Assembly: GCA_902789795.1 (NCBI GenBank)
Contig: CADAPM010000002.1
Span: 124,001 to 188,000, forward strand
DNA: 64,000 nucleotides
Origin: an uncultured Eubacteriales bacterium
Lineage (GTDB): Bacteria > Bacillota > Clostridia > Christensenellales > Aristaeellaceae
Direction: 5' to 3'
Shown here: positions 1 to 64,000 of the stretch, piece after piece
Position numbering within the stretch: the first letter of the stretch is position 1
How the letters are laid out: each line of letters begins with the position of its first letter
Translations under genes and position numbers: made by a program
The notes under the pieces: generated by a model
Seen by the model: the letters and a program-made list of their open reading frames with translations, nothing else
Told to the model about the DNA's origin: nothing
Databases searched by the model: none

Positions 1-666
1 CCCCTCGCCCATTACTGGCTGCACAACGGCTTTATCAATATCGACAACGAGAAGATGTCCAAATCTGCCGGCAACTTCTTCACGGTCCGCGATATCCTGA
101 AGGAGTACTCCCCCGAAGACGTGCGCTTCTTCATGCTGAGCGCGCACTACCGCAGCCCGCTGAATTTCAGCCGGGACATGATCTCCCAGGCCCACGCTTC
201 CCTGGTGCGCCTATACAACGCCCGGGACCAGCTCTTATTCCTGCAAGGTCATGCACAAGACCATGCGCCGACTGAAAAGGATGCGGAATTCTCCGCGCGG
301 CTGCCTGAATATACTGACCGCTTCGTCGCCGCGATGGACGACGACCTGAACACAGCGGATGCGCTGGGTGTGCTGTTCAGCCTGATCCAGGACATAAATC
401 TGTCCCTCAATGCCGATTCCGCCCTTTCCGTGATCATCAAAGCTTATGAGACCCTGACCTCCATCACGGATGTCCTCGGCCTCCTGATGCAGAAGGCGGA
501 GATCAAGCTCCCCGACGACATCCAGGCCTTAGTGGACGCCCGCGCCGAGGCGCGCAAGAATAAGGATTGGAAACAGTCCGACGAGCTGCGCGCCCAGCTT
601 CAGCAGCGGGGATATATTGTGGAGGACACCGCCCAGGGACAGAGCGTCCGCCGTTCGATCCAGTAA
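1..666 (+). CDS. cysS: Cysteinyl-tRNA synthetase, C-terminal part (cut by window start)
   Basis: The enzyme charges tRNA-Cys with cysteine in the cytosol. The reading frame is open from base 1 and begins upstream of the window. The first residues visible (HYWLHNGFI) lead into the class I KMSKS signature at bases 55-69, which closes the ATP site. They are followed by the helical DALR-type anticodon-binding region and a short C-terminal domain. The 221 residues seen are about the last half of a normal 460-residue enzyme. The stop codon TAA shares its last A with the ATG of the next gene, so the two are probably translationally coupled. The family assignment is secure; only the N-terminal catalytic half is missing. 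Confidence 0.96.
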   Translation, partial: PLAHYWLHNGFINIDNEKMSKSAGNFFTVRDILKEYSPEDVRFFMLSAHYRSPLNFSRDMISQAHASLVRLYNARDQLLFLQGHAQDHAPTEKDAEFSARLPEYTDRFVAAMDDDLNTADALGVLFSLIQDINLSLNADSALSVIIKAYETLTSITDVLGLLMQKAEIKLPDDIQALVDARAEARKNKDWKQSDELRAQLQQRGYIVEDTAQGQSVRRSIQ

Positions 667-1229
667 TGAAGACAGAGCTGACAGCCGCCGAGAGATTCGA
701 GGCAGACAAACTGCAGCGTGACTTTGAGGCCTGTTCGGAAATGCTGGACAGGTATTTCGAGCCCTGGATCTCGGCAGCGTATCACAAACTCATACAATGG
801 CTCAAGCGCTTGGGATTCCGCTGGGAACCCCTGCGCGTCGTCGGTCTGACTGTCAGCCTTATCGTACTGCTGGGCACAGCGCTGTTCCTCGTCACAGATA
901 CAGTGATCGCATCCCAGCGCAAAGCAGATGTTTATTCGATCGATCACAGCTCAGCGTTGATCGCTGTTGAGGACGCAGACGCTTCTGCGGTCACGCGTTC
1001 GATCCCGGACGCTCCCCTGATCAGCATCAACCATGCATCAGCCGACGAGCTGCGCACACTGCCCGGCATCGGCCCGGTCATCGCCCAGAGGATCATTGAG
1101 GAGCGGGAACATAACGGCCTCTTCCATTACCCTGAGGACCTGATGTGTGTGCCGGGTATCGGGAAAAAGACCTTGGCCAGGATTGCTCCCTACCTGTACT
1201 TTGAACCGGAGAATTTTGAGCACCCCTGA
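666..1229 (+). CDS. Membrane-anchored helix-hairpin-helix protein (ComEA-like)
   Basis: A 187-residue protein starting at the ATG that overlaps the cysS stop. Residues 1-55 are charged, residues about 56-80 form a single hydrophobic membrane segment, and the C-terminal third carries two helix-hairpin-helix motifs: INHASADELRTLPGIG at about 121-136 and CVPGIGKKTLARI at about 161-173. This double HhH module is that of ComEA, the DNA receptor of natural transformation. ComEA normally has a shorter N-terminal tail and sits next to comEC, which is absent here. The long cytoplasmic N-terminal stretch is unusual. A role in DNA binding outside the membrane is inferred from the fold, and competence is not shown by the context. 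Confidence 0.8.
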   Translation: MKTELTAAERFEADKLQRDFEACSEMLDRYFEPWISAAYHKLIQWLKRLGFRWEPLRVVGLTVSLIVLLGTALFLVTDTVIASQRKADVYSIDHSSALIAVEDADASAVTRSIPDAPLISINHASADELRTLPGIGPVIAQRIIEEREHNGLFHYPEDLMCVPGIGKKTLARIAPYLYFEPENFEHP

Positions 1230-1243
1230 GAAGGAAATGAACC

Positions 1244-2116
1244 ATGAACATACACGTGATCTGCAATCCCAAGTCCGGCAACGGCGAAGGAAAGACTGTA
1301 CTTCAAAAGACGGTGGCGTATTTCAGGGATCATGAGATCGCAGCCGCTTTTCACGAGACCCAAGGCCCCAAGCACGCCGTTGAACTGGCCGCACAGGCCG
1401 TGAAAGACGGAGCTGAAACGGTCATTGCGATCGGCGGCGACGGGACCCTGCATGAGGTGATCCAGAGTGTCGCGGGCACGAATACAGCCCTCGGCATCCT
1501 CCCCGCCGGTACCGGCAACGACTTTATCAAGACGATCCGCGTTCCCGTGGATACCGAACAGGCCCTGAGACTGATCCTGGAGGGAACGCCGAAACCTGTG
1601 GACACGGTCCGGATCAACGACCGGCTGTTCCTGAACGAATGCGGCTGCGGCTTTGACGTGATGGTGCTTGACTACGCCGAGAAAGCCAAGAAGATGGTCA
1701 AAGGCATTCTGCCCTATCTGTACGGCGTGCTCCAGACGATCTTTCACTTCAAAGACATCCACGTTTCCCTGTCCGTTGATGATGAAGAACCCCGGGAACG
1801 GGATATCCTGGTCCTGGCGGTCGGCAACGGACGCTTTATTGGCGGAGGCATCCCTATCGCGCCCAGCGCGATCCCCGATGATGGATTATTGGACGTGCTT
1901 GTGGTCCGCGGGATGACCAAACCGAGGATGCTGAGCGTCTTACCCGGCTTATTGCAGGGCAAGATCGAATCCTTCCCCGAGACCACCCACCAGCTGGCGC
2001 GCAAAGTCTCTCTTAAAGCTCCCAGCATCCGTGTCAACATTGACGGCGAGATCATTACGATGGATCATGCCGATATCGAAGTGGTGCCGTCTTCATTACT
2101 GATCTACAGACCGTAA
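1244..2116 (+). CDS. Diacylglycerol/lipid kinase (DagK/YegS family)
   Basis: A 290-residue DAGK-catalytic-domain protein that phosphorylates a lipid such as diacylglycerol with ATP, probably to recycle it into phospholipid synthesis. The nucleotide-binding signature GGDGT lies at residues 64-68 and the second family motif, LPAGTGNDF, at about 86-94. The length matches DgkB/YegS-type soluble kinases and there are no membrane spans. Its ATG is 14 bases after the previous stop and has a purine-rich AGAAGGA upstream. The ruv genes follow immediately, so it is likely co-transcribed with them. The exact lipid substrate cannot be read from the sequence. Confidence 0.93.
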   Translation: MNIHVICNPKSGNGEGKTVLQKTVAYFRDHEIAAAFHETQGPKHAVELAAQAVKDGAETVIAIGGDGTLHEVIQSVAGTNTALGILPAGTGNDFIKTIRVPVDTEQALRLILEGTPKPVDTVRINDRLFLNECGCGFDVMVLDYAEKAKKMVKGILPYLYGVLQTIFHFKDIHVSLSVDDEEPRERDILVLAVGNGRFIGGGIPIAPSAIPDDGLLDVLVVRGMTKPRMLSVLPGLLQGKIESFPETTHQLARKVSLKAPSIRVNIDGEIITMDHADIEVVPSSLLIYRP

Positions 2117-2130
2117 AACGGAGGATAAAC

Positions 2131-2625
2131 TTGCGAATTCTCGGCATTGATCCGGGCCTGGCGACGATGGGCTATGGGATCATCGACATCATTGATCATA
2201 AGCCCGTACTTGTGAAGGCGGGCGCGGTCATCACGACCCCCAACATGAGGATGTTCGAAAGGCTGAAGAAGATCAATGATGACGTCCGCAATCTCCTGGC
2301 CCTTTACAAGCCCGATGATATTGCGTTTGAAGAACTGTTCTTTGCAAGAAACGTCACCACAGCGCTGAACGTCGGCGCGGCGAGAGGCAGTGCCCTCTGT
2401 GCCTGCGCCGCCTATACCGATCAGATCTATGAGTACACTCCCATGCAGATCAAGCAGGCAGTGACCAGCTATGGTCTGGCGGACAAGCACCAGGTGCAGC
2501 AGATGGTCAAGCTGATGCTGAAGCTGCCGGACATCATCCGTCCGGACGACGCCGCGGACGCCGTCGCAGCCGCCCTGACCCATTTCAACTCGGGCCACAT
2601 GAAGTCACAGTTCTTAATGAAGTAA
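2131..2625 (+). CDS. ruvC: Holliday junction resolvase RuvC
   Basis: A 164-residue endonuclease that cuts Holliday junctions symmetrically during recombinational repair, working with RuvAB. The RNase-H-like fold starts with LGIDPG (Asp7). The other acidic residues expected in the metal site are in IAFEELFF (about 64-71) and RPDDAADA (about 137-144). The start is a TTG at 2131, 5 bases after GAGGATAAAC; no in-frame ATG lies near and the N-terminus matches the family exactly, so the TTG is well supported. It is followed by ruvA and ruvB in the usual order. Confidence 0.96.
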   Translation: MRILGIDPGLATMGYGIIDIIDHKPVLVKAGAVITTPNMRMFERLKKINDDVRNLLALYKPDDIAFEELFFARNVTTALNVGAARGSALCACAAYTDQIYEYTPMQIKQAVTSYGLADKHQVQQMVKLMLKLPDIIRPDDAADAVAAALTHFNSGHMKSQFLMK

Positions 2626-2635
2626 AAGGAAAAGA

Positions 2636-3250
2636 ATGATGTTTGCGTATCTGGAAGGTAAAATCGATTCCAAGGGTCAGAACGAAGTCGTCCTGGATGT
2701 GCAGGGCGTCGGCTTCGAGCTCAACTGCAGCATGAATACGCTGTCATCGCTGCCGCCCTTGGGAGATAAGGCGCGGCTCTATACGGTCCTCAATGTCAAG
2801 GAGGATCTGATGGAGCTGTATGGTTTTTCTTCTCTGGAAGAAAAGCACATGTTTGAGCGGCTGACTTCGGTGAGCGGCATCGGGCCCAAGACCGCTGTTC
2901 AGATCCTGAGCAGCATGTCCCTGCGTGACCTGACCCTGGCTATCATGTCAGGCGACACCACCGCCCTATCCCGCGCCCAGGGCATCGGGAAAAAGACCGC
3001 CCAGCGCATCGCGCTCGAGCTGAAGGAAAAGGTCACGGAAGCCGATATCAGCAGTATGCAGCTGAGCGGCATCGCAACGACATCAGCGCCCGTCGCCACA
3101 GATGCCGTGAATGAGGCGGTTCAGGGCCTGATCTCCCTCGGCTACACAGCGCAGGAAGCCGCGCGCGCCGTGCGGGAGGTGTCCGGGCAGAGTGAAGACT
3201 CCGCGCAGCTGATCATGCTTGCGCTGCGCGGCATGAGCTCCGGGAGGTGA
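2636..3250 (+). CDS. ruvA: Holliday junction branch migration protein RuvA
   Basis: A 204-residue DNA-binding subunit that holds the four-way junction open for the RuvB motors. It has an N-terminal OB-fold domain (residues about 1-62), two helix-hairpin-helix motifs in the middle (SVSGIGPKTAVQIL and AQGIGKKTAQRIAL) and a C-terminal RuvB-binding domain after a Ser/Thr/Ala-rich linker at about 145-160. The start is the first of two adjacent ATG codons (2636 and 2639); either is possible. It lies 10 bases after ruvC and 5 bases before ruvB. Confidence 0.96.
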   Translation: MMFAYLEGKIDSKGQNEVVLDVQGVGFELNCSMNTLSSLPPLGDKARLYTVLNVKEDLMELYGFSSLEEKHMFERLTSVSGIGPKTAVQILSSMSLRDLTLAIMSGDTTALSRAQGIGKKTAQRIALELKEKVTEADISSMQLSGIATTSAPVATDAVNEAVQGLISLGYTAQEAARAVREVSGQSEDSAQLIMLALRGMSSGR

Positions 3251-3255
3251 AATGA

Positions 3256-4299
3256 ATGAGTGAATTTGACCGTTTGATGTCCGCGTCTGTGCGCTCCGAG
3301 GATGGAGATACGGAAGGCACGCTGCGCCCAAAACAATTAAAGGATTACGTGGGCCAGGAACAGATCAAGCATAACCTGAGCGTCTATATCGAGGCGGCAC
3401 TGGGCCGTCATGACGCTTTGGATCACATCCTTCTGTACGGCCCGCCAGGCCTTGGCAAAACGACCCTGGCGTGTATCGTGGCCGCTGAAATGGGACAGAA
3501 TATCCGCATCACCAGCGGTCCGGCCATCGACAGGCCGGGCGACCTGGCTTCGATCCTGACCAACCTGAGCCAGGGCGATATCCTGTTTATCGACGAGATC
3601 CACCGTCTTTCCCGCGCTGTGGAGGAAGTTCTCTACTCGGCCATGGAAGACTATGCCCTGGACATCATGATCGGCAAGGGCCCCACCGCGCGGTCCCTGA
3701 GGCTCGACTTGCCTAAATTCACCCTGATCGGCGCGACCACCCGCGCGGGCATGCTGTCCGCTCCTCTGCGTGACCGCTTCGGGATCACTTTCCGCCTGGA
3801 AATGTATAATACGGATGAGCTGGCAGCCATCGTCGCCCGTTCCGCCAAGATCCTGAATGTGGAGTGCGACAGAGACGGCCTTTATGAGATCGCCAGCCGC
3901 AGCCGCGGAACCCCGCGTATCGCGAACCGGATGCTCAAGCGCGTCCGGGACTTTGCCCAGGTAAAGGGCAATGGGAACATTAACCTGGCCATCGCTCAGG
4001 AGGCTTTGAATCAGCTGAATGTCGACGAGCTGGGGCTTGACCGGGTCGACCGCAACGTTTTGACCACCATGATGGATAAGTTCAGCGGCGGTCCCGTGGG
4101 TCTGGATACGCTGGCCGCATCCACAGGCGAAGACGCCGGGACGATCGAAGACGTATATGAGCCTTATCTGCTCCAGCTGGGCTTCATCATGCGCACGACC
4201 CGCGGCAGGGTGCTGACTCCGGCGGCTTACGCGCATCTGGGCCGCACTTATCCGGAAAACCGCCCGGACGTGCAGAACCAGCAAACCTCATTATTCTGA
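3256..4299 (+). CDS. ruvB: Holliday junction branch migration ATPase RuvB
   Basis: A 347-residue AAA+ motor that drives branch migration with RuvA. The Walker A motif GPPGLGKT is at residues 62-69, Walker B is in the stretch FIDEIHRL, and the sensor/arginine-finger region includes IGATTRAG. A winged-helix domain forms the C-terminus ([10 protein letters not shown]-type region, ending LGRTYPENR). The length is typical. It completes the ruvCAB block and is followed after 13 bases by queA, the same order seen in many Clostridia. Confidence 0.97.
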
Positions 4300-4312
4300 C
4301 AGGACATACGAA

Positions 4313-5338
4313 ATGAAAACTTCTGATTTCTATTATGATCTTCCCCCTGAACTGATCGCCCAGACACCGGCTCAGCCCCGGGACAGCGCGAGAATGCTCG
4401 TTTATGACCGTTCCACAGGCAAAACCGAGGACCGCATCTTCCGCGATTTTCCTTCCTTTCTGAAACCGAATGATATACTGGTCGTCAACGAGACCCGCGT
4501 CATCCCCGCCCGCCTGATCGGCGTCAAGGATGAGTCCGGCATACCGGTGGAAGTCCTGCTACTCAAGCGCATTGAAAAGGACAGCTGGGAAGCCCTGGTC
4601 AAACCGGGACGCCGGTTAAAGCAGGGCGTCACCGTGAGCTTCGGCGACGGGAAGCTGCGCGCGACGATCGGCGAAACCACCTCCGCGGGCGGCAGGATCG
4701 TCCATTTCACCTATGAAGGCGTGTTTGAAGCCGTCCTCGATGAGCTCGGCCAGATGCCTCTGCCCCCTTATATCCACCAGCGTCTTGAAGACCCTGAGCA
4801 ATATCAGACGGTATACGCGAAGCAGGAAGGCAGCGCGGCGGCGCCGACCGCAGGCCTGCATTTTACGCCGGAACTTCTCAACAAGATCCGCGAAATGGGC
4901 ATCGATATCGTCCCGATCCTCCTCCATGTGGGGCTCGGTACTTTCCGTCCCGTCAAGGCGGAAAATGTGGAAGACCATCTGATGCACGAAGAGTATTATA
5001 TGGTCACTGAGGAAGCGGCGGAGCGCATCAATAAGGCGCGTAAAAACGGCGGCAGGATCGTGTGCATCGGCACGACCAGCGTCCGCACGCTGGAGACAGT
5101 GGCGGATGATCAGGGGGTCGTGCACGCCGGCTCCGGCACCACGAGCATTTTTATCAAGCCCGGCGTCAGATTTAAGGCGACGGACGTGCTGCTGACCAAT
5201 TTTCACCTGCCGGAGAGCACGCTCCTGATGCTTGTGAGCGCTTTTATCGGAAGGGATGAAGCCCTCGCCCTTTATCAGGAGGCCGTGCAGAAGCGCTACC
5301 GCTTCTTCTCCTTCGGCGACTGCACGCTGCTGCTATGA
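4313..5338 (+). CDS. queA: S-adenosylmethionine:tRNA ribosyltransferase-isomerase QueA
   Basis: A 341-residue enzyme that transfers the ribosyl part of SAM to preQ1 in tRNA, giving epoxyqueuosine. Family landmarks are the start [15 protein letters not shown], the central PTAGLHFT and the C-terminal [12 protein letters not shown]. Length is normal. The last codons overlap the start of the next gene (ATGA at 5335-5338). The queA-ruvAB neighbourhood is conserved in Firmicutes, but tgt is not next to it here. If tgt is elsewhere in the genome, the cell should make queuosine from a precursor. Confidence 0.96.
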
Positions 5339-6177
5339 GCAATCTGAAAATCGCGGTCGCGGGTGGCGTCAATCTCGATGTTCTCGGGGTACCGTCGGGC
5401 AAATTCAAAACGAGGGATTCAAACATCGGCATCGTCAGCTTTTCTTGCGGCGGGGTCGGCCACAACATCGCCGCCCAGACAGTGCGAACAGGGGCCGATG
5501 TGTCGCTGTACACCGTCTTTGGTAATGACAGCAACGGCGAATGGCTGAAGCAGCGCTGCCTGAGCGACGGTATCCGCATCGATCATTCTTTTACCGTCGA
5601 TGCGCCTTCCTCCGTTTATCTGGCTATCCACGGCACGGACGGGGATATGCTGAGCGCGATCAATGATATGCGCTTGCTGGACGCTTTTATCCCTGACCTT
5701 CTCGATCAAGTTATGGACCGGATCAATCAGGCGGATATCTGCGTATTAGATGCGAACCTGCCGGAAGATACGCTGCTCCGTCTGGCGGAAAAGGCGGAGA
5801 TCCCCATGATCTGCGATCCTGTCAGCACAGTCAAAGCACCCCGGATCACGCCCATTCTATCCCGCCTGACGGCCCTGAAGCCCAATCTGCTTGAGGCCCA
5901 GGCGCTGACCGGCTGCACGACGCCCGAAGACTGCGCGAACAGTCTGCTCAGAGCGGGAGTCAAAAACGTCTTTATTTCGCTCGGCAAAGACGGGCTGTAT
6001 TATGCCGACCGGAAAGATCACGGGCACCTTTCCCCTGACGCTGTCACATCCAGACCCCAGACCGGAGCCGGGGACGCGCTGACCGCGGGTATCACAGCGG
6101 GCATCGCGCTTAAAGAATCGGTTCAGGACTGCGCTCTGCGCGGCATGGACATGGTCGCCAGATTCCTTCAGTTATGA
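5335..6177 (+). CDS. PfkB-family kinase, pseudouridine-kinase-like
   Basis: A 280-residue ribokinase-fold kinase. The Gly-rich substrate loop is [10 protein letters not shown] near residues 39-48 and the C-terminal anion-hole signature is [10 protein letters not shown] (about 240-249). The segments SAINDM and LDANLPE, together with ICDPVSTVK, resemble PsuK/YeiC pseudouridine kinases more than ribokinase or fructokinase. PsuK phosphorylates pseudouridine before PsuG splits it, but no psuG is next to it, so the substrate is an inference. Its ATG overlaps the queA stop by 4 bases, which makes coupled translation likely. Confidence 0.82.
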
Positions 6178-6213
6178 TCATTACTCTAACATCGAAAGGT
6201 CAACGCAAACACA

Positions 6214-7725
6214 ATGGCTGCATTTGAACTGTCTTCTCTGTTCTCGGATCATGCGGTCCTGTGCCGCGGCAAGGAGATCCGCATCTTCGGCAGCGCCGCA
6301 GACGGGACTGCCGTCAAGGTCACACTGCTCAGCGCGTCGGGCAGCCTGATGGCTTCCGATACGGTCGAAGCCAGGAATGGCCGCTTTATCGCGCTTCTTC
6401 CTCCCCAGGAGGCCGCCGTTCATTGCACCCTGCGGGTCACCGACGGGCATACAGAAACCCTCGCCTGTGATATTGCGATCGGCGACGTATTTCTGGCCGG
6501 CGGACAAAGCAACATGGAGCTCGAGCTGCGGAATGCGGACGGCGGTCCCGCGGATATCCGATCCCACGAAAACATCCTCGTCCGTTACTATAACGTGCCG
6601 CGCTGCGCCGTGGAAGGGCCGGACACCGACGAAGAAAACCGGAAAGCCCATTGGCAGGAGATCCATCCCGGCGAAGGCAGGGACATGAGCGCCGTCGCCT
6701 ACTATTTTGCGATGAAGCTGCAGCAGGAGATCAACGTGCCGATCGGGATCGTCGATTGTTATTGGGGTGGATCGTCCATCTCCTGCTGGATGACGGAAGA
6801 AACGATGCAAAGCATCGCCGAAGGTCAGCGTTACCTCCGGGATTACAGCCAGCGTGTCGGCGAAAAGACGATGGAGGAGTACCTGCTCGAAGAAAAGATC
6901 TTCCAGCACGGCACACAGACCTGGGACCGGAAGGCTGAAAAACTGAAAAAAAGCAACCCCGGCATCACGGCCCAGGAACTGAATGCGCTTTTAGGCCCCT
7001 ACCCCTGGTTCCCACCGGACGGACCCGGTTCTCCCTATCGCCCCTGCGGCTTAAGCATGACCATGCTCAGCCGGGTCGAGCCCCTCTCTTTGACCGGTGT
7101 CCTTTTCTACCAGGGCGAGGCGGACGCGGACCGCACGGAGCACTATGATATCCTGCTCGCGGCCTTTATTACGCAGCTGCGCCGGCAGTTTAAGGATCCA
7201 TTGCTTCCCTTCCTGAACATTCAGCTGCCAATGTGGAACGAGCTCGGGAAGTCGGACTCCGGGAACTGGCCGAAGCTCAGACAAGCACAGGACACAGTCG
7301 CCAAGCATACCCGCAATTCCGACCTCGTGATCCTGATCGACCAGGGCGAATACGACAACATCCATCCCACCAACAAGAAGGTCGTCGGCGAGCGGCTCTG
7401 CTATACGGCTCTTAAAACGATCTACCATATGGACGCCCCGGTAAGTCCGGTGCCGGCATGCAAATATCTGAAAGACGGCTGCCTCTATGTCGTAACAGAT
7501 CAGCCGGTCATCGAGACGGGCGACGCGGAGCCCTTGTTTGAAATCGCCGGGGACGACGGAGTCTTTTATGAGGCGAATACAGAGCTCCAGCAGGGCACCG
7601 TATTCAAACTCAGCCACCTGCAGGTAGCAAGGCCCACCAAAGTCCGTTATGCCTGGCGGGACTATGCCAAGGTCCGGTACTTCGGTGAAAACGGGCTCCC
7701 GCTGGCGCCGTTTATCCTGGAGTAA
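6214..7725 (+). CDS. SGNH-type sialate O-acetylesterase family protein
   Basis: A 503-residue cytoplasmic-looking carbohydrate esterase of the DUF303/SASA family. The nucleophile motif GGQSNME (Ser about 99) follows an N-terminal beta-sandwich-like region. The block FYQGEAD is at about 296-302, and the Asp/His pair expected near the end of the catalytic domain is in NIHPTNK. Enzymes of this family remove acetyl groups from sialic acid or plant xylan sugars. No signal peptide is visible, so an intracellular substrate delivered by a transporter is likely. The ATG at 6214 has only a weak ribosome-binding site (AAAGGT at long spacing). Confidence 0.85.
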   Translation: MAAFELSSLFSDHAVLCRGKEIRIFGSAADGTAVKVTLLSASGSLMASDTVEARNGRFIALLPPQEAAVHCTLRVTDGHTETLACDIAIGDVFLAGGQSNMELELRNADGGPADIRSHENILVRYYNVPRCAVEGPDTDEENRKAHWQEIHPGEGRDMSAVAYYFAMKLQQEINVPIGIVDCYWGGSSISCWMTEETMQSIAEGQRYLRDYSQRVGEKTMEEYLLEEKIFQHGTQTWDRKAEKLKKSNPGITAQELNALLGPYPWFPPDGPGSPYRPCGLSMTMLSRVEPLSLTGVLFYQGEADADRTEHYDILLAAFITQLRRQFKDPLLPFLNIQLPMWNELGKSDSGNWPKLRQAQDTVAKHTRNSDLVILIDQGEYDNIHPTNKKVVGERLCYTALKTIYHMDAPVSPVPACKYLKDGCLYVVTDQPVIETGDAEPLFEIAGDDGVFYEANTELQQGTVFKLSHLQVARPTKVRYAWRDYAKVRYFGENGLPLAPFILE

Positions 7726-7730
7726 AGGCC

Positions 7731-7970
7731 ATGCTCTATCAGAGATTCCTCATCTATTCCATGAGGACAAACCGCCCGGTGCGGGTGCTGATGAACGACG
7801 AGCGGATGCGTTATGTGAACCTGACGGTGCTTTCCATGGACAAAGAGAGCTTTCTCGCCCTCAAGCCCGGCAGGAAGACCCCTGTCACCATCCCCTATGA
7901 TCAGATCCTCGCTGTCTCCTATGCGCGCGGAGACAATGGAGATACAACGAAAGACTTGTTTCAGGAATGA
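7731..7970 (+). CDS. Small conserved-looking protein of unknown function
   Basis: A 79-residue protein that I do not recognise. It is basic in its first half (MRTNRPVRVLMNDERM), then alternates hydrophobic and polar residues in a way that suggests a small beta-barrel (YVNLTVLSMDKESFLALK, VTIPYDQILAVSYARG), and has an acidic end. The 'IPYDQILAVSYARGD' ending looks like that of small Sm-like or SH3-like RNA or protein binding folds, which is speculation. It begins 5 bases after the esterase stop, with GGAG inside the esterase's last codons as its likely ribosome-binding site, so it belongs to the same transcript. Confidence 0.65.
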   Translation: MLYQRFLIYSMRTNRPVRVLMNDERMRYVNLTVLSMDKESFLALKPGRKTPVTIPYDQILAVSYARGDNGDTTKDLFQE

Positions 7971-7996
7971 CTAACTCAATTAAAGGAGGAATTCCC

Positions 7997-8206
7997 ATGA
8001 CGAAAACGATCAATGTGAATGGTATTATGTGCGGCCACTGCGAAATGCGGGTCAAGAAGGCCCTCGAAGCCCTGCCTTTCATTGAAAGCGCCGAGGTTTC
8101 CCATGAGACCGGCAAAGCCGTGGCGGCGGTGAACGGCGATTTCAACGAAGAAGCCGTGAAAGCGGCGATCACCAATGCCGGTTATGAGTTTGTGAGCGTA
8201 GAATAA
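7997..8206 (+). CDS. Heavy-metal-associated (HMA) domain protein, CopZ-like
   Basis: A 69-residue single-domain ferredoxin-fold protein of the copper-chaperone family. The metal-binding site is GIMCGHC with Cys12 and Cys15; the usual family motif is GMTCxxC, so the residue after Met is missing the Thr but the cysteine spacing is right. The start at 7997 is fixed by a perfect TAAAGGAGGA 7 bases upstream; a longer frame reaching back to 7967 lacks such a site. It probably carries Cu(I) or another soft metal in the cytosol. No copper ATPase or CsoR regulator is next to it. Confidence 0.9.
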   Translation: MTKTINVNGIMCGHCEMRVKKALEALPFIESAEVSHETGKAVAAVNGDFNEEAVKAAITNAGYEFVSVE

Positions 8207-8208
8207 TA

Positions 8209-8236
8209 GAGGCCGCGGCAATTTGCCGCGGTCTTT
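8209..8236. terminator. Convergent hairpin terminator
   Basis: An 11-base-pair GC-rich stem (GGCCGCGGCAA pairing with TTGCCGCGGTC) lies exactly between two converging genes. The tails on both sides are only moderately T-rich (TCTTTAA on the plus strand, TCTATTATT on the minus strand), so it may work in both directions with moderate strength. Confidence 0.7.
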
Positions 8237-8876
8237 AATGGATCAGCTCCAACAGTTCTTCAGGCCTGTCAATGATGTGGCAGGCCTGATGCATTTCAAG
8301 CTCTGCCCTTGTGCGGAAGCCCCAGGTGACGCCAACCGTTTCCATGCCGGCGTTCTTGCCGCAGTCCATATCCGTTCCCGTATCGCCGACATACAGAAAT
8401 TCCTGCGATGTCAAACCCAGCTCCTGCGCGATCAATAGCGCGCCGTCAGGGGCAGGCTTCAGCGGGACCGCCTCCATGCGGCCCCGGATCGCGTCAAATG
8501 TATGCTCGGGGAAATAATGCTTCAGGACAGAGACCACGTCTTCGTGGTCTTTATTGCTGAATACAGCTGTCAGGATCCCGTTATTCCTGAGCGATTTAAG
8601 CATCTCCGGGATCCCGTCATAGGGGTGCGAGCTGTCACAGGTATGGGCGGCGTATTCCTTGCGGTAGGCTTTATATACCGCATCGATCAGTTCCCGGTGC
8701 TCGCCCACCGCCCGTTCTGTGAGGATCCGCGCACCATTGCCCACCATTGTATAGTAGGCTTCGAGGGGGTGGGGCTGTAAGCCGAAACGCTGCAGGACGC
8801 GGTTCATGCTGCCGCCGATATCCGGAATACTCTGGATGAGCGTTCCGTCCAGGTCAAAGATCACCGCTTTGATCAT
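8235..8876 (-). CDS. HAD-superfamily phosphatase, phosphoglycolate-phosphatase-like
   Basis: A 213-residue haloacid-dehalogenase hydrolase. Motif I is FDLDGTL with the nucleophile Asp8, motif II is in VFSNKD, and motif III/IV is in YVGDTGTDMDCGKNAGM. The four-helix cap between residues about 15 and 85 is of the C1 type found in Gph and pyrophosphatase PpaX. It removes phosphate from a small molecule, perhaps 2-phosphoglycolate released by DNA repair, though HAD substrates cannot be told from sequence. Its ATG overlaps the stop of the upstream HAD gene by 4 bases. It is the last gene of the pcrA-ligA transcript. Confidence 0.9.
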   Translation of the reverse strand: MIKAVIFDLDGTLIQSIPDIGGSMNRVLQRFGLQPHPLEAYYTMVGNGARILTERAVGEHRELIDAVYKAYRKEYAAHTCDSSHPYDGIPEMLKSLRNNGILTAVFSNKDHEDVVSVLKHYFPEHTFDAIRGRMEAVPLKPAPDGALLIAQELGLTSQEFLYVGDTGTDMDCGKNAGMETVGVTWGFRTRAELEMHQACHIIDRPEELLELIH

Positions 8877-9703
8877 GCTTTTGCCTCCCCGGAGAGTACA
8901 TATTTTTCGATCGCATGGGCGATGCCGTTCTCGTCAAACCGGTCAGTCACATAGTTGCACTGTTTCTTGACGTGCTCCGGCGCGTTGCCCATGGCGACGC
9001 CGTATCCGACGGTCGTCAGCATTGGCAGGTCGTTTTCTTCATCGCCAAAGGCCATCACAGAACTCAGCGGGATATCGAGCCAGCGCGCCAGCTCCGCGAT
9101 CCCGTGGCCTTTGTGGATGCCTTTGGGCATGAGCTCAATATTGAATTCATTGGAACGGGTGATCAGCAGCTCCGGGATCTTCCTGAGTTCAGGCCCGAGC
9201 AGGGTGAGGTTCGGCTGATCGGGGATAAAGAACTTGCAGGCTCCGATGCGCAGAGCTTCGTCAACGGCGTCGCGGCCGTGGCCGAAGCGCACCTTCCCCA
9301 GGCGTCCGATGCGGGGGCCGTCGCTGATCTCCGAACGGTGCGTCATGCCCACTTCGCTGGTCGCCACCAGCTTATAGCTGAAGATAATGTACCGGGCTTT
9401 CATCTGGTCCAGGCACAGCCTGGCCGCTTCGGCCGTTTCGCGGGCGATGGTGTGCAGGAACAGGGTTTGACCCATAGGCGAGTCCTGGATCACCGCACCG
9501 TTAGCGCCCATGACACAGCCCTGAAGGTCATGATCGATCAGGGTCAGTCCGGCGTTTTCCGCATATCGCCCTGAAGCCAGCGCGATGGAAACGCCTTTCT
9601 CTTTAGCGGCCCGAAGCGCCTCCAGCGTTTCGGGCAGGATAGTATTGTCCTTCTGCAGCAGGGTGCCGTCTAGGTCCATGGCGATCAAACGAATGTCGTT
9701 CAT
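8873..9703 (-). CDS. Cof-type HAD phosphatase
   Basis: A 276-residue HAD hydrolase of the Cof/IIB group. Motif I is AMDLDGTLLQ (Asp10, Asp12), followed by ASGR (motif II) and, near the C-terminus, the Cof signature AFGDEENDLPML. The large alpha/beta cap sits in the middle. Members dephosphorylate sugar phosphates or flavin and pyridoxal phosphates; the substrate here is unknown. I start at the ATG at 9703, which has GGAG 6 bases upstream, and not at the TTG four codons earlier, which has none. Two unrelated HAD phosphatases placed in tandem suggests duplicated housekeeping functions at the end of this operon. Confidence 0.9.
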   Translation of the reverse strand: MNDIRLIAMDLDGTLLQKDNTILPETLEALRAAKEKGVSIALASGRYAENAGLTLIDHDLQGCVMGANGAVIQDSPMGQTLFLHTIARETAEAARLCLDQMKARYIIFSYKLVATSEVGMTHRSEISDGPRIGRLGKVRFGHGRDAVDEALRIGACKFFIPDQPNLTLLGPELRKIPELLITRSNEFNIELMPKGIHKGHGIAELARWLDIPLSSVMAFGDEENDLPMLTTVGYGVAMGNAPEHVKKQCNYVTDRFDENGIAHAIEKYVLSGEAKA

Positions 9704-9724
9704 GCTTAACTCCAAATCATTTCT

Positions 9725-10558
9725 TTAAAATGGCGCGTCGATCCTGAATACACGATCGTCCAGATAGTTAAGGACGCCCCCGGCATTCAAAGTCAGTTCC
9801 GTAGAGCACAGCATCAGCCGTCTCACATTCTGCTTCTGGTTAAAGGCTCTGTCTCCATACACGTCATCCCCGAGGATCGGATGCTGCATCGCGGCCAGGT
9901 GTGCCCTGATCTGATGGGTGCGCCCGGTCAGCAAGGTCACTTTGAGCCTGCTGGTGTTCCCAGAAATGCTGATTGTTTCATACTCTGTGGCGATCGGTTT
10001 CGCTTCCGGGCTCGCGTGACTGACCACCCTCATGCGGCCCAGCTTCTCATCGCGGAAGATGTAGGCCTCGGCGCGCTGAGCCAGCGGCTTCATCGTTCCC
10101 TTGACCACGCACTCATAGCGCTTCGTCAGCAGCCTGTTTTTGAACGCGTTCAGCAGACATTTCTCTGCTTCTGCGTCCTTTGCGGCAATCAGGAGCCCGC
10201 AGGTCTGGTTGTCCAGGCGATGGCAGATCCGGGCTTTTCCGTTCAGGAGGGCCTGCACCGTCATTCCCCCGTAGCCGTCGTCTTCACAGCTGATGCCGGC
10301 GGGCTTGTTGATCAAGAGCACGTGCTCGTCTTCATACACACAGGGCAATTCGATTTCCCACCGCGTGTATACCTGCACCAGCGCGCCGCCTGTCAGCGGT
10401 TCTCCGGGTGAGACCCGCCTGCCCGCCATTTTTACGTCATGCTTTGCAAAGGCATCCCGGATCACGAATTGTGGCAGTAGCGGCATGGCGTGAGCCAGAT
10501 AGGCTTCCACCGTGCTGTCGGAAGGCTTTTCCGGGATCTGGGCCGTATAGTCGCGCAT
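9725..10558 (-). CDS. RluA-family RNA pseudouridine synthase
   Basis: A 277-residue enzyme that turns uridine into pseudouridine in rRNA or tRNA. The catalytic signature HRLDNQTCG is at about residues 113-121 with Asp116 as the nucleophile, and GRTHQIRAHLA lies in the C-terminal part. The N-terminal 60 residues are not a full S4 domain but contain a degraded S4-like stretch (FAKHDVKMAGRRVSPGEPL). The target base cannot be predicted. Its ATG overlaps the stop codon of the unknown gene upstream by 4 bases. Confidence 0.92.
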   Translation of the reverse strand: MRDYTAQIPEKPSDSTVEAYLAHAMPLLPQFVIRDAFAKHDVKMAGRRVSPGEPLTGGALVQVYTRWEIELPCVYEDEHVLLINKPAGISCEDDGYGGMTVQALLNGKARICHRLDNQTCGLLIAAKDAEAEKCLLNAFKNRLLTKRYECVVKGTMKPLAQRAEAYIFRDEKLGRMRVVSHASPEAKPIATEYETISISGNTSRLKVTLLTGRTHQIRAHLAAMQHPILGDDVYGDRAFNQKQNVRRLMLCSTELTLNAGGVLNYLDDRVFRIDAPF

Positions 10559-11604
10559 CAGTTCAGCCTCCGGTCAGTGGTGCTCTGCCAGCGCACGGTA
10601 TCCGTTTCCGCCCGGCGCAGTGCGTTTTCCAGACGGGGCGTCATCCTGACTGCCAGCTTGTCATTGACGTATTCCGACAGCTGCTCATGGGTCACGCCCT
10701 GCTTGATGAGGAACTTGATATCGTTGACCATGACGCCGGGGTTGTATCCGGGTTGCAGTGAGTATTCGAGCTCGGAGCGCAGAATATCTTCCGCCGCAGA
10801 TTCTTCCTTCAGCAGCTCGCTCATCCCGCCGATGATCATCTCCCGGGTATAGTCCTTGGATTGGTACTGTGCGTTGGAGATCGAGTTCAGCATGGTCTCG
10901 GGATGGATCAGACCCGGATGCACCAGCACGAGATTGCCCTGGCTGTCCAGGCAGTAATCGAACTCGGCCTTGAGATACCGGTACAGCATTCGCATTTTGT
11001 CCTCTCCCCGTTCCGAGAACATATGCTCGCTCAGATGGGTGATGGCCGGCTCGGCATAGAGCATCCCGTGCAGGTAAACCATGCTGTGCAGCGTGGCGGA
11101 CAGGGCGTAGATCTTTGCCCGCATCTCCTGATAGCCTTCCGAAGTCAAAGCAGTAACGATGGGCTTGAGCAGCGGTTCGGCGACCTTCAGGAACACCTGA
11201 CCATTATCTTTCAAGACACAGCTGCACCAGAGTCGCTTGACCAGGGAGTCCGCGGATGGCACTTCCTCATCGCTGAACAGAGGCGACATCCCTCCAAAGA
11301 AGAGCAGACGCTTGAGCAGCGCTTCCTCTCGCTCGGTGATCAGGGCCGCCTCATACGGGAGGCGCTGCTTGACAGCCGCTTTAAGCGCAGGCAAAGTAGG
11401 CCATGCGCCGTCGGCGGACTCAGCATGATCATAAGAGTTCTGATAGGCGAGGGTCCAATACTGGGCTGATCCCCGCCCATAGATGCTGTGTCCACTCTGC
11501 TCGCTCAGCCTTGTCTTGATCCTCTCCAGCTCGTTCTCTCTGATCCGGCTCATGGTGCAGTCTTTCAGATCGTTCGAGCTGAGATCCCCGATAATGCGCT
11601 CCAC
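10558..11604 (-). CDS. Protein of unknown function in the pcrA-ligA operon
   Basis: A 348-residue protein that I cannot assign. It is mostly helical in appearance, rich in Leu, Glu and Arg, has no signal peptide or membrane span, and no recognisable metal or nucleotide motif. A moderately hydrophobic stretch at about 195-215 (ALSATLHSMVYLHGML) is probably a buried helix. The start is a GTG at 11604 with AAAGGAAAC in front; the ligase stop is 3 bases away, so it is translated with ligA. In Bacillus this position holds a lipoprotein gene (yerH), but this protein has no lipobox. The codon use looks like its neighbours, so recent import is not suggested. Confidence 0.75.
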   Translation of the reverse strand: MERIIGDLSSNDLKDCTMSRIRENELERIKTRLSEQSGHSIYGRGSAQYWTLAYQNSYDHAESADGAWPTLPALKAAVKQRLPYEAALITEREEALLKRLLFFGGMSPLFSDEEVPSADSLVKRLWCSCVLKDNGQVFLKVAEPLLKPIVTALTSEGYQEMRAKIYALSATLHSMVYLHGMLYAEPAITHLSEHMFSERGEDKMRMLYRYLKAEFDYCLDSQGNLVLVHPGLIHPETMLNSISNAQYQSKDYTREMIIGGMSELLKEESAAEDILRSELEYSLQPGYNPGVMVNDIKFLIKQGVTHEQLSEYVNDKLAVRMTPRLENALRRAETDTVRWQSTTDRRLN

Positions 11605-11606
11605 GC

Positions 11607-13580
11607 TCAGTTTCCTTTCAGTCTACGTTCAAATTCTTCCTCTGTCAGCACCGGCACGCCGAGTTTTTGGGCCTTGTCAAGCTTGCTGCCCGCTTTTTCG
11701 CCGGCGACGACGAAGGAGGTCTTTTTGCTGACCGAGGACGCGGCGGTGCCGCCCTGATCCCGGATCAGCTGCTCGATCTCCTGCCGGCTGTATTTGACAA
11801 GTGTACCTGTCACCACGATCGTCTGCCCGGTCAACGTGCCTTCGTTCGGGCGCTCGACCGCCTGAGGAGTGACCCCGGCGTTCAGCAGGCGGCTGATCAT
11901 TTCCTTGTTTTCCGGATAGTTAAAGAAGGTGATGATGCTGTCGGCGATCACCTCGCCGATGTCATCCACCTTGGCCAGCTCTTCCGCGCTCGCCGTTCGG
12001 AGCCCTTCCAGGGTGCCAAAGCGGATGGCGAGGTCCCGCGCCGTCCTTTTGCCGACATTCGGAATGCCAATAGCCAGCAGGAAACGGTCGAGGGGACAAT
12101 TCTTGCTCTTTTCGATGGCGTCCATCAGGTTGCTGATCTTCTTGTCCCCAAAGCCTTTGAGGGATGCCAGCTGCAGCGGCACCAGACTGTACAGATCCGC
12201 GGGATCCCGCACGCCCAATTCATCATAGAACAGATCGGCGGTCTTTTCGGAAAAGGTATCGATATCCATCCCGTCGCGCGAGGCAAAATGCTTGAGCCTC
12301 ATGACCGCCTGGGGTTTGCACCCGGCGCGGTTCAGGCAGAACAGGTTAGCGCCCCGTTCTACTAGTTCAGCGCCGCAGGCCGGGCAGACGGTGGGTTTGA
12401 TGATCTCGGTCCCGGGCTCGTTCTCATCAACGCAGCCCGTGATCTCCGGGATCACGTCATTGGAGCGGCGGATCCAGACCTTCATCCCCAGCTTCAGTTT
12501 TTTCCGCAGGATATCTCCCCAGTTGTTCAGGGTCGCCTTTTGCACCGTGACGCCGGAAAAATCGACAGGCTCCACGTGGGCCAGGGGGGTCAGCTTGCCG
12601 CTCCGTCCCAGCTCCCAGGTCACTTCCCGGATGCGCGTCGTGGCTTCCTCCGCTTCGAATTTATAGGCGACTGCCCAACGGGGGAACTTATCCGTATACC
12701 CCAGCGCCTGGCGCGTAGGCTGTTCTCGGATCTTGATGACAGCGCCATCGATGAGGAAATCCAGGGAACTCCTCTTTGCTTCTATCTGCTGGATCGCATC
12801 TTCCACTTCTGTGCGGCTGTCGGCCGTCGCGAAATAGGGGCTCGTCGGGAAACCCTGCTCCCGCAGAAAGTCGATCATCCCCTCCTGGGTATTATAGGGC
12901 GGATCAGTGATCGTGCCCACCTGATAGAAATACGCGCTCAGATGGCGGGAGGCGGTGACGGCCGGGTCCAGGTTCCGCAGCGCGCCGGCAGCAGCGTTCC
13001 GCGCGTTCTTGAGCGGCTCATTGGCAGTCTGGTTATACTTTTCCAGGGCGGAAAGCCGCATGATGCACTCCCCCTGCACTTCGATCAGACCCTGCCACGG
13101 GATCCTCAAAGGAACACCTGCTACGGTCCGCGCCTGAGGCAGCACGGCTTCCCCTGTGACGCCGTCTCCGCGCGTCGCCGCTTCGATCAGCAGCCCGTTC
13201 TCATAGGTCAGGTTCAGTGTGAGCCCGTCAAATTTGTACTCGATCCCATAGGTCATGGGCGGCAGATGGTCTTCCGCGTCGTGCAGCCGCTGTACGCGGT
13301 CAAACCAGTCGTCCAGCGCTTCCATGGACTGGACCTTATCCATGCTCCAGAGGCGGCTGATATGCCGATGGGGCTGAAAGACAGAAAGCGGCGCACCGCC
13401 TACACGATGCGTCGGAGAATCGGGGAGCGTGATCCCCGTTTCCTTTTCCATGGCGATCAGCTTGTCATACAGCCTGTCGTACTCAACGTCTGCCATGATG
13501 GGCTGATCGAGCGTATAGTACGCGCGGGCGGCCTGATTCAGCTGATCCACCAGGGCCTGCATTTCGATTTCAGTGGTCAT
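11607..13580 (-). CDS. ligA: NAD-dependent DNA ligase LigA
   Basis: A 657-residue ligase that seals nicks in replication and repair using NAD. The adenylation lysine is Lys116 in YKFDGL (KxDG motif). The N-terminal Ia domain for NAD is present, followed by the OB fold, a four-cysteine zinc finger (CPACG...CLNRAGC near residues 400-425), a helix-hairpin-helix domain with LKGFGDKKI and AIGIPNVGKRTA, and a C-terminal BRCT domain (TGQTIVVTGTL). All domains are complete. It starts at an ATG with AAGGAG 7 bases upstream and follows pcrA by 9 bases, the same order as in Bacillus. Confidence 0.97.
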   Translation of the reverse strand: MTTEIEMQALVDQLNQAARAYYTLDQPIMADVEYDRLYDKLIAMEKETGITLPDSPTHRVGGAPLSVFQPHRHISRLWSMDKVQSMEALDDWFDRVQRLHDAEDHLPPMTYGIEYKFDGLTLNLTYENGLLIEAATRGDGVTGEAVLPQARTVAGVPLRIPWQGLIEVQGECIMRLSALEKYNQTANEPLKNARNAAAGALRNLDPAVTASRHLSAYFYQVGTITDPPYNTQEGMIDFLREQGFPTSPYFATADSRTEVEDAIQQIEAKRSSLDFLIDGAVIKIREQPTRQALGYTDKFPRWAVAYKFEAEEATTRIREVTWELGRSGKLTPLAHVEPVDFSGVTVQKATLNNWGDILRKKLKLGMKVWIRRSNDVIPEITGCVDENEPGTEIIKPTVCPACGAELVERGANLFCLNRAGCKPQAVMRLKHFASRDGMDIDTFSEKTADLFYDELGVRDPADLYSLVPLQLASLKGFGDKKISNLMDAIEKSKNCPLDRFLLAIGIPNVGKRTARDLAIRFGTLEGLRTASAEELAKVDDIGEVIADSIITFFNYPENKEMISRLLNAGVTPQAVERPNEGTLTGQTIVVTGTLVKYSRQEIEQLIRDQGGTAASSVSKKTSFVVAGEKAGSKLDKAQKLGVPVLTEEEFERRLKGN

Positions 13581-13589
13581 GACGGCTCC

Positions 13590-15863
13590 TTATTCTTCCA
13601 GCTTAAAGATGGGCGCGATGGCCAGGGAAAACTCTTTCCTGCCGTAGGCAATAAAATCAATGGTGATCCTCGCATCGGTTCCGGCCTTCTCAATGGATAC
13701 GACCCTTCCCTCGCCGAATTTCCGGTGCATGACACGGTCGCCGGGGTCGTACATCCTCATCATGGCGCTGCCGGACAGTTTGGAGGCCTGAGAGGGCACA
13801 AAGCCTTTTGTGACGCCGGGGATATTGAGCTGACCCATGCCCGGCGTGCCAAAGTCGTTGTATCTCGGCTCGCGGTTATGGGGCTTGCGCAGAGGCGCCG
13901 GCTCTTCGCCGAAATGCTGCCTGGACAGGGCCCAGACATCTTCGATCAGGCGGTCGGGGATCTCGCTGACAAATCTCGACGGACGATTATAGCTGACCTG
14001 ATTGAAGATCGTCCTGGATCTTGCCAGGGAAAGGTACAGCTGCTTTCTCGCGCGCGTGATGCCCACATAGGCCAGGCGGCGCTCCTCCTCCAGCCGGTCA
14101 TCCTCATTGATGGCGCGGTAGCTCGGGAACACGTTTTCCTCCATGCCGGCCATGAACACCGCGTCATATTCCAGGCCCTTGGCGCTGTGAAGCGTCATCA
14201 GCGTCACGAACTGGGGCACATCCTCCTGGCGGTCCAGGTCTGTGATCAGCGCCACGTTCTCCAGGAAGGCCTGGAGGGTCTTGTCTTCGTCCTCGGCGCG
14301 GTCCAGATATTCCTTGGCGGCGCCGATGAACTCCATCATGTTCTCTTTTCGGGTGATATAGGCTTCTTCCGTTTCCTTCTCCATTTGGTTGATTAGTCCG
14401 GTCTCGTTGATCACTGTCTCTATGAACTCATCCATGGGTGTAGAGTCCCTGCGGCTCATCAGGTCAAAGAGCAGGCGGGCGAAATCGGAAACACACCTGC
14501 GGGCGCGGGAGGACAGCTCCTCCGGCGGATTCGTCAGGACGCTGAACATCGGCACGCCTTCTTCGAGCGCCTGTTCCTCAAGCTGGCTCACGGTCGTATC
14601 GCCGATGGAACGCCGCGGGGTATTGATGATGCGCTTGAGCGAGACAGTATCGGCGGGATTCACGAGCACCCGCAGATACGCCAGGATGTCCTTGATCTCC
14701 TTGCGCTCATAGAACCTCGTGCCGCCGTAAACGCGGTACGGAATGCCCGCCCGGACCAGCATTTCTTCCAGGATACGGCTCTGCGCATGCAGGCGGTACA
14801 GTATCGCCATTTCGGCGTAGGGCCAGCCTTGATTGTGCATCTGCTTGATCTGCCCGCTGATCCAGGCCGCTTCCTCGCGCTCGTCTCCCGCGGTGTAAAG
14901 CTTGATCTTTTCCCCGAGGCTATTCTCGGTCCACAGAGCTTTCTCCTTGCGTCCCTCGTTATGGGCGATCACCTGGTTGGCCGCGTCCAGAATGGTGGCG
15001 GTGGAGCGGTAGTTCTGCTCCAGCTTGATGACCGTGCAGTCCGGGAAGTCCTGCTCAAAGTTCAGGATGTTCCGAATATCCGCACCGCGCCAGCCGTAAA
15101 TGGACTGATCGTCGTCACCGACGACGCACAGCTGGTGGCTTTTCGCCGTCAGAAGGCGCACGATCTCATACTGCGCCATATTGGTGTCCTGGTACTCGTC
15201 AACGTTCACATAGCGGAACCGCTGCTGATAATACTGCAGAACGGGCGGGTGGTCCATGAGGAGCTGCAGGGTCTTCATCAGCAGGTCGTCAAAATCCAGG
15301 GCGTTGTTGTCCTTAAGCGTCTGCTCATAGCGGACATAGACGTCGTGGATCTGCTGGTCCCTGTAGGCTTTCTCCGAGGAGCGGAACCATTCGTCCGCTG
15401 TCAGGAGCTTGTTTTTGCTGTCGCTGATCACGTTCCGGACATCCCGGGCGGAGAGGGTCTTGTCGTCGATCTTGAGCTGCTTCAGCCAGTCCTTGATCAC
15501 CCTCAGCTGGTCATCGTCGTCATAGATCGTAAAGCTGCGCTGATAGCCGATCTTCTCGATGTCCCTGCGCAGGATGCGGACGCAGACGGAGTGGAACGTG
15601 CCGATCCACATGTCCTCCGCCTCGATCTCGCCGATCAGGGAGGCGATGCGGTCCTTCATCTGCCTGGCCGCCTTGTTGGTAAAGGTCAGCGCAAGGATCT
15701 GCCAGGCGGGCACCCCATGCTCCAGCAGGTTGGCGATCCTATAGGTCATGGTACGCGTTTTACCGCTGCCGGCTCCGGCCAGGATCAGCAGCGGTCCATT
15801 TAAGTTTTCAGCAGCTTTGCGCTGCTGCTCATTCAATACTGATAAGTCCATCCGTTCTCCCAT
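13590..15863 (-). CDS. pcrA: ATP-dependent DNA helicase PcrA/UvrD
   Basis: A 757-residue superfamily 1A 3'-5' helicase used in nucleotide excision repair and in clearing RecA filaments. The Walker A loop AGAGSGKT is at residues 29-36. Other helicase motifs are DEYQDTN (motif II), GDDDQSIYGWRGAD (III), LEQNYRST (IV) and MTLHSAKGLEYDAVF (V). The C-terminal end has the Tudor-like RNA polymerase binding region seen in PcrA (DRVMHRKFGEGRV). Two starts are possible: the ATG at 15863 (AAGGA in front) or an ATG four codons later at 15851 (GGGAG in front). It heads the operon and follows a clear promoter. Confidence 0.96.
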   Translation of the reverse strand: MGERMDLSVLNEQQRKAAENLNGPLLILAGAGSGKTRTMTYRIANLLEHGVPAWQILALTFTNKAARQMKDRIASLIGEIEAEDMWIGTFHSVCVRILRRDIEKIGYQRSFTIYDDDDQLRVIKDWLKQLKIDDKTLSARDVRNVISDSKNKLLTADEWFRSSEKAYRDQQIHDVYVRYEQTLKDNNALDFDDLLMKTLQLLMDHPPVLQYYQQRFRYVNVDEYQDTNMAQYEIVRLLTAKSHQLCVVGDDDQSIYGWRGADIRNILNFEQDFPDCTVIKLEQNYRSTATILDAANQVIAHNEGRKEKALWTENSLGEKIKLYTAGDEREEAAWISGQIKQMHNQGWPYAEMAILYRLHAQSRILEEMLVRAGIPYRVYGGTRFYERKEIKDILAYLRVLVNPADTVSLKRIINTPRRSIGDTTVSQLEEQALEEGVPMFSVLTNPPEELSSRARRCVSDFARLLFDLMSRRDSTPMDEFIETVINETGLINQMEKETEEAYITRKENMMEFIGAAKEYLDRAEDEDKTLQAFLENVALITDLDRQEDVPQFVTLMTLHSAKGLEYDAVFMAGMEENVFPSYRAINEDDRLEEERRLAYVGITRARKQLYLSLARSRTIFNQVSYNRPSRFVSEIPDRLIEDVWALSRQHFGEEPAPLRKPHNREPRYNDFGTPGMGQLNIPGVTKGFVPSQASKLSGSAMMRMYDPGDRVMHRKFGEGRVVSIEKAGTDARITIDFIAYGRKEFSLAIAPIFKLEE

Positions 15864-15898
15864 CCGTTTCCTTAAAGCGGGTCTTCACTACAAACCGC

Positions 15899-15927
15899 AT
15901 TATATCATTAAAATGCCTTTCCTGCAA
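15899..15927 (-). promoter_or_regulatory. Promoter of the pcrA-ligA operon
   Basis: On the minus strand TTGCAG (-35, bases 15922-15927) is followed after exactly 17 bases by a perfect TATAAT (-10, bases 15899-15904). It lies about 35-75 bases upstream of the pcrA start and no other candidate of comparable quality is present. Confidence 0.75.
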
Positions 15928-16028
15928 TTACGGCCATGTCAATTTTGCCGATTTTTGCTCATCGAATTGCGGCGCTGAAACAGTCTTGGCGAATACAGGA
16001 TAAAAACAAAATTCGGATGATTTGCCTA

Positions 16029-16057
16029 TTGACAAATATCTTTCGTTCGGCTATCCT
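16029..16057 (+). promoter_or_regulatory. Promoter of the T-box leader and trpXYZ-like operon
   Basis: A perfect TTGACA (16029-16034), a 17-base spacer and TATCCT (16052-16057, 4 of 6 consensus bases). Transcription would start near 16064, just before the first stem of the T-box. Confidence 0.8.
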
Positions 16058-16065
16058 ATGCTCAA

Positions 16066-16324
16066 TTAGAAACCGTTGAAGGAGAAGAGTAGCACCCCTG
16101 TAATGCGGCAAAGAGAGCCGACGTGAGTGGGAATGCGGTACGCATGGCGGGTGTGAATGGGCTCCTGAGGGCGCTCCGAAAGTCCTGTACTGTAGGCAGC
16201 GACGGGATACGCACCCGTTATCAAGGCGTCGCATATTCCAATGTATGCGGAGAATGAGAACCAAGCTGAGTGGCACCACGGGTATTCCGTCTCAGCGCAC
16301 GCTATGTGCGCTGGGGCGTTTTTT
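16066..16324 (+). promoter_or_regulatory. T-box leader, tryptophan type (specifier UGG)
   Basis: A tRNA-sensing leader that stops transcription unless uncharged tRNA is bound. Stem I is visible: GCACCC (16092-16097) pairs with GGGTGT (16149-16154) and GGAG (16081-16084) with CTCC (16162-16165). The internal loop carries AGTA on the 5' side and GAA on the 3' side; the three bases after GAA are TGG (16158-16160), the specifier codon for tryptophan, followed by a purine as usual. The antiterminator is GCTGAG/CTCAGC plus ACGG/CCGT enclosing the 7-base bulge TGGCACC (16271-16277). The fourth bulge base C fits a discriminator G on the tRNA, as tRNA-Trp has. Confidence 0.92.
16288..16324 (+). terminator. 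Regulated terminator of the T-box
   Basis: A 13-base-pair stem (16288-16300 with 16306-16318, two G-U pairs), a 5-base loop and six T. Its 5' arm contains CTCAGC (16291-16296), which is also the 3' arm of the antiterminator, so the two structures exclude each other. Confidence 0.92.
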
Positions 16325-16411
16325 ATACCCTGTCCAGTATGTCACGGCCGTCACACTGGGCAGTAAAACAACGAAAACCATCAAAAAAGATTTGAAAGGC
16401 AGGTAAGAAAA

Positions 16412-17425
16412 ATGAAGAAGTTGATCGCTCTCGTGCTCGCAGCTATGATGCTCCTTTCCGGTCTCGCTCTTGCGGAAGGCAGTTACAAGATCGGCATCTG
16501 CAACTTTGTGGATGACGCTTCGCTGAACCAGATCATCGCCAACATCCGTACCCGCCTCGGTGAAATAGAACAGGAGCGGGGAGTCACCATTGAGATCATG
16601 GAAGACAACTGTAACCTGGACGGCAGCGTCCTGGAGCAGATCATCGCCAACTTTATCGCCAGCGAAGTCGACCTGATGGTCGGCGTCGCTACCCCGGTGG
16701 CCATGGCCATGCAGAGCAAGACCGAAGACAGCGGCCTCCCGGTCGTGTTCGCGGCAGTTTCCGATCCTGTAGGCGCCGGCCTGGTCGAAAGCCTTGAGGC
16801 CCCCGGCTCCAACCTGACCGGCACCTCGGACTATCTGGATACCAATGCCGTGTTCAACCTGATCTTCGCGCTGAAGCCCGAAGCCAAGAAGATCGCGCTC
16901 CTCTACAATCCCTCCGAGGACGCTTCCACAGCCCCGATCGAAGCCGCCAAGGAGATCCTGACCGCCAAGGGCGTCAGCTTTAAGGAATACAGCGGCGCGA
17001 ACGTCTCTGAAGTCATGCTGGCCGCGGACGCCATCGTGGCCGACGAGATGGATGCCGTCTTCACGCCCACCGATAACACGATCATGGCTTCCGAGCTCTC
17101 CATCTATGAGACCCTGGCCAATGCCGGCATCCCCCACTTCACCGGCGCTGACTCCTTCGCCCTGAACGGCGCTTTCCTGGGCTATGGCGTCGACTACGCG
17201 AATCTCGGCCGCGAGACTGCGGATACCGTCGCCGCGATCCTGCTGGACGGCGCGGAGCCCGCTTCCACCCCGGTCAAGACCTTCGACAACGGCACCGCCA
17301 CCATCAATACGGAGACCTGCGAACTGCTGGGCATCAGCTATGACGAGGCCGCTCAGCTCTTTGCCCCCTACTGCACGAAGGTCCAGTCCATCGTGACCGG
17401 CGAAAGCTTCGAAGACGTTCAGTGA
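16412..17425 (+). CDS. trpX: ABC transporter substrate-binding protein, tryptophan type
   Basis: A 337-residue binding protein of the ABC_sub_bind (DUF534) family. It has a typical export signal (MKKLIALVLAAMML, then a cleavage-like ALAEG near residue 22). The mature part has the two-lobe periplasmic-binding fold with PVVFAAVSDPVGAGLV and YNPSEDAS. No lipobox cysteine is present after the signal, which is unusual for a Gram-positive-type binding protein. Members regulated by Trp T-boxes have been named TrpX and are thought to bind tryptophan. The UGG T-box just upstream supports that, but the ligand is inferred, not shown. Confidence 0.88.
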   Translation: MKKLIALVLAAMMLLSGLALAEGSYKIGICNFVDDASLNQIIANIRTRLGEIEQERGVTIEIMEDNCNLDGSVLEQIIANFIASEVDLMVGVATPVAMAMQSKTEDSGLPVVFAAVSDPVGAGLVESLEAPGSNLTGTSDYLDTNAVFNLIFALKPEAKKIALLYNPSEDASTAPIEAAKEILTAKGVSFKEYSGANVSEVMLAADAIVADEMDAVFTPTDNTIMASELSIYETLANAGIPHFTGADSFALNGAFLGYGVDYANLGRETADTVAAILLDGAEPASTPVKTFDNGTATINTETCELLGISYDEAAQLFAPYCTKVQSIVTGESFEDVQ

Positions 17426-17480
17426 TCCTTGAAAACGGGATGACCCGCGTAAATCATTTGCGATAAGGAGAGGTTGAACT

Positions 17481-18425
17481 TTGGATAAGATACTGACTCT
17501 GGGCCAGACTGCGCTGGAGCTCGGTTTGGTCAACTCGCTGACAGTTCTGGCATTGTTCCTGAGCTATTCGATGCTGAACGTCTGCGACCTCTCGACCGAC
17601 GGCTGCTTTACTCTCGGCTCCGCCGTCGGGGCCATCGTGGCGATCGCGGGTCATCCCTGGCTCAGCCTGCCGGCAGCGATGCTGGCGGGCGCGCTCTCGG
17701 GCTTCGTCACCGCTACTCTGCAGACCAGGATGGGCGTCCAGAGCCTGCTGGCCGGCATCGTGGTGAACACGGGCCTCTACTCCGTCAATATGGCAATCAC
17801 GGGCAACAAGCCGACCCTGACCATGAATAAGACGCCCACTGTCTTTGTATTCGCCAAGGACCTCCTCAAGGGCACGCCCCTTCAGGGCCAGCAGACCCTG
17901 CTGGTGCTCCTGATCGCCGTCGCCCTGGCTATCGTATTCCTGCGCCTGTTTCTTCGCACCAAGCTCGGCCTCGCGATCCGCGCCACCGGCAGCAACGCGG
18001 ACATGGTGCGGTCCTCCTCCATCGACCCCACTTTCACCACCACTGTCGGCCTGTGCCTGTCCAACATGCTGACGGCCCTTTCGGGCTGCCTGATGGCTCA
18101 GCAGCAGAAGAGCTATGACATCAACAAGGGCTCCGGCATGCTGACCGTGGCCCTGGCCTCCCTGCTGATCGGCGGCGTGATCTTCAACAAGGACAAGCGG
18201 ATGACCCTGCGGCTGATCGGCACCGTGATCGGCGCGTTCCTGTTCCGCCTGGTCTATACCCTGGCGCTGCGCTTCAATATGCCGGCCTTCATGCTCAAAG
18301 CCGTATCCTCGGTGATCGTGATCATCGCCCTGTCCGGCTCCTACTTCAAGGATCAGATCCCCTTCCTCATGAAACGGCTCGGACTTCGCGGGAAGGGAGG
18401 GACAAGCAATGCTCAGGCTCAATGA
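17481..18425 (+). CDS. trpY: ABC transporter permease, tryptophan type
   Basis: A 314-residue membrane protein with about eight to nine hydrophobic helices, of the branched-chain-amino-acid/ribose permease type (FYSV-like NMAITGNKPT, LGLAIRATGSNADMVRSS). The ATGSN stretch is the ATPase-contact loop of this permease family. The start is a TTG at 17481 with AAGGAG ten bases upstream; there is no near ATG, and the first residues begin the first helix, so it fits. It lies 55 bases after trpX and overlaps the ATPase gene by 17 bases. It likely forms the membrane channel of the importer. Confidence 0.9.
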   Translation: MDKILTLGQTALELGLVNSLTVLALFLSYSMLNVCDLSTDGCFTLGSAVGAIVAIAGHPWLSLPAAMLAGALSGFVTATLQTRMGVQSLLAGIVVNTGLYSVNMAITGNKPTLTMNKTPTVFVFAKDLLKGTPLQGQQTLLVLLIAVALAIVFLRLFLRTKLGLAIRATGSNADMVRSSSIDPTFTTTVGLCLSNMLTALSGCLMAQQQKSYDINKGSGMLTVALASLLIGGVIFNKDKRMTLRLIGTVIGAFLFRLVYTLALRFNMPAFMLKAVSSVIVIIALSGSYFKDQIPFLMKRLGLRGKGGTSNAQAQ

Positions 18426-19194
18426 CATCAGCAAGACCTTCTATCCCGGAACCGTCAATGCCAGCCTCGCGCTGGACGGGCTCACCCTGCACATCAAAAA
18501 GGGCGATTTCGTCAGCATCATCGGTGCGAACGGCGCGGGAAAATCGACGCTGTTCAACGCCATCTGCGGCAGCTTTTACCTGGATCGCGGCCAGGTCCTC
18601 CTGGATGGCCGGGACATCACCATGCTGCCGGAGCACCGGCGGGCTCACCAGATCGGCCGCCTGTTCCAGGATCCCATGCGCGGCACCGCTCCGGACATGA
18701 GCATCGAAGAAAACTTGGCTTTGGCAGCCGGCCTTGGCGGCTGGCTCTCCCATGTTTCCGCCCATGACCGCAAGGCCTTCCGCGACCGACTGGCCCTTCT
18801 GGATATGGGACTGGAAGACCGGATGTCCCAGCCGGTCGGGCTGCTCTCGGGCGGCCAACGCCAGGCATTGACGCTGCTGATGGCCACCTATCAGACGCCG
18901 AAGCTGCTGCTCTTGGATGAGCACACCGCAGCCCTGGATCCCGGCACCGCCGAAAAGGTGCTGAACCTGACAAAGGATATCGTTGAGAAAAACGATCTGA
19001 CCTGTCTGATGATCACCCACAATATGCAGTCCGCCCTGGATCTGGGTAACCGGACCCTGATGATGGATCGCGGCAAGGTCATTTACGACGTGAGCGGCGA
19101 AGAACGGGCCAAGCTGACCGTCAGCGATCTGACTGAGAAATTCCATGAAAGATCCGGCCGCGCACTGAACAACGACCGGATGCTGCTGGGATAA
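18409..19194 (+). CDS. trpZ: ABC transporter ATP-binding protein, tryptophan type
   Basis: A 261-residue ATPase that powers the importer. The Walker A motif is GANGAGKS (residues 39-46), the signature is LSGGQRQAL, Walker B is LLLLDEHTAALDP, and the H-loop is in MITHNMQ. All catalytic residues are present. The start at 18409 overlaps the permease end by 17 bases. A strong terminator 30 bases after the stop ends the operon, which therefore contains only these three genes. Confidence 0.94.
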   Translation: MLRLNDISKTFYPGTVNASLALDGLTLHIKKGDFVSIIGANGAGKSTLFNAICGSFYLDRGQVLLDGRDITMLPEHRRAHQIGRLFQDPMRGTAPDMSIEENLALAAGLGGWLSHVSAHDRKAFRDRLALLDMGLEDRMSQPVGLLSGGQRQALTLLMATYQTPKLLLLDEHTAALDPGTAEKVLNLTKDIVEKNDLTCLMITHNMQSALDLGNRTLMMDRGKVIYDVSGEERAKLTVSDLTEKFHERSGRALNNDRMLLG

Positions 19195-19225
19195 CAGTAT
19201 TCGGCAAAACAACAGTTACGCCAAA

Positions 19226-19259
19226 GGGAGGCGCTTCGCAAGGAAGGCGCCTCCTTTTT
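19226..19259 (+). terminator. Terminator of the trpXYZ-like operon
   Basis: GGAGGCGCTTC pairs with GAAGGCGCCTCC (one bulged G) around a 5-base loop and is followed by TTTTT. Confidence 0.88.
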
Positions 19260-19290
19260 GCGTTGATTTGCGGGCTCATTATTGTTTCTG

Positions 19291-19319
19291 TTGACAAAAT
19301 GAAGAAACAGATATATTAT
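19291..19319 (+). promoter_or_regulatory. Promoter of the TetR-CPBP operon
   Basis: Perfect TTGACA (19291-19296), 17-base spacer, TATTAT (19314-19319, 5 of 6). Transcription should begin near 19326, at the edge of the palindromic sites, so repressor binding there would block it. Confidence 0.82.
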
Positions 19320-19326
19320 AAGCTCC

Positions 19327-19350
19327 GTTATATAACTATTGTTATATTAC
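19327..19350. promoter_or_regulatory. Two tandem palindromic sites, likely TetR operator
   Basis: GTTATATAAC (19327-19336) is a perfect 10-base palindrome. It is repeated after 4 bases as GTTATATTAC (19341-19350, one mismatch). The repeats sit between the -10 box and the start of the TetR gene, the usual place for an autoregulatory operator. Binding by the neighbouring regulator is inferred. Confidence 0.6.
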
Positions 19351-19368
19351 AGAAGGGAGGAAATGTGC

Positions 19369-19956
19369 ATGCCGCCCAAAACAAAGATCACGAAAGACAT
19401 GATCATCAACGCGGCTATTGAGATCACAAAACAAAGCGGATATGAGAGCATTAATGCCAGAGCGGTCTCCGAGCGGCTGAACTGTTCCACGCAGCCGGTC
19501 ATGTATCAGTTTTCGACAATCGACGCCATGAAACGGGCCGTTTACGCACAGGTGGATCAACTGCATACAGAATATCTGATGACGATCATACCGGAACAGG
19601 ATCCGGTGCTTGGGATCGGCCTCAACTATATCCGTTTCGCCGTCGAGGAACCGCAGCTGTTCCGCTTTCTGTTTCAGTCCGGATACGCTAAGGAGCACAG
19701 CCTGCTGGAGATGATCGATTCGGAAGAGCTGATCCCGGTTCTGGCCGCCATGCAGGAAGGCAGCGGACTGAGCATGGAAAAAACCAAGCAGATATTTCTG
19801 ACTGTGGCGCTGTTTGCACACGGCTATGCCAGCATCATCGCCAACAATGGTCTGGAATATAATGAAAAACTGGTCGCGGAGCACCTGGAACGGGCATGGA
19901 ACGGCGCTTTTCTCGCGGCTGTGCAGGAGGAGAAAGAACATGAAAAAACTGTATGA
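19369..19956 (+). CDS. TetR-family transcriptional regulator
   Basis: A 195-residue regulator with an N-terminal TetR helix-turn-helix (residues about 5-50: MIINAAIEITKQSGYESIN... then VMYQFSTIDAMKRAVY). The C-terminal part is helical and holds the ligand pocket and dimer face. I start at the ATG at 19369, with AGGGAGG 8 bases upstream; ATG 19363 is only 2 bases from that site and a TTG at 19339 lies inside the operator repeat. It overlaps the protease gene by 17 bases, so the two are one unit. The ligand is unknown; local repression of this operon is the simplest model. Confidence 0.9.
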   Translation: MPPKTKITKDMIINAAIEITKQSGYESINARAVSERLNCSTQPVMYQFSTIDAMKRAVYAQVDQLHTEYLMTIIPEQDPVLGIGLNYIRFAVEEPQLFRFLFQSGYAKEHSLLEMIDSEELIPVLAAMQEGSGLSMEKTKQIFLTVALFAHGYASIIANNGLEYNEKLVAEHLERAWNGAFLAAVQEEKEHEKTV

Positions 19957-20695
19957 AAAAAGCGAGATCACCTTTGCGATCCTATGGATCCTGATCTACA
20001 CCGTGGGCATCGGGACACTGAAAAGCAACTTTGGGTTTGATTCGCTGTGGCAGATGCTTGGCCTGATTGCGATCTCAGTGGCTTTGTTCCTGTTCGTGAA
20101 CGGGAATGGCCTCATGGAGAAGTACGGCCTCACCGGATGGGCGAAGAACAGCAAAGCCATGCTTTGGTTCATCCCACTGTGGATCATCTCCTGTCTGAAT
20201 CTCTTCGGCGGGTTCCGCCCCGATTATCCGATGCCGGGATTGATCTATGCCGCCGTTTCCATGGCTCTGGTCGGATTTGTGGAGGAACTGATCTTCCGGG
20301 GCTTCCTGTTCAAAGCGATGCTGAAGGATGGAAACGTCAAAACGGCTGTCATTGTCTCCTCCGTCACCTTCGGGCTCGGACATATCATGAATCTGTTGAC
20401 CGGGCAGGATCTGATCGAGACACTCAGCCAAGTGGTTTTCGCGGTGGCTGTCGGTTTTGTCTTTACGTATGTGTTTTATAAGAGCGGGAGCCTTTGGCCC
20501 GGGATCCTGGCGCACAGCCTCATCGACGTAACCTCTGTATTCGCGTCCAACGAAGGTTCTCAGCTTCTGAATGTGATCGTGCATATCGGGTTCATCGTCA
20601 TAGCTGCAGCCTACTGCCTGTACCTGGCAAAGCGGGTAGAGACGCCTGCGATCAATCGGGAAGGCAAGGGGTCCTCACCTGATCCGCAGAAATAA
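19940..20695 (+). CDS. CPBP-family intramembrane metalloprotease
   Basis: A 251-residue membrane protein with six to eight spans of the Abi/CAAX-protease and bacteriocin-processing family. Motif 1 is EELIFR (Glu115, Glu116, Arg120), motif 2 is FGLGH (Phe144, His148) and a further conserved His lies in LAHSLID (His192). All residues expected in the metal site are present, so it should be active. The ATG at 19940 has AGGAGG 9 bases upstream inside the regulator gene. Such proteases give self-immunity to peptides or mature signals; no peptide gene is visible nearby, so its substrate is open. Confidence 0.9.
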   Translation: MKKLYEKSEITFAILWILIYTVGIGTLKSNFGFDSLWQMLGLIAISVALFLFVNGNGLMEKYGLTGWAKNSKAMLWFIPLWIISCLNLFGGFRPDYPMPGLIYAAVSMALVGFVEELIFRGFLFKAMLKDGNVKTAVIVSSVTFGLGHIMNLLTGQDLIETLSQVVFAVAVGFVFTYVFYKSGSLWPGILAHSLIDVTSVFASNEGSQLLNVIVHIGFIVIAAAYCLYLAKRVETPAINREGKGSSPDPQK

Positions 20696-20714
20696 TGAAT
20701 CAAATACACACGAA

Positions 20715-20750
20715 TGGGGCGCCTTCCTTGCGGAGGGTGCCCCAATTTTT
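20715..20750 (+). terminator. Terminator of the TetR-CPBP operon
   Basis: TGGGGCGCC pairs with GGTGCCCCA (one G-T pair), with CCTTCC/GGAGGG-type pairing extending inward over a 4-base loop, and is followed by ATTTTT. Confidence 0.82.
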
Positions 20751-20764
20751 GACCATTTTTAGGA

Positions 20765-21436
20765 TCATAGCGTGAGCTCGCGTTCCACATACGGCAGGAT
20801 GGCGATCTCCAGGTTGCCGTTGCGGATGCGAAGGTCGTCGATGAGGGCCTTTTCCTGCGCCGGGTCCTTCATCATGATTCTGAAGGTGAGCAGGAACATC
20901 GCACCCATGCCGGTGGTCTTGACGCCGATGGCTTCCGCCTTGGACAGGTAGCGGTCAAAGATATCATCAAAGACTCGCGCATAATCCAGGGTCTCGGGGA
21001 TCGTGATCTTCAGCATCTTTTCCTGCTGAACCACTTTGTGCTCAAAGAGATTAACGGAATTTAAAGCGACGAACAGGAGCCCCAGCACCAGCAAAGCCAG
21101 CACGCCATAGCCGATATAGCCCATACCGAAGGGCACGCCGGCCGCCATGGCGATCAGGACGCCCGCGATCTCATCGGCGGATCCCGGCGCGGAGCGGAAA
21201 CGCGTCAGGCCGAAAACGCCTCCGAACGCAACGCCCGCCCCGATGCTCCCGCTGATGAAAGTGATGACCATGCCCACGATAAAGGGCATCAAAGAGATGA
21301 CCGTGAAGTAGCGTTTGGAAGCTTTGACCCTAAAGGATATGAGCCAGCTGAAAACAACACCGGAGATCAGCGCGGCCACTGCCATCAGCAAAAACTGGCC
21401 GCCCGTTACATTGGCTGAATAGATCGTATTAAACAT
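20765..21436 (-). CDS. DUF4956 membrane protein (partner of the VTC protein)
   Basis: A 223-residue protein with about four membrane helices in its first 130 residues (for example LLMAVAALISGVVFSWLI and GVLALLVLGLLFVALN), then a soluble C-terminal domain (KITIPETLDYARVFDDIFD...). It matches the DUF4956 family, which is found again and again next to VTC-domain polyphosphate polymerases. It may form the membrane part of a complex that makes or exports polyphosphate, but no biochemical role is established to my knowledge. It starts 17 bases after the VTC gene with GAGGGGG in front, so they are co-transcribed. Confidence 0.88.
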   Translation of the reverse strand: MFNTIYSANVTGGQFLLMAVAALISGVVFSWLISFRVKASKRYFTVISLMPFIVGMVITFISGSIGAGVAFGGVFGLTRFRSAPGSADEIAGVLIAMAAGVPFGMGYIGYGVLALLVLGLLFVALNSVNLFEHKVVQQEKMLKITIPETLDYARVFDDIFDRYLSKAEAIGVKTTGMGAMFLLTFRIMMKDPAQEKALIDDLRIRNGNLEIAILPYVERELTL

Positions 21437-21452
21437 CGTATGTTCCCCCTCT

Positions 21453-22157
21453 TTATCTCTTCATTGCGCCGTACTTCAGCTGGCGCTTGTAGGCTTCTCC
21501 GTATTTGGAGAAGTTGTTTTTGTATACCCTGTACTCCGCCAGCGCCGCGCTCAGCCACAGGGGCAGGGCGTTCTGCACCTTCACTTCCAGGATGGTGTGC
21601 CCTTCGGGCAGCAGCAGCTGTCCCTCCATTGAGGTCGTCAGGTTCAACTCTTCCATCCTGTACCGCGGATTAAAGTCGATGGTGAGCCGCAGGTCTCCGT
21701 TCGGTTCATAATAGGCTTCGCGGTCATAGATGATCAGACAGGCCGGATCCAGTTCTGTATAGTAGTCGCGGAAGTACGTAATCTCGCGGTCGATCTGCCC
21801 GCCGGAAATGCTCGAGTGCTGGGCGAAGAACTGATCCACCTGACTGAGGGTCGTCTGCACCCGGCGCTTATACACCAGACCATAGGCTTTGCGCTTGAGC
21901 TCCAGGTAGACCGGGGAATCCTGGGTTGCGAGCCCGTAGGACCTGAGGCGCATTTTCTCCTTAAAGGGCGGCTTTTCCAGGGATTGGCGGATCAGGCGAT
22001 GATCCGGTGTATCATAATACAATGAAGCGATACTGGTCCGACCGTACTGATCCAGCTGCATATGCCCATTAAGACGCCCGATCAGCAGTTCCGTCTGTTC
22101 GGCAGTCAACAGGTACTTCAGCTCGTACCGCTGCATGACAGTGATCAATTCACTCAT
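21453..22157 (-). CDS. VTC-domain polyphosphate polymerase
   Basis: A 234-residue protein made almost entirely of one VTC domain, the catalytic tunnel fold of the yeast vacuolar transporter chaperone complex, which makes polyphosphate from ATP. The signature basic residues are in place: RYELKYLL at the start, RLRSYG, LELKRK, DFNPRYR, ILEVKVQ and FSKYGEAYKR near the end. It has no membrane anchor of its own, so the DUF4956 partner probably tethers it. It starts at an ATG behind AAGGAGGG. The divergent two-component system is the likely controller. Confidence 0.9.
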   Translation of the reverse strand: MSELITVMQRYELKYLLTAEQTELLIGRLNGHMQLDQYGRTSIASLYYDTPDHRLIRQSLEKPPFKEKMRLRSYGLATQDSPVYLELKRKAYGLVYKRRVQTTLSQVDQFFAQHSSISGGQIDREITYFRDYYTELDPACLIIYDREAYYEPNGDLRLTIDFNPRYRMEELNLTTSMEGQLLLPEGHTILEVKVQNALPLWLSAALAEYRVYKNNFSKYGEAYKRQLKYGAMKR

Positions 22158-22231
22158 GGTCTTCCCTCCTTACATGCGATCCGGCGTACCGGGCCGGGCC
22201 CTTGCCGCCCGACAGCGATAATGTAAGGCGC

Positions 22232-22271
22232 TTTTCTTAAAGAAAACTTGAAACTTTCAATTTTCTTTTAA
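22232..22271. repeat. Overlapping inverted repeats between VTC pair and two-component system
   Basis: TTTTCTTAAAGAAAA (22232-22246) is a perfect palindrome around one A. Overlapping it, AAAGAAAA-C-TTGAAA (22239-22253) is the reverse complement of TTTCAATTTTCTTT (22255-22268), with one bulged C and one central C. The half-site TTTTCTT/AAGAAAA therefore occurs three times in 36 bases. The stretch is far more AT-rich than its surroundings and could be an operator cluster for the response regulator. Confidence 0.6.
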
Positions 22272-22305
22272 ACTTTTATCCTTATGCTCTTCGTGTCGTT
22301 TCCAC

Positions 22306-22334
22306 TTGCCTTTTTACCGGGTGGGTGTTAGTAT
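22306..22334 (+). promoter_or_regulatory. Possible promoter of the two-component system
   Basis: TTGCCT (22306-22311), 17 bases, TAGTAT (22329-22334); both boxes match consensus at 4 of 6 positions. The predicted start site is about 28 bases before the ATG. Confidence 0.5.
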
Positions 22335-22368
22335 GAAAGAACCTTCAACCTGAACGGAGGGAATGAAC

Positions 22369-23052
22369 ATGCGGGTATTACTGATCGAAGACGAGAAAGC
22401 CCTTTCAGCCGCGATCTGCAAGGTATTAAAGTCCGAACAGATCGTCGTGGACGCAGCCTTTGACGGAGAAGAGGGCCTGGATGACGCGCTCACGGGCATC
22501 TATGACGCCATCATACTGGATGTGATGCTCCCGAAGCTGGACGGTTTTTCGGTGCTCCGGGAACTCCGGGAGAACGGGTCGGCGGTGCCGATCCTGATGC
22601 TGACGGCCCGGGCCGAGCTGGAAGACCGCCTGCGCGGCCTGCGGGGCGGCGCGGACTATTACCTGCCCAAGCCCTTCCAGATGGAAGAGCTGATCGCCTG
22701 CCTGCGGGTCATCACCCGCAGGAAAGCGGAAACGCCGGTGATGGCGCTGCAGTTCGGGGATACCGAACTTTCGGAGAGCGGCGCATCCCTGATCAACAGC
22801 AAGACGGGCACTTCCATCAAGCTCGGCGCGAAGGAATACCAGCTGATGGAGCTGTTTATGCGCCATCCGCGCCAGATCCTCAAGCGGGAGCAGATCATCG
22901 AACACGTATGGGGCTTTGAGAGCGACGCGGAATACAATTCCATCGAGGTCTATATCAGCTTCCTCAGGAAAAAGCTGGCCTTCATTGAGTCCAGCTTGAA
23001 GATCCGCGCTACCCGCGGCATCGGGTATTCTCTGGAGGAAGAAGTATGCTGA
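22369..23052 (+). CDS. OmpR/PhoB-family response regulator
   Basis: A 227-residue regulator. The receiver domain has the acidic pair Glu7-Asp8 (LLIEDE), the phosphate acceptor Asp51 in ILDVMLP, Thr in MLTAR and Lys in LPKPF. A winged-helix DNA-binding domain (about 130-225) ends in the usual TRGIGYSL. The start is the ATG at 22369, 8 bases after CGGAGG; the ATG two codons earlier is too close to it. It overlaps the kinase gene by 7 bases. Given its position it may control the divergent VTC-DUF4956 pair and itself. Confidence 0.95.
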   Translation: MRVLLIEDEKALSAAICKVLKSEQIVVDAAFDGEEGLDDALTGIYDAIILDVMLPKLDGFSVLRELRENGSAVPILMLTARAELEDRLRGLRGGADYYLPKPFQMEELIACLRVITRRKAETPVMALQFGDTELSESGASLINSKTGTSIKLGAKEYQLMELFMRHPRQILKREQIIEHVWGFESDAEYNSIEVYISFLRKKLAFIESSLKIRATRGIGYSLEEEVC

Positions 23053-24341
23053 AAAGCCTGCGTATCCGTCTGATCCTGCTGGTGATCCTGCTGTTGTTCA
23101 CGATCTCTGTCGGGATCGTATTCGCCATCAACCTGATGAACGAGCGCCAGATCACTTCGGACGCCTATGACTCCCTGATGCTGCTGGCCCGGAACGACGG
23201 GAAGCGTCCGCCCTTCATGCGCTTTGACGGCAGTTCCTCTGATCCATCGAACCAATCCGCATCGGAAGAAAGCCGCAGGCATCAGAACGATGGCGAAAGG
23301 CCCTTCAGGTCATTCTGGTCCAATCGATCCGAACTGCAGGCCAATCTCGGCAACTATGCGATCATTTCCCTCGGCGAGGATGATTCCATCGCTTCCGTAT
23401 CCACCGAGCGTGAGGACGTGTTTACCGAGGAGGAGCTGGATGGCCTGGTCAAAGATATCCTGCTGCAGGGCAATGAACGCGGCCAGGTCGGGCGGCAGTA
23501 TTATACCCTCAACACAAAGCCGGATGGCACGCGGCAGCTGATCATCCTGGACAACCGCCTTGCCGGAGAGAACGCGAGGCAGGTCCTCATCGCTACGATC
23601 ATCGTCGCCGCCTGCACCTGGATCCTTCTGAGTATCGGCGCAGTGGTGCTGATCACCCGGATGCTTAGGCCCGTGGAAGAGGCCTTCATCAAGCAGCGGC
23701 AGTTCGTCAGCGACGCGAGCCACGAGCTGAAAACCCCGCTGGCTGTTATTTCGGCCAACGCCCAGGCGATGATCCGCGAACAGGGTCACAACGAACAGAC
23801 TGACTATATCCTGTCTGAGGTCAACCGCGCGGATTCCCTGGTCAAGAACCTGCTGTCCTTAGCCAGGCTCGATCAGTCCGCGCCCCAGACCGGCTTCACG
23901 GATTTTGACCTCAGCCAGGCGCTTTTGAGCGTTGCGCTGCCCTTTGAAAGCACGGTGTTTGAAGCAGGGCGCACCCTGGAAACGGATATCCCCGAGCACG
24001 TCATGTATCACGGGCAGGAGGAGATGATCAAGCAGCTCACGGTCATCCTGCTCAGCAACGCGCTCAAGTATTCCGACCAAAACGGACAGATCCGCCTGAG
24101 GCTGGAAGTCCATGCCAACAGGCGGATCCTGACGGTAGTCAATACAGGTGAGGGCATCGCGCCCGAAAACCGCGACCGCGTATTCGATCGGTTCTGGCGC
24201 GAGGACAGCTCGCACAGCAGCGCCATATCCGGCCACGGGCTCGGTCTGTCGATTGCCAAGAGCATCGTCGATCTGCACAAGGGCCGCATTACGGTCGGGG
24301 GCGAATGGCATAAGAACGCCGTATTCACCGTTACTCTGTAG
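23046..24341 (+). CDS. Sensor histidine kinase
   Basis: A 431-residue membrane kinase that should phosphorylate the adjacent regulator. Two membrane helices (about 8-30 and 180-203) enclose an external sensor of about 150 residues that is rich in Ser, Asp and Arg at its start (SSDPSNQSASEESRRHQ). The phosphorylated histidine is His226 in SDASHELKTPL. The ATPase domain shows LLSNALKYS (N box), DRVFDRFWRED (F box) and GHGLGLSIAKSI (G2 box). No HAMP domain is obvious after the second helix. The signal sensed cannot be deduced; a phosphate- or stress-linked cue would fit the polyphosphate genes. Confidence 0.95.
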   Translation: MLKSLRIRLILLVILLLFTISVGIVFAINLMNERQITSDAYDSLMLLARNDGKRPPFMRFDGSSSDPSNQSASEESRRHQNDGERPFRSFWSNRSELQANLGNYAIISLGEDDSIASVSTEREDVFTEEELDGLVKDILLQGNERGQVGRQYYTLNTKPDGTRQLIILDNRLAGENARQVLIATIIVAACTWILLSIGAVVLITRMLRPVEEAFIKQRQFVSDASHELKTPLAVISANAQAMIREQGHNEQTDYILSEVNRADSLVKNLLSLARLDQSAPQTGFTDFDLSQALLSVALPFESTVFEAGRTLETDIPEHVMYHGQEEMIKQLTVILLSNALKYSDQNGQIRLRLEVHANRRILTVVNTGEGIAPENRDRVFDRFWREDSSHSSAISGHGLGLSIAKSIVDLHKGRITVGGEWHKNAVFTVTL

Positions 24342-24418
24342 TGGACCGCTCTTTTCTCAAAAGCTCCTGCTCCCGGGAACGGGAATAGGTCTTTGCACTC
24401 TTCACGACACGCGTGACA

Positions 24419-24467
24419 GGGCGTATCTCTCCCCAGTCCTTGCGGGACCGGAGATGATACGCCCTTT
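24419..24467 (+). terminator. Terminator of the two-component operon
   Basis: GGGCGTATC (24419-24427) pairs with GATACGCCC (24456-24464); the arm is extended inside by CTCC/GGAG and GTCC/GGAC around a TTGC-type loop. The tail TTTGCGCTTTC is only moderately T-rich. Bases 24342-24513 hold nothing else that I can see. Confidence 0.65.
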
Positions 24468-24513
24468 GCGCTTTCTTGGATTGTTTTTTCAGAGGTACGA
24501 ATTTCATTTGATA

Positions 24514-25551
24514 TCAGTCAGCGATGGCGTCCGCCGGCACGAAGCCGCGCACCCGCAGACCATCGGCTTTATATTCGACATAGGCGTAGCTGTGCGCGCT
24601 GTCCGACCAGGCGAGGAAATTGACTTCCGCATCCTTGGCAACGTTTACGAGCAGCTCCGCATCTTCATTTGGAGCGGTCCTTAGCTCCGCGGAACCTGAG
24701 AGCACGGAAGGCACGCAGTCAAAGGAAATATCCTTGATCCTCGACCGTTCCGGCACCACCACGGCGGGCATATAGCCGTAAAAGTCCCCCGACTCAGCCA
24801 TGACGCGGACAAAGGCCCAGCCGTCTTCAAGCCCGAGCACCTGACATTTTTCCGTGGGCCGGATATGTGCGCCGCCCTCGTCCGCGCGCAGGTAGTTTTC
24901 ACCGGGGCCGGAGAACACGCCGTAATTGCCGCCCGGCACCTTGGTCGCCTGGGACTTGAGCACCGTCTTGCGCTCTTTGCCCGTCGCTTTCAGCTCCGCG
25001 GCAGGCTTGACCAGGGGATCCTTGCTCACCATATCGGCGTACAGGAAGCCCCAGGCGAGCTTCTTTTCGATCTTGAACTCGCAGTAGGCCCACTTGTCAT
25101 ACCAGCACAGCACGTTGATAGTGGCGCCTTTCTTGACCTCGATATTGCGCATGCTGACCTTGACCGGATCGTAGGTCGCGGCGCATTCATCCACCGTCGT
25201 GCGCAGCACCATATCAAAGCGCAGCTCACCCACGGTGTCAGAGGTGCTCAGCACGGTCCGCTTGTCATCCTCAGGCGCAGGGATCGGTACCCAGCCCACG
25301 CGGAACTTGTCCGTAGAGTAGCCGTAGCCGATCATCAGGCAGCCGTCCAGCGTCCCGTACAGGCGGGCCTTGTTGGTGATGCCGATGGCCGCGCTGCCGT
25401 TCCGGTAATAATCCTCGCCGGGGCCCTGATAGACCAGCATGCGTTCACCGAAAGTGAACACCGAATAATCCTTCAGCGAGAACTCCGATGCCTGGGCGGT
25501 CATCCCGCCGAAAAGAACGATAAGCAGCAAAGCTGCGATCAAGCGTTTCAT
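24514..25551 (-). CDS. Exported protein with SH3-like repeats
   Basis: A 345-residue secreted protein. The signal peptide is MKRLIAALLLIVLFGGMTAQASE (cleavage-like AQA-S near residue 20). The rest appears to hold four degenerate bacterial SH3-type segments, each with a Gly/Asn-rich turn followed by a W-hydrophobic pair (for example RVGWVPI, WAYCEF, GWAFVRV, VRGFVPADAI). The phrase GVFSGPGENYLRADEG resembles the start of SH3b repeats that bind cell-wall peptides or glycans. No enzyme domain is present. The start at 25551 has GAGAGGAG in front; a frame open further upstream has no site. A wall-binding or sensing role is inferred. Confidence 0.78.
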   Translation of the reverse strand: MKRLIAALLLIVLFGGMTAQASEFSLKDYSVFTFGERMLVYQGPGEDYYRNGSAAIGITNKARLYGTLDGCLMIGYGYSTDKFRVGWVPIPAPEDDKRTVLSTSDTVGELRFDMVLRTTVDECAATYDPVKVSMRNIEVKKGATINVLCWYDKWAYCEFKIEKKLAWGFLYADMVSKDPLVKPAAELKATGKERKTVLKSQATKVPGGNYGVFSGPGENYLRADEGGAHIRPTEKCQVLGLEDGWAFVRVMAESGDFYGYMPAVVVPERSRIKDISFDCVPSVLSGSAELRTAPNEDAELLVNVAKDAEVNFLAWSDSAHSYAYVEYKADGLRVRGFVPADAIAD

Positions 25552-25634
25552 ACCCGTCTCCTCTCTATCCATCCCGGGGCAGTCAATGGCTGACAGATGC
25601 CAATCTTCAGTCAACTGACCCCTTGCATCAATGT

Positions 25635-25663
25635 AGTATAACCGATTTTCTTCCTTTTATCAA
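25635..25663 (-). promoter_or_regulatory. Promoter of the SH3-repeat protein
   Basis: Read on the minus strand: TTGATA, exactly 17 bases, TATACT (25635-25640). Transcription starts near 25628, giving a leader of about 75 bases. Confidence 0.7.
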
Positions 25664-25719
25664 TACTCGAATGGGCTTTTACAAATGGGAGAACCGTCAG
25701 GCGCTCTCCAACAATTCCC

Positions 25720-25748
25720 TTGTGCGGGATGATAAAAGCTGGTATAAT
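25720..25748 (+). promoter_or_regulatory. Promoter of the zinc-ribbon/TPM operon
   Basis: Perfect TATAAT (25743-25748) with an extended -10 (TGG directly before it) and a weak TTGTGC (25720-25725) 17 bases upstream. It lies 55 bases before the GTG start of the first gene. Confidence 0.72.
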
Positions 25749-25802
25749 CATGGTCATAGAGCGATGACCATGCGCCCGAGTTCAAGGGAAAGGAGCCGGC
25801 CT

Positions 25803-27437
25803 GTGAGTACATTTGCCCAGAAAGAAGGAAAACGCTTCAGCTGCCCCCGCTGCGGAGGGGGCCTGCAATATGATATCCCCAGCGGCCAGATGAAATGCCT
25901 GCATTGCGACAATCTGACGCCGATCGATTCGCTGCCCGCCGCGGACGCTGCGGATACAACGATGGAAGTCACAGAATTCCGCTGTCCGCAGTGCGGCGCG
26001 GCTGTCTATTCCTCGGATACATCCATCACCAGCTTCTGCAGCTTTTGCGGCAGCGACGTGGTGCTGACTGCCAAGCTGACCCGCACCAAGCGGCCCGCTC
26101 GGATCGTGCCCTTTACCGTTACCAGGGATCAGTGCGAAAGCCGATACCGTGAACACCTGAAGAAGTATCACCTGGTACCCCGGGAGCTGAAGGCCACGGA
26201 GACCATCTCCCATTTCCGGGCGGTCTATGTGCCCTTCTGGTCCTATCACCTGACGACCCAGGGCCCCATCGAGCTTACCGCCACCAAATCCTATACCCGG
26301 GGCAACACGCGTTACGACGAGACGTACAAGCTGACCACCGACGCAGTGATCGACCAGAAGGACGTGCTGTACGACGCCTCCACCGCCTTCGAGGATGAGA
26401 CGGCTGCCATGCTCAAGCATACCACCGAGCAGGCGCGGCCTTTCCATCCCGCCTATTTGAGCGGATTCTTCGCCCAGGCCGCCGACGTGGCGCCTGAGAC
26501 TTATTATAAGGAGGCGGCCGCGACCGCCATCCGCATCTTCATCGAGCGCGTCAAAAAGGACAACAATTACAACTCTGTAAAATCCGAGGCCGCCAAGGAG
26601 CCCTATTTCGGCCTGCCGGACCCGCACTTTGAGCAGGAGCTGATCATGCTCCCGGTGTGGCTGCTGGCCCACCGCCAGAACGACCGCATCGTGTACACAG
26701 CCATCAACGGCTGCACCGGCGAGGTCGTGTGCGATGTTCCGGTAGGCGTCGGCAGGGTTTCGGGCGTGACCGGAGCGGTCACGGTGGGACTGTTTGTGCT
26801 TCTGTATCTCCTGCTCACCATCAAGCCGGACCTGCTGATGGCGCTGTGCGCCGTGCTGAGCCTGATCACCCAATATCGCTTCACGGCGATGCATGAGATG
26901 CTGTACAACCGGAAAACCAGGGCTTTCGAGCCTGATTTCAGCGATAAGACCTTCTCGTTCCCGGGGCCTGCGCAGCAGCTGCTGAATGGCGGCGCACCGA
27001 AGAGCGCCAAAGACGGCAAGAGCTTTGCCAGCATCGTCTCCTCCGTCATGCTCGTTTTCTTTGTCGTATTCGGCCTGCTGGGTGAGCGCATCTTCGATAT
27101 CCTCGGCAGCTTGGCGGACAACGGGATCGGACAGATGTCGGAATCCCTGGCGCTCTTTATCCTGCTGCCGACCACGCTGCTGATGGTCATCCACACGGTC
27201 AAATGGGTCAGCAGGCCCGAAAGAGGCTCGATCGCACCCCGCATCCTCTCCTGCCTGGCCTGCGGCGCAGGGCTTTACCTGCTGCTGTCGCTCCAGGCGG
27301 AGGATGTGCTGTTCTATTCCTGCGCGTTCGTCATGCTGCTCGCCGCCATCTGGGAGCTGCTGCTGATCATCCGCGCCCACAACGAGTATGCCTCGAGACC
27401 CGTGCCCTATTTCGACGGAAAGGAGGACCGGCTGTGA
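25803..27437 (+). CDS. Membrane protein with two N-terminal zinc ribbons
   Basis: A 544-residue protein. Two CxxC...CxxC zinc ribbons lie at residues 14-35 (CPRC, CLHC) and 61-82 (CPQC, CSFC). A soluble domain of about 240 residues follows (containing VYVPFWSYHLTTQGP and YYKEAAATA), then about five membrane helices. The start is a GTG at 25803, 7 bases after AAGGAG. Its stop overlaps the GTG of the TPM-domain gene, so the two products are likely made together and may work as a pair at the membrane. The function is unknown; the ribbons could bind nucleic acid or another protein. Confidence 0.82.
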   Translation: MSTFAQKEGKRFSCPRCGGGLQYDIPSGQMKCLHCDNLTPIDSLPAADAADTTMEVTEFRCPQCGAAVYSSDTSITSFCSFCGSDVVLTAKLTRTKRPARIVPFTVTRDQCESRYREHLKKYHLVPRELKATETISHFRAVYVPFWSYHLTTQGPIELTATKSYTRGNTRYDETYKLTTDAVIDQKDVLYDASTAFEDETAAMLKHTTEQARPFHPAYLSGFFAQAADVAPETYYKEAAATAIRIFIERVKKDNNYNSVKSEAAKEPYFGLPDPHFEQELIMLPVWLLAHRQNDRIVYTAINGCTGEVVCDVPVGVGRVSGVTGAVTVGLFVLLYLLLTIKPDLLMALCAVLSLITQYRFTAMHEMLYNRKTRAFEPDFSDKTFSFPGPAQQLLNGGAPKSAKDGKSFASIVSSVMLVFFVVFGLLGERIFDILGSLADNGIGQMSESLALFILLPTTLLMVIHTVKWVSRPERGSIAPRILSCLACGAGLYLLLSLQAEDVLFYSCAFVMLLAAIWELLLIIRAHNEYASRPVPYFDGKEDRL

Positions 27438-28201
27438 AGACTGCTATTGGAAAGATCCTCATTATCCTGACCGTTCTGCTCCTGTCGGTCCCGGCCTATG
27501 CCGCCAACGAACCGATCATTGCCGACGACGCAAACCTGCTTACCGCCGAGGAGGAGCAGAGCCTGTACAGCGTCATGCAGCAGCTCAGCGAGTACGGCAC
27601 GCCCATGTTCTGGACCACCCGGGAAAGCGGCAACGACCAGACCCTGGTCGAAAACTTCTATCGTTCCCAGATCGGCCGGGACAGCGGCACCCTGTTCGTC
27701 ATCAATATGAATTCCCGGCTGCTGACCGTGTTCTCCGACGGCGAGATCTACCGCACCATCACCAGCAGCGAAGCCAGCACCATCACCGACAACGTCTACC
27801 GTTACGCCAGCGCGGGAGAGTATTACGAGTGCGCCAGAAATGTTTTTGCACAGATCGGCCGGCTGCTCCGGGGCGAAAGGATCGCCCGCCCCATGCGGCT
27901 GATCAGCAGCCTGCTGCTGGCGGTCACTCTGGCGCTCCTGATCGTCTATCTGTACATCAGCTGGCGCTATGAGCAGCACAGGAACACCGCTAAAATCAAG
28001 GCGGCCGTGCCGGTCTCCGTGCTTGCTGGCACAGCCTTTACTGCCAAAGTGATTGAATCCCGCAAAAAGATGACCCGCCAGGTGAAGACCAATCTGAGTG
28101 ATTCCGGCTCCGGCGGACACGGAGGCCATGGCGGCTTTGGCGGCGGAGGCGGTTTCAGCGGCGGAGGCCATTCGGGCGGCGGAGGCAGCCACAGATTCTG
28201 A
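27434..28201 (+). CDS. TPM-domain membrane protein with glycine-rich tail
   Basis: A 255-residue protein of the TPM_phosphatase (DUF477) family. A signal peptide (residues 1-24, ending AYAAN) leads to an extracellular TPM domain (about 25-135, with ADDANLLT at its start). A membrane helix at about 155-177 and a cytoplasmic stretch follow, and then a tail of GGHGG/GGGGGF repeats ending SHRF. Such Gly-rich tails are common in this family. The start is a GTG overlapping the previous stop (GTGA), with AGGAGG 7 bases upstream. Phosphatase activity was described for plant members; the bacterial role is uncertain. Confidence 0.85.
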   Translation: MKTAIGKILIILTVLLLSVPAYAANEPIIADDANLLTAEEEQSLYSVMQQLSEYGTPMFWTTRESGNDQTLVENFYRSQIGRDSGTLFVINMNSRLLTVFSDGEIYRTITSSEASTITDNVYRYASAGEYYECARNVFAQIGRLLRGERIARPMRLISSLLLAVTLALLIVYLYISWRYEQHRNTAKIKAAVPVSVLAGTAFTAKVIESRKKMTRQVKTNLSDSGSGGHGGHGGFGGGGGFSGGGHSGGGGSHRF

Positions 28202-28239
28202 TCTCTTTCTGAACAAACCAAGCGAACGGAGGTAACTGC

Positions 28240-29466
28240 ATGTTTCCTTTTGAAATGAACGCTTCTATCCATACGGGTCGTTTCCTGTTGCCGGATGAGC
28301 AGCACACGAAGCCGATCTGGCCCGTGGTGGCCTGCGACCAATATACCTCGCAGCCGGAGTACTGGCAAAAGCGGGAGGCGGAGACAGGCTCCGAGCCTTC
28401 GACCCTGCGGCTGATCCTGCCCGAATGCTGGCTGGGCGACGCGCAGGCGCGGATCCCGGCGATCCATGAAGCCATGCGCAGCTATGAACAGCAGAATATC
28501 CTTTCCCGGCAGATCGAAGGGCTGATCCTGATCCGCCGCACCATCGCCACAGGCGACCGCTGGGGCCTGCTGGTCACGGTGGATCTGGAACGCTACGACT
28601 TTGCCCCGGACAGCACCTCCCTGATCAGGCCGACCGAAGGCACCATTACCGAGCGCATTCCCCCGCGGCTGGCGGTCCGCACCGAAGCGCCGCTGGAGCT
28701 TTCCCACGTGCTCCTACTGGCGGACGACCCGGACAAGACCCTGATCGAGCCCCTCGCCGCCTGCACTGAGGAGCTGCCGAAGCTCTATGACCTGGAACTG
28801 AACGGCGACGGCGGGCACCTGACGGGCTGGGCCGTCACAGACGAAAAGCTGCTCCAGCGCTTCTTCGGCGCTGTCGACGCTTTGGAGGCCCATTCCGGCG
28901 GTCTCTCCTTCGCTGTAGGCGACGGCAACCACTCCCTGGCCACCGCCCGGGCCCATTGGCTGAACGTGCGCGAGGTCCTCAGCGAGGACGAGCGCAGGAC
29001 GCATCCCGCTCGCTACGCCATGGCCGAGCTCATCAATCTGCATGAGCCCGCCCTGGTCTTTGAGCCGATCCACCGCGCGGTATTCGGCGCGAGCGCGTCC
29101 GCTGTGCTGGAAGCGCTGAAGCCCTGCGAGCCCGTCATGGATCTCGATCATCCGGACTTCATCCTCGTCCACGACAAGGGCGATTACCCCATGCGCATCG
29201 GCAAGCCCCTGCATGAGCTGCCGGTAGGCACCCTGCAGAAGCTGCTGGATCAGGCCCACTTCCAGCTGGATTACATCCACGGAGAAAACGCGGTGCGCGG
29301 TCTGGTCCGGGACGAAGGCGCGGTGGGACTGCTGGTGTCCGGCATCGACAAGCACACGCTGTTCCCCGCGGTCCGCAAGAACGGCCCCCTGCCGCGCAAG
29401 TGCTTCTCCATGGGCGAAGCCCACGAAAAGCGCTACTATATGGAAGCCAGGAGCATCATCCGCTGA
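28240..29466 (+). CDS. DUF1015 family protein
   Basis: A 408-residue protein of the DUF1015 family, found widely in Clostridia and of unknown function. Family landmarks are the start VACDQYTSQPEYW, the central AVGDGNHSLATAR, and the end GPLPRKCFSMGEAHEKRYY. The conserved GDGNHS and the His/Glu residues suggest an enzyme active site. It starts at an ATG behind CGGAGG. It is followed 6 bases later by an RNA methylase gene. I find no clue to its substrate. Confidence 0.9.
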   Translation: MFPFEMNASIHTGRFLLPDEQHTKPIWPVVACDQYTSQPEYWQKREAETGSEPSTLRLILPECWLGDAQARIPAIHEAMRSYEQQNILSRQIEGLILIRRTIATGDRWGLLVTVDLERYDFAPDSTSLIRPTEGTITERIPPRLAVRTEAPLELSHVLLLADDPDKTLIEPLAACTEELPKLYDLELNGDGGHLTGWAVTDEKLLQRFFGAVDALEAHSGGLSFAVGDGNHSLATARAHWLNVREVLSEDERRTHPARYAMAELINLHEPALVFEPIHRAVFGASASAVLEALKPCEPVMDLDHPDFILVHDKGDYPMRIGKPLHELPVGTLQKLLDQAHFQLDYIHGENAVRGLVRDEGAVGLLVSGIDKHTLFPAVRKNGPLPRKCFSMGEAHEKRYYMEARSIIR

Positions 29467-29472
29467 ACCGAT

Positions 29473-30876
29473 ATGTTAAAGAAGAATCAGATCTTTCGTG
29501 GGACCGGCGAGCGCCTGGACGGGCAGATGAACGGCATCACCCACGCGGACGGGATCACCGTTTTCGTGCCCGGCCTTCTGCCCGGTGAAACTGCCGACAT
29601 CCGCATCGTCAAGGCGGAAAAGCGCTACGCCTTCGGCCGCATTGAGGCGCTGCTTACAGAAAGCCCGGAGCGGCGGACACCGCCCTGCCCCTGCTATGCC
29701 AAATGCGGGGGCTGCGCCGGCATGCACATGAGCTATGAAGAAACCCTTCGTGCGAAGCAGCAGGCAGTCCGGGACGTGCTCCGGCGCATCGGCGGCATCG
29801 AGGCGGAAGTCCCGCTGCCCCTGGGCATGGAAGATCCTTATCACTACCGCAACAAGACCGCTATGCCGGTCGCCCTGGTCGATGGCAAGCCCCGGGCCGG
29901 ATATTACCGCCCCCGCAGCCATGACCTGACCCCGGTGGACAGCTGCCTGCTGGCCATGCCTCCGGCGGACGAGATCGTGAAGACCGTTCTCGACTGGATG
30001 AATGAATACCGGATCCCCGCCTACGACGAATCGGATAAAACCGGTCTCATCCGCCATATCATCACCCGCACGAACCGGAACGGCCAGAGCATGGTCACCC
30101 TGGCGGCCTCGGAATCGTCCATCCCTCATCAGGATGAGCTGTGCTCCCGGCTCATGACGGTGCCGGGCGTCGTTTCTGTCTGCCTGACGGTGAACGCGCG
30201 CGGGGACAATGTGATCCTGGGCGACAGCTACACCGTACTGGCCGGAGCACCCAGGCTGGAAGATACCCTCTGCGGCCTCAGCTACCAGCTGTCTCCCCTC
30301 TCGTTTTTTCAGGTCAACCCTGTCCAGACCGAGCTCCTCTATCAGACAGCCATCCGTTTCGCCGCGCTGAAGCCCACGGACCGCGTCGCCGATGTCTACT
30401 GCGGTGCCGGGACCATCTCCCTGCTGGCGGCGCAGCAGGCGGGTCACGTGACCGGCATCGAGATCGTGCCCCAGGCCATCGTGGACGCCAAGGAGAACGC
30501 CTGCTGCAACGGTATCGCCAATGCCGACTTCCTCTGCGGCGCGGCGGAGCAGGTGCTGCCCGCGCTCGTGAAAGACGGCCTGCGTCCCGACGTCATCCTG
30601 CTGGATCCCCCGCGCAAAGGCGCTGATCCGGCTGTCCTCACCGCCATCGCTGAAGCCGCGCCGGACCGCATCGTCTATGTTTCCTGCGACCCCGCCACCC
30701 TCGCGCGGGATCTGAAGCAGCTGACCGCCAGCGGGTACCTTCTGAACGCCGTCCAGCCCGTCGATATGTTCTGCTGGACCGGGCATGTGGAGACGGTATG
30801 TCTTTTGTACCACCAAAAGAAGGACTTTATTTTTGTGCCGTATGAACCGAAAGATGCGGAGTATCTGAAAAAGTAA
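29473..30876 (+). CDS. rlmD: TrmA/RlmD-family RNA (uracil-5-)-methyltransferase
   Basis: A 467-residue SAM-dependent enzyme that methylates C5 of a uracil in rRNA. An N-terminal TRAM-like OB fold (residues 1-60) is followed by an iron-sulfur cluster site with Cys72, Cys78 and Cys81 in CYAKCGGC. The methylase domain shows DVYCGAGTISL, ILLDPPRKG and the catalytic YVSCDPATLARDL. Whether it modifies U747, U1939 or both (as RlmCD does in Bacillus) cannot be told. The C-terminal ten residues (VPYEPKDAEYLKK) are an extension beyond the typical end. Confidence 0.92.
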   Translation: MLKKNQIFRGTGERLDGQMNGITHADGITVFVPGLLPGETADIRIVKAEKRYAFGRIEALLTESPERRTPPCPCYAKCGGCAGMHMSYEETLRAKQQAVRDVLRRIGGIEAEVPLPLGMEDPYHYRNKTAMPVALVDGKPRAGYYRPRSHDLTPVDSCLLAMPPADEIVKTVLDWMNEYRIPAYDESDKTGLIRHIITRTNRNGQSMVTLAASESSIPHQDELCSRLMTVPGVVSVCLTVNARGDNVILGDSYTVLAGAPRLEDTLCGLSYQLSPLSFFQVNPVQTELLYQTAIRFAALKPTDRVADVYCGAGTISLLAAQQAGHVTGIEIVPQAIVDAKENACCNGIANADFLCGAAEQVLPALVKDGLRPDVILLDPPRKGADPAVLTAIAEAAPDRIVYVSCDPATLARDLKQLTASGYLLNAVQPVDMFCWTGHVETVCLLYHQKKDFIFVPYEPKDAEYLKK

Positions 30877-30911
30877 AATGAATTATTCAAATCGTCATTT
30901 GGAGAGAAAAA

Positions 30912-31739
30912 ATGAAACTAATCAGGAAGTACTTACATCCGATCATCTTACTGATTGTTTTTGAAGCAGTTGCCGTGACCTTGTGGCTGACTAAAAACAA
31001 TCTGTTTTATCTGTTCAATTTCAGCTATATCGGATTGTCCATATTTTTCGGACTCGTTCTGTTTATAAATAAAAACAAACATGCCCGACGCGTTGTTCAG
31101 CTGCTTGTCGGTCTGTACATGCTTGTCTATCTCGGATTGATCTGTAATGAAAACATGCAGATCGAGGGCTTCTGGTACTATCTCTTCACAGGAGTATTTG
31201 AGGCTGCAACCATCCATTATGCTGTGGCAAAGATTTTCGGGCCGCTGATATTCGGACGCGGATGGTGCGGATATGCATGCTGGACGGCAATGGTGCTTGA
31301 TTTTCTCCCGTATAAGGTCCCCGCCCAGCCCAGAAAGAAAATAGGGTGGATAAGATATATCACATTTGCTCTGTCACTAATTTTCGTATCAGCGCTTTTC
31401 CTTGCAAAAGTCGGCAATATCGAAAGGATTATGTTTGGGGCATTTATAGCGGGGAACATCGTCTATTACGGGATCGGTATCATTCTTGCCTTCGTATTCA
31501 AAGACAACCGAGCATTCTGTAAGTATATCTGCCCGATCACTGTTTTCCTCAAGCCTATGAGTTACTTCTCATTGATCCGAGTCAAATGTGATACGGATAA
31601 ATGTATTCATTGCGGAAAGTGCAGGCGGGTCTGTCCAATGAATGTTGACGTGACAGATAACTCAAGAAAAAGAGAAAACGGTACGGAGTGTATTCTCTGT
31701 ATGGAGTGCGTGAACAATTGTCCCAAAAATGCACTTTGA
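30912..31739 (+). CDS. Membrane protein with two 4Fe-4S clusters (NapH/CcoG-like)
   Basis: A 275-residue protein with about five membrane helices and a C-terminal ferredoxin domain with two CxxCxxCxxxCP cluster motifs (CIHCGKCRRVCP and CILCMECVNNCP). The cytoplasmic loop GRGWCGYACWTAMVLDFLPYK is the signature of the NapH/RdxH group. It probably carries electrons across or along the membrane. Its DNA is visibly AT-richer (near 40% GC by eye) than both flanks, with A/T-ending codons, so it looks transferred from another genome. An AT-rich ribosome-binding site (GGAGAG) lies before the ATG. Confidence 0.88.
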   Translation: MKLIRKYLHPIILLIVFEAVAVTLWLTKNNLFYLFNFSYIGLSIFFGLVLFINKNKHARRVVQLLVGLYMLVYLGLICNENMQIEGFWYYLFTGVFEAATIHYAVAKIFGPLIFGRGWCGYACWTAMVLDFLPYKVPAQPRKKIGWIRYITFALSLIFVSALFLAKVGNIERIMFGAFIAGNIVYYGIGIILAFVFKDNRAFCKYICPITVFLKPMSYFSLIRVKCDTDKCIHCGKCRRVCPMNVDVTDNSRKRENGTECILCMECVNNCPKNAL

Positions 31740-31845
31740 CAAATATCCGTTTGTTGATTTGTTTCTGGATCTGAATTCTATTGAGACCACGCTGACATAT
31801 CACGAAATAGAGCAATATCAACCAGAAAAAACTGAATGGAGGTAA
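31729..31845 (+). CDS. Possible 38-residue small ORF
   Basis: An ATG inside the last codons of the iron-sulfur gene, in another frame, opens a 38-codon frame that fills the gap up to the next gene. Its TAA sits in that gene's ribosome-binding site (GGAGGTAA). The peptide MHFDKYPFVDLFLDLN... is acidic and amphipathic. It has no own Shine-Dalgarno site beyond CCCAAAA and no homologue that I know, so it may be chance. It shares the AT-rich composition of the upstream gene. Confidence 0.3.
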   Translation: MHFDKYPFVDLFLDLNSIETTLTYHEIEQYQPEKTEWR

Positions 31846-31847
31846 TC

Positions 31848-32479
31848 ATGGGCAAGAAGATCATCACGGTGAACGCCGGGCCGAGAATGGGCTGGAATAC
31901 GGACACGCTGATCACAGAAGCCTCAAAGGCGCGGAATCGGCCGGAGCGGAGATCAAAAGATATGATCTGTTCCGTCTGGAAAAGTATACGGGCTGCATTT
32001 CCTGCTTTGGATGCAAAAAGGAGAGATTCAAGGGGCACTGCGTCTGCCGGGATGGCTTAACGCCGGTCCTGGATGACATCCGTACGGCAGACGGGCTGAT
32101 CATCGGCTCGCCGAATGACCTTGGGGAGCTGACCGCTTCTTTCCGGGCGCTGTACGAAAGGCTCATTTTTCAGAACCTCACCTACAGCATGGACCCGATC
32201 TGCTGCAACGAACACCTGATCCCCGTTCTGCTCATCATGACGAGCAACGCGCCGGATCACAGCTATCTCGACCTGCCGCGCAATCATCAGCAGACGCTTA
32301 CCCGCTTCGTGGGCCCGACCAGAGTGTTTGTGAGCGGTGATACGCTCCAGATCAGGGACTACACAAAAACCGACTGGCCCTGGTACTTTGACGGAGAGGC
32401 AAAGCACAGGCGTCACGAGACGGTTTTCCCCGAAGAATGCAAGAAAGTCTATCAAATGGGCATCGAGCTGGTGCAATAA
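31848..32479 (+). pseudogene. Frameshifted flavodoxin/NADPH-dependent FMN reductase-like gene
   Basis: The gene starts at 31848 (ATG behind GGAGG) and reads MGKKIITVNAGPRMGWNTDT in the first frame, the usual FMN-loop start of the NAD(P)H:FMN reductase family. After about 25 codons the frame runs out near 32060. The next frame continues the same fold without a break: GAESAGAEIKRYDLF, then GCISCFGCKK, IGSPNDLGEL and DPICCNEHLIP, to the stop at 32479. Deleting or adding one base near 31923 restores a full protein of about 210 residues. Either the gene is broken or the sequence has a single-base error. The Cys-x-x-Cys pairs are of the iron-sulfur flavoprotein type. Confidence 0.75.
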
Positions 32480-32555
32480 AGTGCCGTTTCTTTCCATAAA
32501 CAGATGGCACCATGATTTTCCGTGCAAAAACACAGAATTTTTCGAAAAAAAACAC

Positions 32556-32585
32556 TTGCATTCAAGCACGGTTTTATGGTAATAT
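32556..32585 (+). promoter_or_regulatory. Promoter of rplS
   Basis: TTGCAT (32556-32561), an 18-base spacer and TAATAT (32580-32585) with TGG directly before it (extended -10). A long AT-rich run precedes the -35 box and could act as an UP element. Confidence 0.7.
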
Positions 32586-32614
32586 TGCATTTGTGACAAA
32601 CGGGCGGTCCGCTG

Positions 32615-32643
32615 CGGCAGCTTAACCGTCAAACGGTTTGCCG
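32615..32643 (+). promoter_or_regulatory. Structured rplS leader (possible r-protein L19 leader)
   Basis: CGGCA-GCTT-AACCG pairs with CGGTT-TGCCG around a TCAAA loop: two stacked 5-base-pair helices with a one-sided 4-base bulge, 34 bases before the rplS ATG. This is the place where L19 autoregulatory leaders lie in Firmicutes. I judge it by position and shape only, not by alignment. Confidence 0.45.
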
Positions 32644-32676
32644 TAAGAACGTCTATGAGGGAAGGAGGAAACTGAC

Positions 32677-33027
32677 ATGAGTGAGATTATCCGTTCTATC
32701 GAACGACAGCAGCTCCGTACCGATCTGCCTGAGTTCCGCGTTGGCGACACCATCCGCGTGTTCGTCAAGGTTGTTGAAGGCAGCCGCGAACGTCTTCAGG
32801 CGTTTGAGGGTGTGGTGATCGCGAAGCGCAACGGTTCCAGCCGTGAGACTTTTACCGTTCGCCGCGTATCCTATGGTATCGGTGTTGAACGCACTTTCCC
32901 GATGCACAGCCCGCGCGTTGATTCCATCAAGATCATCCGCCGCGGCCATGTCCGTCGTGCGAAGCTTTATTATCTGCGCGGCCTGCAAGGCAAGGCTGCC
33001 AAGATCAAGGAAGCCGACCACCGCTGA
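32677..33027 (+). CDS. rplS: 50S ribosomal protein L19
   Basis: A 116-residue protein at the 30S-50S interface. The family motifs [30 protein letters not shown] and [10 protein letters not shown] are all present. The gene stands alone, with its own promoter, leader hairpin and terminator, and not behind rpsP-rimM-trmD as in many Firmicutes. The start ATG has AAGGAGGAA 8 bases upstream, a very strong site suited to a highly expressed gene. Confidence 0.98.
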
Positions 33028-33041
33028 TAAGATGCGTTTCC

Positions 33042-33069
33042 GAAAAAGACTGCTCAAGCAGTCTTTTTC
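33042..33069 (+). terminator. Terminator of rplS
   Basis: Perfect 12-base-pair stem GAAAAAGACTGC/GCAGTCTTTTTC around a TCAA loop; the 3' arm itself supplies the T-run. Because the arms are A- and T-rich, it could work in both directions. Confidence 0.9.
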
Positions 33070-33086
33070 ACTTTGTGGAGGTCAGT

Positions 33087-34013
33087 ATGCTGAAAGTCAC
33101 TTTGTTGGGCACGGGCGGGATGATGCCGCTGAAGGAGCGGGCGCTGGCCAGCCTGATCCTGTCCTGGAACGGACACAGCGCTCTCATCGACTGCGGTGAA
33201 GGCACCCAGGTGCAGATCCGGTCCGCCGGGCTCTCCTTCAAATCCATCGATCTGCTGCTGCTCACCCATTACCACGCCGATCATGTGAGCGGCCTGCCCG
33301 GGCTGCTCTTGTCCATCGGCAATCAGGGGCGGACGGAGCCGCTCACGGTCGCCGGACCTCCGGGCCTGGAGCGGGTGATCAATGGTTTGCGGGTCATCGC
33401 ACCGGAACTTCCGTACGAGCTCATCTACATGCCGCTGGATGCAAAAGACCCGGCCGAGTTCGCTTTTGAAGGCCTGACGGTCACTCCCTTTCCCCTGCGC
33501 CACAACATCCCCTGCCTGGGCTATAAGTTCTACCTGCCCCGCTGCGGGAAGTTTGATATGGCCCGCGCCAAGGCAAACGGCGTGCCCCTGCCCTGCTGGT
33601 CCGTCCTGCAGAAAAGCCCCGAAGCGGTATTTGAGGGCCGCACCTACACCCAGGATATGGTCCTGGGCCCAGCCCGGAGAGGCCTAACCGTGGTCTATGC
33701 CACGGACACGCGCCCCACGCCGGTGATCTCGGATATGGCGCAGGACGCCGATCTGCTGGTGGCGGAAGCCATGTACGGCGACCCCGAAAAGCTAGCCTCG
33801 GCCAAAGAAAAGGGGCATATGCTCATGACCGAAGCGTCCGAACTGGCCCGTGTCGCCAAGCCCCGGCGCTGCTGGCTGACTCACTACAGCCCCGCCATGC
33901 CCGACCCGGAAAGCTGGATACCGCAGGCCCAGGCCATCTATCCCGCAATTGAGCTCGGACAGGACGGGATGGCCGTCGATCTGGCCTACATAAATGAGGG
34001 TCTGGCCCGGTAA
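33087..34013 (+). CDS. rnz: Ribonuclease Z-like metallo-beta-lactamase
   Basis: A 308-residue endonuclease that trims the 3' ends of tRNA precursors. The zinc signature is THYHADH (His61, His63, Asp65, His66). The substrate-facing segment CGEGTQVQIRSAGL precedes it, and later motifs LRHNIPCLGYKF and LTHYSPAMPDP carry the remaining metal ligands. The start is the ATG at 33087 with GGAGGT upstream; an in-frame GTG at 33075 lies before the site. The length matches bacterial RNase Z; other nuclease members of the family are possible. Confidence 0.85.
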   Translation: MLKVTLLGTGGMMPLKERALASLILSWNGHSALIDCGEGTQVQIRSAGLSFKSIDLLLLTHYHADHVSGLPGLLLSIGNQGRTEPLTVAGPPGLERVINGLRVIAPELPYELIYMPLDAKDPAEFAFEGLTVTPFPLRHNIPCLGYKFYLPRCGKFDMARAKANGVPLPCWSVLQKSPEAVFEGRTYTQDMVLGPARRGLTVVYATDTRPTPVISDMAQDADLLVAEAMYGDPEKLASAKEKGHMLMTEASELARVAKPRRCWLTHYSPAMPDPESWIPQAQAIYPAIELGQDGMAVDLAYINEGLAR

Positions 34014-34030
34014 TCTCCGGTTCTTCTGAC

Positions 34031-34059
34031 TTGAAATAGCACCTGAAATATGCTAATAT
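34031..34059 (+). promoter_or_regulatory. Promoter of plsX-acpP-rnc-smc-ftsY
   Basis: TTGAAA (34031-34036), 17 bases, TAATAT (34054-34059). A second TATAAT at 34059-34064 overlaps it. No clear FapR-type operator is visible. Confidence 0.65.
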
Positions 34060-34116
34060 ATAATTCGTCTGTCGGTCTCTCAGATCGCAGTCAACCTTTG
34101 CAAGGAGGGCACCGAA

Positions 34117-35112
34117 ATGTGCCATGTCTATCTGGACGCCATGGGCGGCGATAACGCACCGAACTGCACCGTCAACGGAGCGCTGGAAGCGCTGCGCGCG
34201 AACCCTGAACTGAAAGTCACTTTGGCGGGCACCGCCTCTCTGATCGAGCCCCTGCTCGCCGGAGCCGACGACGTCCGCGACCGTATCATCGTCGTTGATA
34301 CGCCGGACATCATTACCAACCATGACGCGCCTGTGATGGCGGTCCGTCAGAAGAAGCAATCCGCTGTAGTCCAGGGGATGCTCGCCGTCAGGGAAGGCGC
34401 TGCGGATGCGTTCGTATCCGCCGGTTCCACCGGTGCGACGCTGGCTGGCGGCATGTTCCGCCTGGGCCGGATCCCCGGCATCGACCGTCCGGCGCTGGCT
34501 CCGCTTTTGCCCAACGGGAAGGGCTACTTCTGCCTGATCGACTGCGGCGCGAACGTGGACAGCCTGCCGGAGTACCTGCCCCAGTTCGGCATCATGGGCG
34601 AAGCTTATATGCGCACCGTGCGCGGCCTTGAAAAGCCGCGGGTGGGTCTCGTGAACATCGGCGCGGAGGCCGAAAAGGGCAACGCCTTGGTCAAGGCCGC
34701 TTATCCGCTGATGGAGAAATCCCCCTTCAACTTTATCGGGAACCTGGAAGGCCGCGACATCACGGCGGACATCGCCGACGTGGCGGTCACCGACGGCTTC
34801 TACGGCAACCTGATCCTGAAATTCATGGAGGGCGTGGCCGGCACGCTGATGGGCATCATCAAGGACGAGCTCATGCGCGACACCCGGGGCAAGATCGCCG
34901 GCCTGATCGCGAAGCCCGCTTTCCGCCGCGTCAAAAAGACCATGGATTACTCTGAGGTCGGCGGCGCGCCTCTCCTGGGCGTTCAGGGCCCGGTAGTCAA
35001 AGCCCACGGCTCCAGCAATGCCCACGCCATCGCCTGCGCCATCCGCCAGGCCACCAACATGGTCGACCATCATCTGGTCGCCGAGATCACCGCTCAGCTC
35101 AACAAACAATAA
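34117..35112 (+). CDS. plsX: Phosphate acyltransferase PlsX
   Basis: A 331-residue peripheral enzyme that turns acyl-ACP into acyl-phosphate, the first step of phospholipid synthesis in Gram-positive bacteria. It starts with VYLDAMGGDNAP and includes DAFVSAGSTGATLAGG, VDCGANVDS-like LIDCGANVDS, and the C-terminal GSSNAHAIACAI, all conserved. A strong AAGGAGGGC lies before the ATG. It begins the lipid-RNA-chromosome operon, with the acyl carrier protein gene next. Confidence 0.97.
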   Translation: MCHVYLDAMGGDNAPNCTVNGALEALRANPELKVTLAGTASLIEPLLAGADDVRDRIIVVDTPDIITNHDAPVMAVRQKKQSAVVQGMLAVREGAADAFVSAGSTGATLAGGMFRLGRIPGIDRPALAPLLPNGKGYFCLIDCGANVDSLPEYLPQFGIMGEAYMRTVRGLEKPRVGLVNIGAEAEKGNALVKAAYPLMEKSPFNFIGNLEGRDITADIADVAVTDGFYGNLILKFMEGVAGTLMGIIKDELMRDTRGKIAGLIAKPAFRRVKKTMDYSEVGGAPLLGVQGPVVKAHGSSNAHAIACAIRQATNMVDHHLVAEITAQLNKQ

Positions 35113-35132
35113 ACATTGAGGAGGACACTGTA

Positions 35133-35360
35133 ATGACTTTTGAAACCGTTGCCAATATGATCGCCAAGCAGCTCAAACTGAACGTGAGCGACATCACCCC
35201 CGACAAGCGCCTGGTGGAAGACCTGCACGCTGACAGCGCCAACGTGATGGTCATGATCATGGACATGGAAGACACCTTCAATATCACCGTGGAAGACGAT
35301 GCCATCAACACGCTGAAGACAGTCGGCGACGTGGTCAACTATATCGACGCGCATCAGTGA
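35133..35360 (+). CDS. acpP: Acyl carrier protein with a divergent helix II
   Basis: A 75-residue four-helix acyl carrier protein. The phosphopantetheine serine is Ser35 in HADSANVMVMIMDMED. The usual sequence is DSLDxVELxMxLE, so here Leu is replaced by Ala and the conserved Glu/Asp-Leu pattern in helix II is Met-rich. Acyl carrier function is still likely because the Asp-Ser, the acidic surface and the C-terminal TVGDVVNYI are kept. Its place between plsX and rnc is the classic location of the fatty-acid carrier. A start behind GAGGAGGA is clear. Confidence 0.93.
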   Translation: MTFETVANMIAKQLKLNVSDITPDKRLVEDLHADSANVMVMIMDMEDTFNITVEDDAINTLKTVGDVVNYIDAHQ

Positions 35361-35378
35361 TCCCCTATTTCCGATCTC

Positions 35379-36041
35379 ATGGTGCAATTACAACATTTGA
35401 CTGAAGCCCTCGGCTATACTTTTCAGAATGAGCAGCTGCTCAGGCTGGCTTTGCGTCACCCTTCATTAGGCGCTCAGAACAATCAGCGCCTCGAATTCCT
35501 GGGCGACGCGGTGCTTCAGCTCCTGATCAGCCATAAGCTGTACCAGGAGTATCCCAACCTCCACGAAGGCGCGATGACCAGGCTGCGCCAGCGGCTCGTG
35601 TGCGAGCAGGCGCTGGCCGATATCGCCCAGAAGATCGATCTTGGCGCATATATGGCCATGGATCACGGCAGCGAGATGTCCGGTGTCAGGACCCAGAGTG
35701 GACCTCTCTCTGACGCGATGGAGGCTGTGCTGGCCGCCGTCTATTTAGACGGCGGTTTTGAGCGTGCCCGGGAGGTCGTTTCCCGCCTGTGGCCCGCCCA
35801 GCTGGAAGCCACGGAAGACGCCAAGAGCCGCCTGCAGGAGGTACTCCAGTCCCAGGGCGAGCAGATCCCGTCCTACGAGCTCGTGCGTGAGGACGGGCCT
35901 GATCACGACCGCGTATTTACCGTGCGCGTGGTGTTGGCGGATGGCCGCTTCAAGGAGGCTTCCGGCCACAGCAAAAAACGGGCGGAGCAGGCCGCGGCGG
36001 CGGCCATGCTGTCCTCCTTAGAGGAGAAGCCTGCCCGATGA
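35379..36041 (+). CDS. rnc: Ribonuclease III
   Basis: A 220-residue double-strand RNA endonuclease for rRNA maturation and RNA decay. The signature NQRLEFLGDAVLQLL is at about 31-45, with the second metal-binding Asp/Glu in DAMEAVLAAVYLD. A C-terminal double-stranded RNA-binding domain spans about 150-220 (SQGEQIPSYELV, ASGHSKKRAEQAAAAAM). The start ATG has only a weak site, which fits coupling to acpP 19 bases upstream. Its stop overlaps the smc start by 4 bases. Confidence 0.97.
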   Translation: MVQLQHLTEALGYTFQNEQLLRLALRHPSLGAQNNQRLEFLGDAVLQLLISHKLYQEYPNLHEGAMTRLRQRLVCEQALADIAQKIDLGAYMAMDHGSEMSGVRTQSGPLSDAMEAVLAAVYLDGGFERAREVVSRLWPAQLEATEDAKSRLQEVLQSQGEQIPSYELVREDGPDHDRVFTVRVVLADGRFKEASGHSKKRAEQAAAAAMLSSLEEKPAR

Positions 36042-39000
36042 AACTGAAAAAGCTTGAACTGAACGGCTTCAAATCCTTCGCAGACCGGACGGAGATCATT
36101 TTCGGAGAAGGCATCACCGGCATTGTTGGGCCCAACGGCTCCGGCAAGAGCAACATCGGTGATGCCGTACGTTGGGTTTTGGGCGAACAAAGCGCCAAGA
36201 CCCTGCGCGGCTCGAAAATGGAGGACGTCATCTTTGGCGGCACCCAGAAGCGCCGCCGTTCTTCCTTCTGCGAGGTTTCCCTGCTGTTCGACAACGAGGA
36301 CGGCAAGCTCAAGAGCGCCTTCTCCGAGGTCTGCGTCACGCGCCGCGTGTACCGCGACGGGGACAGCGAGTACCAGCTCAACCACGTGGCCTGCCGCCTC
36401 AAGGATATCCAGGAACTGTTCCGGGACACCGGCATCGGCCGCGAGGGCTATTCCCTGATCGGTCAGGGCCGCATCGACGAGATCCTTTCCCAGAAGAGCG
36501 AGGACAGGCGTCAGGTCTTTGAAGAGGCCGCCGGCATCATGACCTACCGCGTGCGCAAGGAAGAGGCCGAACGCAAGCTGGCCAAGACGGCGGAAAACCT
36601 GAGCCGCGTCTATGACATCATCGACGAGATCGAAAAGCAGCTGGACAGGCTCGGCACCGAGGCGGAGATCGCCAAAGAATACCGGAGTCTGTTTGACCGG
36701 ATGCGTTTTCTTGAGGCAAACCTGTTCCTCGTGCGTTACGACCGCCTGACGGAGCGCGTGAGCCACTTGACCGCGAGCCTGGAAGGCCTGCGGGACGCCG
36801 CGCTGACCGACAGCGCCAGGATCACCGACCTGAACTCCCAGCGCGAATTACTGGATGCCGAGGTCTCCGCCATGGAGCAGGAGGTTTCCGCCGCTAGGCT
36901 CACCTACAGCGCCCAGCTGCAGGAGACCCACGAAGCGGAGATCGCCGCCGAGCGCGCCCAGCACGACCTGGAGCAGGCTTCCCGAGACCTGGAACAGACC
37001 AAAGTCACTTTGGAGAGCCTCAACGAAGAGCTGGCACAGCTGACCGCCCGTTCTGAACAAGACGAAAAAGAGAAGAACGACCTTACCAAGCGCTCCGCCG
37101 AAGCCGCCGTCACCCTGGATAACGCCAGGATCGCAGCGGATGCTACCCAGTCTATGGCGGAACAGGCCGAGGAGGCGCTGAACCGCCACAAAGCGGAGAT
37201 CCTGAGCGCAGTGCGCCAGCAAATGGACGCCCGCGAAGCCCAGTCCCGCCAAACCGCCATCCGGGAGCAGATGTTAAGCCGCATTTCCGAGCTCGACAGC
37301 GCCATGGAATCCCTGAAAGACCAGCACGCAATGCTGGAAGAGCAGACCTCCCGCGACCGAGGCGAATACACAAGCACCAAGGAAAAGCTCGAGGAGCTCC
37401 GGAAAGAGCACGAGAGCATCCAGCAGCGGCTCACGAGCTTGACTGAAGCCTCCAGGACTGCAAACGCAGCGGCCCAGCAGGCGAATATCACCCTGCAGGG
37501 GGCCATCAGCAGGCTCAGGCTGATGGAAGAGATGGCACGGGATATGACGGGCTATCAGCAGTCCGTCAAGAAAGCCCTGGACTATGCCCATGGCCGTCCG
37601 GGGGTTTATGGCGTCCTCGCCCGGCTGATCGAAGTCCCCGAAAAGCTGGAAACTGCCATCGACATGGCGCTGGGCGGCGCGCTGCAGAACATCGTGACCG
37701 ATAACGAGGACACCGCCAAGCGCATCATCGACTATCTGCGCGTCAACCGCCTGGGCCGCGCGACCTTTTTGCCCATTTCGAGCATCCGCAGCCGCGTCCT
37801 GAATCAGGAGGAGCGCAGGCTTTTGAACATGCCCGGCTGCCTCGGCGCAGCCAGCGAGCTGATCAGCTTTGATGCCCAGTTCCGCGGCATTGTGGAAAGC
37901 CTGCTGGGCCGCACCGTGATCGCGGACACGCTGGACCACGGCATCCCCATCATGCGGGCCGGGCATCACGCCTTCCGCCTGGTGACCCTGAACGGCGATG
38001 TGATGCACTCCGGAGGATCCATGACCGGCGGCACCACCCAGAGCCGCACCGTCTCCCTCCTGGGCCGGGAGCGCGAGGTCAAGGATCTGCGCGCCAGTAT
38101 CGAGGCCCAGAAGAAGGATCTCGAGGAGCGGAACACCCAGCTGCTGGAGATCAACGAGAAGCGCAACCGCCTCAAGGCGGACGAAGCCGAGAGCATGTCC
38201 CGGCTGCAGGAACTGGAAGTGCTCTGCGCGCGCCTCAAGGAGCGTGTACAGTCCGACGAACAGGACAGCACGGAGTTCTACCAGCGCATCACGGATACGG
38301 AAGCCGCCCGGGAGCAGCTGCGCGCCTCCGTCGCGGAGATCGACCAGGATCTGGCGGCGGCGGAACAGGCAGCCACGGCGGAAGCCCACAGCAATCAGGA
38401 ATTGGAGCAGCGCACCTCCGAGCTTCAGCAGACCATGCTGGACCTGCGCGAAAAGGCCGAAACGGCCCGGAACCGGGTCACGGAAGAACAGCTCGCCTTC
38501 AATACGCTCTCTAACCAGCTGAATATGCTGGACCACCGTCTCGCCGATACGGCCCACCGCATCGCGGACAACACCCGGAAGCTCACTGACACAGAAAAGA
38601 ACCAGCAGGTCCTGAGCGGCCTGATCGAAAGCCAGCGCACTGCCGCCCAGGCAGCCAGCAAGCGCGCAAAGCAGCTCAAATCGGAGCACGAGAGCTCCCT
38701 CAATGTCGTGGAGGCCCTGGAGGAACAGCGCTCCGCCAAACTCAACGAGCAGCGTGAACTGATGAAGGCCCTGGAAGAGGCGCACCAGAAGTCCGAATCC
38801 GACAACCTGCAGATCCATAAGGCGGAGCTTTCCCTGAGCAAAGCCCAGAGTGACCTGACGCAGATGACGGATCACATGCTGAACGCCTACGACCTGAGCT
38901 ATCTGGACGCCCAGCAGTACCGCTCCGAAACGCCGATTGAGATCGGCAAAGCGGATCAGGAAGTGCTTTCGCTGCGCAACCGCATCCGCGAGATGGGCTC

Positions 39001-39598
39001 CGTCAATACCACCGCTATCGAGACCTACGAGAGCGAAATGGCCCGCTACAAGGAGCTGACTGCCCAGCGCGACGACCTGCTGAAGGCCCAGGAGGACCTG
39101 GAAAGCCTGATCAAGCGCCTGCTTCGGCAGATGGAGGGCATCTTCACCGAGGAGTTCGACAAGCTCGGCAGCTATTTCAAGGAGACCTTCGTCCGCCTCT
39201 TCGGCGGCGGACAGGCGGAGCTCAAGCTCACCGACGACGGGGATCCGCTGAACTGCGGCATCGAGATCATCGCCCAGCCGCCCGGGAAAAAGCTGCAGCT
39301 CCTCTCCCTCCTGTCCGGCGGCGAAAGGGCGCTGACGGCCATCGCGATCCTGTTCGCGATGCTGAAGCTGAAGCCTACGCCCTTCTGCATCCTGGACGAG
39401 ATCGAAGCGGCGCTGGACGATTCCAATATCTCCAATTTCGCGGACTACCTGGACGAATACGCAAAGACGACCCAGTTCGTCGTCATCACCCACCGCAAGG
39501 GCACCATGGAGAGCTGCGACACCCTGTACGGCGTCGCCATGGAAGAAAAGGGCGTATCCCGCATGGTGTCCGTCAACCTCGCGGATTATCCCAACTGA
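36038..39598 (+). CDS. smc: Chromosome segregation ATPase SMC
   Basis: A 1186-residue condensin subunit that folds and separates chromosomes. The N-terminal ATPase half has GPNGSGKS at 31-38. Long coiled coils (about 170-500 and 660-1010) flank a hinge (about 520-650: GRPGVYGVLA to GDVMHSGGSMTGG). The C-terminal half has LSGGER at about 1092 and LDE at about 1119-1121. The length is that of a full bacterial SMC. scpA and scpB are not in the window. The start overlaps the rnc stop (ATGA). Confidence 0.97.
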   Translation: MKLKKLELNGFKSFADRTEIIFGEGITGIVGPNGSGKSNIGDAVRWVLGEQSAKTLRGSKMEDVIFGGTQKRRRSSFCEVSLLFDNEDGKLKSAFSEVCVTRRVYRDGDSEYQLNHVACRLKDIQELFRDTGIGREGYSLIGQGRIDEILSQKSEDRRQVFEEAAGIMTYRVRKEEAERKLAKTAENLSRVYDIIDEIEKQLDRLGTEAEIAKEYRSLFDRMRFLEANLFLVRYDRLTERVSHLTASLEGLRDAALTDSARITDLNSQRELLDAEVSAMEQEVSAARLTYSAQLQETHEAEIAAERAQHDLEQASRDLEQTKVTLESLNEELAQLTARSEQDEKEKNDLTKRSAEAAVTLDNARIAADATQSMAEQAEEALNRHKAEILSAVRQQMDAREAQSRQTAIREQMLSRISELDSAMESLKDQHAMLEEQTSRDRGEYTSTKEKLEELRKEHESIQQRLTSLTEASRTANAAAQQANITLQGAISRLRLMEEMARDMTGYQQSVKKALDYAHGRPGVYGVLARLIEVPEKLETAIDMALGGALQNIVTDNEDTAKRIIDYLRVNRLGRATFLPISSIRSRVLNQEERRLLNMPGCLGAASELISFDAQFRGIVESLLGRTVIADTLDHGIPIMRAGHHAFRLVTLNGDVMHSGGSMTGGTTQSRTVSLLGREREVKDLRASIEAQKKDLEERNTQLLEINEKRNRLKADEAESMSRLQELEVLCARLKERVQSDEQDSTEFYQRITDTEAAREQLRASVAEIDQDLAAAEQAATAEAHSNQELEQRTSELQQTMLDLREKAETARNRVTEEQLAFNTLSNQLNMLDHRLADTAHRIADNTRKLTDTEKNQQVLSGLIESQRTAAQAASKRAKQLKSEHESSLNVVEALEEQRSAKLNEQRELMKALEEAHQKSESDNLQIHKAELSLSKAQSDLTQMTDHMLNAYDLSYLDAQQYRSETPIEIGKADQEVLSLRNRIREMGSVNTTAIETYESEMARYKELTAQRDDLLKAQEDLESLIKRLLRQMEGIFTEEFDKLGSYFKETFVRLFGGGQAELKLTDDGDPLNCGIEIIAQPPGKKLQLLSLLSGGERALTAIAILFAMLKLKPTPFCILDEIEAALDDSNISNFADYLDEYAKTTQFVVITHRKGTMESCDTLYGVAMEEKGVSRMVSVNLADYPN

Positions 39599-39613
39599 TA
39601 CGGAGGCACGATT

Positions 39614-40513
39614 ATGGCAGGATTCTTTACCAGGCTGAAGGACGGCCTTAAAAAGACCCGGGAACGTTTTACCAAGGACGTGGATGTTCTGGTGGAAAAC
39701 ACCCGGGAGATCGACGACGACTTTTATGAGGAGCTGACGGACATCCTGATCCTCGCGGACGTGGGTCTGCCCGCCACCGAGGACGTGATCAGCCGCCTCA
39801 AGCAGCAGGTCAGCGAAAAGAACATCAAGGACGCCAACCAGGCCCGCGAGATCTTGAAGCAGCTCTTGATCGACGAGATGAACATCCCGCGCCCGGACCT
39901 GCACTGGCCCATGGTCATGTTTGTCGTGGGCGTGAACGGCGTGGGCAAGACCACCACCATCGGCAAGCTGGCCCTGCGCTTCCAGGAAGTGGGGCGTACG
40001 GTGATGCTGGCGGCGGCGGATACCTACCGCGCGGCGGCGGACGAGCAGCTGGCTATCTGGGCTGATCGGGCCAACGTGCCCATCATCCGCTCCACCGCGG
40101 GCGCGGACCCGGCCTCTGTCGTGTATGACGCCGTCCAGTCCGCCAAGGCGCGCAAGATCGACCTGCTGATCGTGGACACCGCGGGCCGCCTGCACAACAA
40201 GAAGAACCTGATGGACGAGCTGAGCAAGATGCGCAGGGTTATCGACCGCGAATACCCGGAGGCGACCATGCGCTGTATGCTGGTGCTGGACGCCACCACT
40301 GGCCAGAACGGCATCAGCCAGGCCAAGCAGTTCAAGGAGGCCACGGATATCGGCGGCATCATCCTGACCAAGCTGGACGGGACCGCCAAGGGCGGCATCG
40401 CCATCGCCATCCGCCGGGAGCTGAACATCCCGGTCTGGTACATCGGCGTCGGCGAGGGCATCGACGATCTGCAGGCCTTCGATGCGAAAGAATTCATCAA
40501 CGCCCTCTTCTGA
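39614..40513 (+). CDS. ftsY: Signal recognition particle receptor FtsY
   Basis: A 299-residue GTPase that docks the SRP-ribosome complex at the membrane. The NG domain starts at about 25. The P-loop is GVNGVGKTTTIG (106-117); DTAGRLHNKKNLM and TKLDGTAKGG follow. The acidic A domain of E. coli FtsY is missing, as is usual in Firmicutes, and the N-terminus is a short basic amphipathic helix (FTRLKDGLKKTRERF). ffh is not next to it here, unlike in Bacillus. Confidence 0.97.
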   Translation: MAGFFTRLKDGLKKTRERFTKDVDVLVENTREIDDDFYEELTDILILADVGLPATEDVISRLKQQVSEKNIKDANQAREILKQLLIDEMNIPRPDLHWPMVMFVVGVNGVGKTTTIGKLALRFQEVGRTVMLAAADTYRAAADEQLAIWADRANVPIIRSTAGADPASVVYDAVQSAKARKIDLLIVDTAGRLHNKKNLMDELSKMRRVIDREYPEATMRCMLVLDATTGQNGISQAKQFKEATDIGGIILTKLDGTAKGGIAIAIRRELNIPVWYIGVGEGIDDLQAFDAKEFINALF

Positions 40514-40526
40514 AAAGGAAACCATC

Positions 40527-41282
40527 ATGTTCATCCTACTTGTCAATGACGACGGCATCGACAGCATCGGCCTCCGGGTCCTGCTGAAAGCTGCCGTGAA
40601 GCGCGGACACCGCGTCATGGTCTGTGCCCCGGCGGAGCAGCAGAGCGCCGCTTCCCAGCGCATCCATCTGAACGCGCCGATCATGGTGCACCGCCGGTCG
40701 GATATCGAAGGCTGTGAAGCCTGGGCCATCTCCGGCACGCCGGCAGACTGCGTGCGCCTGGCCTACGAGCTGACCGATAAAAAGCCCGACGTCTGCTTTT
40801 CGGGCATCAACGATGGTGAGAACGCGGGTTCCGCCGTCTTCTACAGCGGCACGGTATCCGCGGCCCGGGAGGCGGCCATGCACCTGACCCCGGCCTACGC
40901 GGTCTCCATCATGCCCGGCTGGACCGAAGAGATGCTGGAAGCCCTGGCAGAAAAGAGTCTCGACATCGCCGAGCGCAATGTGCTCACCAGCTATCCGCGC
41001 CTGTCCGTGGTCAACATCAACGCGCCGGCCCTACCGCCTGCGGAATGGAAAGGCCCTCGCTTCTGCCCCGTCTCCCAGGCCTTCTATCACGACAGCTACG
41101 TCCGCAGGATCAGCCCCCGGGGCCGGGAGTACTTCTGGATCGACGCCGGTCTGCCGATGGACGAGCCCGAGGCGGGCAGCGACTATGACCTCTTGCGCAA
41201 GGGATACCTGACCGTCAGCGTGATCGGCGGCTACGCTGACCTGAACGGGCAGGCGGAGAAATTCCTGAATATCGGAGTTTGA
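40527..41282 (+). CDS. surE: 5'-nucleotidase SurE
   Basis: A 251-residue metal-dependent phosphatase acting on nucleoside monophosphates. The start ILLVNDDGIDS holds the Asp8-Asp9 metal site. Other conserved parts are PAEQQSAASQRI, VSGTPADCV-like AISGTPADCVRL, and SGINDGENAGSAVFYSGTVSAAREA. The start at 40527 behind AAAAGGAAA removes a 15-residue extension that overlaps ftsY. It may release nucleosides for the salvage genes at 46087-48075. Confidence 0.93.
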   Translation: MFILLVNDDGIDSIGLRVLLKAAVKRGHRVMVCAPAEQQSAASQRIHLNAPIMVHRRSDIEGCEAWAISGTPADCVRLAYELTDKKPDVCFSGINDGENAGSAVFYSGTVSAAREAAMHLTPAYAVSIMPGWTEEMLEALAEKSLDIAERNVLTSYPRLSVVNINAPALPPAEWKGPRFCPVSQAFYHDSYVRRISPRGREYFWIDAGLPMDEPEAGSDYDLLRKGYLTVSVIGGYADLNGQAEKFLNIGV

Positions 41283-41285
41283 AAA

Positions 41286-42146
41286 ATGCCAGCAGAAACT
41301 GTCGGTCTGATCAATGAACTCAATATCAAGCACAGTCGGCTCAGCAAGAGCTACCGCGCCATTGCGGCCTTCATTGAAGACCATTATGAGCGCGTGCCGG
41401 CCATGACCGCCACAGCCCTGGCCCGGGAGGTGGGCGTATCGGAAAGCACCGTGGTGCGCTTTGCCAACGCCCTGGGGTACGACGGCTATCCCGGCTTGCA
41501 GAAGGCCTTGCAGTACCAGGTCAGGAAGCGCCTGACCACGGATGAAAGGTTCTCCTTGGGCGCGGAGATCGCTCAGGAGGACGTGCTGAGCACCGTCCTG
41601 AAAGAGGATATGCGCAACATCCGCCAGACCATCGAGCATATCGACAGCGAGGCCTTCACACGCTCGGTGGACGCCATGACGAAGGCGCGGCACATCTACA
41701 TCCTGGGGCTCCGCTCCGCCGCGCCGCTGGCCCAGTTCATGGCCTATTACCTGGACTTCATTTTCGACAACGTGATCCTGGTCTCCACCGGCCTGGCCGA
41801 CGTTTTTGAGGGCCTCTTGCGCATCCAGCCCGGCGACGTGCTGGTGGGCATCAGCTTTCCCCGCTATTCCACCCGCACTTTGGAAGCCATGCGCTTTTCT
41901 CACGGCGCGGGCGCCATGGTGATCGCCATCACCGACAGCGAGCGCAGCCCGCTCAACAGCGCCGCCGACCTGTGCCTGACCGCCTCCACGGGAATGCCCT
42001 CCTTTGTGGATTCCCTGGCGGCGCCCCTTTCCCTGATCAACGCGCTGATCGTCGCGCTGGGGCTCAAAAAGCGGGAGGAGCTGCACGAGCATTTGACGAA
42101 GCTTGAGGATATCTGGTCCCAGAACGGGGTATATTTGAGGAAATGA
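41286..42146 (+). CDS. MurR/RpiR-family transcriptional regulator
   Basis: A 286-residue regulator. The N-terminal RpiR helix-turn-helix (about 20-75: ALAREVGVSESTVVRFANALGYDGY) is followed by a linker and a SIS sugar-phosphate-binding domain (about 120-260, with IYILGLRSAAPLAQF and VLVGISFPRYSTRT). It likely responds to a phosphorylated sugar. Which genes it controls is not clear: nearby genes do not handle sugars, and no operator repeats are evident. It overlaps the flavoprotein gene by 4 bases. Confidence 0.92.
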   Translation: MPAETVGLINELNIKHSRLSKSYRAIAAFIEDHYERVPAMTATALAREVGVSESTVVRFANALGYDGYPGLQKALQYQVRKRLTTDERFSLGAEIAQEDVLSTVLKEDMRNIRQTIEHIDSEAFTRSVDAMTKARHIYILGLRSAAPLAQFMAYYLDFIFDNVILVSTGLADVFEGLLRIQPGDVLVGISFPRYSTRTLEAMRFSHGAGAMVIAITDSERSPLNSAADLCLTASTGMPSFVDSLAAPLSLINALIVALGLKKREELHEHLTKLEDIWSQNGVYLRK

Positions 42147-43408
42147 TGACCGTCACTTATGTGGATGTCGCCGTGATCGGCGGCGGCGCAGCCGGCATGG
42201 CTGCCGGATTGTTCAGCGCGAAGGTGGGTGCCGAGACCCTGATCCTCGAGAAAAACGAGAAGCTGGGCCGAAAAATGTACATCACCGGCAAGGGCCGCTG
42301 CAACCTGACCAACAACGCGACCCGCGAGGAGTTCCTGAACGAGGTGCCGCGCAATCCCAAGTTTCTGTACAGCGCCATTGCCAACCTCACGCCCCAGGAC
42401 GTCATGCGCCTGGTGGAGGAAAACGGCTGCCCGGTCAAGACCGAGCGCGGGCGGCGCGTCTTCCCGGTGAGCGACAAGGCCTCGGACGTCACCAGGGCCT
42501 TCCAGCACGCGCTTACAGAAGCGGGCTGCCTGGTGCGCTTGAACAGCGCTGTCACCGGTGTTACCATTGATACCGACGGCTCCTTTGTGCTTCAGACCCA
42601 GACCGGGACCGTGCATGCAGGCGCTCTGGTCATCGCCACCGGAGGCCTGTCCTATCCCGCCACCGGTTCTACCGGAGACGGCTATGCTTTTGCCGAAAAG
42701 CTGGGCATCCCCCTCCAGCCCCGGCACCCTTCCCTGATCCCGCTGCTGACCTCCAACCGCTTTACCGGCGAGCTTCAGGGCCTGTCCCTGAAGAATGTCC
42801 GCCTGACCGCCGGCGCGGGAAAGAAGAGCCTCTATTCCGAGCTCGGGGAAATGCTCTTTACTGAGGATGGCGTCTCCGGCCCGCTGGTACTGGAATTGAG
42901 CTGCCATTTGCCCCATCCACTGCCTGAAAACCTGCAGGTGAGCATCGACCTGAAGCCCGGCCTGACTTTGGAACAGCTGCGAAACCGCCTCCAGCGCGAG
43001 ATCACCGCTGCCGGTAAAAAGAGCGCCCGGACCGTGATGGAGACGCTCCTGCCCCAGCGCCTGGCTGTGACCCTGCTGGATCTTGCGCAGATCGACCCGA
43101 TGCTCCAGGCAAACCAACTGAATGCCGCCCAGCGTGACAGCCTGTGTGACCTTCTGAAAGCCTTTCCCCTGCACATCTCCGGGACCAAGCCCATCGCCGA
43201 AGCGGTGGTGACCCGGGGCGGTGTGGACATCAAAGCCCTCGTGCCGGGCACCATGGCCGTCAGGAACATTGAAAACCTGTTCTTCTGCGGCGAGGTCATC
43301 GACGTGGATGCCCACACGGGCGGCTACAACCTGCAGATCGCCTTTTCAACCGGCGCCCTCGCGGGCAAAAATGCCGCAGAAACAGCCTTGCGGCGCAAAG
43401 ATTATTGA
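42143..43408 (+). CDS. HI0933/BaiN-like FAD-dependent oxidoreductase
   Basis: A 421-residue flavoprotein. The FAD-binding Rossmann loop VIGGGAAGMAAGLFSAK lies at residues 11-27. The family motif GRKMYITGKGRCNLTN is at about 42-57, and the C-terminus has the FAD-contact segment GEVIDVDAHTGGYNLQ. The group includes BaiN, reported to reduce bile acids in gut clostridia, but most members have unknown substrates. Its ATG overlaps the regulator's stop (two ATG codons in a row). Confidence 0.92.
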   Translation: MMTVTYVDVAVIGGGAAGMAAGLFSAKVGAETLILEKNEKLGRKMYITGKGRCNLTNNATREEFLNEVPRNPKFLYSAIANLTPQDVMRLVEENGCPVKTERGRRVFPVSDKASDVTRAFQHALTEAGCLVRLNSAVTGVTIDTDGSFVLQTQTGTVHAGALVIATGGLSYPATGSTGDGYAFAEKLGIPLQPRHPSLIPLLTSNRFTGELQGLSLKNVRLTAGAGKKSLYSELGEMLFTEDGVSGPLVLELSCHLPHPLPENLQVSIDLKPGLTLEQLRNRLQREITAAGKKSARTVMETLLPQRLAVTLLDLAQIDPMLQANQLNAAQRDSLCDLLKAFPLHISGTKPIAEAVVTRGGVDIKALVPGTMAVRNIENLFFCGEVIDVDAHTGGYNLQIAFSTGALAGKNAAETALRRKDY

Positions 43409-43441
43409 TCGGAACAATTAAACCACCTTAAGGAGCCAGAC

Positions 43442-44386
43442 ATGCAAGCGATCGTATTGGATCTTGAATGGAACCAGCCTATGACTTTCCGCAGCGGCGG
43501 CTACCGGCAATCCGGCGGCCAGCTGATCTTTGAAATGATCCAGATCGGCGCTGTAAAGCTGAATGAGGACCGTCAGATCGTGGACACCTTCAACCAGCTG
43601 ATCCAGCCCACCTGCTATCATAAGCTGAATCCCCACATCCAGAAGATCACCCATATCACCCAGGAGCAGCTGGACACGGCCCCCCTGTTTGAGGAAGCCT
43701 ACAGCGCCTTCATCAACTGGTGCGGAGAGAACTGCGTGCTCCTGACCTGGGGCTGCGACGATATCTCCGTGTTCGAGCAGAACGTGCGTTACTTCGACTG
43801 CGCGACGCCCCTGCCGCCCATCTGCGACATCCAGCGCCTTTTCAGTGACGAGCTGGAGACCCCGAACGAGCGCAAATCCTTAAAGCACGCCATGGAGGTC
43901 CTGAACATCGAGCCCTCGGAGGATAAGGAGTTCCACAACGCCCTGAACGACGCTTACTACACGGCCCTGGTCTACGGACAGATGAAATCCACCGACAAGG
44001 TCATGCAGTACCGGCTCAAGGCCAAGCAGCTGGTGCACCAGGACCGCCGTAAGCGCCAGACTGTGTCCGTGCACCGCATCAGCCGCGGCGTGCCCACGAT
44101 CCTGAAATCCAAGTATGGCGCAAATGTGCCCTGCCCGGTGTGCAACCACCTGAATCCCCTGGCCGCCGGCTACTACCGCTACAGCGCTCAGCGCTATACG
44201 GCCCTCGCCGCCTGCGAGAACCATGGCCTCTACTATGTCAAAATGAACGTGATTACCCATCCGGACAAAAAGCGCTATCTGGAGCGCATGACCGTTTTGA
44301 CCGAAGAACAGAGCCCCGCCTACGTGCACACGAAGCTGCTGCAATGGCAGCACAAACTGGAGAGCCAGGAGAAGGGAGGCACCTGA
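43442..44386 (+). CDS. DEDD-type 3'-5' exonuclease with C-terminal zinc-ribbon-like region
   Basis: A 314-residue nuclease of the DnaQ/ExoX-like DEDDh group. The catalytic motifs are LDLEWN (Asp7, Glu9), CDDIS in the middle and HNALNDAYYT for the His/Asp pair. After residue 215 an extra region has CPVCNHLNP and a later CENHGLYY, which may form a metal finger. It could trim RNA or DNA ends; the substrate is not known. It starts at an ATG behind AAGGAG. Similar proteins occur in clostridial genomes. Confidence 0.88.
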   Translation: MQAIVLDLEWNQPMTFRSGGYRQSGGQLIFEMIQIGAVKLNEDRQIVDTFNQLIQPTCYHKLNPHIQKITHITQEQLDTAPLFEEAYSAFINWCGENCVLLTWGCDDISVFEQNVRYFDCATPLPPICDIQRLFSDELETPNERKSLKHAMEVLNIEPSEDKEFHNALNDAYYTALVYGQMKSTDKVMQYRLKAKQLVHQDRRKRQTVSVHRISRGVPTILKSKYGANVPCPVCNHLNPLAAGYYRYSAQRYTALAACENHGLYYVKMNVITHPDKKRYLERMTVLTEEQSPAYVHTKLLQWQHKLESQEKGGT

Positions 44387-46035
44387 TGATCACTGTCACC
44401 ATCGACGGACGCACCGCCCAGTTCCAGGAGGGCACACTCTTAAAGGACGCGCTCAGTCAACTGGCCGACGCGCCTTCCAAGGTGCTCGGCTGCATGAGCG
44501 GCGGCGTGGTCTACGAGCTGAACGCGAAGCTTACCCGCCCGGTGGAGCTGAAGACGCTGACCTATGCCGATGACGAAGGCCGCCGCATCTACGAGCGCAG
44601 CCTGCGTTTCCTGATGCTGATGGCGGCCCGCCACGTCTGGCCCCAGAACAGGATCCGCATCGAGCACTCCCTGGGCCATGGGCTGTACATCAGCGTTCCG
44701 GGCCATGCGGTGACGGCGGAGGAGCTGCGCCAGCTCAACAAGGAGATGCGCCGTCTCTGCCGCGCGGACCTGCCCTATACGGTGGAGCGCTGGTCCCGCA
44801 CCCGGGCTATCGAATACTTCAAATCCCAGGGCATGCAGGACAAGGTGGATCTGCTCAAGTACCGCCCGTACCAGCACATCTACATGTACTCCTGCGAGGA
44901 CATGAGCGAGTACTTTTACGGCAAGATGCTGCCCGGCACCGGCTACACCCGGCTTTTCGGCCTGAAGCTGAACAAGCCCGGCTTCATCCTGCAGATGCCG
45001 GACCCCTTAAAGCCCGATCAGGTCTCGCCCGCGGCCAAATTGCCCAAGCACCTCGAGACCTTCAAGGAGTCCAACAACTGGCTGCGCATCCTGCACTGCA
45101 CCAACGTGGCGGACCTCAATGATATGATCCTCCACAACGAGATGCGCACCTTCATCCGCGTGAACGAAGCCCTGCATGACAAGTCCATCGCCCGCATCGC
45201 GGACGGGGTCGTGCGCAGGCACAGCCGGGCCGTCTTTATCGCCGGGCCCTCCTCCAGCGGCAAGACCACCTTTGCCAACCGCCTGGGCATCCATCTGCGG
45301 GTGCTGGGGCTCACGCCGCTGCTGATCTCCCTGGATGATTTCTACCGCCCGCGCTCCGAGATCCCGCACCTGGAAAACGGGGACTATGACTTCGAGCACT
45401 TGGACGCCATCAATGTGGATCAATTCCAGGACTGCGTGCAGGCGCTCCTGAACGGCGAGACGGTACGCCTGCCCAAGTACTCCTTCAAGGAGCAGGCCGG
45501 CGGCGATCTCTTCTACCCGCCTGTCAAGATGGAAGACCAGCAGGTGCTGATCATCGAAGGCATCCATGCGCTGAATCCGGCGGTCTACGGCTCCTTCGAT
45601 CAGTCCCTCATCTCCAAAGTCTATGTAAGCGAGCTGACCTGCATGAACCTGGACGACCACAACCGCATCCGCACCACCGACGCGCGGCTGCTCAGGCGCA
45701 TCGTCCGGGACTACCACTTCCGCGGCACGCCGCCCAACGAGACTCTGAGCATGTGGCCCAATGTCCGGGCCGGCGAGAAGAAATGGATCTTCCCCTACCA
45801 GGAACAGGCCGATTTCGTGTTCAACACCGTCCTCCACTATGAGCTGCCGGTGCTGCGCAATATCGCCTACGACCTCCTGGACATGATCGAGCCGGAGAAC
45901 CCCAATTACCTGGCAGCCCGGCGTCTGCTCAAGATCCTGCACTACCTGATCCCCGCCCCCAAAGAGGTGCTGGACGAGATCCCGCCGCTGTCCCTGCTCC
46001 GGGAGTTCATCGGCGGCTGCGCCTTCTACAGTTAA
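44386..46035 (+). CDS. Nucleoside kinase with N-terminal TGS/tRNA-synthetase-like domains
   Basis: A 549-residue fusion. Residues about 1-60 look like a TGS domain and residues about 80-230 resemble the second additional (SAD) domain of threonyl-tRNA synthetase. A uridine-kinase-type P-loop domain follows from about 280 (GPSSSGKT 287-294, LISLDDFYRP, LIIEGIHAL). Such fused kinases are common in Clostridia and Thermotogae; they phosphorylate uridine or cytidine. The start ATG at 44386 shares its A with the preceding stop and has AAGGGAGG 8 bases upstream. Its role in pyrimidine salvage pairs with the purine salvage genes just after it. Confidence 0.9.
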   Translation: MITVTIDGRTAQFQEGTLLKDALSQLADAPSKVLGCMSGGVVYELNAKLTRPVELKTLTYADDEGRRIYERSLRFLMLMAARHVWPQNRIRIEHSLGHGLYISVPGHAVTAEELRQLNKEMRRLCRADLPYTVERWSRTRAIEYFKSQGMQDKVDLLKYRPYQHIYMYSCEDMSEYFYGKMLPGTGYTRLFGLKLNKPGFILQMPDPLKPDQVSPAAKLPKHLETFKESNNWLRILHCTNVADLNDMILHNEMRTFIRVNEALHDKSIARIADGVVRRHSRAVFIAGPSSSGKTTFANRLGIHLRVLGLTPLLISLDDFYRPRSEIPHLENGDYDFEHLDAINVDQFQDCVQALLNGETVRLPKYSFKEQAGGDLFYPPVKMEDQQVLIIEGIHALNPAVYGSFDQSLISKVYVSELTCMNLDDHNRIRTTDARLLRRIVRDYHFRGTPPNETLSMWPNVRAGEKKWIFPYQEQADFVFNTVLHYELPVLRNIAYDLLDMIEPENPNYLAARRLLKILHYLIPAPKEVLDEIPPLSLLREFIGGCAFYS

Positions 46036-46036
46036 G

Positions 46037-46071
46037 TAAAAGCAAAACGGCTCCGGACAAAACCGGAGCCG
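46037..46071 (-). terminator. Terminator of deoB-punA (minus strand)
   Basis: Perfect 9-base-pair stem CGGCTCCGG/CCGGAGCCG with a 6-base loop. Read on the minus strand it is followed by TTTTGCTTTTAC, the expected T-rich tail; the plus-strand tail has none. It lies just after the end of the purine nucleoside phosphorylase gene. Confidence 0.8.
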
Positions 46072-46086
46072 CTGAGGCATTAGGGA

Positions 46087-46899
46087 TCAGATCTTTTCTA
46101 GGATATGGTCGATCAGGGCGCGGAATTCGGCCTGAATGCGTTTGCCGGTCTCCAGCACCTCCTGGTGCGTGATGGGCTGGTCCAGGATGCCCGCCGCCAT
46201 GTTGGTGATGCAGGACAGGCCCAGTACGTTCATGCCCGCGTGGCAGGCCGCCATGGCGTCCGGCACGGTAGACATGCCCACGGCGTCAGCGCCCAGGGTC
46301 CGGATCATACGGATCTCGGCTGGCGTCTCGTAGCAGGGGCCGGGCATCCAGCAGTAGACGCCTTCCTTTATGCTCAGACCCATCTGTTCAGCCGCCTCCC
46401 TGCAGGCCGCCTGTAGTGTGGGCGTGAACACATGGCTCACATCGGGGAAGCGCGGGCCGAACTCGGCCATGTTGGGGCCGGTCAGCGGGCTCTTGCCCGT
46501 GAGATTGATGTAATCGGTGATCATCATCAGGTCGCCGGGGCGGAAATCCATGTTCACGCCGCCCGCCGCGTTGGTCAGGATCAGATTCTTAACCCCCAGC
46601 AGCTTAAGCACGCGGATGGGCAGGACGATCTGGGACAGGTCGAACCCCTCGTACATGTGGAAGCGCCCGTTCATGATCAGCACGCGCTTGCCGTTCTTCT
46701 CTCCGGCGATGAACTCCCCGGCGTGTCCCGGCGCGGTGCTGGCCGGGAAGCCCGGCAGGTCCGTATACTTGATGCGCCGGACGTTCTCGAAGGTCTCGCC
46801 GTAGTCACCCAGGCCGCTGCCCAGCACGATGGCGGTCTCCGCTGTGCCGATGGCCGCTTCCGCCGCTTGGGCGGCGCGCAGGATCTCCTCATAGGTCAT
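46087..46899 (-). CDS. punA: Purine nucleoside phosphorylase
   Basis: A 270-residue phosphorylase of the trimeric PunA/PNP type (class I) that splits inosine and guanosine into base and ribose-1-phosphate. Typical blocks are GSGLGDYGE, the His-bearing GRFHMYEGFD, LTNAAGGVN, and the C-terminal GMSTVPDAMAACH. The start ATG has GGAGAG upstream. It lies 3 bases after deoB, and the two make a salvage operon: ribose-1-phosphate is the substrate of the mutase. Confidence 0.95.
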   Translation of the reverse strand: MTYEEILRAAQAAEAAIGTAETAIVLGSGLGDYGETFENVRRIKYTDLPGFPASTAPGHAGEFIAGEKNGKRVLIMNGRFHMYEGFDLSQIVLPIRVLKLLGVKNLILTNAAGGVNMDFRPGDLMMITDYINLTGKSPLTGPNMAEFGPRFPDVSHVFTPTLQAACREAAEQMGLSIKEGVYCWMPGPCYETPAEIRMIRTLGADAVGMSTVPDAMAACHAGMNVLGLSCITNMAAGILDQPITHQEVLETGKRIQAEFRALIDHILEKI

Positions 46900-46902
46900 G
46901 GC

Positions 46903-48075
46903 TTACTCTCCTTTCAGTTCAGGCCAGAAGGACTGGGCGCCAAAGCGCTCGGGCAGCCCAAAGTAATCCGCAATGGTGGCCGCCATATCCGCATAGGTGT
47001 TCCGGGTGCCCAGATCCACCGGGCGGTTGAGCGCGCGGGACCAGCACAGGATGGGCACATACTCGCGGGTGTGGTCGGTGCCCGAATAGGTCGGGTCGCA
47101 GCCGTGGTCGGCGGTGATGATCAGCAGGTCCTCGTCCTTCATGAGCGAGGTCAGCTCCGGCAGGCGGTGATCGAAGTATTCGAGCCCGTCCGCGTAGCCC
47201 TTGACATCCCGGCGGTGGCCGTAGACGCTGTCAAAGTCCACCAGGTTCACGTAGCAGAGGCCGTCAAAGTCCTCGCGCATGTAGGTGACCGCCGCGTCGA
47301 TGCAGGCCGGGTTGCCGGCGGTATGGTTGGACTCCGTGAGCCCCTTTTCGGCGAAGATGTCTTCGATCTTGCCCACGCCCTTTACGGATTTCCCGGCAGC
47401 TTTCAGCACATCCAGGATGGTATCCAGCGGCGGCACCATGGAAAAGTCCTTGCGCCGCGGCGTGCGGGTAAATGAACCGGCCTTTCTGCCGATGAAGGGG
47501 CGGGCGATGACGCGGCCCACGCCGTGCTGGCCCACCAGCTGCGCCCGGGCGATGCGGCACATCTCGTACAGGCGCTCGATGGGATAGATCTCCTCACTGG
47601 CGGCGATCTGGAACACGCTGTCCGCGGACGTGTAGACGATGGGATAACCGGTGCGCAGGTGCTCCTCGCCCAGCTCGTCCAGGATGGTCGTGCCCGACGC
47701 CGGCTTGTTGCCCAGGGTCCTGGTGCCGATGGCGTGCTCAAAGCGCTCGATCACGTCCTTGGGAAAGCCGTTCGGATAGGTCGGGAAAGCCTTGGTCAGC
47801 GTCACGCCGGCCATTTCCCAGTGGCCCGTGGTGGTATCCTTGCCCTTGGACTGCTCGCGGGCGCGGCCGTATGCGCCGGAGGGATGGGCAAGGCCCGGGA
47901 TGCCGAGGCCCGGCAGGTTGCCCAGGCCCAGGGTACGCATGTTGGGGACACTGAGGCCGATCTTCTCCTGGATGTGGCCCAGCGTATTCGCGCCTGCATC
48001 GCCGTAATCCGCGGCATCAGGCAAAGCGCCCGCGCCGACACTGTCCAAAACGATCCATAGTACACGACGATTCAT
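46903..48075 (-). CDS. deoB: Phosphopentomutase
   Basis: A 390-residue manganese enzyme of the alkaline phosphatase superfamily. It moves phosphate between C1 and C5 of ribose or deoxyribose. The metal-bound active-site region begins with LWIVLDSVGAGALPDA (Asp11); GHWEMAG and ADHGCDPTYSGTDHTRE are the other conserved blocks. The start is the ATG at 48075 with an excellent AGGAGGTG in front; the open frame goes 15 codons further, but no site lies there. Confidence 0.97.
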   Translation of the reverse strand: MNRRVLWIVLDSVGAGALPDAADYGDAGANTLGHIQEKIGLSVPNMRTLGLGNLPGLGIPGLAHPSGAYGRAREQSKGKDTTTGHWEMAGVTLTKAFPTYPNGFPKDVIERFEHAIGTRTLGNKPASGTTILDELGEEHLRTGYPIVYTSADSVFQIAASEEIYPIERLYEMCRIARAQLVGQHGVGRVIARPFIGRKAGSFTRTPRRKDFSMVPPLDTILDVLKAAGKSVKGVGKIEDIFAEKGLTESNHTAGNPACIDAAVTYMREDFDGLCYVNLVDFDSVYGHRRDVKGYADGLEYFDHRLPELTSLMKDEDLLIITADHGCDPTYSGTDHTREYVPILCWSRALNRPVDLGTRNTYADMAATIADYFGLPERFGAQSFWPELKGE

Positions 48076-48128
48076 GTTTGCACCTCCTGTTTGCCTGACC
48101 GCAGGTCCCTGCGGCGGCATCTGCTACT

Positions 48129-48157
48129 ATTGTACACGACAATTCCGATTTTGAAAA
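48129..48157 (-). promoter_or_regulatory. Possible promoter of deoB-punA
   Basis: On the minus strand TTTTCA, 17 bases, TACAAT (48129-48134). The -10 box is 5 of 6; the -35 box 4 of 6. It sits in the 90-base gap between the two divergent genes, which shows no other clear element. Confidence 0.5.
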
Positions 48158-48168
48158 GGGGAACTCGA

Positions 48169-49275
48169 ATGAATTATACCTTGATCGCCACTGCCGCTTT
48201 CGGCCTCGAAGGCATCGTCAAGCGCGAGCTGAGCCAGCTGGGCTACGAAGGGAAGACGGAAAACGGCTTCGTCCGCTTTGAGGGCAGCCTGGAGGACGCC
48301 TTCCGGGCCAATCTCTGGCTCAGGACGGCGGACCGCGTGCTGATCCTGATGGCAGAAGGTCCGGTCATGACCTTTGAAGACCTTTTTCGCCTGGTGCGCG
48401 GCGTTGCCTGGCAGGAGCTGATGCCCCGGGACGCGGCGGCGCCCGTCAGCTGCAAGTGTGCCCGGAGCCAGCTCATGAGCCCCTCGGACTGCCAGGCGAT
48501 TGCCAAGAAGGCCCTGTCCGAAGAGCTGATGGCCTATTACCACATGACCTGGTGCTCTGAGAGCGGCCCCCGCTATCCCGTGCACATCTCCATCCACCAG
48601 AATCAGGCCCGGATCATGGTGGATACCAGCGGCGACGCGCTGAACAAGCGAGGCTACCGCACCTGGAACGGGGAAGCGCCCCTGCGCGAGACCCTGGCCG
48701 CGGCCATGGTGATGCTGTCAGGCTGGCGGAATACGACCCCGCTGCACGACCCCTGCTGCGGCACCGGCACTTTGCTGATCGAAAGCGCCTTCCTCGCTGC
48801 GGACCGCGCGCCCGGCCTGACCAGAAGCTTCCTGCTGGAGACCTGGCCCAAGGTGGATCAGAAGCTGCTGGAGCGCTACCGCAACGAAGCCAAGGCGGCC
48901 TACAAGCCCGATCAGCTGCCGCCCATCAGCGGCTCGGATATCGACCCCGAGGCGGTGGAACTGTGCAAGCGGCACATCCATCAGGCCGGTCTGGACGGGC
49001 GCATCGAGGTGAGCGTGGCGGATCTGCGCAATCTGCAGCTGCCCGACGGGAAGGTGCAGTTCCTGGCGAACCCGCCCTACGGCGAGCGCCTGAGCGACCA
49101 GAAGCAGTGCATGTCCATCTACAAGGGCATGCGCGGGCTGATGGACCGCCACCCCCAGGCCCACCTGGCCGTCCTGTGCGGCAACCCCTCCTTTGAGCGG
49201 GCGTTCGGCCGCAGGGCAAACAAAAAGCGGCGTTTCTACAACGGCCGCCTTGAGTGCGATTATATGCTGTTCTGA
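48169..49275 (+). CDS. THUMP-domain class I RNA methyltransferase (RlmL/YpsC-like)
   Basis: A 368-residue SAM-dependent enzyme that probably makes N2-methylguanine in 23S rRNA. A THUMP RNA-binding domain (about 45-155) precedes a UPF0020 Rossmann methylase with DPCCGTGTLLIE and the catalytic NPPYGERL. The length matches the short single-methylase form found in Firmicutes, not the long fused E. coli RlmKL. The ATG at 48169 has AAAAGGGGA upstream. Its end overlaps the convergent rimI by 16 bases. Confidence 0.93.
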   Translation: MNYTLIATAAFGLEGIVKRELSQLGYEGKTENGFVRFEGSLEDAFRANLWLRTADRVLILMAEGPVMTFEDLFRLVRGVAWQELMPRDAAAPVSCKCARSQLMSPSDCQAIAKKALSEELMAYYHMTWCSESGPRYPVHISIHQNQARIMVDTSGDALNKRGYRTWNGEAPLRETLAAAMVMLSGWRNTTPLHDPCCGTGTLLIESAFLAADRAPGLTRSFLLETWPKVDQKLLERYRNEAKAAYKPDQLPPISGSDIDPEAVELCKRHIHQAGLDGRIEVSVADLRNLQLPDGKVQFLANPPYGERLSDQKQCMSIYKGMRGLMDRHPQAHLAVLCGNPSFERAFGRRANKKRRFYNGRLECDYMLF

Positions 49276-49778
49276 GGTTCTTCCTCGTCCTCATATGCCG
49301 TCTCCGCTTCCGTGAAATCCGGATCCGGGGGCGGCATTTTGTCGGTCACCATCACGTGGGCGTCGATCTGGCCCTCGTAATACTTCTTCCGGACGCCCAC
49401 CTTGAAGAAGCCCAGGGACTTGTACAGGCTCTTGGCCGGCTCGTTGTTCTCGCGCACCTCCAGGGTCACGTAGGAGACGCCCAGGTTCGAGGCGTACTGC
49501 AAGAGCGCCGTCGCCAGCATCCGGCCGACGCCCTGGCCCCGCTCCTCCCGGGTGATGGCGATATTGGTGATATGCCCCTCATCCAGGATGATATGGATCC
49601 CGGCAAAGCCGATGATCTGATCTTCCTTCACCGCTACCAGATAGCGCGCGCAGGGGTTCTCCCGCATCTCGTGCTCGAAGTCGCGCAGGCTCCAGGGCGT
49701 CGGGAAGGTGGCGTTTTCAATCGTCCAGACTGCCTGGACGTCCTCTGCCGTCATGCGGCGGATCGTGATCTCACTCAT
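49260..49778 (-). CDS. rimI: Ribosomal protein S18-alanine N-acetyltransferase RimI
   Basis: A 172-residue GNAT acetyltransferase. The acetyl-CoA loop is RGQGVGRMLATALL (about 82-95), and LEVRENNEPAKSLYKSLGF is the RimI-typical block. The C-terminal 25 residues (PPPDPDFTEAETAYEDEEEP) are an acidic extension. It follows tsaB with a 4-base overlap, as in many genomes where rimI, tsaB and tsaE form one operon. Here that operon is preceded by a riboswitch-controlled transporter gene. Confidence 0.93.
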   Translation of the reverse strand: MSEITIRRMTAEDVQAVWTIENATFPTPWSLRDFEHEMRENPCARYLVAVKEDQIIGFAGIHIILDEGHITNIAITREERGQGVGRMLATALLQYASNLGVSYVTLEVRENNEPAKSLYKSLGFFKVGVRKKYYEGQIDAHVMVTDKMPPPDPDFTEAETAYEDEEEPQNSI

Positions 49779-50479
49779 AGCTGCGCGTGCTCCACCAGGT
49801 TGCGCTGGCGCACCGCCTGGGGCGCGCGGAGGTAATAGGGCTTGAGGGTGTCCGCATCCACGGCGCTGTCCAGGCGTTCTGACGCCAGCACCGCCGCCGC
49901 GGCCGGGTTCAGATAAGCATGGGCCGCATCCGCAAAATAGAGCTCCGGCCAGCGCAGGCCTTCCAGTTCCTTCCGGTAGGCGGTCATGCCGTCGCCGGTC
50001 AGCAGCACGGGGCGGCCATGGGCCACCTCCCGCGCCTGGGTCAGCAGGTCGCCGATCGCGATAGGCTGATCCTCCATCAGCTGCTGTCCAGTCATGCCGT
50101 TAAACAGCGCGGCATAGACCTGACCGCGGCGGGCATTCTGCATCGGACAGATGACGCCGTTGAACACGCCCTGGCTGCGGCTCATGGCCTCGAGGGCAGA
50201 CACCGGCACGCAGGGTTTTCCGCATGCCTTGGCCAAGGCCTTGACCGTGGTGACGCCGATGCGCACGCCGGTAAAGGAGCCCGGGCCCGCTACAACGGCG
50301 AAATAATCCGTGTCCGCCGCCGTAAGCCCGGCCTTGTCATAGGCCTCTTCGGTCATGGAGAGGGCCGCTTCCGAATGGGTCATCAGGTTGTTGACCGCCG
50401 CCTCGTAGCGGATGACCCCATCCTGCCACAGGGCGACGCCGGCCGTCGGGCCGGAGGTATCCAGCAAATAGATCAGCAT
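49775..50479 (-). CDS. tsaB: tRNA threonylcarbamoyladenosine biosynthesis protein TsaB
   Basis: A 234-residue actin-fold protein that, with TsaD and TsaE, installs t6A at position 37 of tRNAs. The N-terminus YLLDTSGPTAGVALW and the middle VVAGPGSFTGVRIGVTTVKALA are the TsaB landmarks. It is a shortened ASKHA protein with no ATPase motif of its own, as usual. I start at the ATG at 50479; a longer open frame begins inside tsaE. tsaD, the catalytic partner, is not in the window. Confidence 0.95.
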   Translation of the reverse strand: MLIYLLDTSGPTAGVALWQDGVIRYEAAVNNLMTHSEAALSMTEEAYDKAGLTAADTDYFAVVAGPGSFTGVRIGVTTVKALAKACGKPCVPVSALEAMSRSQGVFNGVICPMQNARRGQVYAALFNGMTGQQLMEDQPIAIGDLLTQAREVAHGRPVLLTGDGMTAYRKELEGLRWPELYFADAAHAYLNPAAAAVLASERLDSAVDADTLKPYYLRAPQAVRQRNLVEHAQL

Positions 50480-50486
50480 TACTCGT

Positions 50487-51323
50487 TTACTCCGTGAGCC
50501 ATTGTTCTGCATTCCTGAAGCCGCCCCGGGGATTCAGGTGGATGATCCGCCGCTCGGGATCGAGGGGCATGATCGTGACTTCCAGCCGTTCCTCCGGCAG
50601 CAGCTCCGGGGCCTGCTCCGCCCACTCGACCAGGGTCACGCCGGGGCCGGGCAGGTGCTCCTCCGCGCCGATGGCGGTCAGCTCCTCCGGGTCCTCGATG
50701 CGGTACCAGTCGTAGTGATACAGGGCGATCTTCCCCGTCTCGTAGACATTCAGGATGGTAAAGGTGGGGCTGGGCAGCGCGCCGGTGATGCCGAGGCCCC
50801 GGGCGATGCCCCGGGCGAACTCGCTCTTGCCCGCGCCCAAAGGCCCGCTCAGGGTCAGCACATCGCCCGCGCGCAGGTGTTGGGAGAGTCTCGTCCCCGC
50901 CTGCCTCGTCTCTTCCGCGCTGCGTGTGAGGAGGTCCGAGGCCATGAAGGCCTTGGACACCTCCGCGCCGCTTGCAGCGTCGTGATCGATCTGCGCCTTC
51001 AGTTCGTGCATATCCTCAAAGGCGCGGATGCCCCGCAGGTACTTGAGCAGGATCACGGCGGCATGCCGGCCGTAGAGGTCGCCCTGATAGCCGGGCAGCC
51101 AGGTCTCCACGGTCGCGCGGGCGCTCTGATCGGCGGTGGGGCGGGTGCCCACGTTGGTGACGCCCGCAAGCATCTGCCCGTCGTCGGTCACCAGCACCGC
51201 GGCATAGACGCCGTAGGCAGGCAAGGTCTGATGCTCCACGCGCAGGTTCGCGGTGGGAAAGCCGTTCAAATGCCCTTTTCCCTGCCCGTGTTCGATCACG
51301 CCCTGCAGGATCACTGTTTCCAT
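50487..51323 (-). CDS. tsaE: Riboflavin kinase-TsaE fusion protein
   Basis: A 278-residue protein joining two enzymes. Residues about 1-120 are a riboflavin kinase (RibF C-terminal) domain: GKGHLNGFPTANL with PTAN at 23-26, GVTNVGTRPT at 54-63, the likely catalytic Glu73 in VETW, and GDLYGRHAAVILLKYLRGIRAF-type sequence. Residues about 127-278 are a complete TsaE with Walker A GPLGAGKS (160-167), SPTFTILNVY and the VEWAE motif. The FAD synthetase half of RibF is missing. The two halves meet at Met127, which could also serve as an internal start (GGAGGTG 12 bases upstream). TsaE drives the TsaBDE t6A cycle by ATP hydrolysis. The fusion is the most unusual gene in this window. Confidence 0.88.
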   Translation of the reverse strand: METVILQGVIEHGQGKGHLNGFPTANLRVEHQTLPAYGVYAAVLVTDDGQMLAGVTNVGTRPTADQSARATVETWLPGYQGDLYGRHAAVILLKYLRGIRAFEDMHELKAQIDHDAASGAEVSKAFMASDLLTRSAEETRQAGTRLSQHLRAGDVLTLSGPLGAGKSEFARGIARGLGITGALPSPTFTILNVYETGKIALYHYDWYRIEDPEELTAIGAEEHLPGPGVTLVEWAEQAPELLPEERLEVTIMPLDPERRIIHLNPRGGFRNAEQWLTE

Positions 51324-51347
51324 GGTTTACAAATCTCTTTCAAACGA

Positions 51348-51944
51348 TTATTTTGTCTTGCCCTTCAGCAGCGGGGACAGGGGCTTGTAGATGAGCCCGG
51401 TCACCACGCTCAGGACGAAGCCCTTGAGCAGGTTGAAGGGGGCCGTGATGAGCAGCAGCAGCTTCCATTCGCTGTCCACGCCCGCCACGTTGGCGTACTT
51501 GATGATGCTGTCCATATCCATGTGGAACGCGCCCATGTAGAAGGGCAGCATGATCCACTTGTTGACGAACACCGACACCGCCACCATGCAGACCGTGCCC
51601 ACGGCCAGGCCGATCAGCGCCGTCTTCTTGGTCTTGTTGCGCTGGTACATGAGCGAAGCCGGGATCACCAGGGCCGCGCCCATCAGGAAGTCGGCCAGCT
51701 CGCCCACCCCCGCCGAGGAGGAGTGCAAAAGGCCGATCACGCTCTTGAGCGCCAGGATGATGACGCCGGGCACCGTGCCCATGGAGAAGGCGCCCAGCAG
51801 CACCGGGATGTTGGAAAGGTCCAACTTGTAGAAGGCGACGATGGGGATCTCGATCACGAACAGGATGGACGCGATCGCCACCAGGATGGCCATGCGGGTC
51901 AGGTTCAGGGTGCTGAAGGTTTTGCTCTTTGGGGTGTTTGACAT
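51348..51944 (-). CDS. ribU: Riboflavin ECF transporter S component RibU
   Basis: A 198-residue six-helix membrane protein. It binds riboflavin and passes it to the shared energy-coupling module (EcfT and two ATPases, not in this window). The stretch VAFYKLDLSNIPVLLGAF is the RibU-specific substrate loop, and EIPIVAFYKLD and FLMGAALVIP are well conserved. The N-terminal FSTLNLTRMAILVAIASIL starts helix 1. It lies directly behind an FMN riboswitch, which confirms the ligand. The next gene, encoding a flavokinase domain, starts 24 bases later. Confidence 0.95.
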   Translation of the reverse strand: MSNTPKSKTFSTLNLTRMAILVAIASILFVIEIPIVAFYKLDLSNIPVLLGAFSMGTVPGVIILALKSVIGLLHSSSAGVGELADFLMGAALVIPASLMYQRNKTKKTALIGLAVGTVCMVAVSVFVNKWIMLPFYMGAFHMDMDSIIKYANVAGVDSEWKLLLLITAPFNLLKGFVLSVVTGLIYKPLSPLLKGKTK

Positions 51945-51964
51945 GTTGATACGCCTCTTTCCGT

Positions 51965-52003
51965 AAAAATTGCTCGCCTCTCAAGCGTTTCAGAGGCGAG
52001 CAA
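51965..52003 (-). terminator. Riboswitch-controlled terminator before ribU
   Basis: On the minus strand a perfect 12-base-pair stem TTGCTCGCCTCT/AGAGGCGAGCAA around a 10-base loop is followed by TTTTT. It sits between the FMN aptamer and the ribU start and is the classic off-switch when FMN is bound. A small hairpin GATACG/CGTATC (52004-52022) lies between it and the aptamer. Confidence 0.92.
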
Positions 52004-52027
52004 GATACGTTCAAGTCGTATCAAAGC

Positions 52028-52145
52028 TGTCTTCTTCCATCCAGACTGTACTGTCGGTCCCGGAGTTTCACCTGGGTCGGCCGCCCCATAAGGAGCAGTT
52101 CGCGGACTATACCGCCGGTCGGGAATCACACCCTGCCCTGAAAGA
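52028..52145 (-). promoter_or_regulatory. FMN riboswitch aptamer (RFN element)
   Basis: On the minus strand the RFN signature runs AGGGCAGGGTG, ATTCCCGACCGGCGGTAT, CCGACCC, CTCCGGGACCGACAGTA and GTCTGGATGGAAGAAG, in the right order with normal loop lengths. Only one short variable loop (GCTCCTTATGG region) differs from the common form. It should bind flavin mononucleotide and cause termination at 51965-52003, reducing ribU and the downstream flavokinase-TsaE, tsaB and rimI. Confidence 0.96.
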
Positions 52146-52191
52146 CACTTTTTGGAGAGCTTGGTATTACGCGGTTCTTCACCGCGAGATG

Positions 52192-52220
52192 ATACTACCA
52201 CTGTTTAATGCCGCTGTCAA
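52192..52220 (-). promoter_or_regulatory. Promoter of the FMN-riboswitch operon
   Basis: On the minus strand perfect TTGACA (52215-52220), 17 bases, TAGTAT (52192-52197). Transcription would start near 52185. A 6-base-pair hairpin CGCGGT/ACCGCG (52170-52186) would lie at the very 5' end of the RNA. Confidence 0.85.
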
Positions 52221-52238
52221 TGCCCATTCTTGTACAAA

Positions 52239-53462
52239 TCATGCTTCTTCCCGGCGCAGTCGGCGGTGGCGCTTGCGCTTGCGCGGCGGCTCCTGGAAGA
52301 CCACGCGGGTGGTGTTGGTGCGGCTCTTGACCGCGTTCACCACCAGGGAGACGCCGACGATGTTGGTCATGAAGTTGCTGCCGCCGTAGCTGATGAAGGG
52401 CAGCGGGATGCCGGTGATGGGCATCAGGCCTATGCACATGCCGATGTTCTCAAAGAAATGGAAGAACAGCATGGCCATCACGCCGACGATGATCAACTGA
52501 CCGAACCTGTCCTGGGTAAACCGCGCCAGGTAGAGCATGCGCACCAGCAGGTATACGAACAGCCCGATCACGATGCAGCAGCCGATGAAGCCGAAGGCCT
52601 CGCTCAGGCTGGCGAAGATGAAGTCCGTGTGGTCTTCGGGCACGAAGTCCAGCTGGCTGATGGACCCGACCACGAACATGCCGATGCCCCTCAGCTGCCC
52701 GGAGCCGATAGCCATCTGGGAGTACAGGATCTGGTAGCCGGCGGAGTTATAATACTTCTGCGGGTCCAGGAAGGACAGGATGCGCAGGATACGGTAATCG
52801 TTCGAGTTGGACAGGAGCGCGTAGCCAAACAGGGTAGCCACGGCCACCAGGACGATGGAGACCAGGAACAGGACGATGCGGATATCCGCGCCGGAAAAAT
52901 AGATCATGACCAGGAACATGAAGCCCATGACAATGACCGTGCCGGTCTCGCCCTGGGCCAGGGTGATCAGCGCGGGGATGCCGAAAATGAAGCTGATGCG
53001 GAAGAACTCCCGGAAGGTGCCCATGGGCTTCTCGCTGGCGGCAAGCTCCCTTGCCAGCATCAGCAGTATCGCGAGCTTCGCGAATTCGCAGGGCTGCAGC
53101 GTGCGTCCCCAGCCCAGCTTCAGCCAGGCGTTGATGCCGGAGACAGCGGTAGCGGCGGCCAGCGTGACCAGAAGCAGGGCCAGCACCGCATAATAGAACA
53201 GTCGGGCGCGGGCCTTGTAAAAGTCCATCGGGATGGCGATGACCACGAAGACCACCACCAGGGAGGCCAGCGTGAAGATGGACTGCCAGGACGCCGAGTT
53301 GGAGTTGACCACGTAGTTGAGCAGGGAGAGGTTGGTCCCCTTGTCCGGGTCAAAGCTGGCGATGGCGATATTGATGATGCCGAACAGCGCCAGGGTATAG
53401 CTGACCAGCAGCAATTGCCAGTCCAGGTGCGCCCGTGTCCGGCGATGGGATACTGTATCCAT
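52239..53462 (-). CDS. rodA: Rod shape-determining protein RodA (SEDS glycosyltransferase)
   Basis: A 407-residue membrane protein with about ten helices that polymerises lipid II into peptidoglycan. SEDS-family blocks are present: the GWGRTLQPCEFAKLAI region, EDHTDFIFASLSEAFGFIG and the C-terminal GIPLPFISYGGSNFMTN. RodA works with the class B penicillin-binding protein PBP2, whose gene is two genes upstream. The start ATG at 53462 has GAGGAG 7 bases upstream. The C-terminal tail is unusually basic (EPPRKRKRHRRLRREEA). Confidence 0.95.
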   Translation of the reverse strand: MDTVSHRRTRAHLDWQLLLVSYTLALFGIINIAIASFDPDKGTNLSLLNYVVNSNSASWQSIFTLASLVVVFVVIAIPMDFYKARARLFYYAVLALLLVTLAAATAVSGINAWLKLGWGRTLQPCEFAKLAILLMLARELAASEKPMGTFREFFRISFIFGIPALITLAQGETGTVIVMGFMFLVMIYFSGADIRIVLFLVSIVLVAVATLFGYALLSNSNDYRILRILSFLDPQKYYNSAGYQILYSQMAIGSGQLRGIGMFVVGSISQLDFVPEDHTDFIFASLSEAFGFIGCCIVIGLFVYLLVRMLYLARFTQDRFGQLIIVGVMAMLFFHFFENIGMCIGLMPITGIPLPFISYGGSNFMTNIVGVSLVVNAVKSRTNTTRVVFQEPPRKRKRHRRLRREEA

Positions 53463-53472
53463 TCCTTTCTCC

Positions 53473-54237
53473 TCAGAACTGATTTTGGGCCTTGTAGAAG
53501 TGCGGGAAGGGGATGTCCTTGCCATCCAGGCGCTTGGCTACGCGCCGGACCGCTCTTCGGACACTGCCGCAGTCGCACTCCAGGGCCGTCTTGTGCATCA
53601 GGATGCCGCGGTACACGTCGTAGCTTTCGGGGATGCCCCCTATCAAAGGCAGGTCCAGCTGGGCGGCGATGATGCCCGGGCGCTTTTCCTCCTTCACATG
53701 GATCAGGAAACGGTCGATGCGGTTGAGCAGCAGGCTCGCGTGCAGCTGCCGGCGCTCGAACAGGAGGCTCGATACCCGCTCCGCCGCGCGGAGGCTGGCG
53801 TCATCGGGTGTCGCCACCAATATGGCGTCGTCCGCGGCCTGCCACACGTTCTTGAGCCCCCGGCCCACGCCCGCGGGGCAGTCGATAAAGATATAGTCGT
53901 AGCTCGCCTTCGCCTCTTCAATGAGGCTGGAGACCGCCTTCTTGGACACGTCCCCCGGCGTCGCCATCTGCGGCGCGGAGAGCAGGCGGAGCCGGCCGCA
54001 TTTCGGATGCGCGGTGGCGGCCTCCGTGAGGGTGCAGCGGCCCTCGAGCACGTCGCCTGCGTCGTAGACGATCAGGTCTTCCATGCCCATCAACAGGTCG
54101 CAGCACCTGAGGCCCACGTCGCCGTCGAAGATCAGCACGCTCCTGCCCATCTGCGCCAGCGCCAGGGCCAGCGAGGTGGACATGGTGGTCTTGCCTGTTC
54201 CGCCTTTACCGGATAAGATCAGTATTGCCCGTCCCAT
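53473..54237 (-). CDS. MinD-like ParA/MinD ATPase
   Basis: A 254-residue deviant Walker ATPase that should position the division site or another membrane-linked process. The deviant P-loop SGKGGTGKTT is at 9-18, switch regions are FDGDVGLRCCD and FIDCPAG, and LLLNRID is conserved. The usual membrane-targeting amphipathic helix at the C-terminus is not evident: the protein ends FPHFYKAQNQF. minC and minE are not next to it. Whether it acts as MinD alone, or as a MinD-like partner of the Rod complex, is open. Its gene lies between mrdA and rodA. Confidence 0.87.
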   Translation of the reverse strand: MGRAILILSGKGGTGKTTMSTSLALALAQMGRSVLIFDGDVGLRCCDLLMGMEDLIVYDAGDVLEGRCTLTEAATAHPKCGRLRLLSAPQMATPGDVSKKAVSSLIEEAKASYDYIFIDCPAGVGRGLKNVWQAADDAILVATPDDASLRAAERVSSLLFERRQLHASLLLNRIDRFLIHVKEEKRPGIIAAQLDLPLIGGIPESYDVYRGILMHKTALECDCGSVRRAVRRVAKRLDGKDIPFPHFYKAQNQF

Positions 54238-54248
54238 TTTCCCCTCCG

Positions 54249-56768
54249 TTAAGGCGTCAGTTCGTTGCCGGTGGTCAGAGAAATATCGGAGATGACCTTG
54301 TTGTTCTCATTCATCCACCAGCCGATCCATTCACGGGCGGCGATAGACGAGAAACCGCCCGAATAGCCGTTGGGGATGTAGGAGACCAGGGCCAGCTGGG
54401 GATCATTATAAGGCGTCAGGCAGACGAACCATGCGTTGTTCTCGATATCGATCTTGATCTTGCCGACGGTGATCTGGGAGGTGCCGGTCTTCGCCCAGAT
54501 ATCGTTTTTGTACTCCCAGTCTTTGAAGAATCGTTTTGCGGTACCGGTCTCGTCGACCACGCCCTGCATCCCTAATTTGATGAAGGGCAGGTATTCCTCC
54601 ACCCCTTCCAGCTTGTTGAACAGCTGGGGCTGGCGCTTGGACAGGATCTCGCCCTCCGGCGAGGTGATGGAGTCGATCAGGGAGAGGTTCCAGACGTTGC
54701 CGTCCACCAGCGCCGCCGCGTAGCGCACTTCGGCCACGGGTGTGACCAGCGTGATGGACTGGCCGATAGCCATCTGGATCTCCAAGCTGCCACCCCATTT
54801 GATGGTGTTCAGGTAGTTCCACAAATCGCTCATCAGTGCGGACATGTAGACCATGTTGCGGGTCATGGCCAGCTCGTTCATGAAGATCTTCTGGGCTTCC
54901 AATACCCATAAGTCAGAACCGGTGTTGATGGCCATGTCCATCAGCTGCTTGATGCAGCGGTTCAGGCGCTCGTCGTCATAGCTGATGCCGTAGCTGGCCG
55001 CGAAGTTGCGGATGTGGGTCTTGATGGCGTTGGCCACGATGATGGGGGTGTCGGTGACCTGATCGGCCAGGGGCGCGCTGGTATCATACAGGTTGGTCTG
55101 GTTGCCGACGATGGAGCGCAGCTCGCCGTTCAGCTCCACGCCGGTCTTGGTGGTCAGGCCCATCTGGGCCGCGTACTTGTACAGGCGGTCGGTGCCTTCA
55201 TCCCCGTACAGGTAGGAGCCCAGCGTATAGAAGAAGTAGTTGCAGGAGTGGGACAGCCCCTCCACGATGGTCTGGTCGCGGTGGTTTTCCGGGTGGTTGG
55301 TCCAGCAGGTGGGCGCTTCAGCCAGGTTTCGCGTATACTTCATGAACTTGCCGCCGTCGCTGATCTCCGTGAAGGGCGTGATCACGCCGTTGGTCAGGGC
55401 CGCCAAGCCGGTGACCATCTTGAAGGTGGAGCCGGGCTCAGCGCGGGTCTGAATGGCGTAGTTCATGAGCAGGCCGCGCTTGTCCGCAACGATGGCCTGG
55501 GCGGCCTCGCCGCCGGCCACCATGGCGTTCAGGTCGTAGGTCGGGTACTGGGCCATGGCCAGGATCTTGCCGTTGTGCACGTCCACGACGATCAGCACGC
55601 CCTTTTCGGCCAGGCGCACCGGGTCCAGCTCCCAGTCGCGGATGTTGATCTTTTCCTTGTTGGTCTCCAGCCAGTCGCCGTCCTGCATCTTGGCTTCCTG
55701 CTCGTTGCGGATATACTCCACGTTCTCCTGGATGGCGCGTTCGGCGCGCTGCTGGTAGGAGGCGATCAGGGTCAGTTTGACGTTGTTGCCGTCGGTGGGC
55801 TCGGTATAGCTGATCTGGCGGGTCAGCTTACCGTTGCTGTCGCGCTCCATGACGCGGCTGCCCTGGCGCTCGGTGATGCAGGCGGTCAGCCAGTTCTCCT
55901 GGCTCTTTTCGATGCCGTCCAGGCCGACCTCGTCATTCAGGGCGTAGCCGGAGGACTGGTAGTTTTCGTAATAGGAGTTGTAACTCTGGATCTTGCCCGT
56001 GTAGCCGATGATCTGGGAGGCCAGGGTGGAGCGCGGGTAAACGCGCTTTTCGCCCACCTCGATGGCGATGCCGGGCAATAGCACGCTGCGGCCCTCGATC
56101 TCGCCCACGGCGCTGAAGGCCACGTCCTTGGCGATGACCACGGGCAGGGAGTTGAAGATGTTCATCTGCATCTCCGAGTACACGGCCATGACCTTGAGCA
56201 TGGTCTCCTCGTCCGTGCCCTCGGGGATCTGGTAGCGGGTCTTCAGCCGCTCCAGGCAGTCCTCCGCGGTCGGGTATCTGGAGGCGGTCAGGTAATGGTT
56301 GGACCGCCACTGGCTCATGCGGGTGGCCGTGGCCTCCTCGGAGATGCCCTTGCCGAAATCGAAGGCCCAGAGGCCCTCCTCGTCGCGCACGATGGGGAAG
56401 GTCACGGAGATATCGCTGTTATACTTTTTGAGGATCGAAATGGTGTCAAGGATGGCGTTGGTGAACGCCCTGTACTGGGAAGTGCTGGACTGGGAGTTGT
56501 CGCGCTGGAAGGTCACGTTGTAGATCTTCTCGCTCTTGGCCAGGATCACGCCCTCGGCGTCGGTGATCATGCCGCGGGTGCCCTTCAGGACGATGGTCTT
56601 GTTGGAGCGCGTGCCCGCGCGTTCGGCGTAGTATTCGCCGTTCACGATCTGCAGGCGGTACAGGCCCATGATCAGCAGCACCGCGCTGCCTAAAATGCCC
56701 AGCAGGAACACCAGGTAGCGGGCATTCATATTCGCCTTATGCTCGCGTTTTACATGCTTGCTCTTCAT
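54249..56768 (-). CDS. mrdA: Penicillin-binding protein 2 (elongation transpeptidase)
   Basis: An 839-residue class B penicillin-binding protein that crosslinks side-wall peptidoglycan. An N-terminal membrane anchor (about 17-38) leads to a dimerisation domain and the transpeptidase domain. The catalytic motifs are Ser447-x-x-Lys450 in EPGSTFK, Ser508-x-Asn510 in SHSCN and Lys760-Thr-Gly in AKTGTSQ. It is longer than the typical 600-700 residues; extra sequence lies between residues 90 and 230 and between 555 and 650. It pairs with RodA. Confidence 0.95.
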   Translation of the reverse strand: MKSKHVKREHKANMNARYLVFLLGILGSAVLLIMGLYRLQIVNGEYYAERAGTRSNKTIVLKGTRGMITDAEGVILAKSEKIYNVTFQRDNSQSSTSQYRAFTNAILDTISILKKYNSDISVTFPIVRDEEGLWAFDFGKGISEEATATRMSQWRSNHYLTASRYPTAEDCLERLKTRYQIPEGTDEETMLKVMAVYSEMQMNIFNSLPVVIAKDVAFSAVGEIEGRSVLLPGIAIEVGEKRVYPRSTLASQIIGYTGKIQSYNSYYENYQSSGYALNDEVGLDGIEKSQENWLTACITERQGSRVMERDSNGKLTRQISYTEPTDGNNVKLTLIASYQQRAERAIQENVEYIRNEQEAKMQDGDWLETNKEKINIRDWELDPVRLAEKGVLIVVDVHNGKILAMAQYPTYDLNAMVAGGEAAQAIVADKRGLLMNYAIQTRAEPGSTFKMVTGLAALTNGVITPFTEISDGGKFMKYTRNLAEAPTCWTNHPENHRDQTIVEGLSHSCNYFFYTLGSYLYGDEGTDRLYKYAAQMGLTTKTGVELNGELRSIVGNQTNLYDTSAPLADQVTDTPIIVANAIKTHIRNFAASYGISYDDERLNRCIKQLMDMAINTGSDLWVLEAQKIFMNELAMTRNMVYMSALMSDLWNYLNTIKWGGSLEIQMAIGQSITLVTPVAEVRYAAALVDGNVWNLSLIDSITSPEGEILSKRQPQLFNKLEGVEEYLPFIKLGMQGVVDETGTAKRFFKDWEYKNDIWAKTGTSQITVGKIKIDIENNAWFVCLTPYNDPQLALVSYIPNGYSGGFSSIAAREWIGWWMNENNKVISDISLTTGNELTP

Positions 56769-57436
56769 GCCTGCTCACCTTCATTCAGAAAGGAAGTCCT
56801 GTTCCGGCGGCCCAGCAGCTTCAGGAAAGCGCGGTAGGGCAGCATCAGGACCAGCGCCACGACCACCGTGTAGACGGAGGACGCCAGCGCGCGGAAAACG
56901 TGCCCGCTGTCCAGACCGAAGTCGGAAATGTAGCCGTACACCATCAGCACGGCGTTGAACAGCAGGGCCGAGGTAAAGGCGCACAGCGGGATGCGCAGAT
57001 AGGGGTTCAGGTTCTCATCGCGGCGGAAAAACTGCACGACCTTCTTGCCCGCGTTGACGAGCTTGCTCATGTACAGCGCCCGGAAGCGCGTGACCTCGCC
57101 GTTCTGCCGGTCCATGGCCACGGCCAGCTTCCTGCGTTCGCGCTGGCGGTCGGACAGGTCCGAGAACCACTGGGCGCAGAGCATGGTGATGATGGGATAG
57201 CTGAGCAGATAGAGCACCGGCACGCTGGACATCATGGTCTCCATCAGGATGCCGATGATGCAGCCGGCGCAGAAGGCGGCCTTCTTGCCGTAGCTGACCG
57301 TGATAATGGCAATGCCCGCCAAGCAAGCGCTGGCGGTCACGGAGCCAATATACAGGTGCTTCATCACACAGACATCCAGGAGATAGCTGACCAGGGTCAG
57401 GACGAGCACCCGCATGGGCCGCACCAGGTGCTTCAC
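56765..57436 (-). CDS. mreD: Rod shape-determining protein MreD
   Basis: A 223-residue membrane protein with about five to six helices that joins MreC to the Rod complex. Identity rests on its place between mreC and mrdA, its size and its hydrophobicity; MreD sequences are poorly conserved. A central charged stretch (about 90-145, SDLSDRQRERRKLAVAMDRQ) is longer than in many MreD proteins. It overlaps mrdA and mreC by 4 bases each. Confidence 0.88.
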   Translation of the reverse strand: MKHLVRPMRVLVLTLVSYLLDVCVMKHLYIGSVTASACLAGIAIITVSYGKKAAFCAGCIIGILMETMMSSVPVLYLLSYPIITMLCAQWFSDLSDRQRERRKLAVAMDRQNGEVTRFRALYMSKLVNAGKKVVQFFRRDENLNPYLRIPLCAFTSALLFNAVLMVYGYISDFGLDSGHVFRALASSVYTVVVALVLMLPYRAFLKLLGRRNRTSFLNEGEQA

Positions 57437-58683
57437 TCTTCTTCCTCCTCAAAATGCTGGTCGTCCATATCAAACTCGGGCACCGGCGTCGGGGTCGGCA
57501 GCGGCGTCGGGCTGGGCGTGGGTCCCTCCGGGGTCGGGGTCGTGCGGATGTATTCCAGGTTCGGCTCCGGCGAGCGGGTCACGAACACGTAGGCCGGGCC
57601 TTCGGTCGCGTCGGGCGCGGGCGATGGCGTGGGCGTGAGTTCGGGTTCGGGCGTCTGCTCATCCACGGGGATCGGGGTCGTCACGCCGCCCTCTTCAAAG
57701 CTGGTGCCCACGTTGGTGGCAAACTCGGGCAGGGGCCGCGCCGTCGCCAGCGGCACCAGGGTGGCACTCACGCCGGAGGTCTCCTCGCTCAATTGCGCCG
57801 TTTCCGCGTAGGACGGGATATAGCGGTAGATGATCACATATTCCAGGTGCTGGAAGTCCACGATGGGCTGGATGACCACGAACTGCTTGTTGTCTTCCAT
57901 GCCGCGGGTGCTCTCGCGCACCGTGCCGATGGGGATGCCCTTGGGGAAGGGCATGCCGACGCCGGAGGTCACCACCACGTCGCCCGTGCGGGGCAGGTGG
58001 TTTTCCGGAAGGTAGTACATGCGGCACAGGGCTTCGCCGGTCAGGCCGTAGGTGCCCTTGACCGAGCCCTGGTCCCGGGTGGATTCCATCAGCGCGGGGA
58101 TGGTCGTATCGCTGTCGATGACGGTGGCCACCTTGCAGCTGGCGTCGCGCACGTCGTAGGTGTAGCCCACCAGACCGCCTTTGCTGACCACGGCCATGTA
58201 GTCCAGCACGCCGTCGTTCTTGCCCTTGTTCAGCTCCAGGGTGGAGAAATAGTTGCCCGTGTCATGGCCGATGACCGTGGCCGCCACGGGATGCATGGCC
58301 TCGTGGCCGAAGGTCTCGTTGGTCAGGTCCTGATAGGCGTTGAGCCGCGCGGCGTATTCCTCCGCCATCATGCCGATGTCCTGGTACTCCTCGAGCTTCA
58401 AAAGGGCCTGCTCGTACTCGTACTCCAGGTTGCTGCGGTATTTCATGGTGCGGAAATAGCCGGTCACCCAGCCCACGGCCTTGGAGACCGCGTTCTGCAC
58501 CGGCGTCATGATGCTGGAGATGACCTCTCCGGGCTTTTCCAGGATGGGCTGATCAAAGAAGTTGCCCAGGAGCATGATCGCGATCAGGATGACCAGCAGC
58601 GACCCGCCGCCCACCATGATCAGGTTGCGGGCAAAGCTGCCGGACTCCTTCTTTTTTCTCTGTTTCCGTTCTTTCTTCGCCAT
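57433..58683 (-). CDS. mreC: Rod shape-determining protein MreC with Pro/Thr-rich tail
   Basis: A 416-residue protein. A short basic N-terminus (KKERKQRKKKESG) precedes a membrane helix (about 20-42), a coiled coil (about 75-115) and two MreC beta-barrel domains (about 130-295). After residue 300 comes a low-complexity tail rich in Pro, Thr and Glu (TPEPELTPTPSP, PTPSPTPLPTPTP) that ends in an acidic cluster. This tail is not part of standard MreC and may span the wall or bind other proteins. It overlaps mreD by 4 bases. Confidence 0.94.
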   Translation of the reverse strand: MAKKERKQRKKKESGSFARNLIMVGGGSLLVILIAIMLLGNFFDQPILEKPGEVISSIMTPVQNAVSKAVGWVTGYFRTMKYRSNLEYEYEQALLKLEEYQDIGMMAEEYAARLNAYQDLTNETFGHEAMHPVAATVIGHDTGNYFSTLELNKGKNDGVLDYMAVVSKGGLVGYTYDVRDASCKVATVIDSDTTIPALMESTRDQGSVKGTYGLTGEALCRMYYLPENHLPRTGDVVVTSGVGMPFPKGIPIGTVRESTRGMEDNKQFVVIQPIVDFQHLEYVIIYRYIPSYAETAQLSEETSGVSATLVPLATARPLPEFATNVGTSFEEGGVTTPIPVDEQTPEPELTPTPSPAPDATEGPAYVFVTRSPEPNLEYIRTTPTPEGPTPSPTPLPTPTPVPEFDMDDQHFEEEEE

Positions 58684-58689
58684 TTCAGC

Positions 58690-59733
58690 TTACTCCTCGG
58701 CATCGTCCCGCAGGAAAGCGCTGCGGACGATACGGTGAAGCAGATCGTAGTTTTCGGTCAGCTGGCCCACGCCCACGGCAGAGCAGGACAGCGGGTCCTT
58801 TGCCAGGTAAACCTTGATGCCCAGCTCGGAAGCGATGTACTGGTCCAGGCCGAACAGGAGCGCGCCGCCGCCCGTCAAATGGATGCCGTCGCGCATGATG
58901 TCGCTGCACAGCTCCGGCGGCGTGCGCTCCAGTACGAACTGGATGGCCGCCAGGATAGCGTCGCAGGTGGGCTTCAGGGCCTCATAGATCTTGGTGCTTG
59001 AGATCTCCGCCGTCTGGGGCAGGTTGGTGATCAGGTCGCGCCCGCGGATCAGGGCCTTGCGCTCCTCCTTGAGGGGCAGGGCCGCGCCCAGGTCCATCTT
59101 GATCTCCTCGGCGGTGCGGTCGCTGATGAGCATGTTGAAGTCGCGCTTGATGTAGGCGGCCACGGCCTCGTCCATTTTCTCGCCGCCGATGCGCACCGAG
59201 CGCGAGACCACGATGCCGCCCAGGGAAATCACCGCAGCTTCGGTGGTGCCGCCGCCGATATCCACGACCATGCTGCCCACCGGCTCAAACACGGGCAGGC
59301 CGGAGCCCAGGGCTGCCGCGAAGGGCTTTTCCAGCAGGTTCAGGCCGTTCTTGCGCACGCCGGCGTACAGCGCCGCCTGGCGCACCGCGCGCCGCTCGAT
59401 GGGCGACATGCGGCTGGGGATGGTGATGATGGCCCGGGGCTTCACCAGACGGGAAACGCCGATGGCCTTGCGCATAAAGTAGTGCAGCAGGTACTCCGCC
59501 ATTTCAAAGTCGCGGATCATGCCGTCCGTCAGCGGGCGGACCGCGGAGACCTCGCCGGTAGTGCGGCCCAGCAGGGCGCGCGCGTCCTCGCCGATGGCCT
59601 TCACGGCGTGCTTGCCCGTGCTGTCCACCACCAGGATGGTCGGCTCGTTGATGACGATGCCCTTGCGGCGCACGTGCACAAGCGTGTTGGAGGTACCCAG
59701 ATCTATTCCAATATCAGGCGCGATGATTGCCAT
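58690..59733 (-). CDS. mreB: Actin-like rod shape protein MreB
   Basis: A 347-residue actin homologue that forms membrane filaments steering side-wall synthesis. The phosphate 1 loop is GIDLGTSNTLVHV (about 8-20), phosphate 2 is VDIGGGTTEAAV, and GGGALLFGLDQYIASEL is the adenosine motif. The length is normal. It stands first in the mreBCD block, 6 bases before mreC. The gene just upstream is maf, the order found in Bacillus. Confidence 0.97.
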   Translation of the reverse strand: MAIIAPDIGIDLGTSNTLVHVRRKGIVINEPTILVVDSTGKHAVKAIGEDARALLGRTTGEVSAVRPLTDGMIRDFEMAEYLLHYFMRKAIGVSRLVKPRAIITIPSRMSPIERRAVRQAALYAGVRKNGLNLLEKPFAAALGSGLPVFEPVGSMVVDIGGGTTEAAVISLGGIVVSRSVRIGGEKMDEAVAAYIKRDFNMLISDRTAEEIKMDLGAALPLKEERKALIRGRDLITNLPQTAEISSTKIYEALKPTCDAILAAIQFVLERTPPELCSDIMRDGIHLTGGGALLFGLDQYIASELGIKVYLAKDPLSCSAVGVGQLTENYDLLHRIVRSAFLRDDAEE

Positions 59734-59752
59734 ATCTCGTGTCTTCCATTCT

Positions 59753-60310
59753 TCAGTTCAGTTGATGTATCAGCTCGCGGACCGTGGTGAGCGGCAGGCC
59801 GATCACGTTGGAAAAGCTGCCCTCAATCCTGTCGATGTAAGCGCCGGCCCGGCCCTGGATCGCATAGGCGCCGGCTTTGCCGAAGGGCTCCTTGGTGGCG
59901 ATATAGGCGCTGATCTCCGCATCCGTCATTTCGACGAAATGCACGTCCGTCATAGTGCAGGCGGTGTGGGCCTGCCCCTGTTCGTCGATCAGCGCAACGC
60001 CGGTATACACCTGGTGCCAGCGCCCGTTGAGCGCGCTGAGCATGGCCCGGGCGTCCGCTTCATCCGCAGGCTTCCCGAACACGTGCCCGTCCAGGTAGAC
60101 GATGGTGTCCGCGCCGAGCACAGGTTTGCCCGGGCAAAGCGCCGCCACCGCCGAGGCTTTCGCCACAGCGTTATGCAGGGCCACCTCTTCGGGTTCGCCC
60201 TCCTTGATCTCCGGCGCGTGGGCGCTCATCACCGTGAAGGCGATGCCCGCCTGGGTCAATAGTTCCCTGCGCCGCGGGGATTCCGAGGCCAGGATCAGTT
60301 CGTTGTTCAT
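59753..60310 (-). CDS. maf: Maf-family nucleoside triphosphate pyrophosphatase
   Basis: A 185-residue Maf/YhdE protein that hydrolyses dTTP, UTP or modified nucleotides and so keeps them out of nucleic acids. The start LILASESPRRRELL carries the phosphate-binding SxRR motif; VLGADTIV and SFSNVIGLPL are the other family blocks. The start is the ATG at 60310 with GGGAGG upstream; a TTG four codons earlier overlaps that site. Maf delays septation when overproduced in Bacillus, which may explain its link to mreBCD. Confidence 0.95.
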   Translation of the reverse strand: MNNELILASESPRRRELLTQAGIAFTVMSAHAPEIKEGEPEEVALHNAVAKASAVAALCPGKPVLGADTIVYLDGHVFGKPADEADARAMLSALNGRWHQVYTGVALIDEQGQAHTACTMTDVHFVEMTDAEISAYIATKEPFGKAGAYAIQGRAGAYIDRIEGSFSNVIGLPLTTVRELIHQLN

Positions 60311-60366
60311 TCTTCCTCCCAACAGTTCCTTCGTCCCGCCGAGTATTCTGAACCGCCGGGTGAGAT

Positions 60367-60375
60367 ATTATAACA
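60367..60375 (-). promoter_or_regulatory. Possible extended -10 promoter of maf-mreBCD operon
   Basis: On the minus strand TGTTATAAT: a perfect TATAAT with the extended TGn, right after the T-run of the mnmA terminator and 57 bases before the maf ATG. No good -35 box lies 16-18 bases further upstream. Confidence 0.5.
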
Positions 60376-60412
60376 CAAAAAATCTCTCCAGTACAGACAA
60401 TTGGAGAGATTT
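60374..60412 (-). terminator. Terminator of mnmA
   Basis: AAATCTCTCCA pairs perfectly with TGGAGAGATTT over an 11-base loop and is followed on the minus strand by further T (GATTTTTTGTG). It begins 14 bases after the mnmA stop. Confidence 0.85.
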
Positions 60413-60425
60413 AACATTTACAGCC

Positions 60426-62752
<2,327 letters not shown>

Positions 62753-62764
62753 GATACACCTCGT

Positions 62765-62793
62765 AAAAAAGCTCTGTGTTCGTCGCACAGAGC
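62765..62793 (-). terminator. Terminator after the DAK-domain gene
   Basis: On the minus strand a perfect stem GCTCTGTG/CACAGAGC with a 7-base loop is followed by TTTTTT. It lies directly before the ribosome-binding site of the HAD-thymidylate kinase gene, which therefore depends on read-through or on a promoter inside the upstream gene. Confidence 0.88.
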
Positions 62794-62815
62794 GTTAATG
62801 ATGATTATGTTCAGA

Positions 62816-64000
62816 TCACTCCACCGCGATCAGGTAATAATACAGGGGCTGGCCGCCGCGCTGGATATCCACGTCGCAGTCGGGGTACTTCTCGGCGAAC
62901 TCCTCGGCCAGGGCCTCGGCGTCCTCCTTGCTGGTATCCGCGCCGTAGTACAGGGTGATCAGGCTGTCATCCTCGGTGGCGATGTGCTCGATGACGGACA
63001 TGGCCACGTCGCGGATGTTGTCGCCCTTTTCGGAGACCTTGCCGTTGGCGAGGCCGATGATGTCGCCCTGCTTGATGTGCAGCGCTTCGAACTCGCTGTC
63101 GCGGACCGCGTAAGTGATGGTGGCGGTGCGCACGTTCTCGGAGGCTTCCTGCATCTTTTCGGTGTTCTCTTCGGGCTTCATGTCGGGCTGGAAGGCCACG
63201 GCCGCCGCGATGCCCATGGCCACGTTCTTGGTCGGGATCACGATGACCTGCTTATCCTCGCACAGCTCAGCCGCCTGCTGGGCCGCCAGGATCACGTTGC
63301 CGTTATCCGGGAACACGAACACCGTATCCGCGTTCACGGATTCGATGGCGCGGCCCAGATCCTCGATGGAGGGGTTCATGGTCTGGCCACCCTCCACGAT
63401 GGCGTCGATGCCCAGGTCCTTGAAGATAGCGGAGAAGCCGTCGCCCAGGGACACGGCGATCATGCCGTAGGGCTTCTTCTCCTTCGGGGGTTCGGGCTCA
63501 GCGGGCTCCTCGCTCACAGCCACCTTCAGGTTGGTGACTTCCAGGTCCACCAGGTCGCCAAGGATCTGGCCGTACTGCAGGGCCTTGCCGGGGTCGTTGG
63601 TCTCGACCTTGACGCTCAGGCGCTTCAGGTCGCCGTCGATCACCAGGCAGTCGCCGATGCGGTTCAGCTGGCGCTTGAGCAGGTCGATATCGGACTGCAC
63701 GGTCTTCTTGCCGATGTTCACGATGGTGTAGCGTACGCCGTACATATAGGCGCTCTCCGCCCAGCCGGTGTCCGCCGCGGCCTGGACCTCCTCGCCCGCG
63801 GGCTTTTCCTCGGTGACGATGTTATCCACCGATTCCCCGCGCAGCGCGGCGGCATAGCCGTTGTAGATGTGCAGCAGGCCGCGCCCGCCGGCGTCGACCA
63901 CGCCCGCCTGCTTGAGCACGGGCAGCATGTCGGGCGTGCGCTCCAGGATCGCTTCGCCGCTCTGCAGGATCACGTCGAACAGCGCGTCGTAGTTATCCGG
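62816..64000 (-). CDS. DAK/YloV-family protein, fatty-acid-kinase A-like (cut by window end)
   Basis: The C-terminal 394 residues of a protein whose start lies beyond base 64000 (the frame is open to the edge). The visible part begins just after the N-terminal DAK2 kinase domain, with VLKQAGVVDAGGRGLL, the junction seen in YloV/FakA proteins. The middle domain (about 70-160) and the C-terminal FakA_C/Dak1-like domain (MNPSIEDLGRAIESV, VIVIPTKNVAMGIAA) follow. FakA phosphorylates fatty acids held by FakB, feeding PlsX-made acyl-phosphate into phospholipids, so it links to plsX at 34117. No fakB gene is near. Confidence 0.88.
   Translation of the reverse strand, partial: PDNYDALFDVILQSGEAILERTPDMLPVLKQAGVVDAGGRGLLHIYNGYAAALRGESVDNIVTEEKPAGEEVQAAADTGWAESAYMYGVRYTIVNIGKKTVQSDIDLLKRQLNRIGDCLVIDGDLKRLSVKVETNDPGKALQYGQILGDLVDLEVTNLKVAVSEEPAEPEPPKEKKPYGMIAVSLGDGFSAIFKDLGIDAIVEGGQTMNPSIEDLGRAIESVNADTVFVFPDNGNVILAAQQAAELCEDKQVIVIPTKNVAMGIAAAVAFQPDMKPEENTEKMQEASENVRTATITYAVRDSEFEALHIKQGDIIGLANGKVSEKGDNIRDVAMSVIEHIATEDDSLITLYYGADTSKEDAEALAEEFAEKYPDCDVDIQRGGQPLYYYLIAVE

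Follow-up and report, generated by a model that had tools for sequence, protein, structure and literature searches.

Why should an enzyme of vitamin B2 salvage and an ATPase of tRNA modification share one open reading frame? The question is raised by a gene in a 64,000-nucleotide stretch of DNA from an uncultured Eubacteriales bacterium (the whole stretch is called the window below), in which a riboflavin kinase domain is followed by TsaE. Most bacteria cannot do without t6A synthesis, in which TsaE serves as the ATPase switch. The gene and its two domains are as follows.

50487..51323, minus strand: riboflavin kinase–TsaE fusion gene, a single open reading frame of 278 amino acids
50970..51314, minus strand: riboflavin kinase domain, residues 4-118 (PF01687, 7.5e-31), with GFPTAN and VETW
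50559..50924, minus strand: TsaE domain, residues 134-255 (PF02367, 3e-37), with Walker A GPLGAGKS, SPTF, YHYDWYR, and VEW

The frame runs from an ATG at 51323 to the stop at 50487-50489 (278 codons plus the stop) and contains no internal stops. The earlier note on this DNA described a complete flavokinase followed by a complete TsaE, and this description was borne out: the motifs it quoted are present, and Pfam places Flavokinase (PF01687; 107.4 bits against a cut-off of 19.6, profile positions 5-119 of 124) and TsaE (PF02367; 127.9 bits against 26.6) in that order at the residues given above. In NCBIfam, the C-terminal part is a TsaE equivalog (TIGR00150, 119.6 bits, cut-off 60.1), and for the kinase part the sole matches, all scoring below cut-off, are to models of bifunctional RibF, in their C-terminal halves. 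The kinase domain is thus homologous to the C-terminal half of bifunctional RibF (NF004160, TIGR00083), aligning to positions 194-317 of NF004160 with 97.9 bits, far below the cut-off of 295; the fusion differs from RibF in having TsaE at its C terminus and no FAD synthetase domain (PF06574 was absent by Pfam). RibR of Bacillus subtilis, a monofunctional flavokinase, likewise has no FAD synthetase, but it is not fused to TsaE. The C-terminal half resembles TsaE/YdiB/YjeE (TIGR00150) in that the whole domain scores above the curated cut-off and tsaB follows directly. It differs in carrying an N-terminal enzyme and in a Walker A motif that ends in Ser, where that of YdiB ends in Thr. The closest solved TsaE structure is that of Bacillus YdiB (5np9, 42% identity).

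Both halves look functional, judging by their conserved residues and predicted folds. GFPTAN, VET, and the TsaE P-loop are invariant across an alignment of nine fusions, and the TsaE signature (GAGKS, SP-F, H-D-YR, EW) is invariant in 17 aligned sequences. In a comparison with the PDB, the TsaE half matched Bacillus TsaE (5mvr, 5np9), and the kinase half matched the riboflavin kinase/FMN adenylyltransferase of Thermotoga (1mrz). GFPTAN and VETW align to GFPTAN and VESF of the Corynebacterium kinase module (5a88), with 1mrz aligned too. Given the roles that we take the PTAN motif and a catalytic glutamate to have in riboflavin kinase, Glu73, in VETW, is a candidate catalytic residue of the kinase domain. 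In the window's own genome (88% complete), the fusion is the sole flavokinase match and the sole TsaE match above cut-off.

An AlphaFold2 model of the fusion, built from 17 aligned sequences of which 5 include the kinase half, had a mean pLDDT of 87.7 and a pTM of 0.85, with weak regions at residues 14-18 (pLDDT below 50) and in the block 61-70 (mean 61). The modeled N-terminal half matched riboflavin kinase structures in Foldseek (1s4m, 3.4e-8; 5a8a, 5.7e-8; human 1nb0, 7.4e-7), and so the flavokinase fold that the earlier note expected there was recovered. The TsaE half matched YdiB (8.0e-16) and TsaE of the Thermotoga TsaBDE complex (3.9e-13). The entry of an E268D mutant, 3zug, was also present among the Foldseek listings. 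On this basis, residues 1-120 would act as an ATP-dependent riboflavin kinase that converts riboflavin to FMN, and residues 130-278 would act as TsaE, whose ATPase activity resets the TsaD-TsaB t6A transferase.

A search of genomes for the same architecture found the fusion in nine: the window's genus (g1) accounts for seven, out of eight genomes, and another genus of the family (g11) for two, out of 11. In this search, for which the query was an alignment of the nine fusions, each of the nine gave a match in a single frame with no stop, covering nearly the full length (the poorest spanning 5-275 of 281), and the linker between the domain models was 21 to 23 residues long in every one of them. 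An assembly artefact can be ruled out because nine genomes share the fusion with a near-constant linker. Samples drawn from the order (396 genomes) and from the class (391 genomes) did not include the other eight fusion genomes, and the matches listed from these samples contained no fusion but that of the window itself. A pattern-based contig scan returned 53 relatives, four of which had both domains (L004 to L007, the same genomes as G081, G141, G083, and G169, with identical scores); in two further relatives, the kinase matches were at chance level (E of 0.5 and 0.7). The sources of these four were rumen or omasum samples, or the genomes bear a RUG isolate code. The fusion is therefore real and conserved but narrow in distribution.

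Might the N-terminal kinase half be vestigial, or serve only a structural role? G123 has the only solo TsaE of the genus, which is without the kinase half, and a search of its genome (80% complete) found no flavokinase. Against this stand the conserved catalytic motifs, the lack of any other flavokinase match in the window's genome, and signs of purifying selection. Of 36 genome pairs computed, 14 were reported and 12 had finite dS; in these 12, dN/dS was 0.05 to 0.45 for the kinase versus 0.08 to 0.56 for TsaE, with several dS values near saturation. These ratios indicate that the kinase half is constrained much as the TsaE half is, and we give a vestigial kinase next to no chance.

The junction between the halves bears on whether they are also made separately. 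The earlier note proposed that Met127, with GGAGGTG 12 bases upstream, may give a separate TsaE. The upstream sequence is there, and a GTG with a weak Shine-Dalgarno (SD)-like sequence occurs in the linker of one other fusion (L070). However, a linker ATG with an SD-like sequence was found in the window only, one of nine fusions, and in another (L069) the linker stretch scanned had no ATG, GTG, or TTG. We rejected a separate TsaE from Met127, as the start is not conserved across the nine. In the model, the last helix of the kinase (residues 105-128) runs almost directly into the first strand of TsaE (130-133), with block pLDDT values of 84 to 95, and there is no low-confidence linker. That two products are made, the full-length fusion plus a free TsaE released by internal initiation at Met127 or by proteolysis, is consequently very improbable.

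We propose that the operon context (FMN riboswitch, RibU, TsaB, and RimI) explains the fusion. Its elements are as follows.

52192..52220, minus strand: promoter-like site, TTGACA, 17 nt, TAGTAT, with TG before the second hexamer (consensus scan)
52025..52150, minus strand: FMN riboswitch aptamer (RFN element, RF00050; Rfam 99.9 bits, gathering 66.2, E 5.9e-22)
51965..52003, minus strand: terminator-like hairpin, a 12-bp outer stem and then TTTTT (fold, pattern scan)
51348..51944, minus strand: ribU, ECF riboflavin transporter S component (Pfam ECF_trnsprt, 1.5e-32)
49775..50512, minus strand: tsaB (TIGR03725, 144.3 bits, cut-off 69.3)
49260..49778, minus strand: rimI, ribosomal protein S18-alanine N-acetyltransferase (TIGR01575, 133 bits, cut-off 86.4)

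The order on the minus strand is thus FMN riboswitch, ribU, fusion, tsaB, rimI. Two promoter-like sites were found in the scanned region, versus 1.0 expected from shuffles, and one of them lies just upstream of the riboswitch. The terminator-like hairpin (-23.2 kcal/mol by script) lies 22 nt after the aptamer, between the aptamer and ribU, and is the probable expression platform. The ribU product matched the structures 3p5n (“Riboflavin uptake protein,” 8.4e-20) and 5kc0 (5e-13), and no NCBIfam model reached its cut-off for this protein; homology to known RibU structures, together with the RFN element upstream, marks it as the probable riboflavin S component. The longest tsaB frame overlaps the end of the fusion gene, and we infer the Met at 50479 to be the likelier tsaB start.

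An FMN riboswitch and ribU lie upstream of the fusion in seven of the nine fusion genomes, and neither was found near the fusion in G006 and G157. In the latter (locus L072), the contig is 3.8 kb long, and the fusion follows a gene for a P-type ATPase. In G006, it lies intact beside a GH127 gene and a gene for an LRR protein, away from the operon, and RibU, TsaB, and RimI were not found in the 11 kb around it; the fusion is therefore kept as one gene even outside the operon. A script detected a hairpin with a U-run in 7 of 9 leaders (those of five fusion operons and of two g11 loci without a kinase, L078 and L079) and found none in the leaders of L068 and L069. In L068, L071, L073, and L074, which span both genera, the place of ribU is taken by a second, distant RibU type, about 29 to 30% identical to the window's RibU (with a Pfam match for L068).

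An FMN riboswitch that has a terminator usually turns expression off. If that is so here, plentiful FMN would cause the riboswitch to end transcription before ribU, and an excess of FMN would therefore lower tsaE and tsaB along with the importer, as well as the kinase and RimI. This presumes that the genes are cotranscribed, as their arrangement suggests. The link that is visible between the riboflavin and t6A genes is a common operon behind an FMN riboswitch, and that t6A genes should stand under such a riboswitch is a more surprising point than the fusion itself.

The earlier note assumed that RibF normally joins its kinase to an FAD synthetase and that TsaE normally stands alone. This generalization fails in the present group, where a split RibF is common and TsaE shares a frame with RibU in many genomes of the order (see below). 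In 200 genomes of the family, we found flavokinase in 135, FAD synthetase in 187, and TsaE in 180; 59 of the 65 genomes in which no flavokinase was found have an FAD synthetase. Among the 104 high-quality genomes, the kinase was absent from 24 and FAD synthetase from one. A CTP-dependent archaeal riboflavin kinase as a substitute was rejected, with none in the 25 genomes searched (24 without a flavokinase and the window's). Many kinases of the family lie in frames of 120 to 240 residues, with FAD synthetase encoded elsewhere. Others share a frame with unrelated partners: a downstream ABC ATPase (L087:1899-3239, L088:2003-3277), an upstream ABC ATPase (L090:423-1538, L093:2896-4257), an upstream GH65 N-terminal domain (L091:121-1815, L092:3029-4663), or a downstream C_GCAxxG_C_C domain (L094:110-967). 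These frames were taken from stop to stop, so that true starts may lie inside them. The kinase–ABC ATPase linker of L087 has a possible internal start.

FAD would be made from the product of the fused kinase by a separate FAD synthetase gene. Such a gene is present in all eight other fusion genomes and was counted in all seven other g1 genomes; in the four fusion genomes for which its place was listed (G054, G081, G083, and G169), it is on a contig other than that of the fusion. No FAD synthetase was found in the window's genome (88% complete), an absence that may be an assembly gap.

Where did the fused gene come from? All nine fused kinases group in a single clade (99/95), and the nine fused TsaE sequences form one clade with the solo TsaE of G123 (99/96), indicating by both trees that the fusion had a single origin. 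Independent fusion in the two genera is not favored, given the single clade of fused kinases. A tree forcing the two fused g11 TsaE sequences together with the solo g11 TsaE sequences was rejected (p-AU of 0.0006), and it therefore appears that the fused gene was probably transferred between g1 and g11. The G123 TsaE falls inside the fused clade, and G123 may have lost its kinase half; a tree with G123 outside was not rejected (p-AU of 0.38).

The kinases nearest to the fused ones are eight stand-alone kinases, which join them in a 17-row clade (100/99). Seven of these eight have RibU upstream together with an FMN riboswitch, one of them with RibU about 1.4 kb away, and because of this the kinase half most likely derives from an operon of the “riboswitch–ribU–kinase” type. 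Three stand-alone kinases outside this clade (L106, L118, and L119) also have RibU and an FMN riboswitch, and overall 10 of the 41 kinase loci L081 to L121 had RibU.

We next consider the operon that would have received the kinase. A scan for RibU, kinase, TsaE, TsaB, and RimI covered 91 loci (90 fetched plus the window), among which four genomes are represented twice and one masked locus, L138, gave no TsaE. RibU lies directly before tsaE in 4 of the 25 loci from the sequence-closest relatives (L008 to L032) and before tsaE in 21 of 40 further loci (one at a distance of 2.1 kb), in the same frame in 6; the 40 are not a random set, since some were favored for their long frames, and some of the loci end at contig ends. 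RibU before tsaE is thus frequent in the order and far from universal. Two g11 loci, L078 and L079, have the order FMN riboswitch–RibU–TsaE–TsaB–RimI without a kinase (L078:4930-6138, L079:5298-6494), and no flavokinase was found in their genomes. Rfam detected an FMN riboswitch at 27 of 33 RibU-positive tsaE loci (17/20 plus 10/13) and at none of seven RibU-negative loci. In L171, TsaB and RimI share one frame.

The same neighbors have also been joined directly. RibU and TsaE share one open frame in L135, L136, L137, L139, L146, L156, L164, L173, L174, and L175; Pfam found an ECF S component and TsaE in one frame in all 10 of these, and an FMN riboswitch is present at nine, the tenth locus, L136, starting at the gene. 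In three of them (L156, L174, and L175), the linker contains a Met. When eight aligned RibU–TsaE rows served as the query, at least 38 of 396 order genomes had a frame that is stop-free over both domains (26 in family f3, 7 in f32, 2 in f9, and a single genome in each of f14, f20, and f24), and at least 16 further matches span both domains with a stop, reflecting either neighboring genes or a flanking stop. The one-frame proteins, among them L135, L136, L137, L139, L164, and L173, resemble the fusion in placing a riboflavin-salvage protein before TsaE and differ in that the partner is a membrane importer rather than a kinase; they would be predicted to tether TsaE to the membrane.

Joining these observations, we postulate that in a single event a kinase gene of the “FMN riboswitch–ribU–kinase” type came to stand immediately ahead of tsaE within an operon arranged as “FMN riboswitch–ribU–tsaE–tsaB–rimI,” and that the kinase and tsaE neighbors then fused in frame through a linker of about 22 residues. 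We infer the intermediate because none of the relatives examined has ribU, kinase, and tsaE side by side unfused; kinase and tsaE adjacent but unfused were found in none of them. The second of the two explanations that the earlier note offered, that two genes of an operon had simply been joined, is probable, as both ribU–tsaE and ribU–kinase operons exist in relatives.

The first of them was functional coupling. FMN formation or flavin binding by the kinase half would modulate TsaE, or the nucleotide state of TsaE would modulate the kinase, so that t6A synthesis would follow flavin supply beyond what common transcription imposes. Such a reading would fit the joining of TsaE to riboflavin proteins in two ways (to the kinase and, in six families, to RibU), the riboswitch at most RibU-positive tsaE loci, the nearly straight passage from kinase helix to TsaE strand in the model, and the persistence of the fusion outside the operon in G006. 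Yet operon adjacency alone could explain repeated fusions, the freed kinase is also found in frame with ABC ATPase, GH65N, and C_GCAxxG partners, and in several relatives ribU–tsaE has been kept with no kinase in between. In addition, the titles and abstracts listed from a mostly open literature gave no link between TsaE, YjeE, or threonylcarbamoyl and riboflavin or its transporter. We regard coupling between the two halves as improbable. The plainest cause is that neighbors were joined in a riboflavin-salvage operon with t6A genes, in a family whose kinase is free and promiscuous. We consider it probable that the fusion is a bifunctional protein made from such neighbors, with two independent active sites and coregulation by FMN; what the two sites most likely have in common is their transcription.

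What is new here is the domain architecture; the enzymes themselves are known. In Alphaproteobacteria, TsaE has a sugar-kinase-like phosphotransferase as its fusion partner, and it occurs in other fusions too. The alphaproteobacterial protein is, like ours, a two-domain protein with TsaE, but its partner is unrelated to flavin metabolism. In the titles and abstracts listed from a mostly open literature, we found neither the kinase–TsaE fusion nor a tie between TsaE and the FMN riboswitch or RibU, and the architecture did not appear in those listed for fusions of TsaE, for split RibF, or for monofunctional kinases.

A broader speculation is that, across the order, t6A modification is tied to flavin status: the FMN riboswitch would govern tsaE–tsaB along with riboflavin uptake, and the repeated tethering of TsaE to the kinase (in g1 and g11) or to RibU (in at least six other families) would make the activity or location of TsaE follow riboflavin import or phosphorylation. 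We think this unlikely on present evidence, but a flavin–t6A link is worth testing because TsaE has been joined in two ways and an FMN riboswitch stands above tsaE–tsaB in several families.

For annotation, the finding corrects an assumption: in this family, riboflavin kinase and FAD synthetase are often encoded by two different genes, with the kinase behaving as a mobile domain. The fusion belongs to a few gut Clostridia, and related bacteria join TsaE to the vitamin B2 importer instead. With an FMN riboswitch heading the operon of tsaE and tsaB, and with TsaE attached to two different riboflavin-salvage proteins, these bacteria suggest a direct link, open to experiment, from the supply of vitamin B2 to the fidelity of translation.
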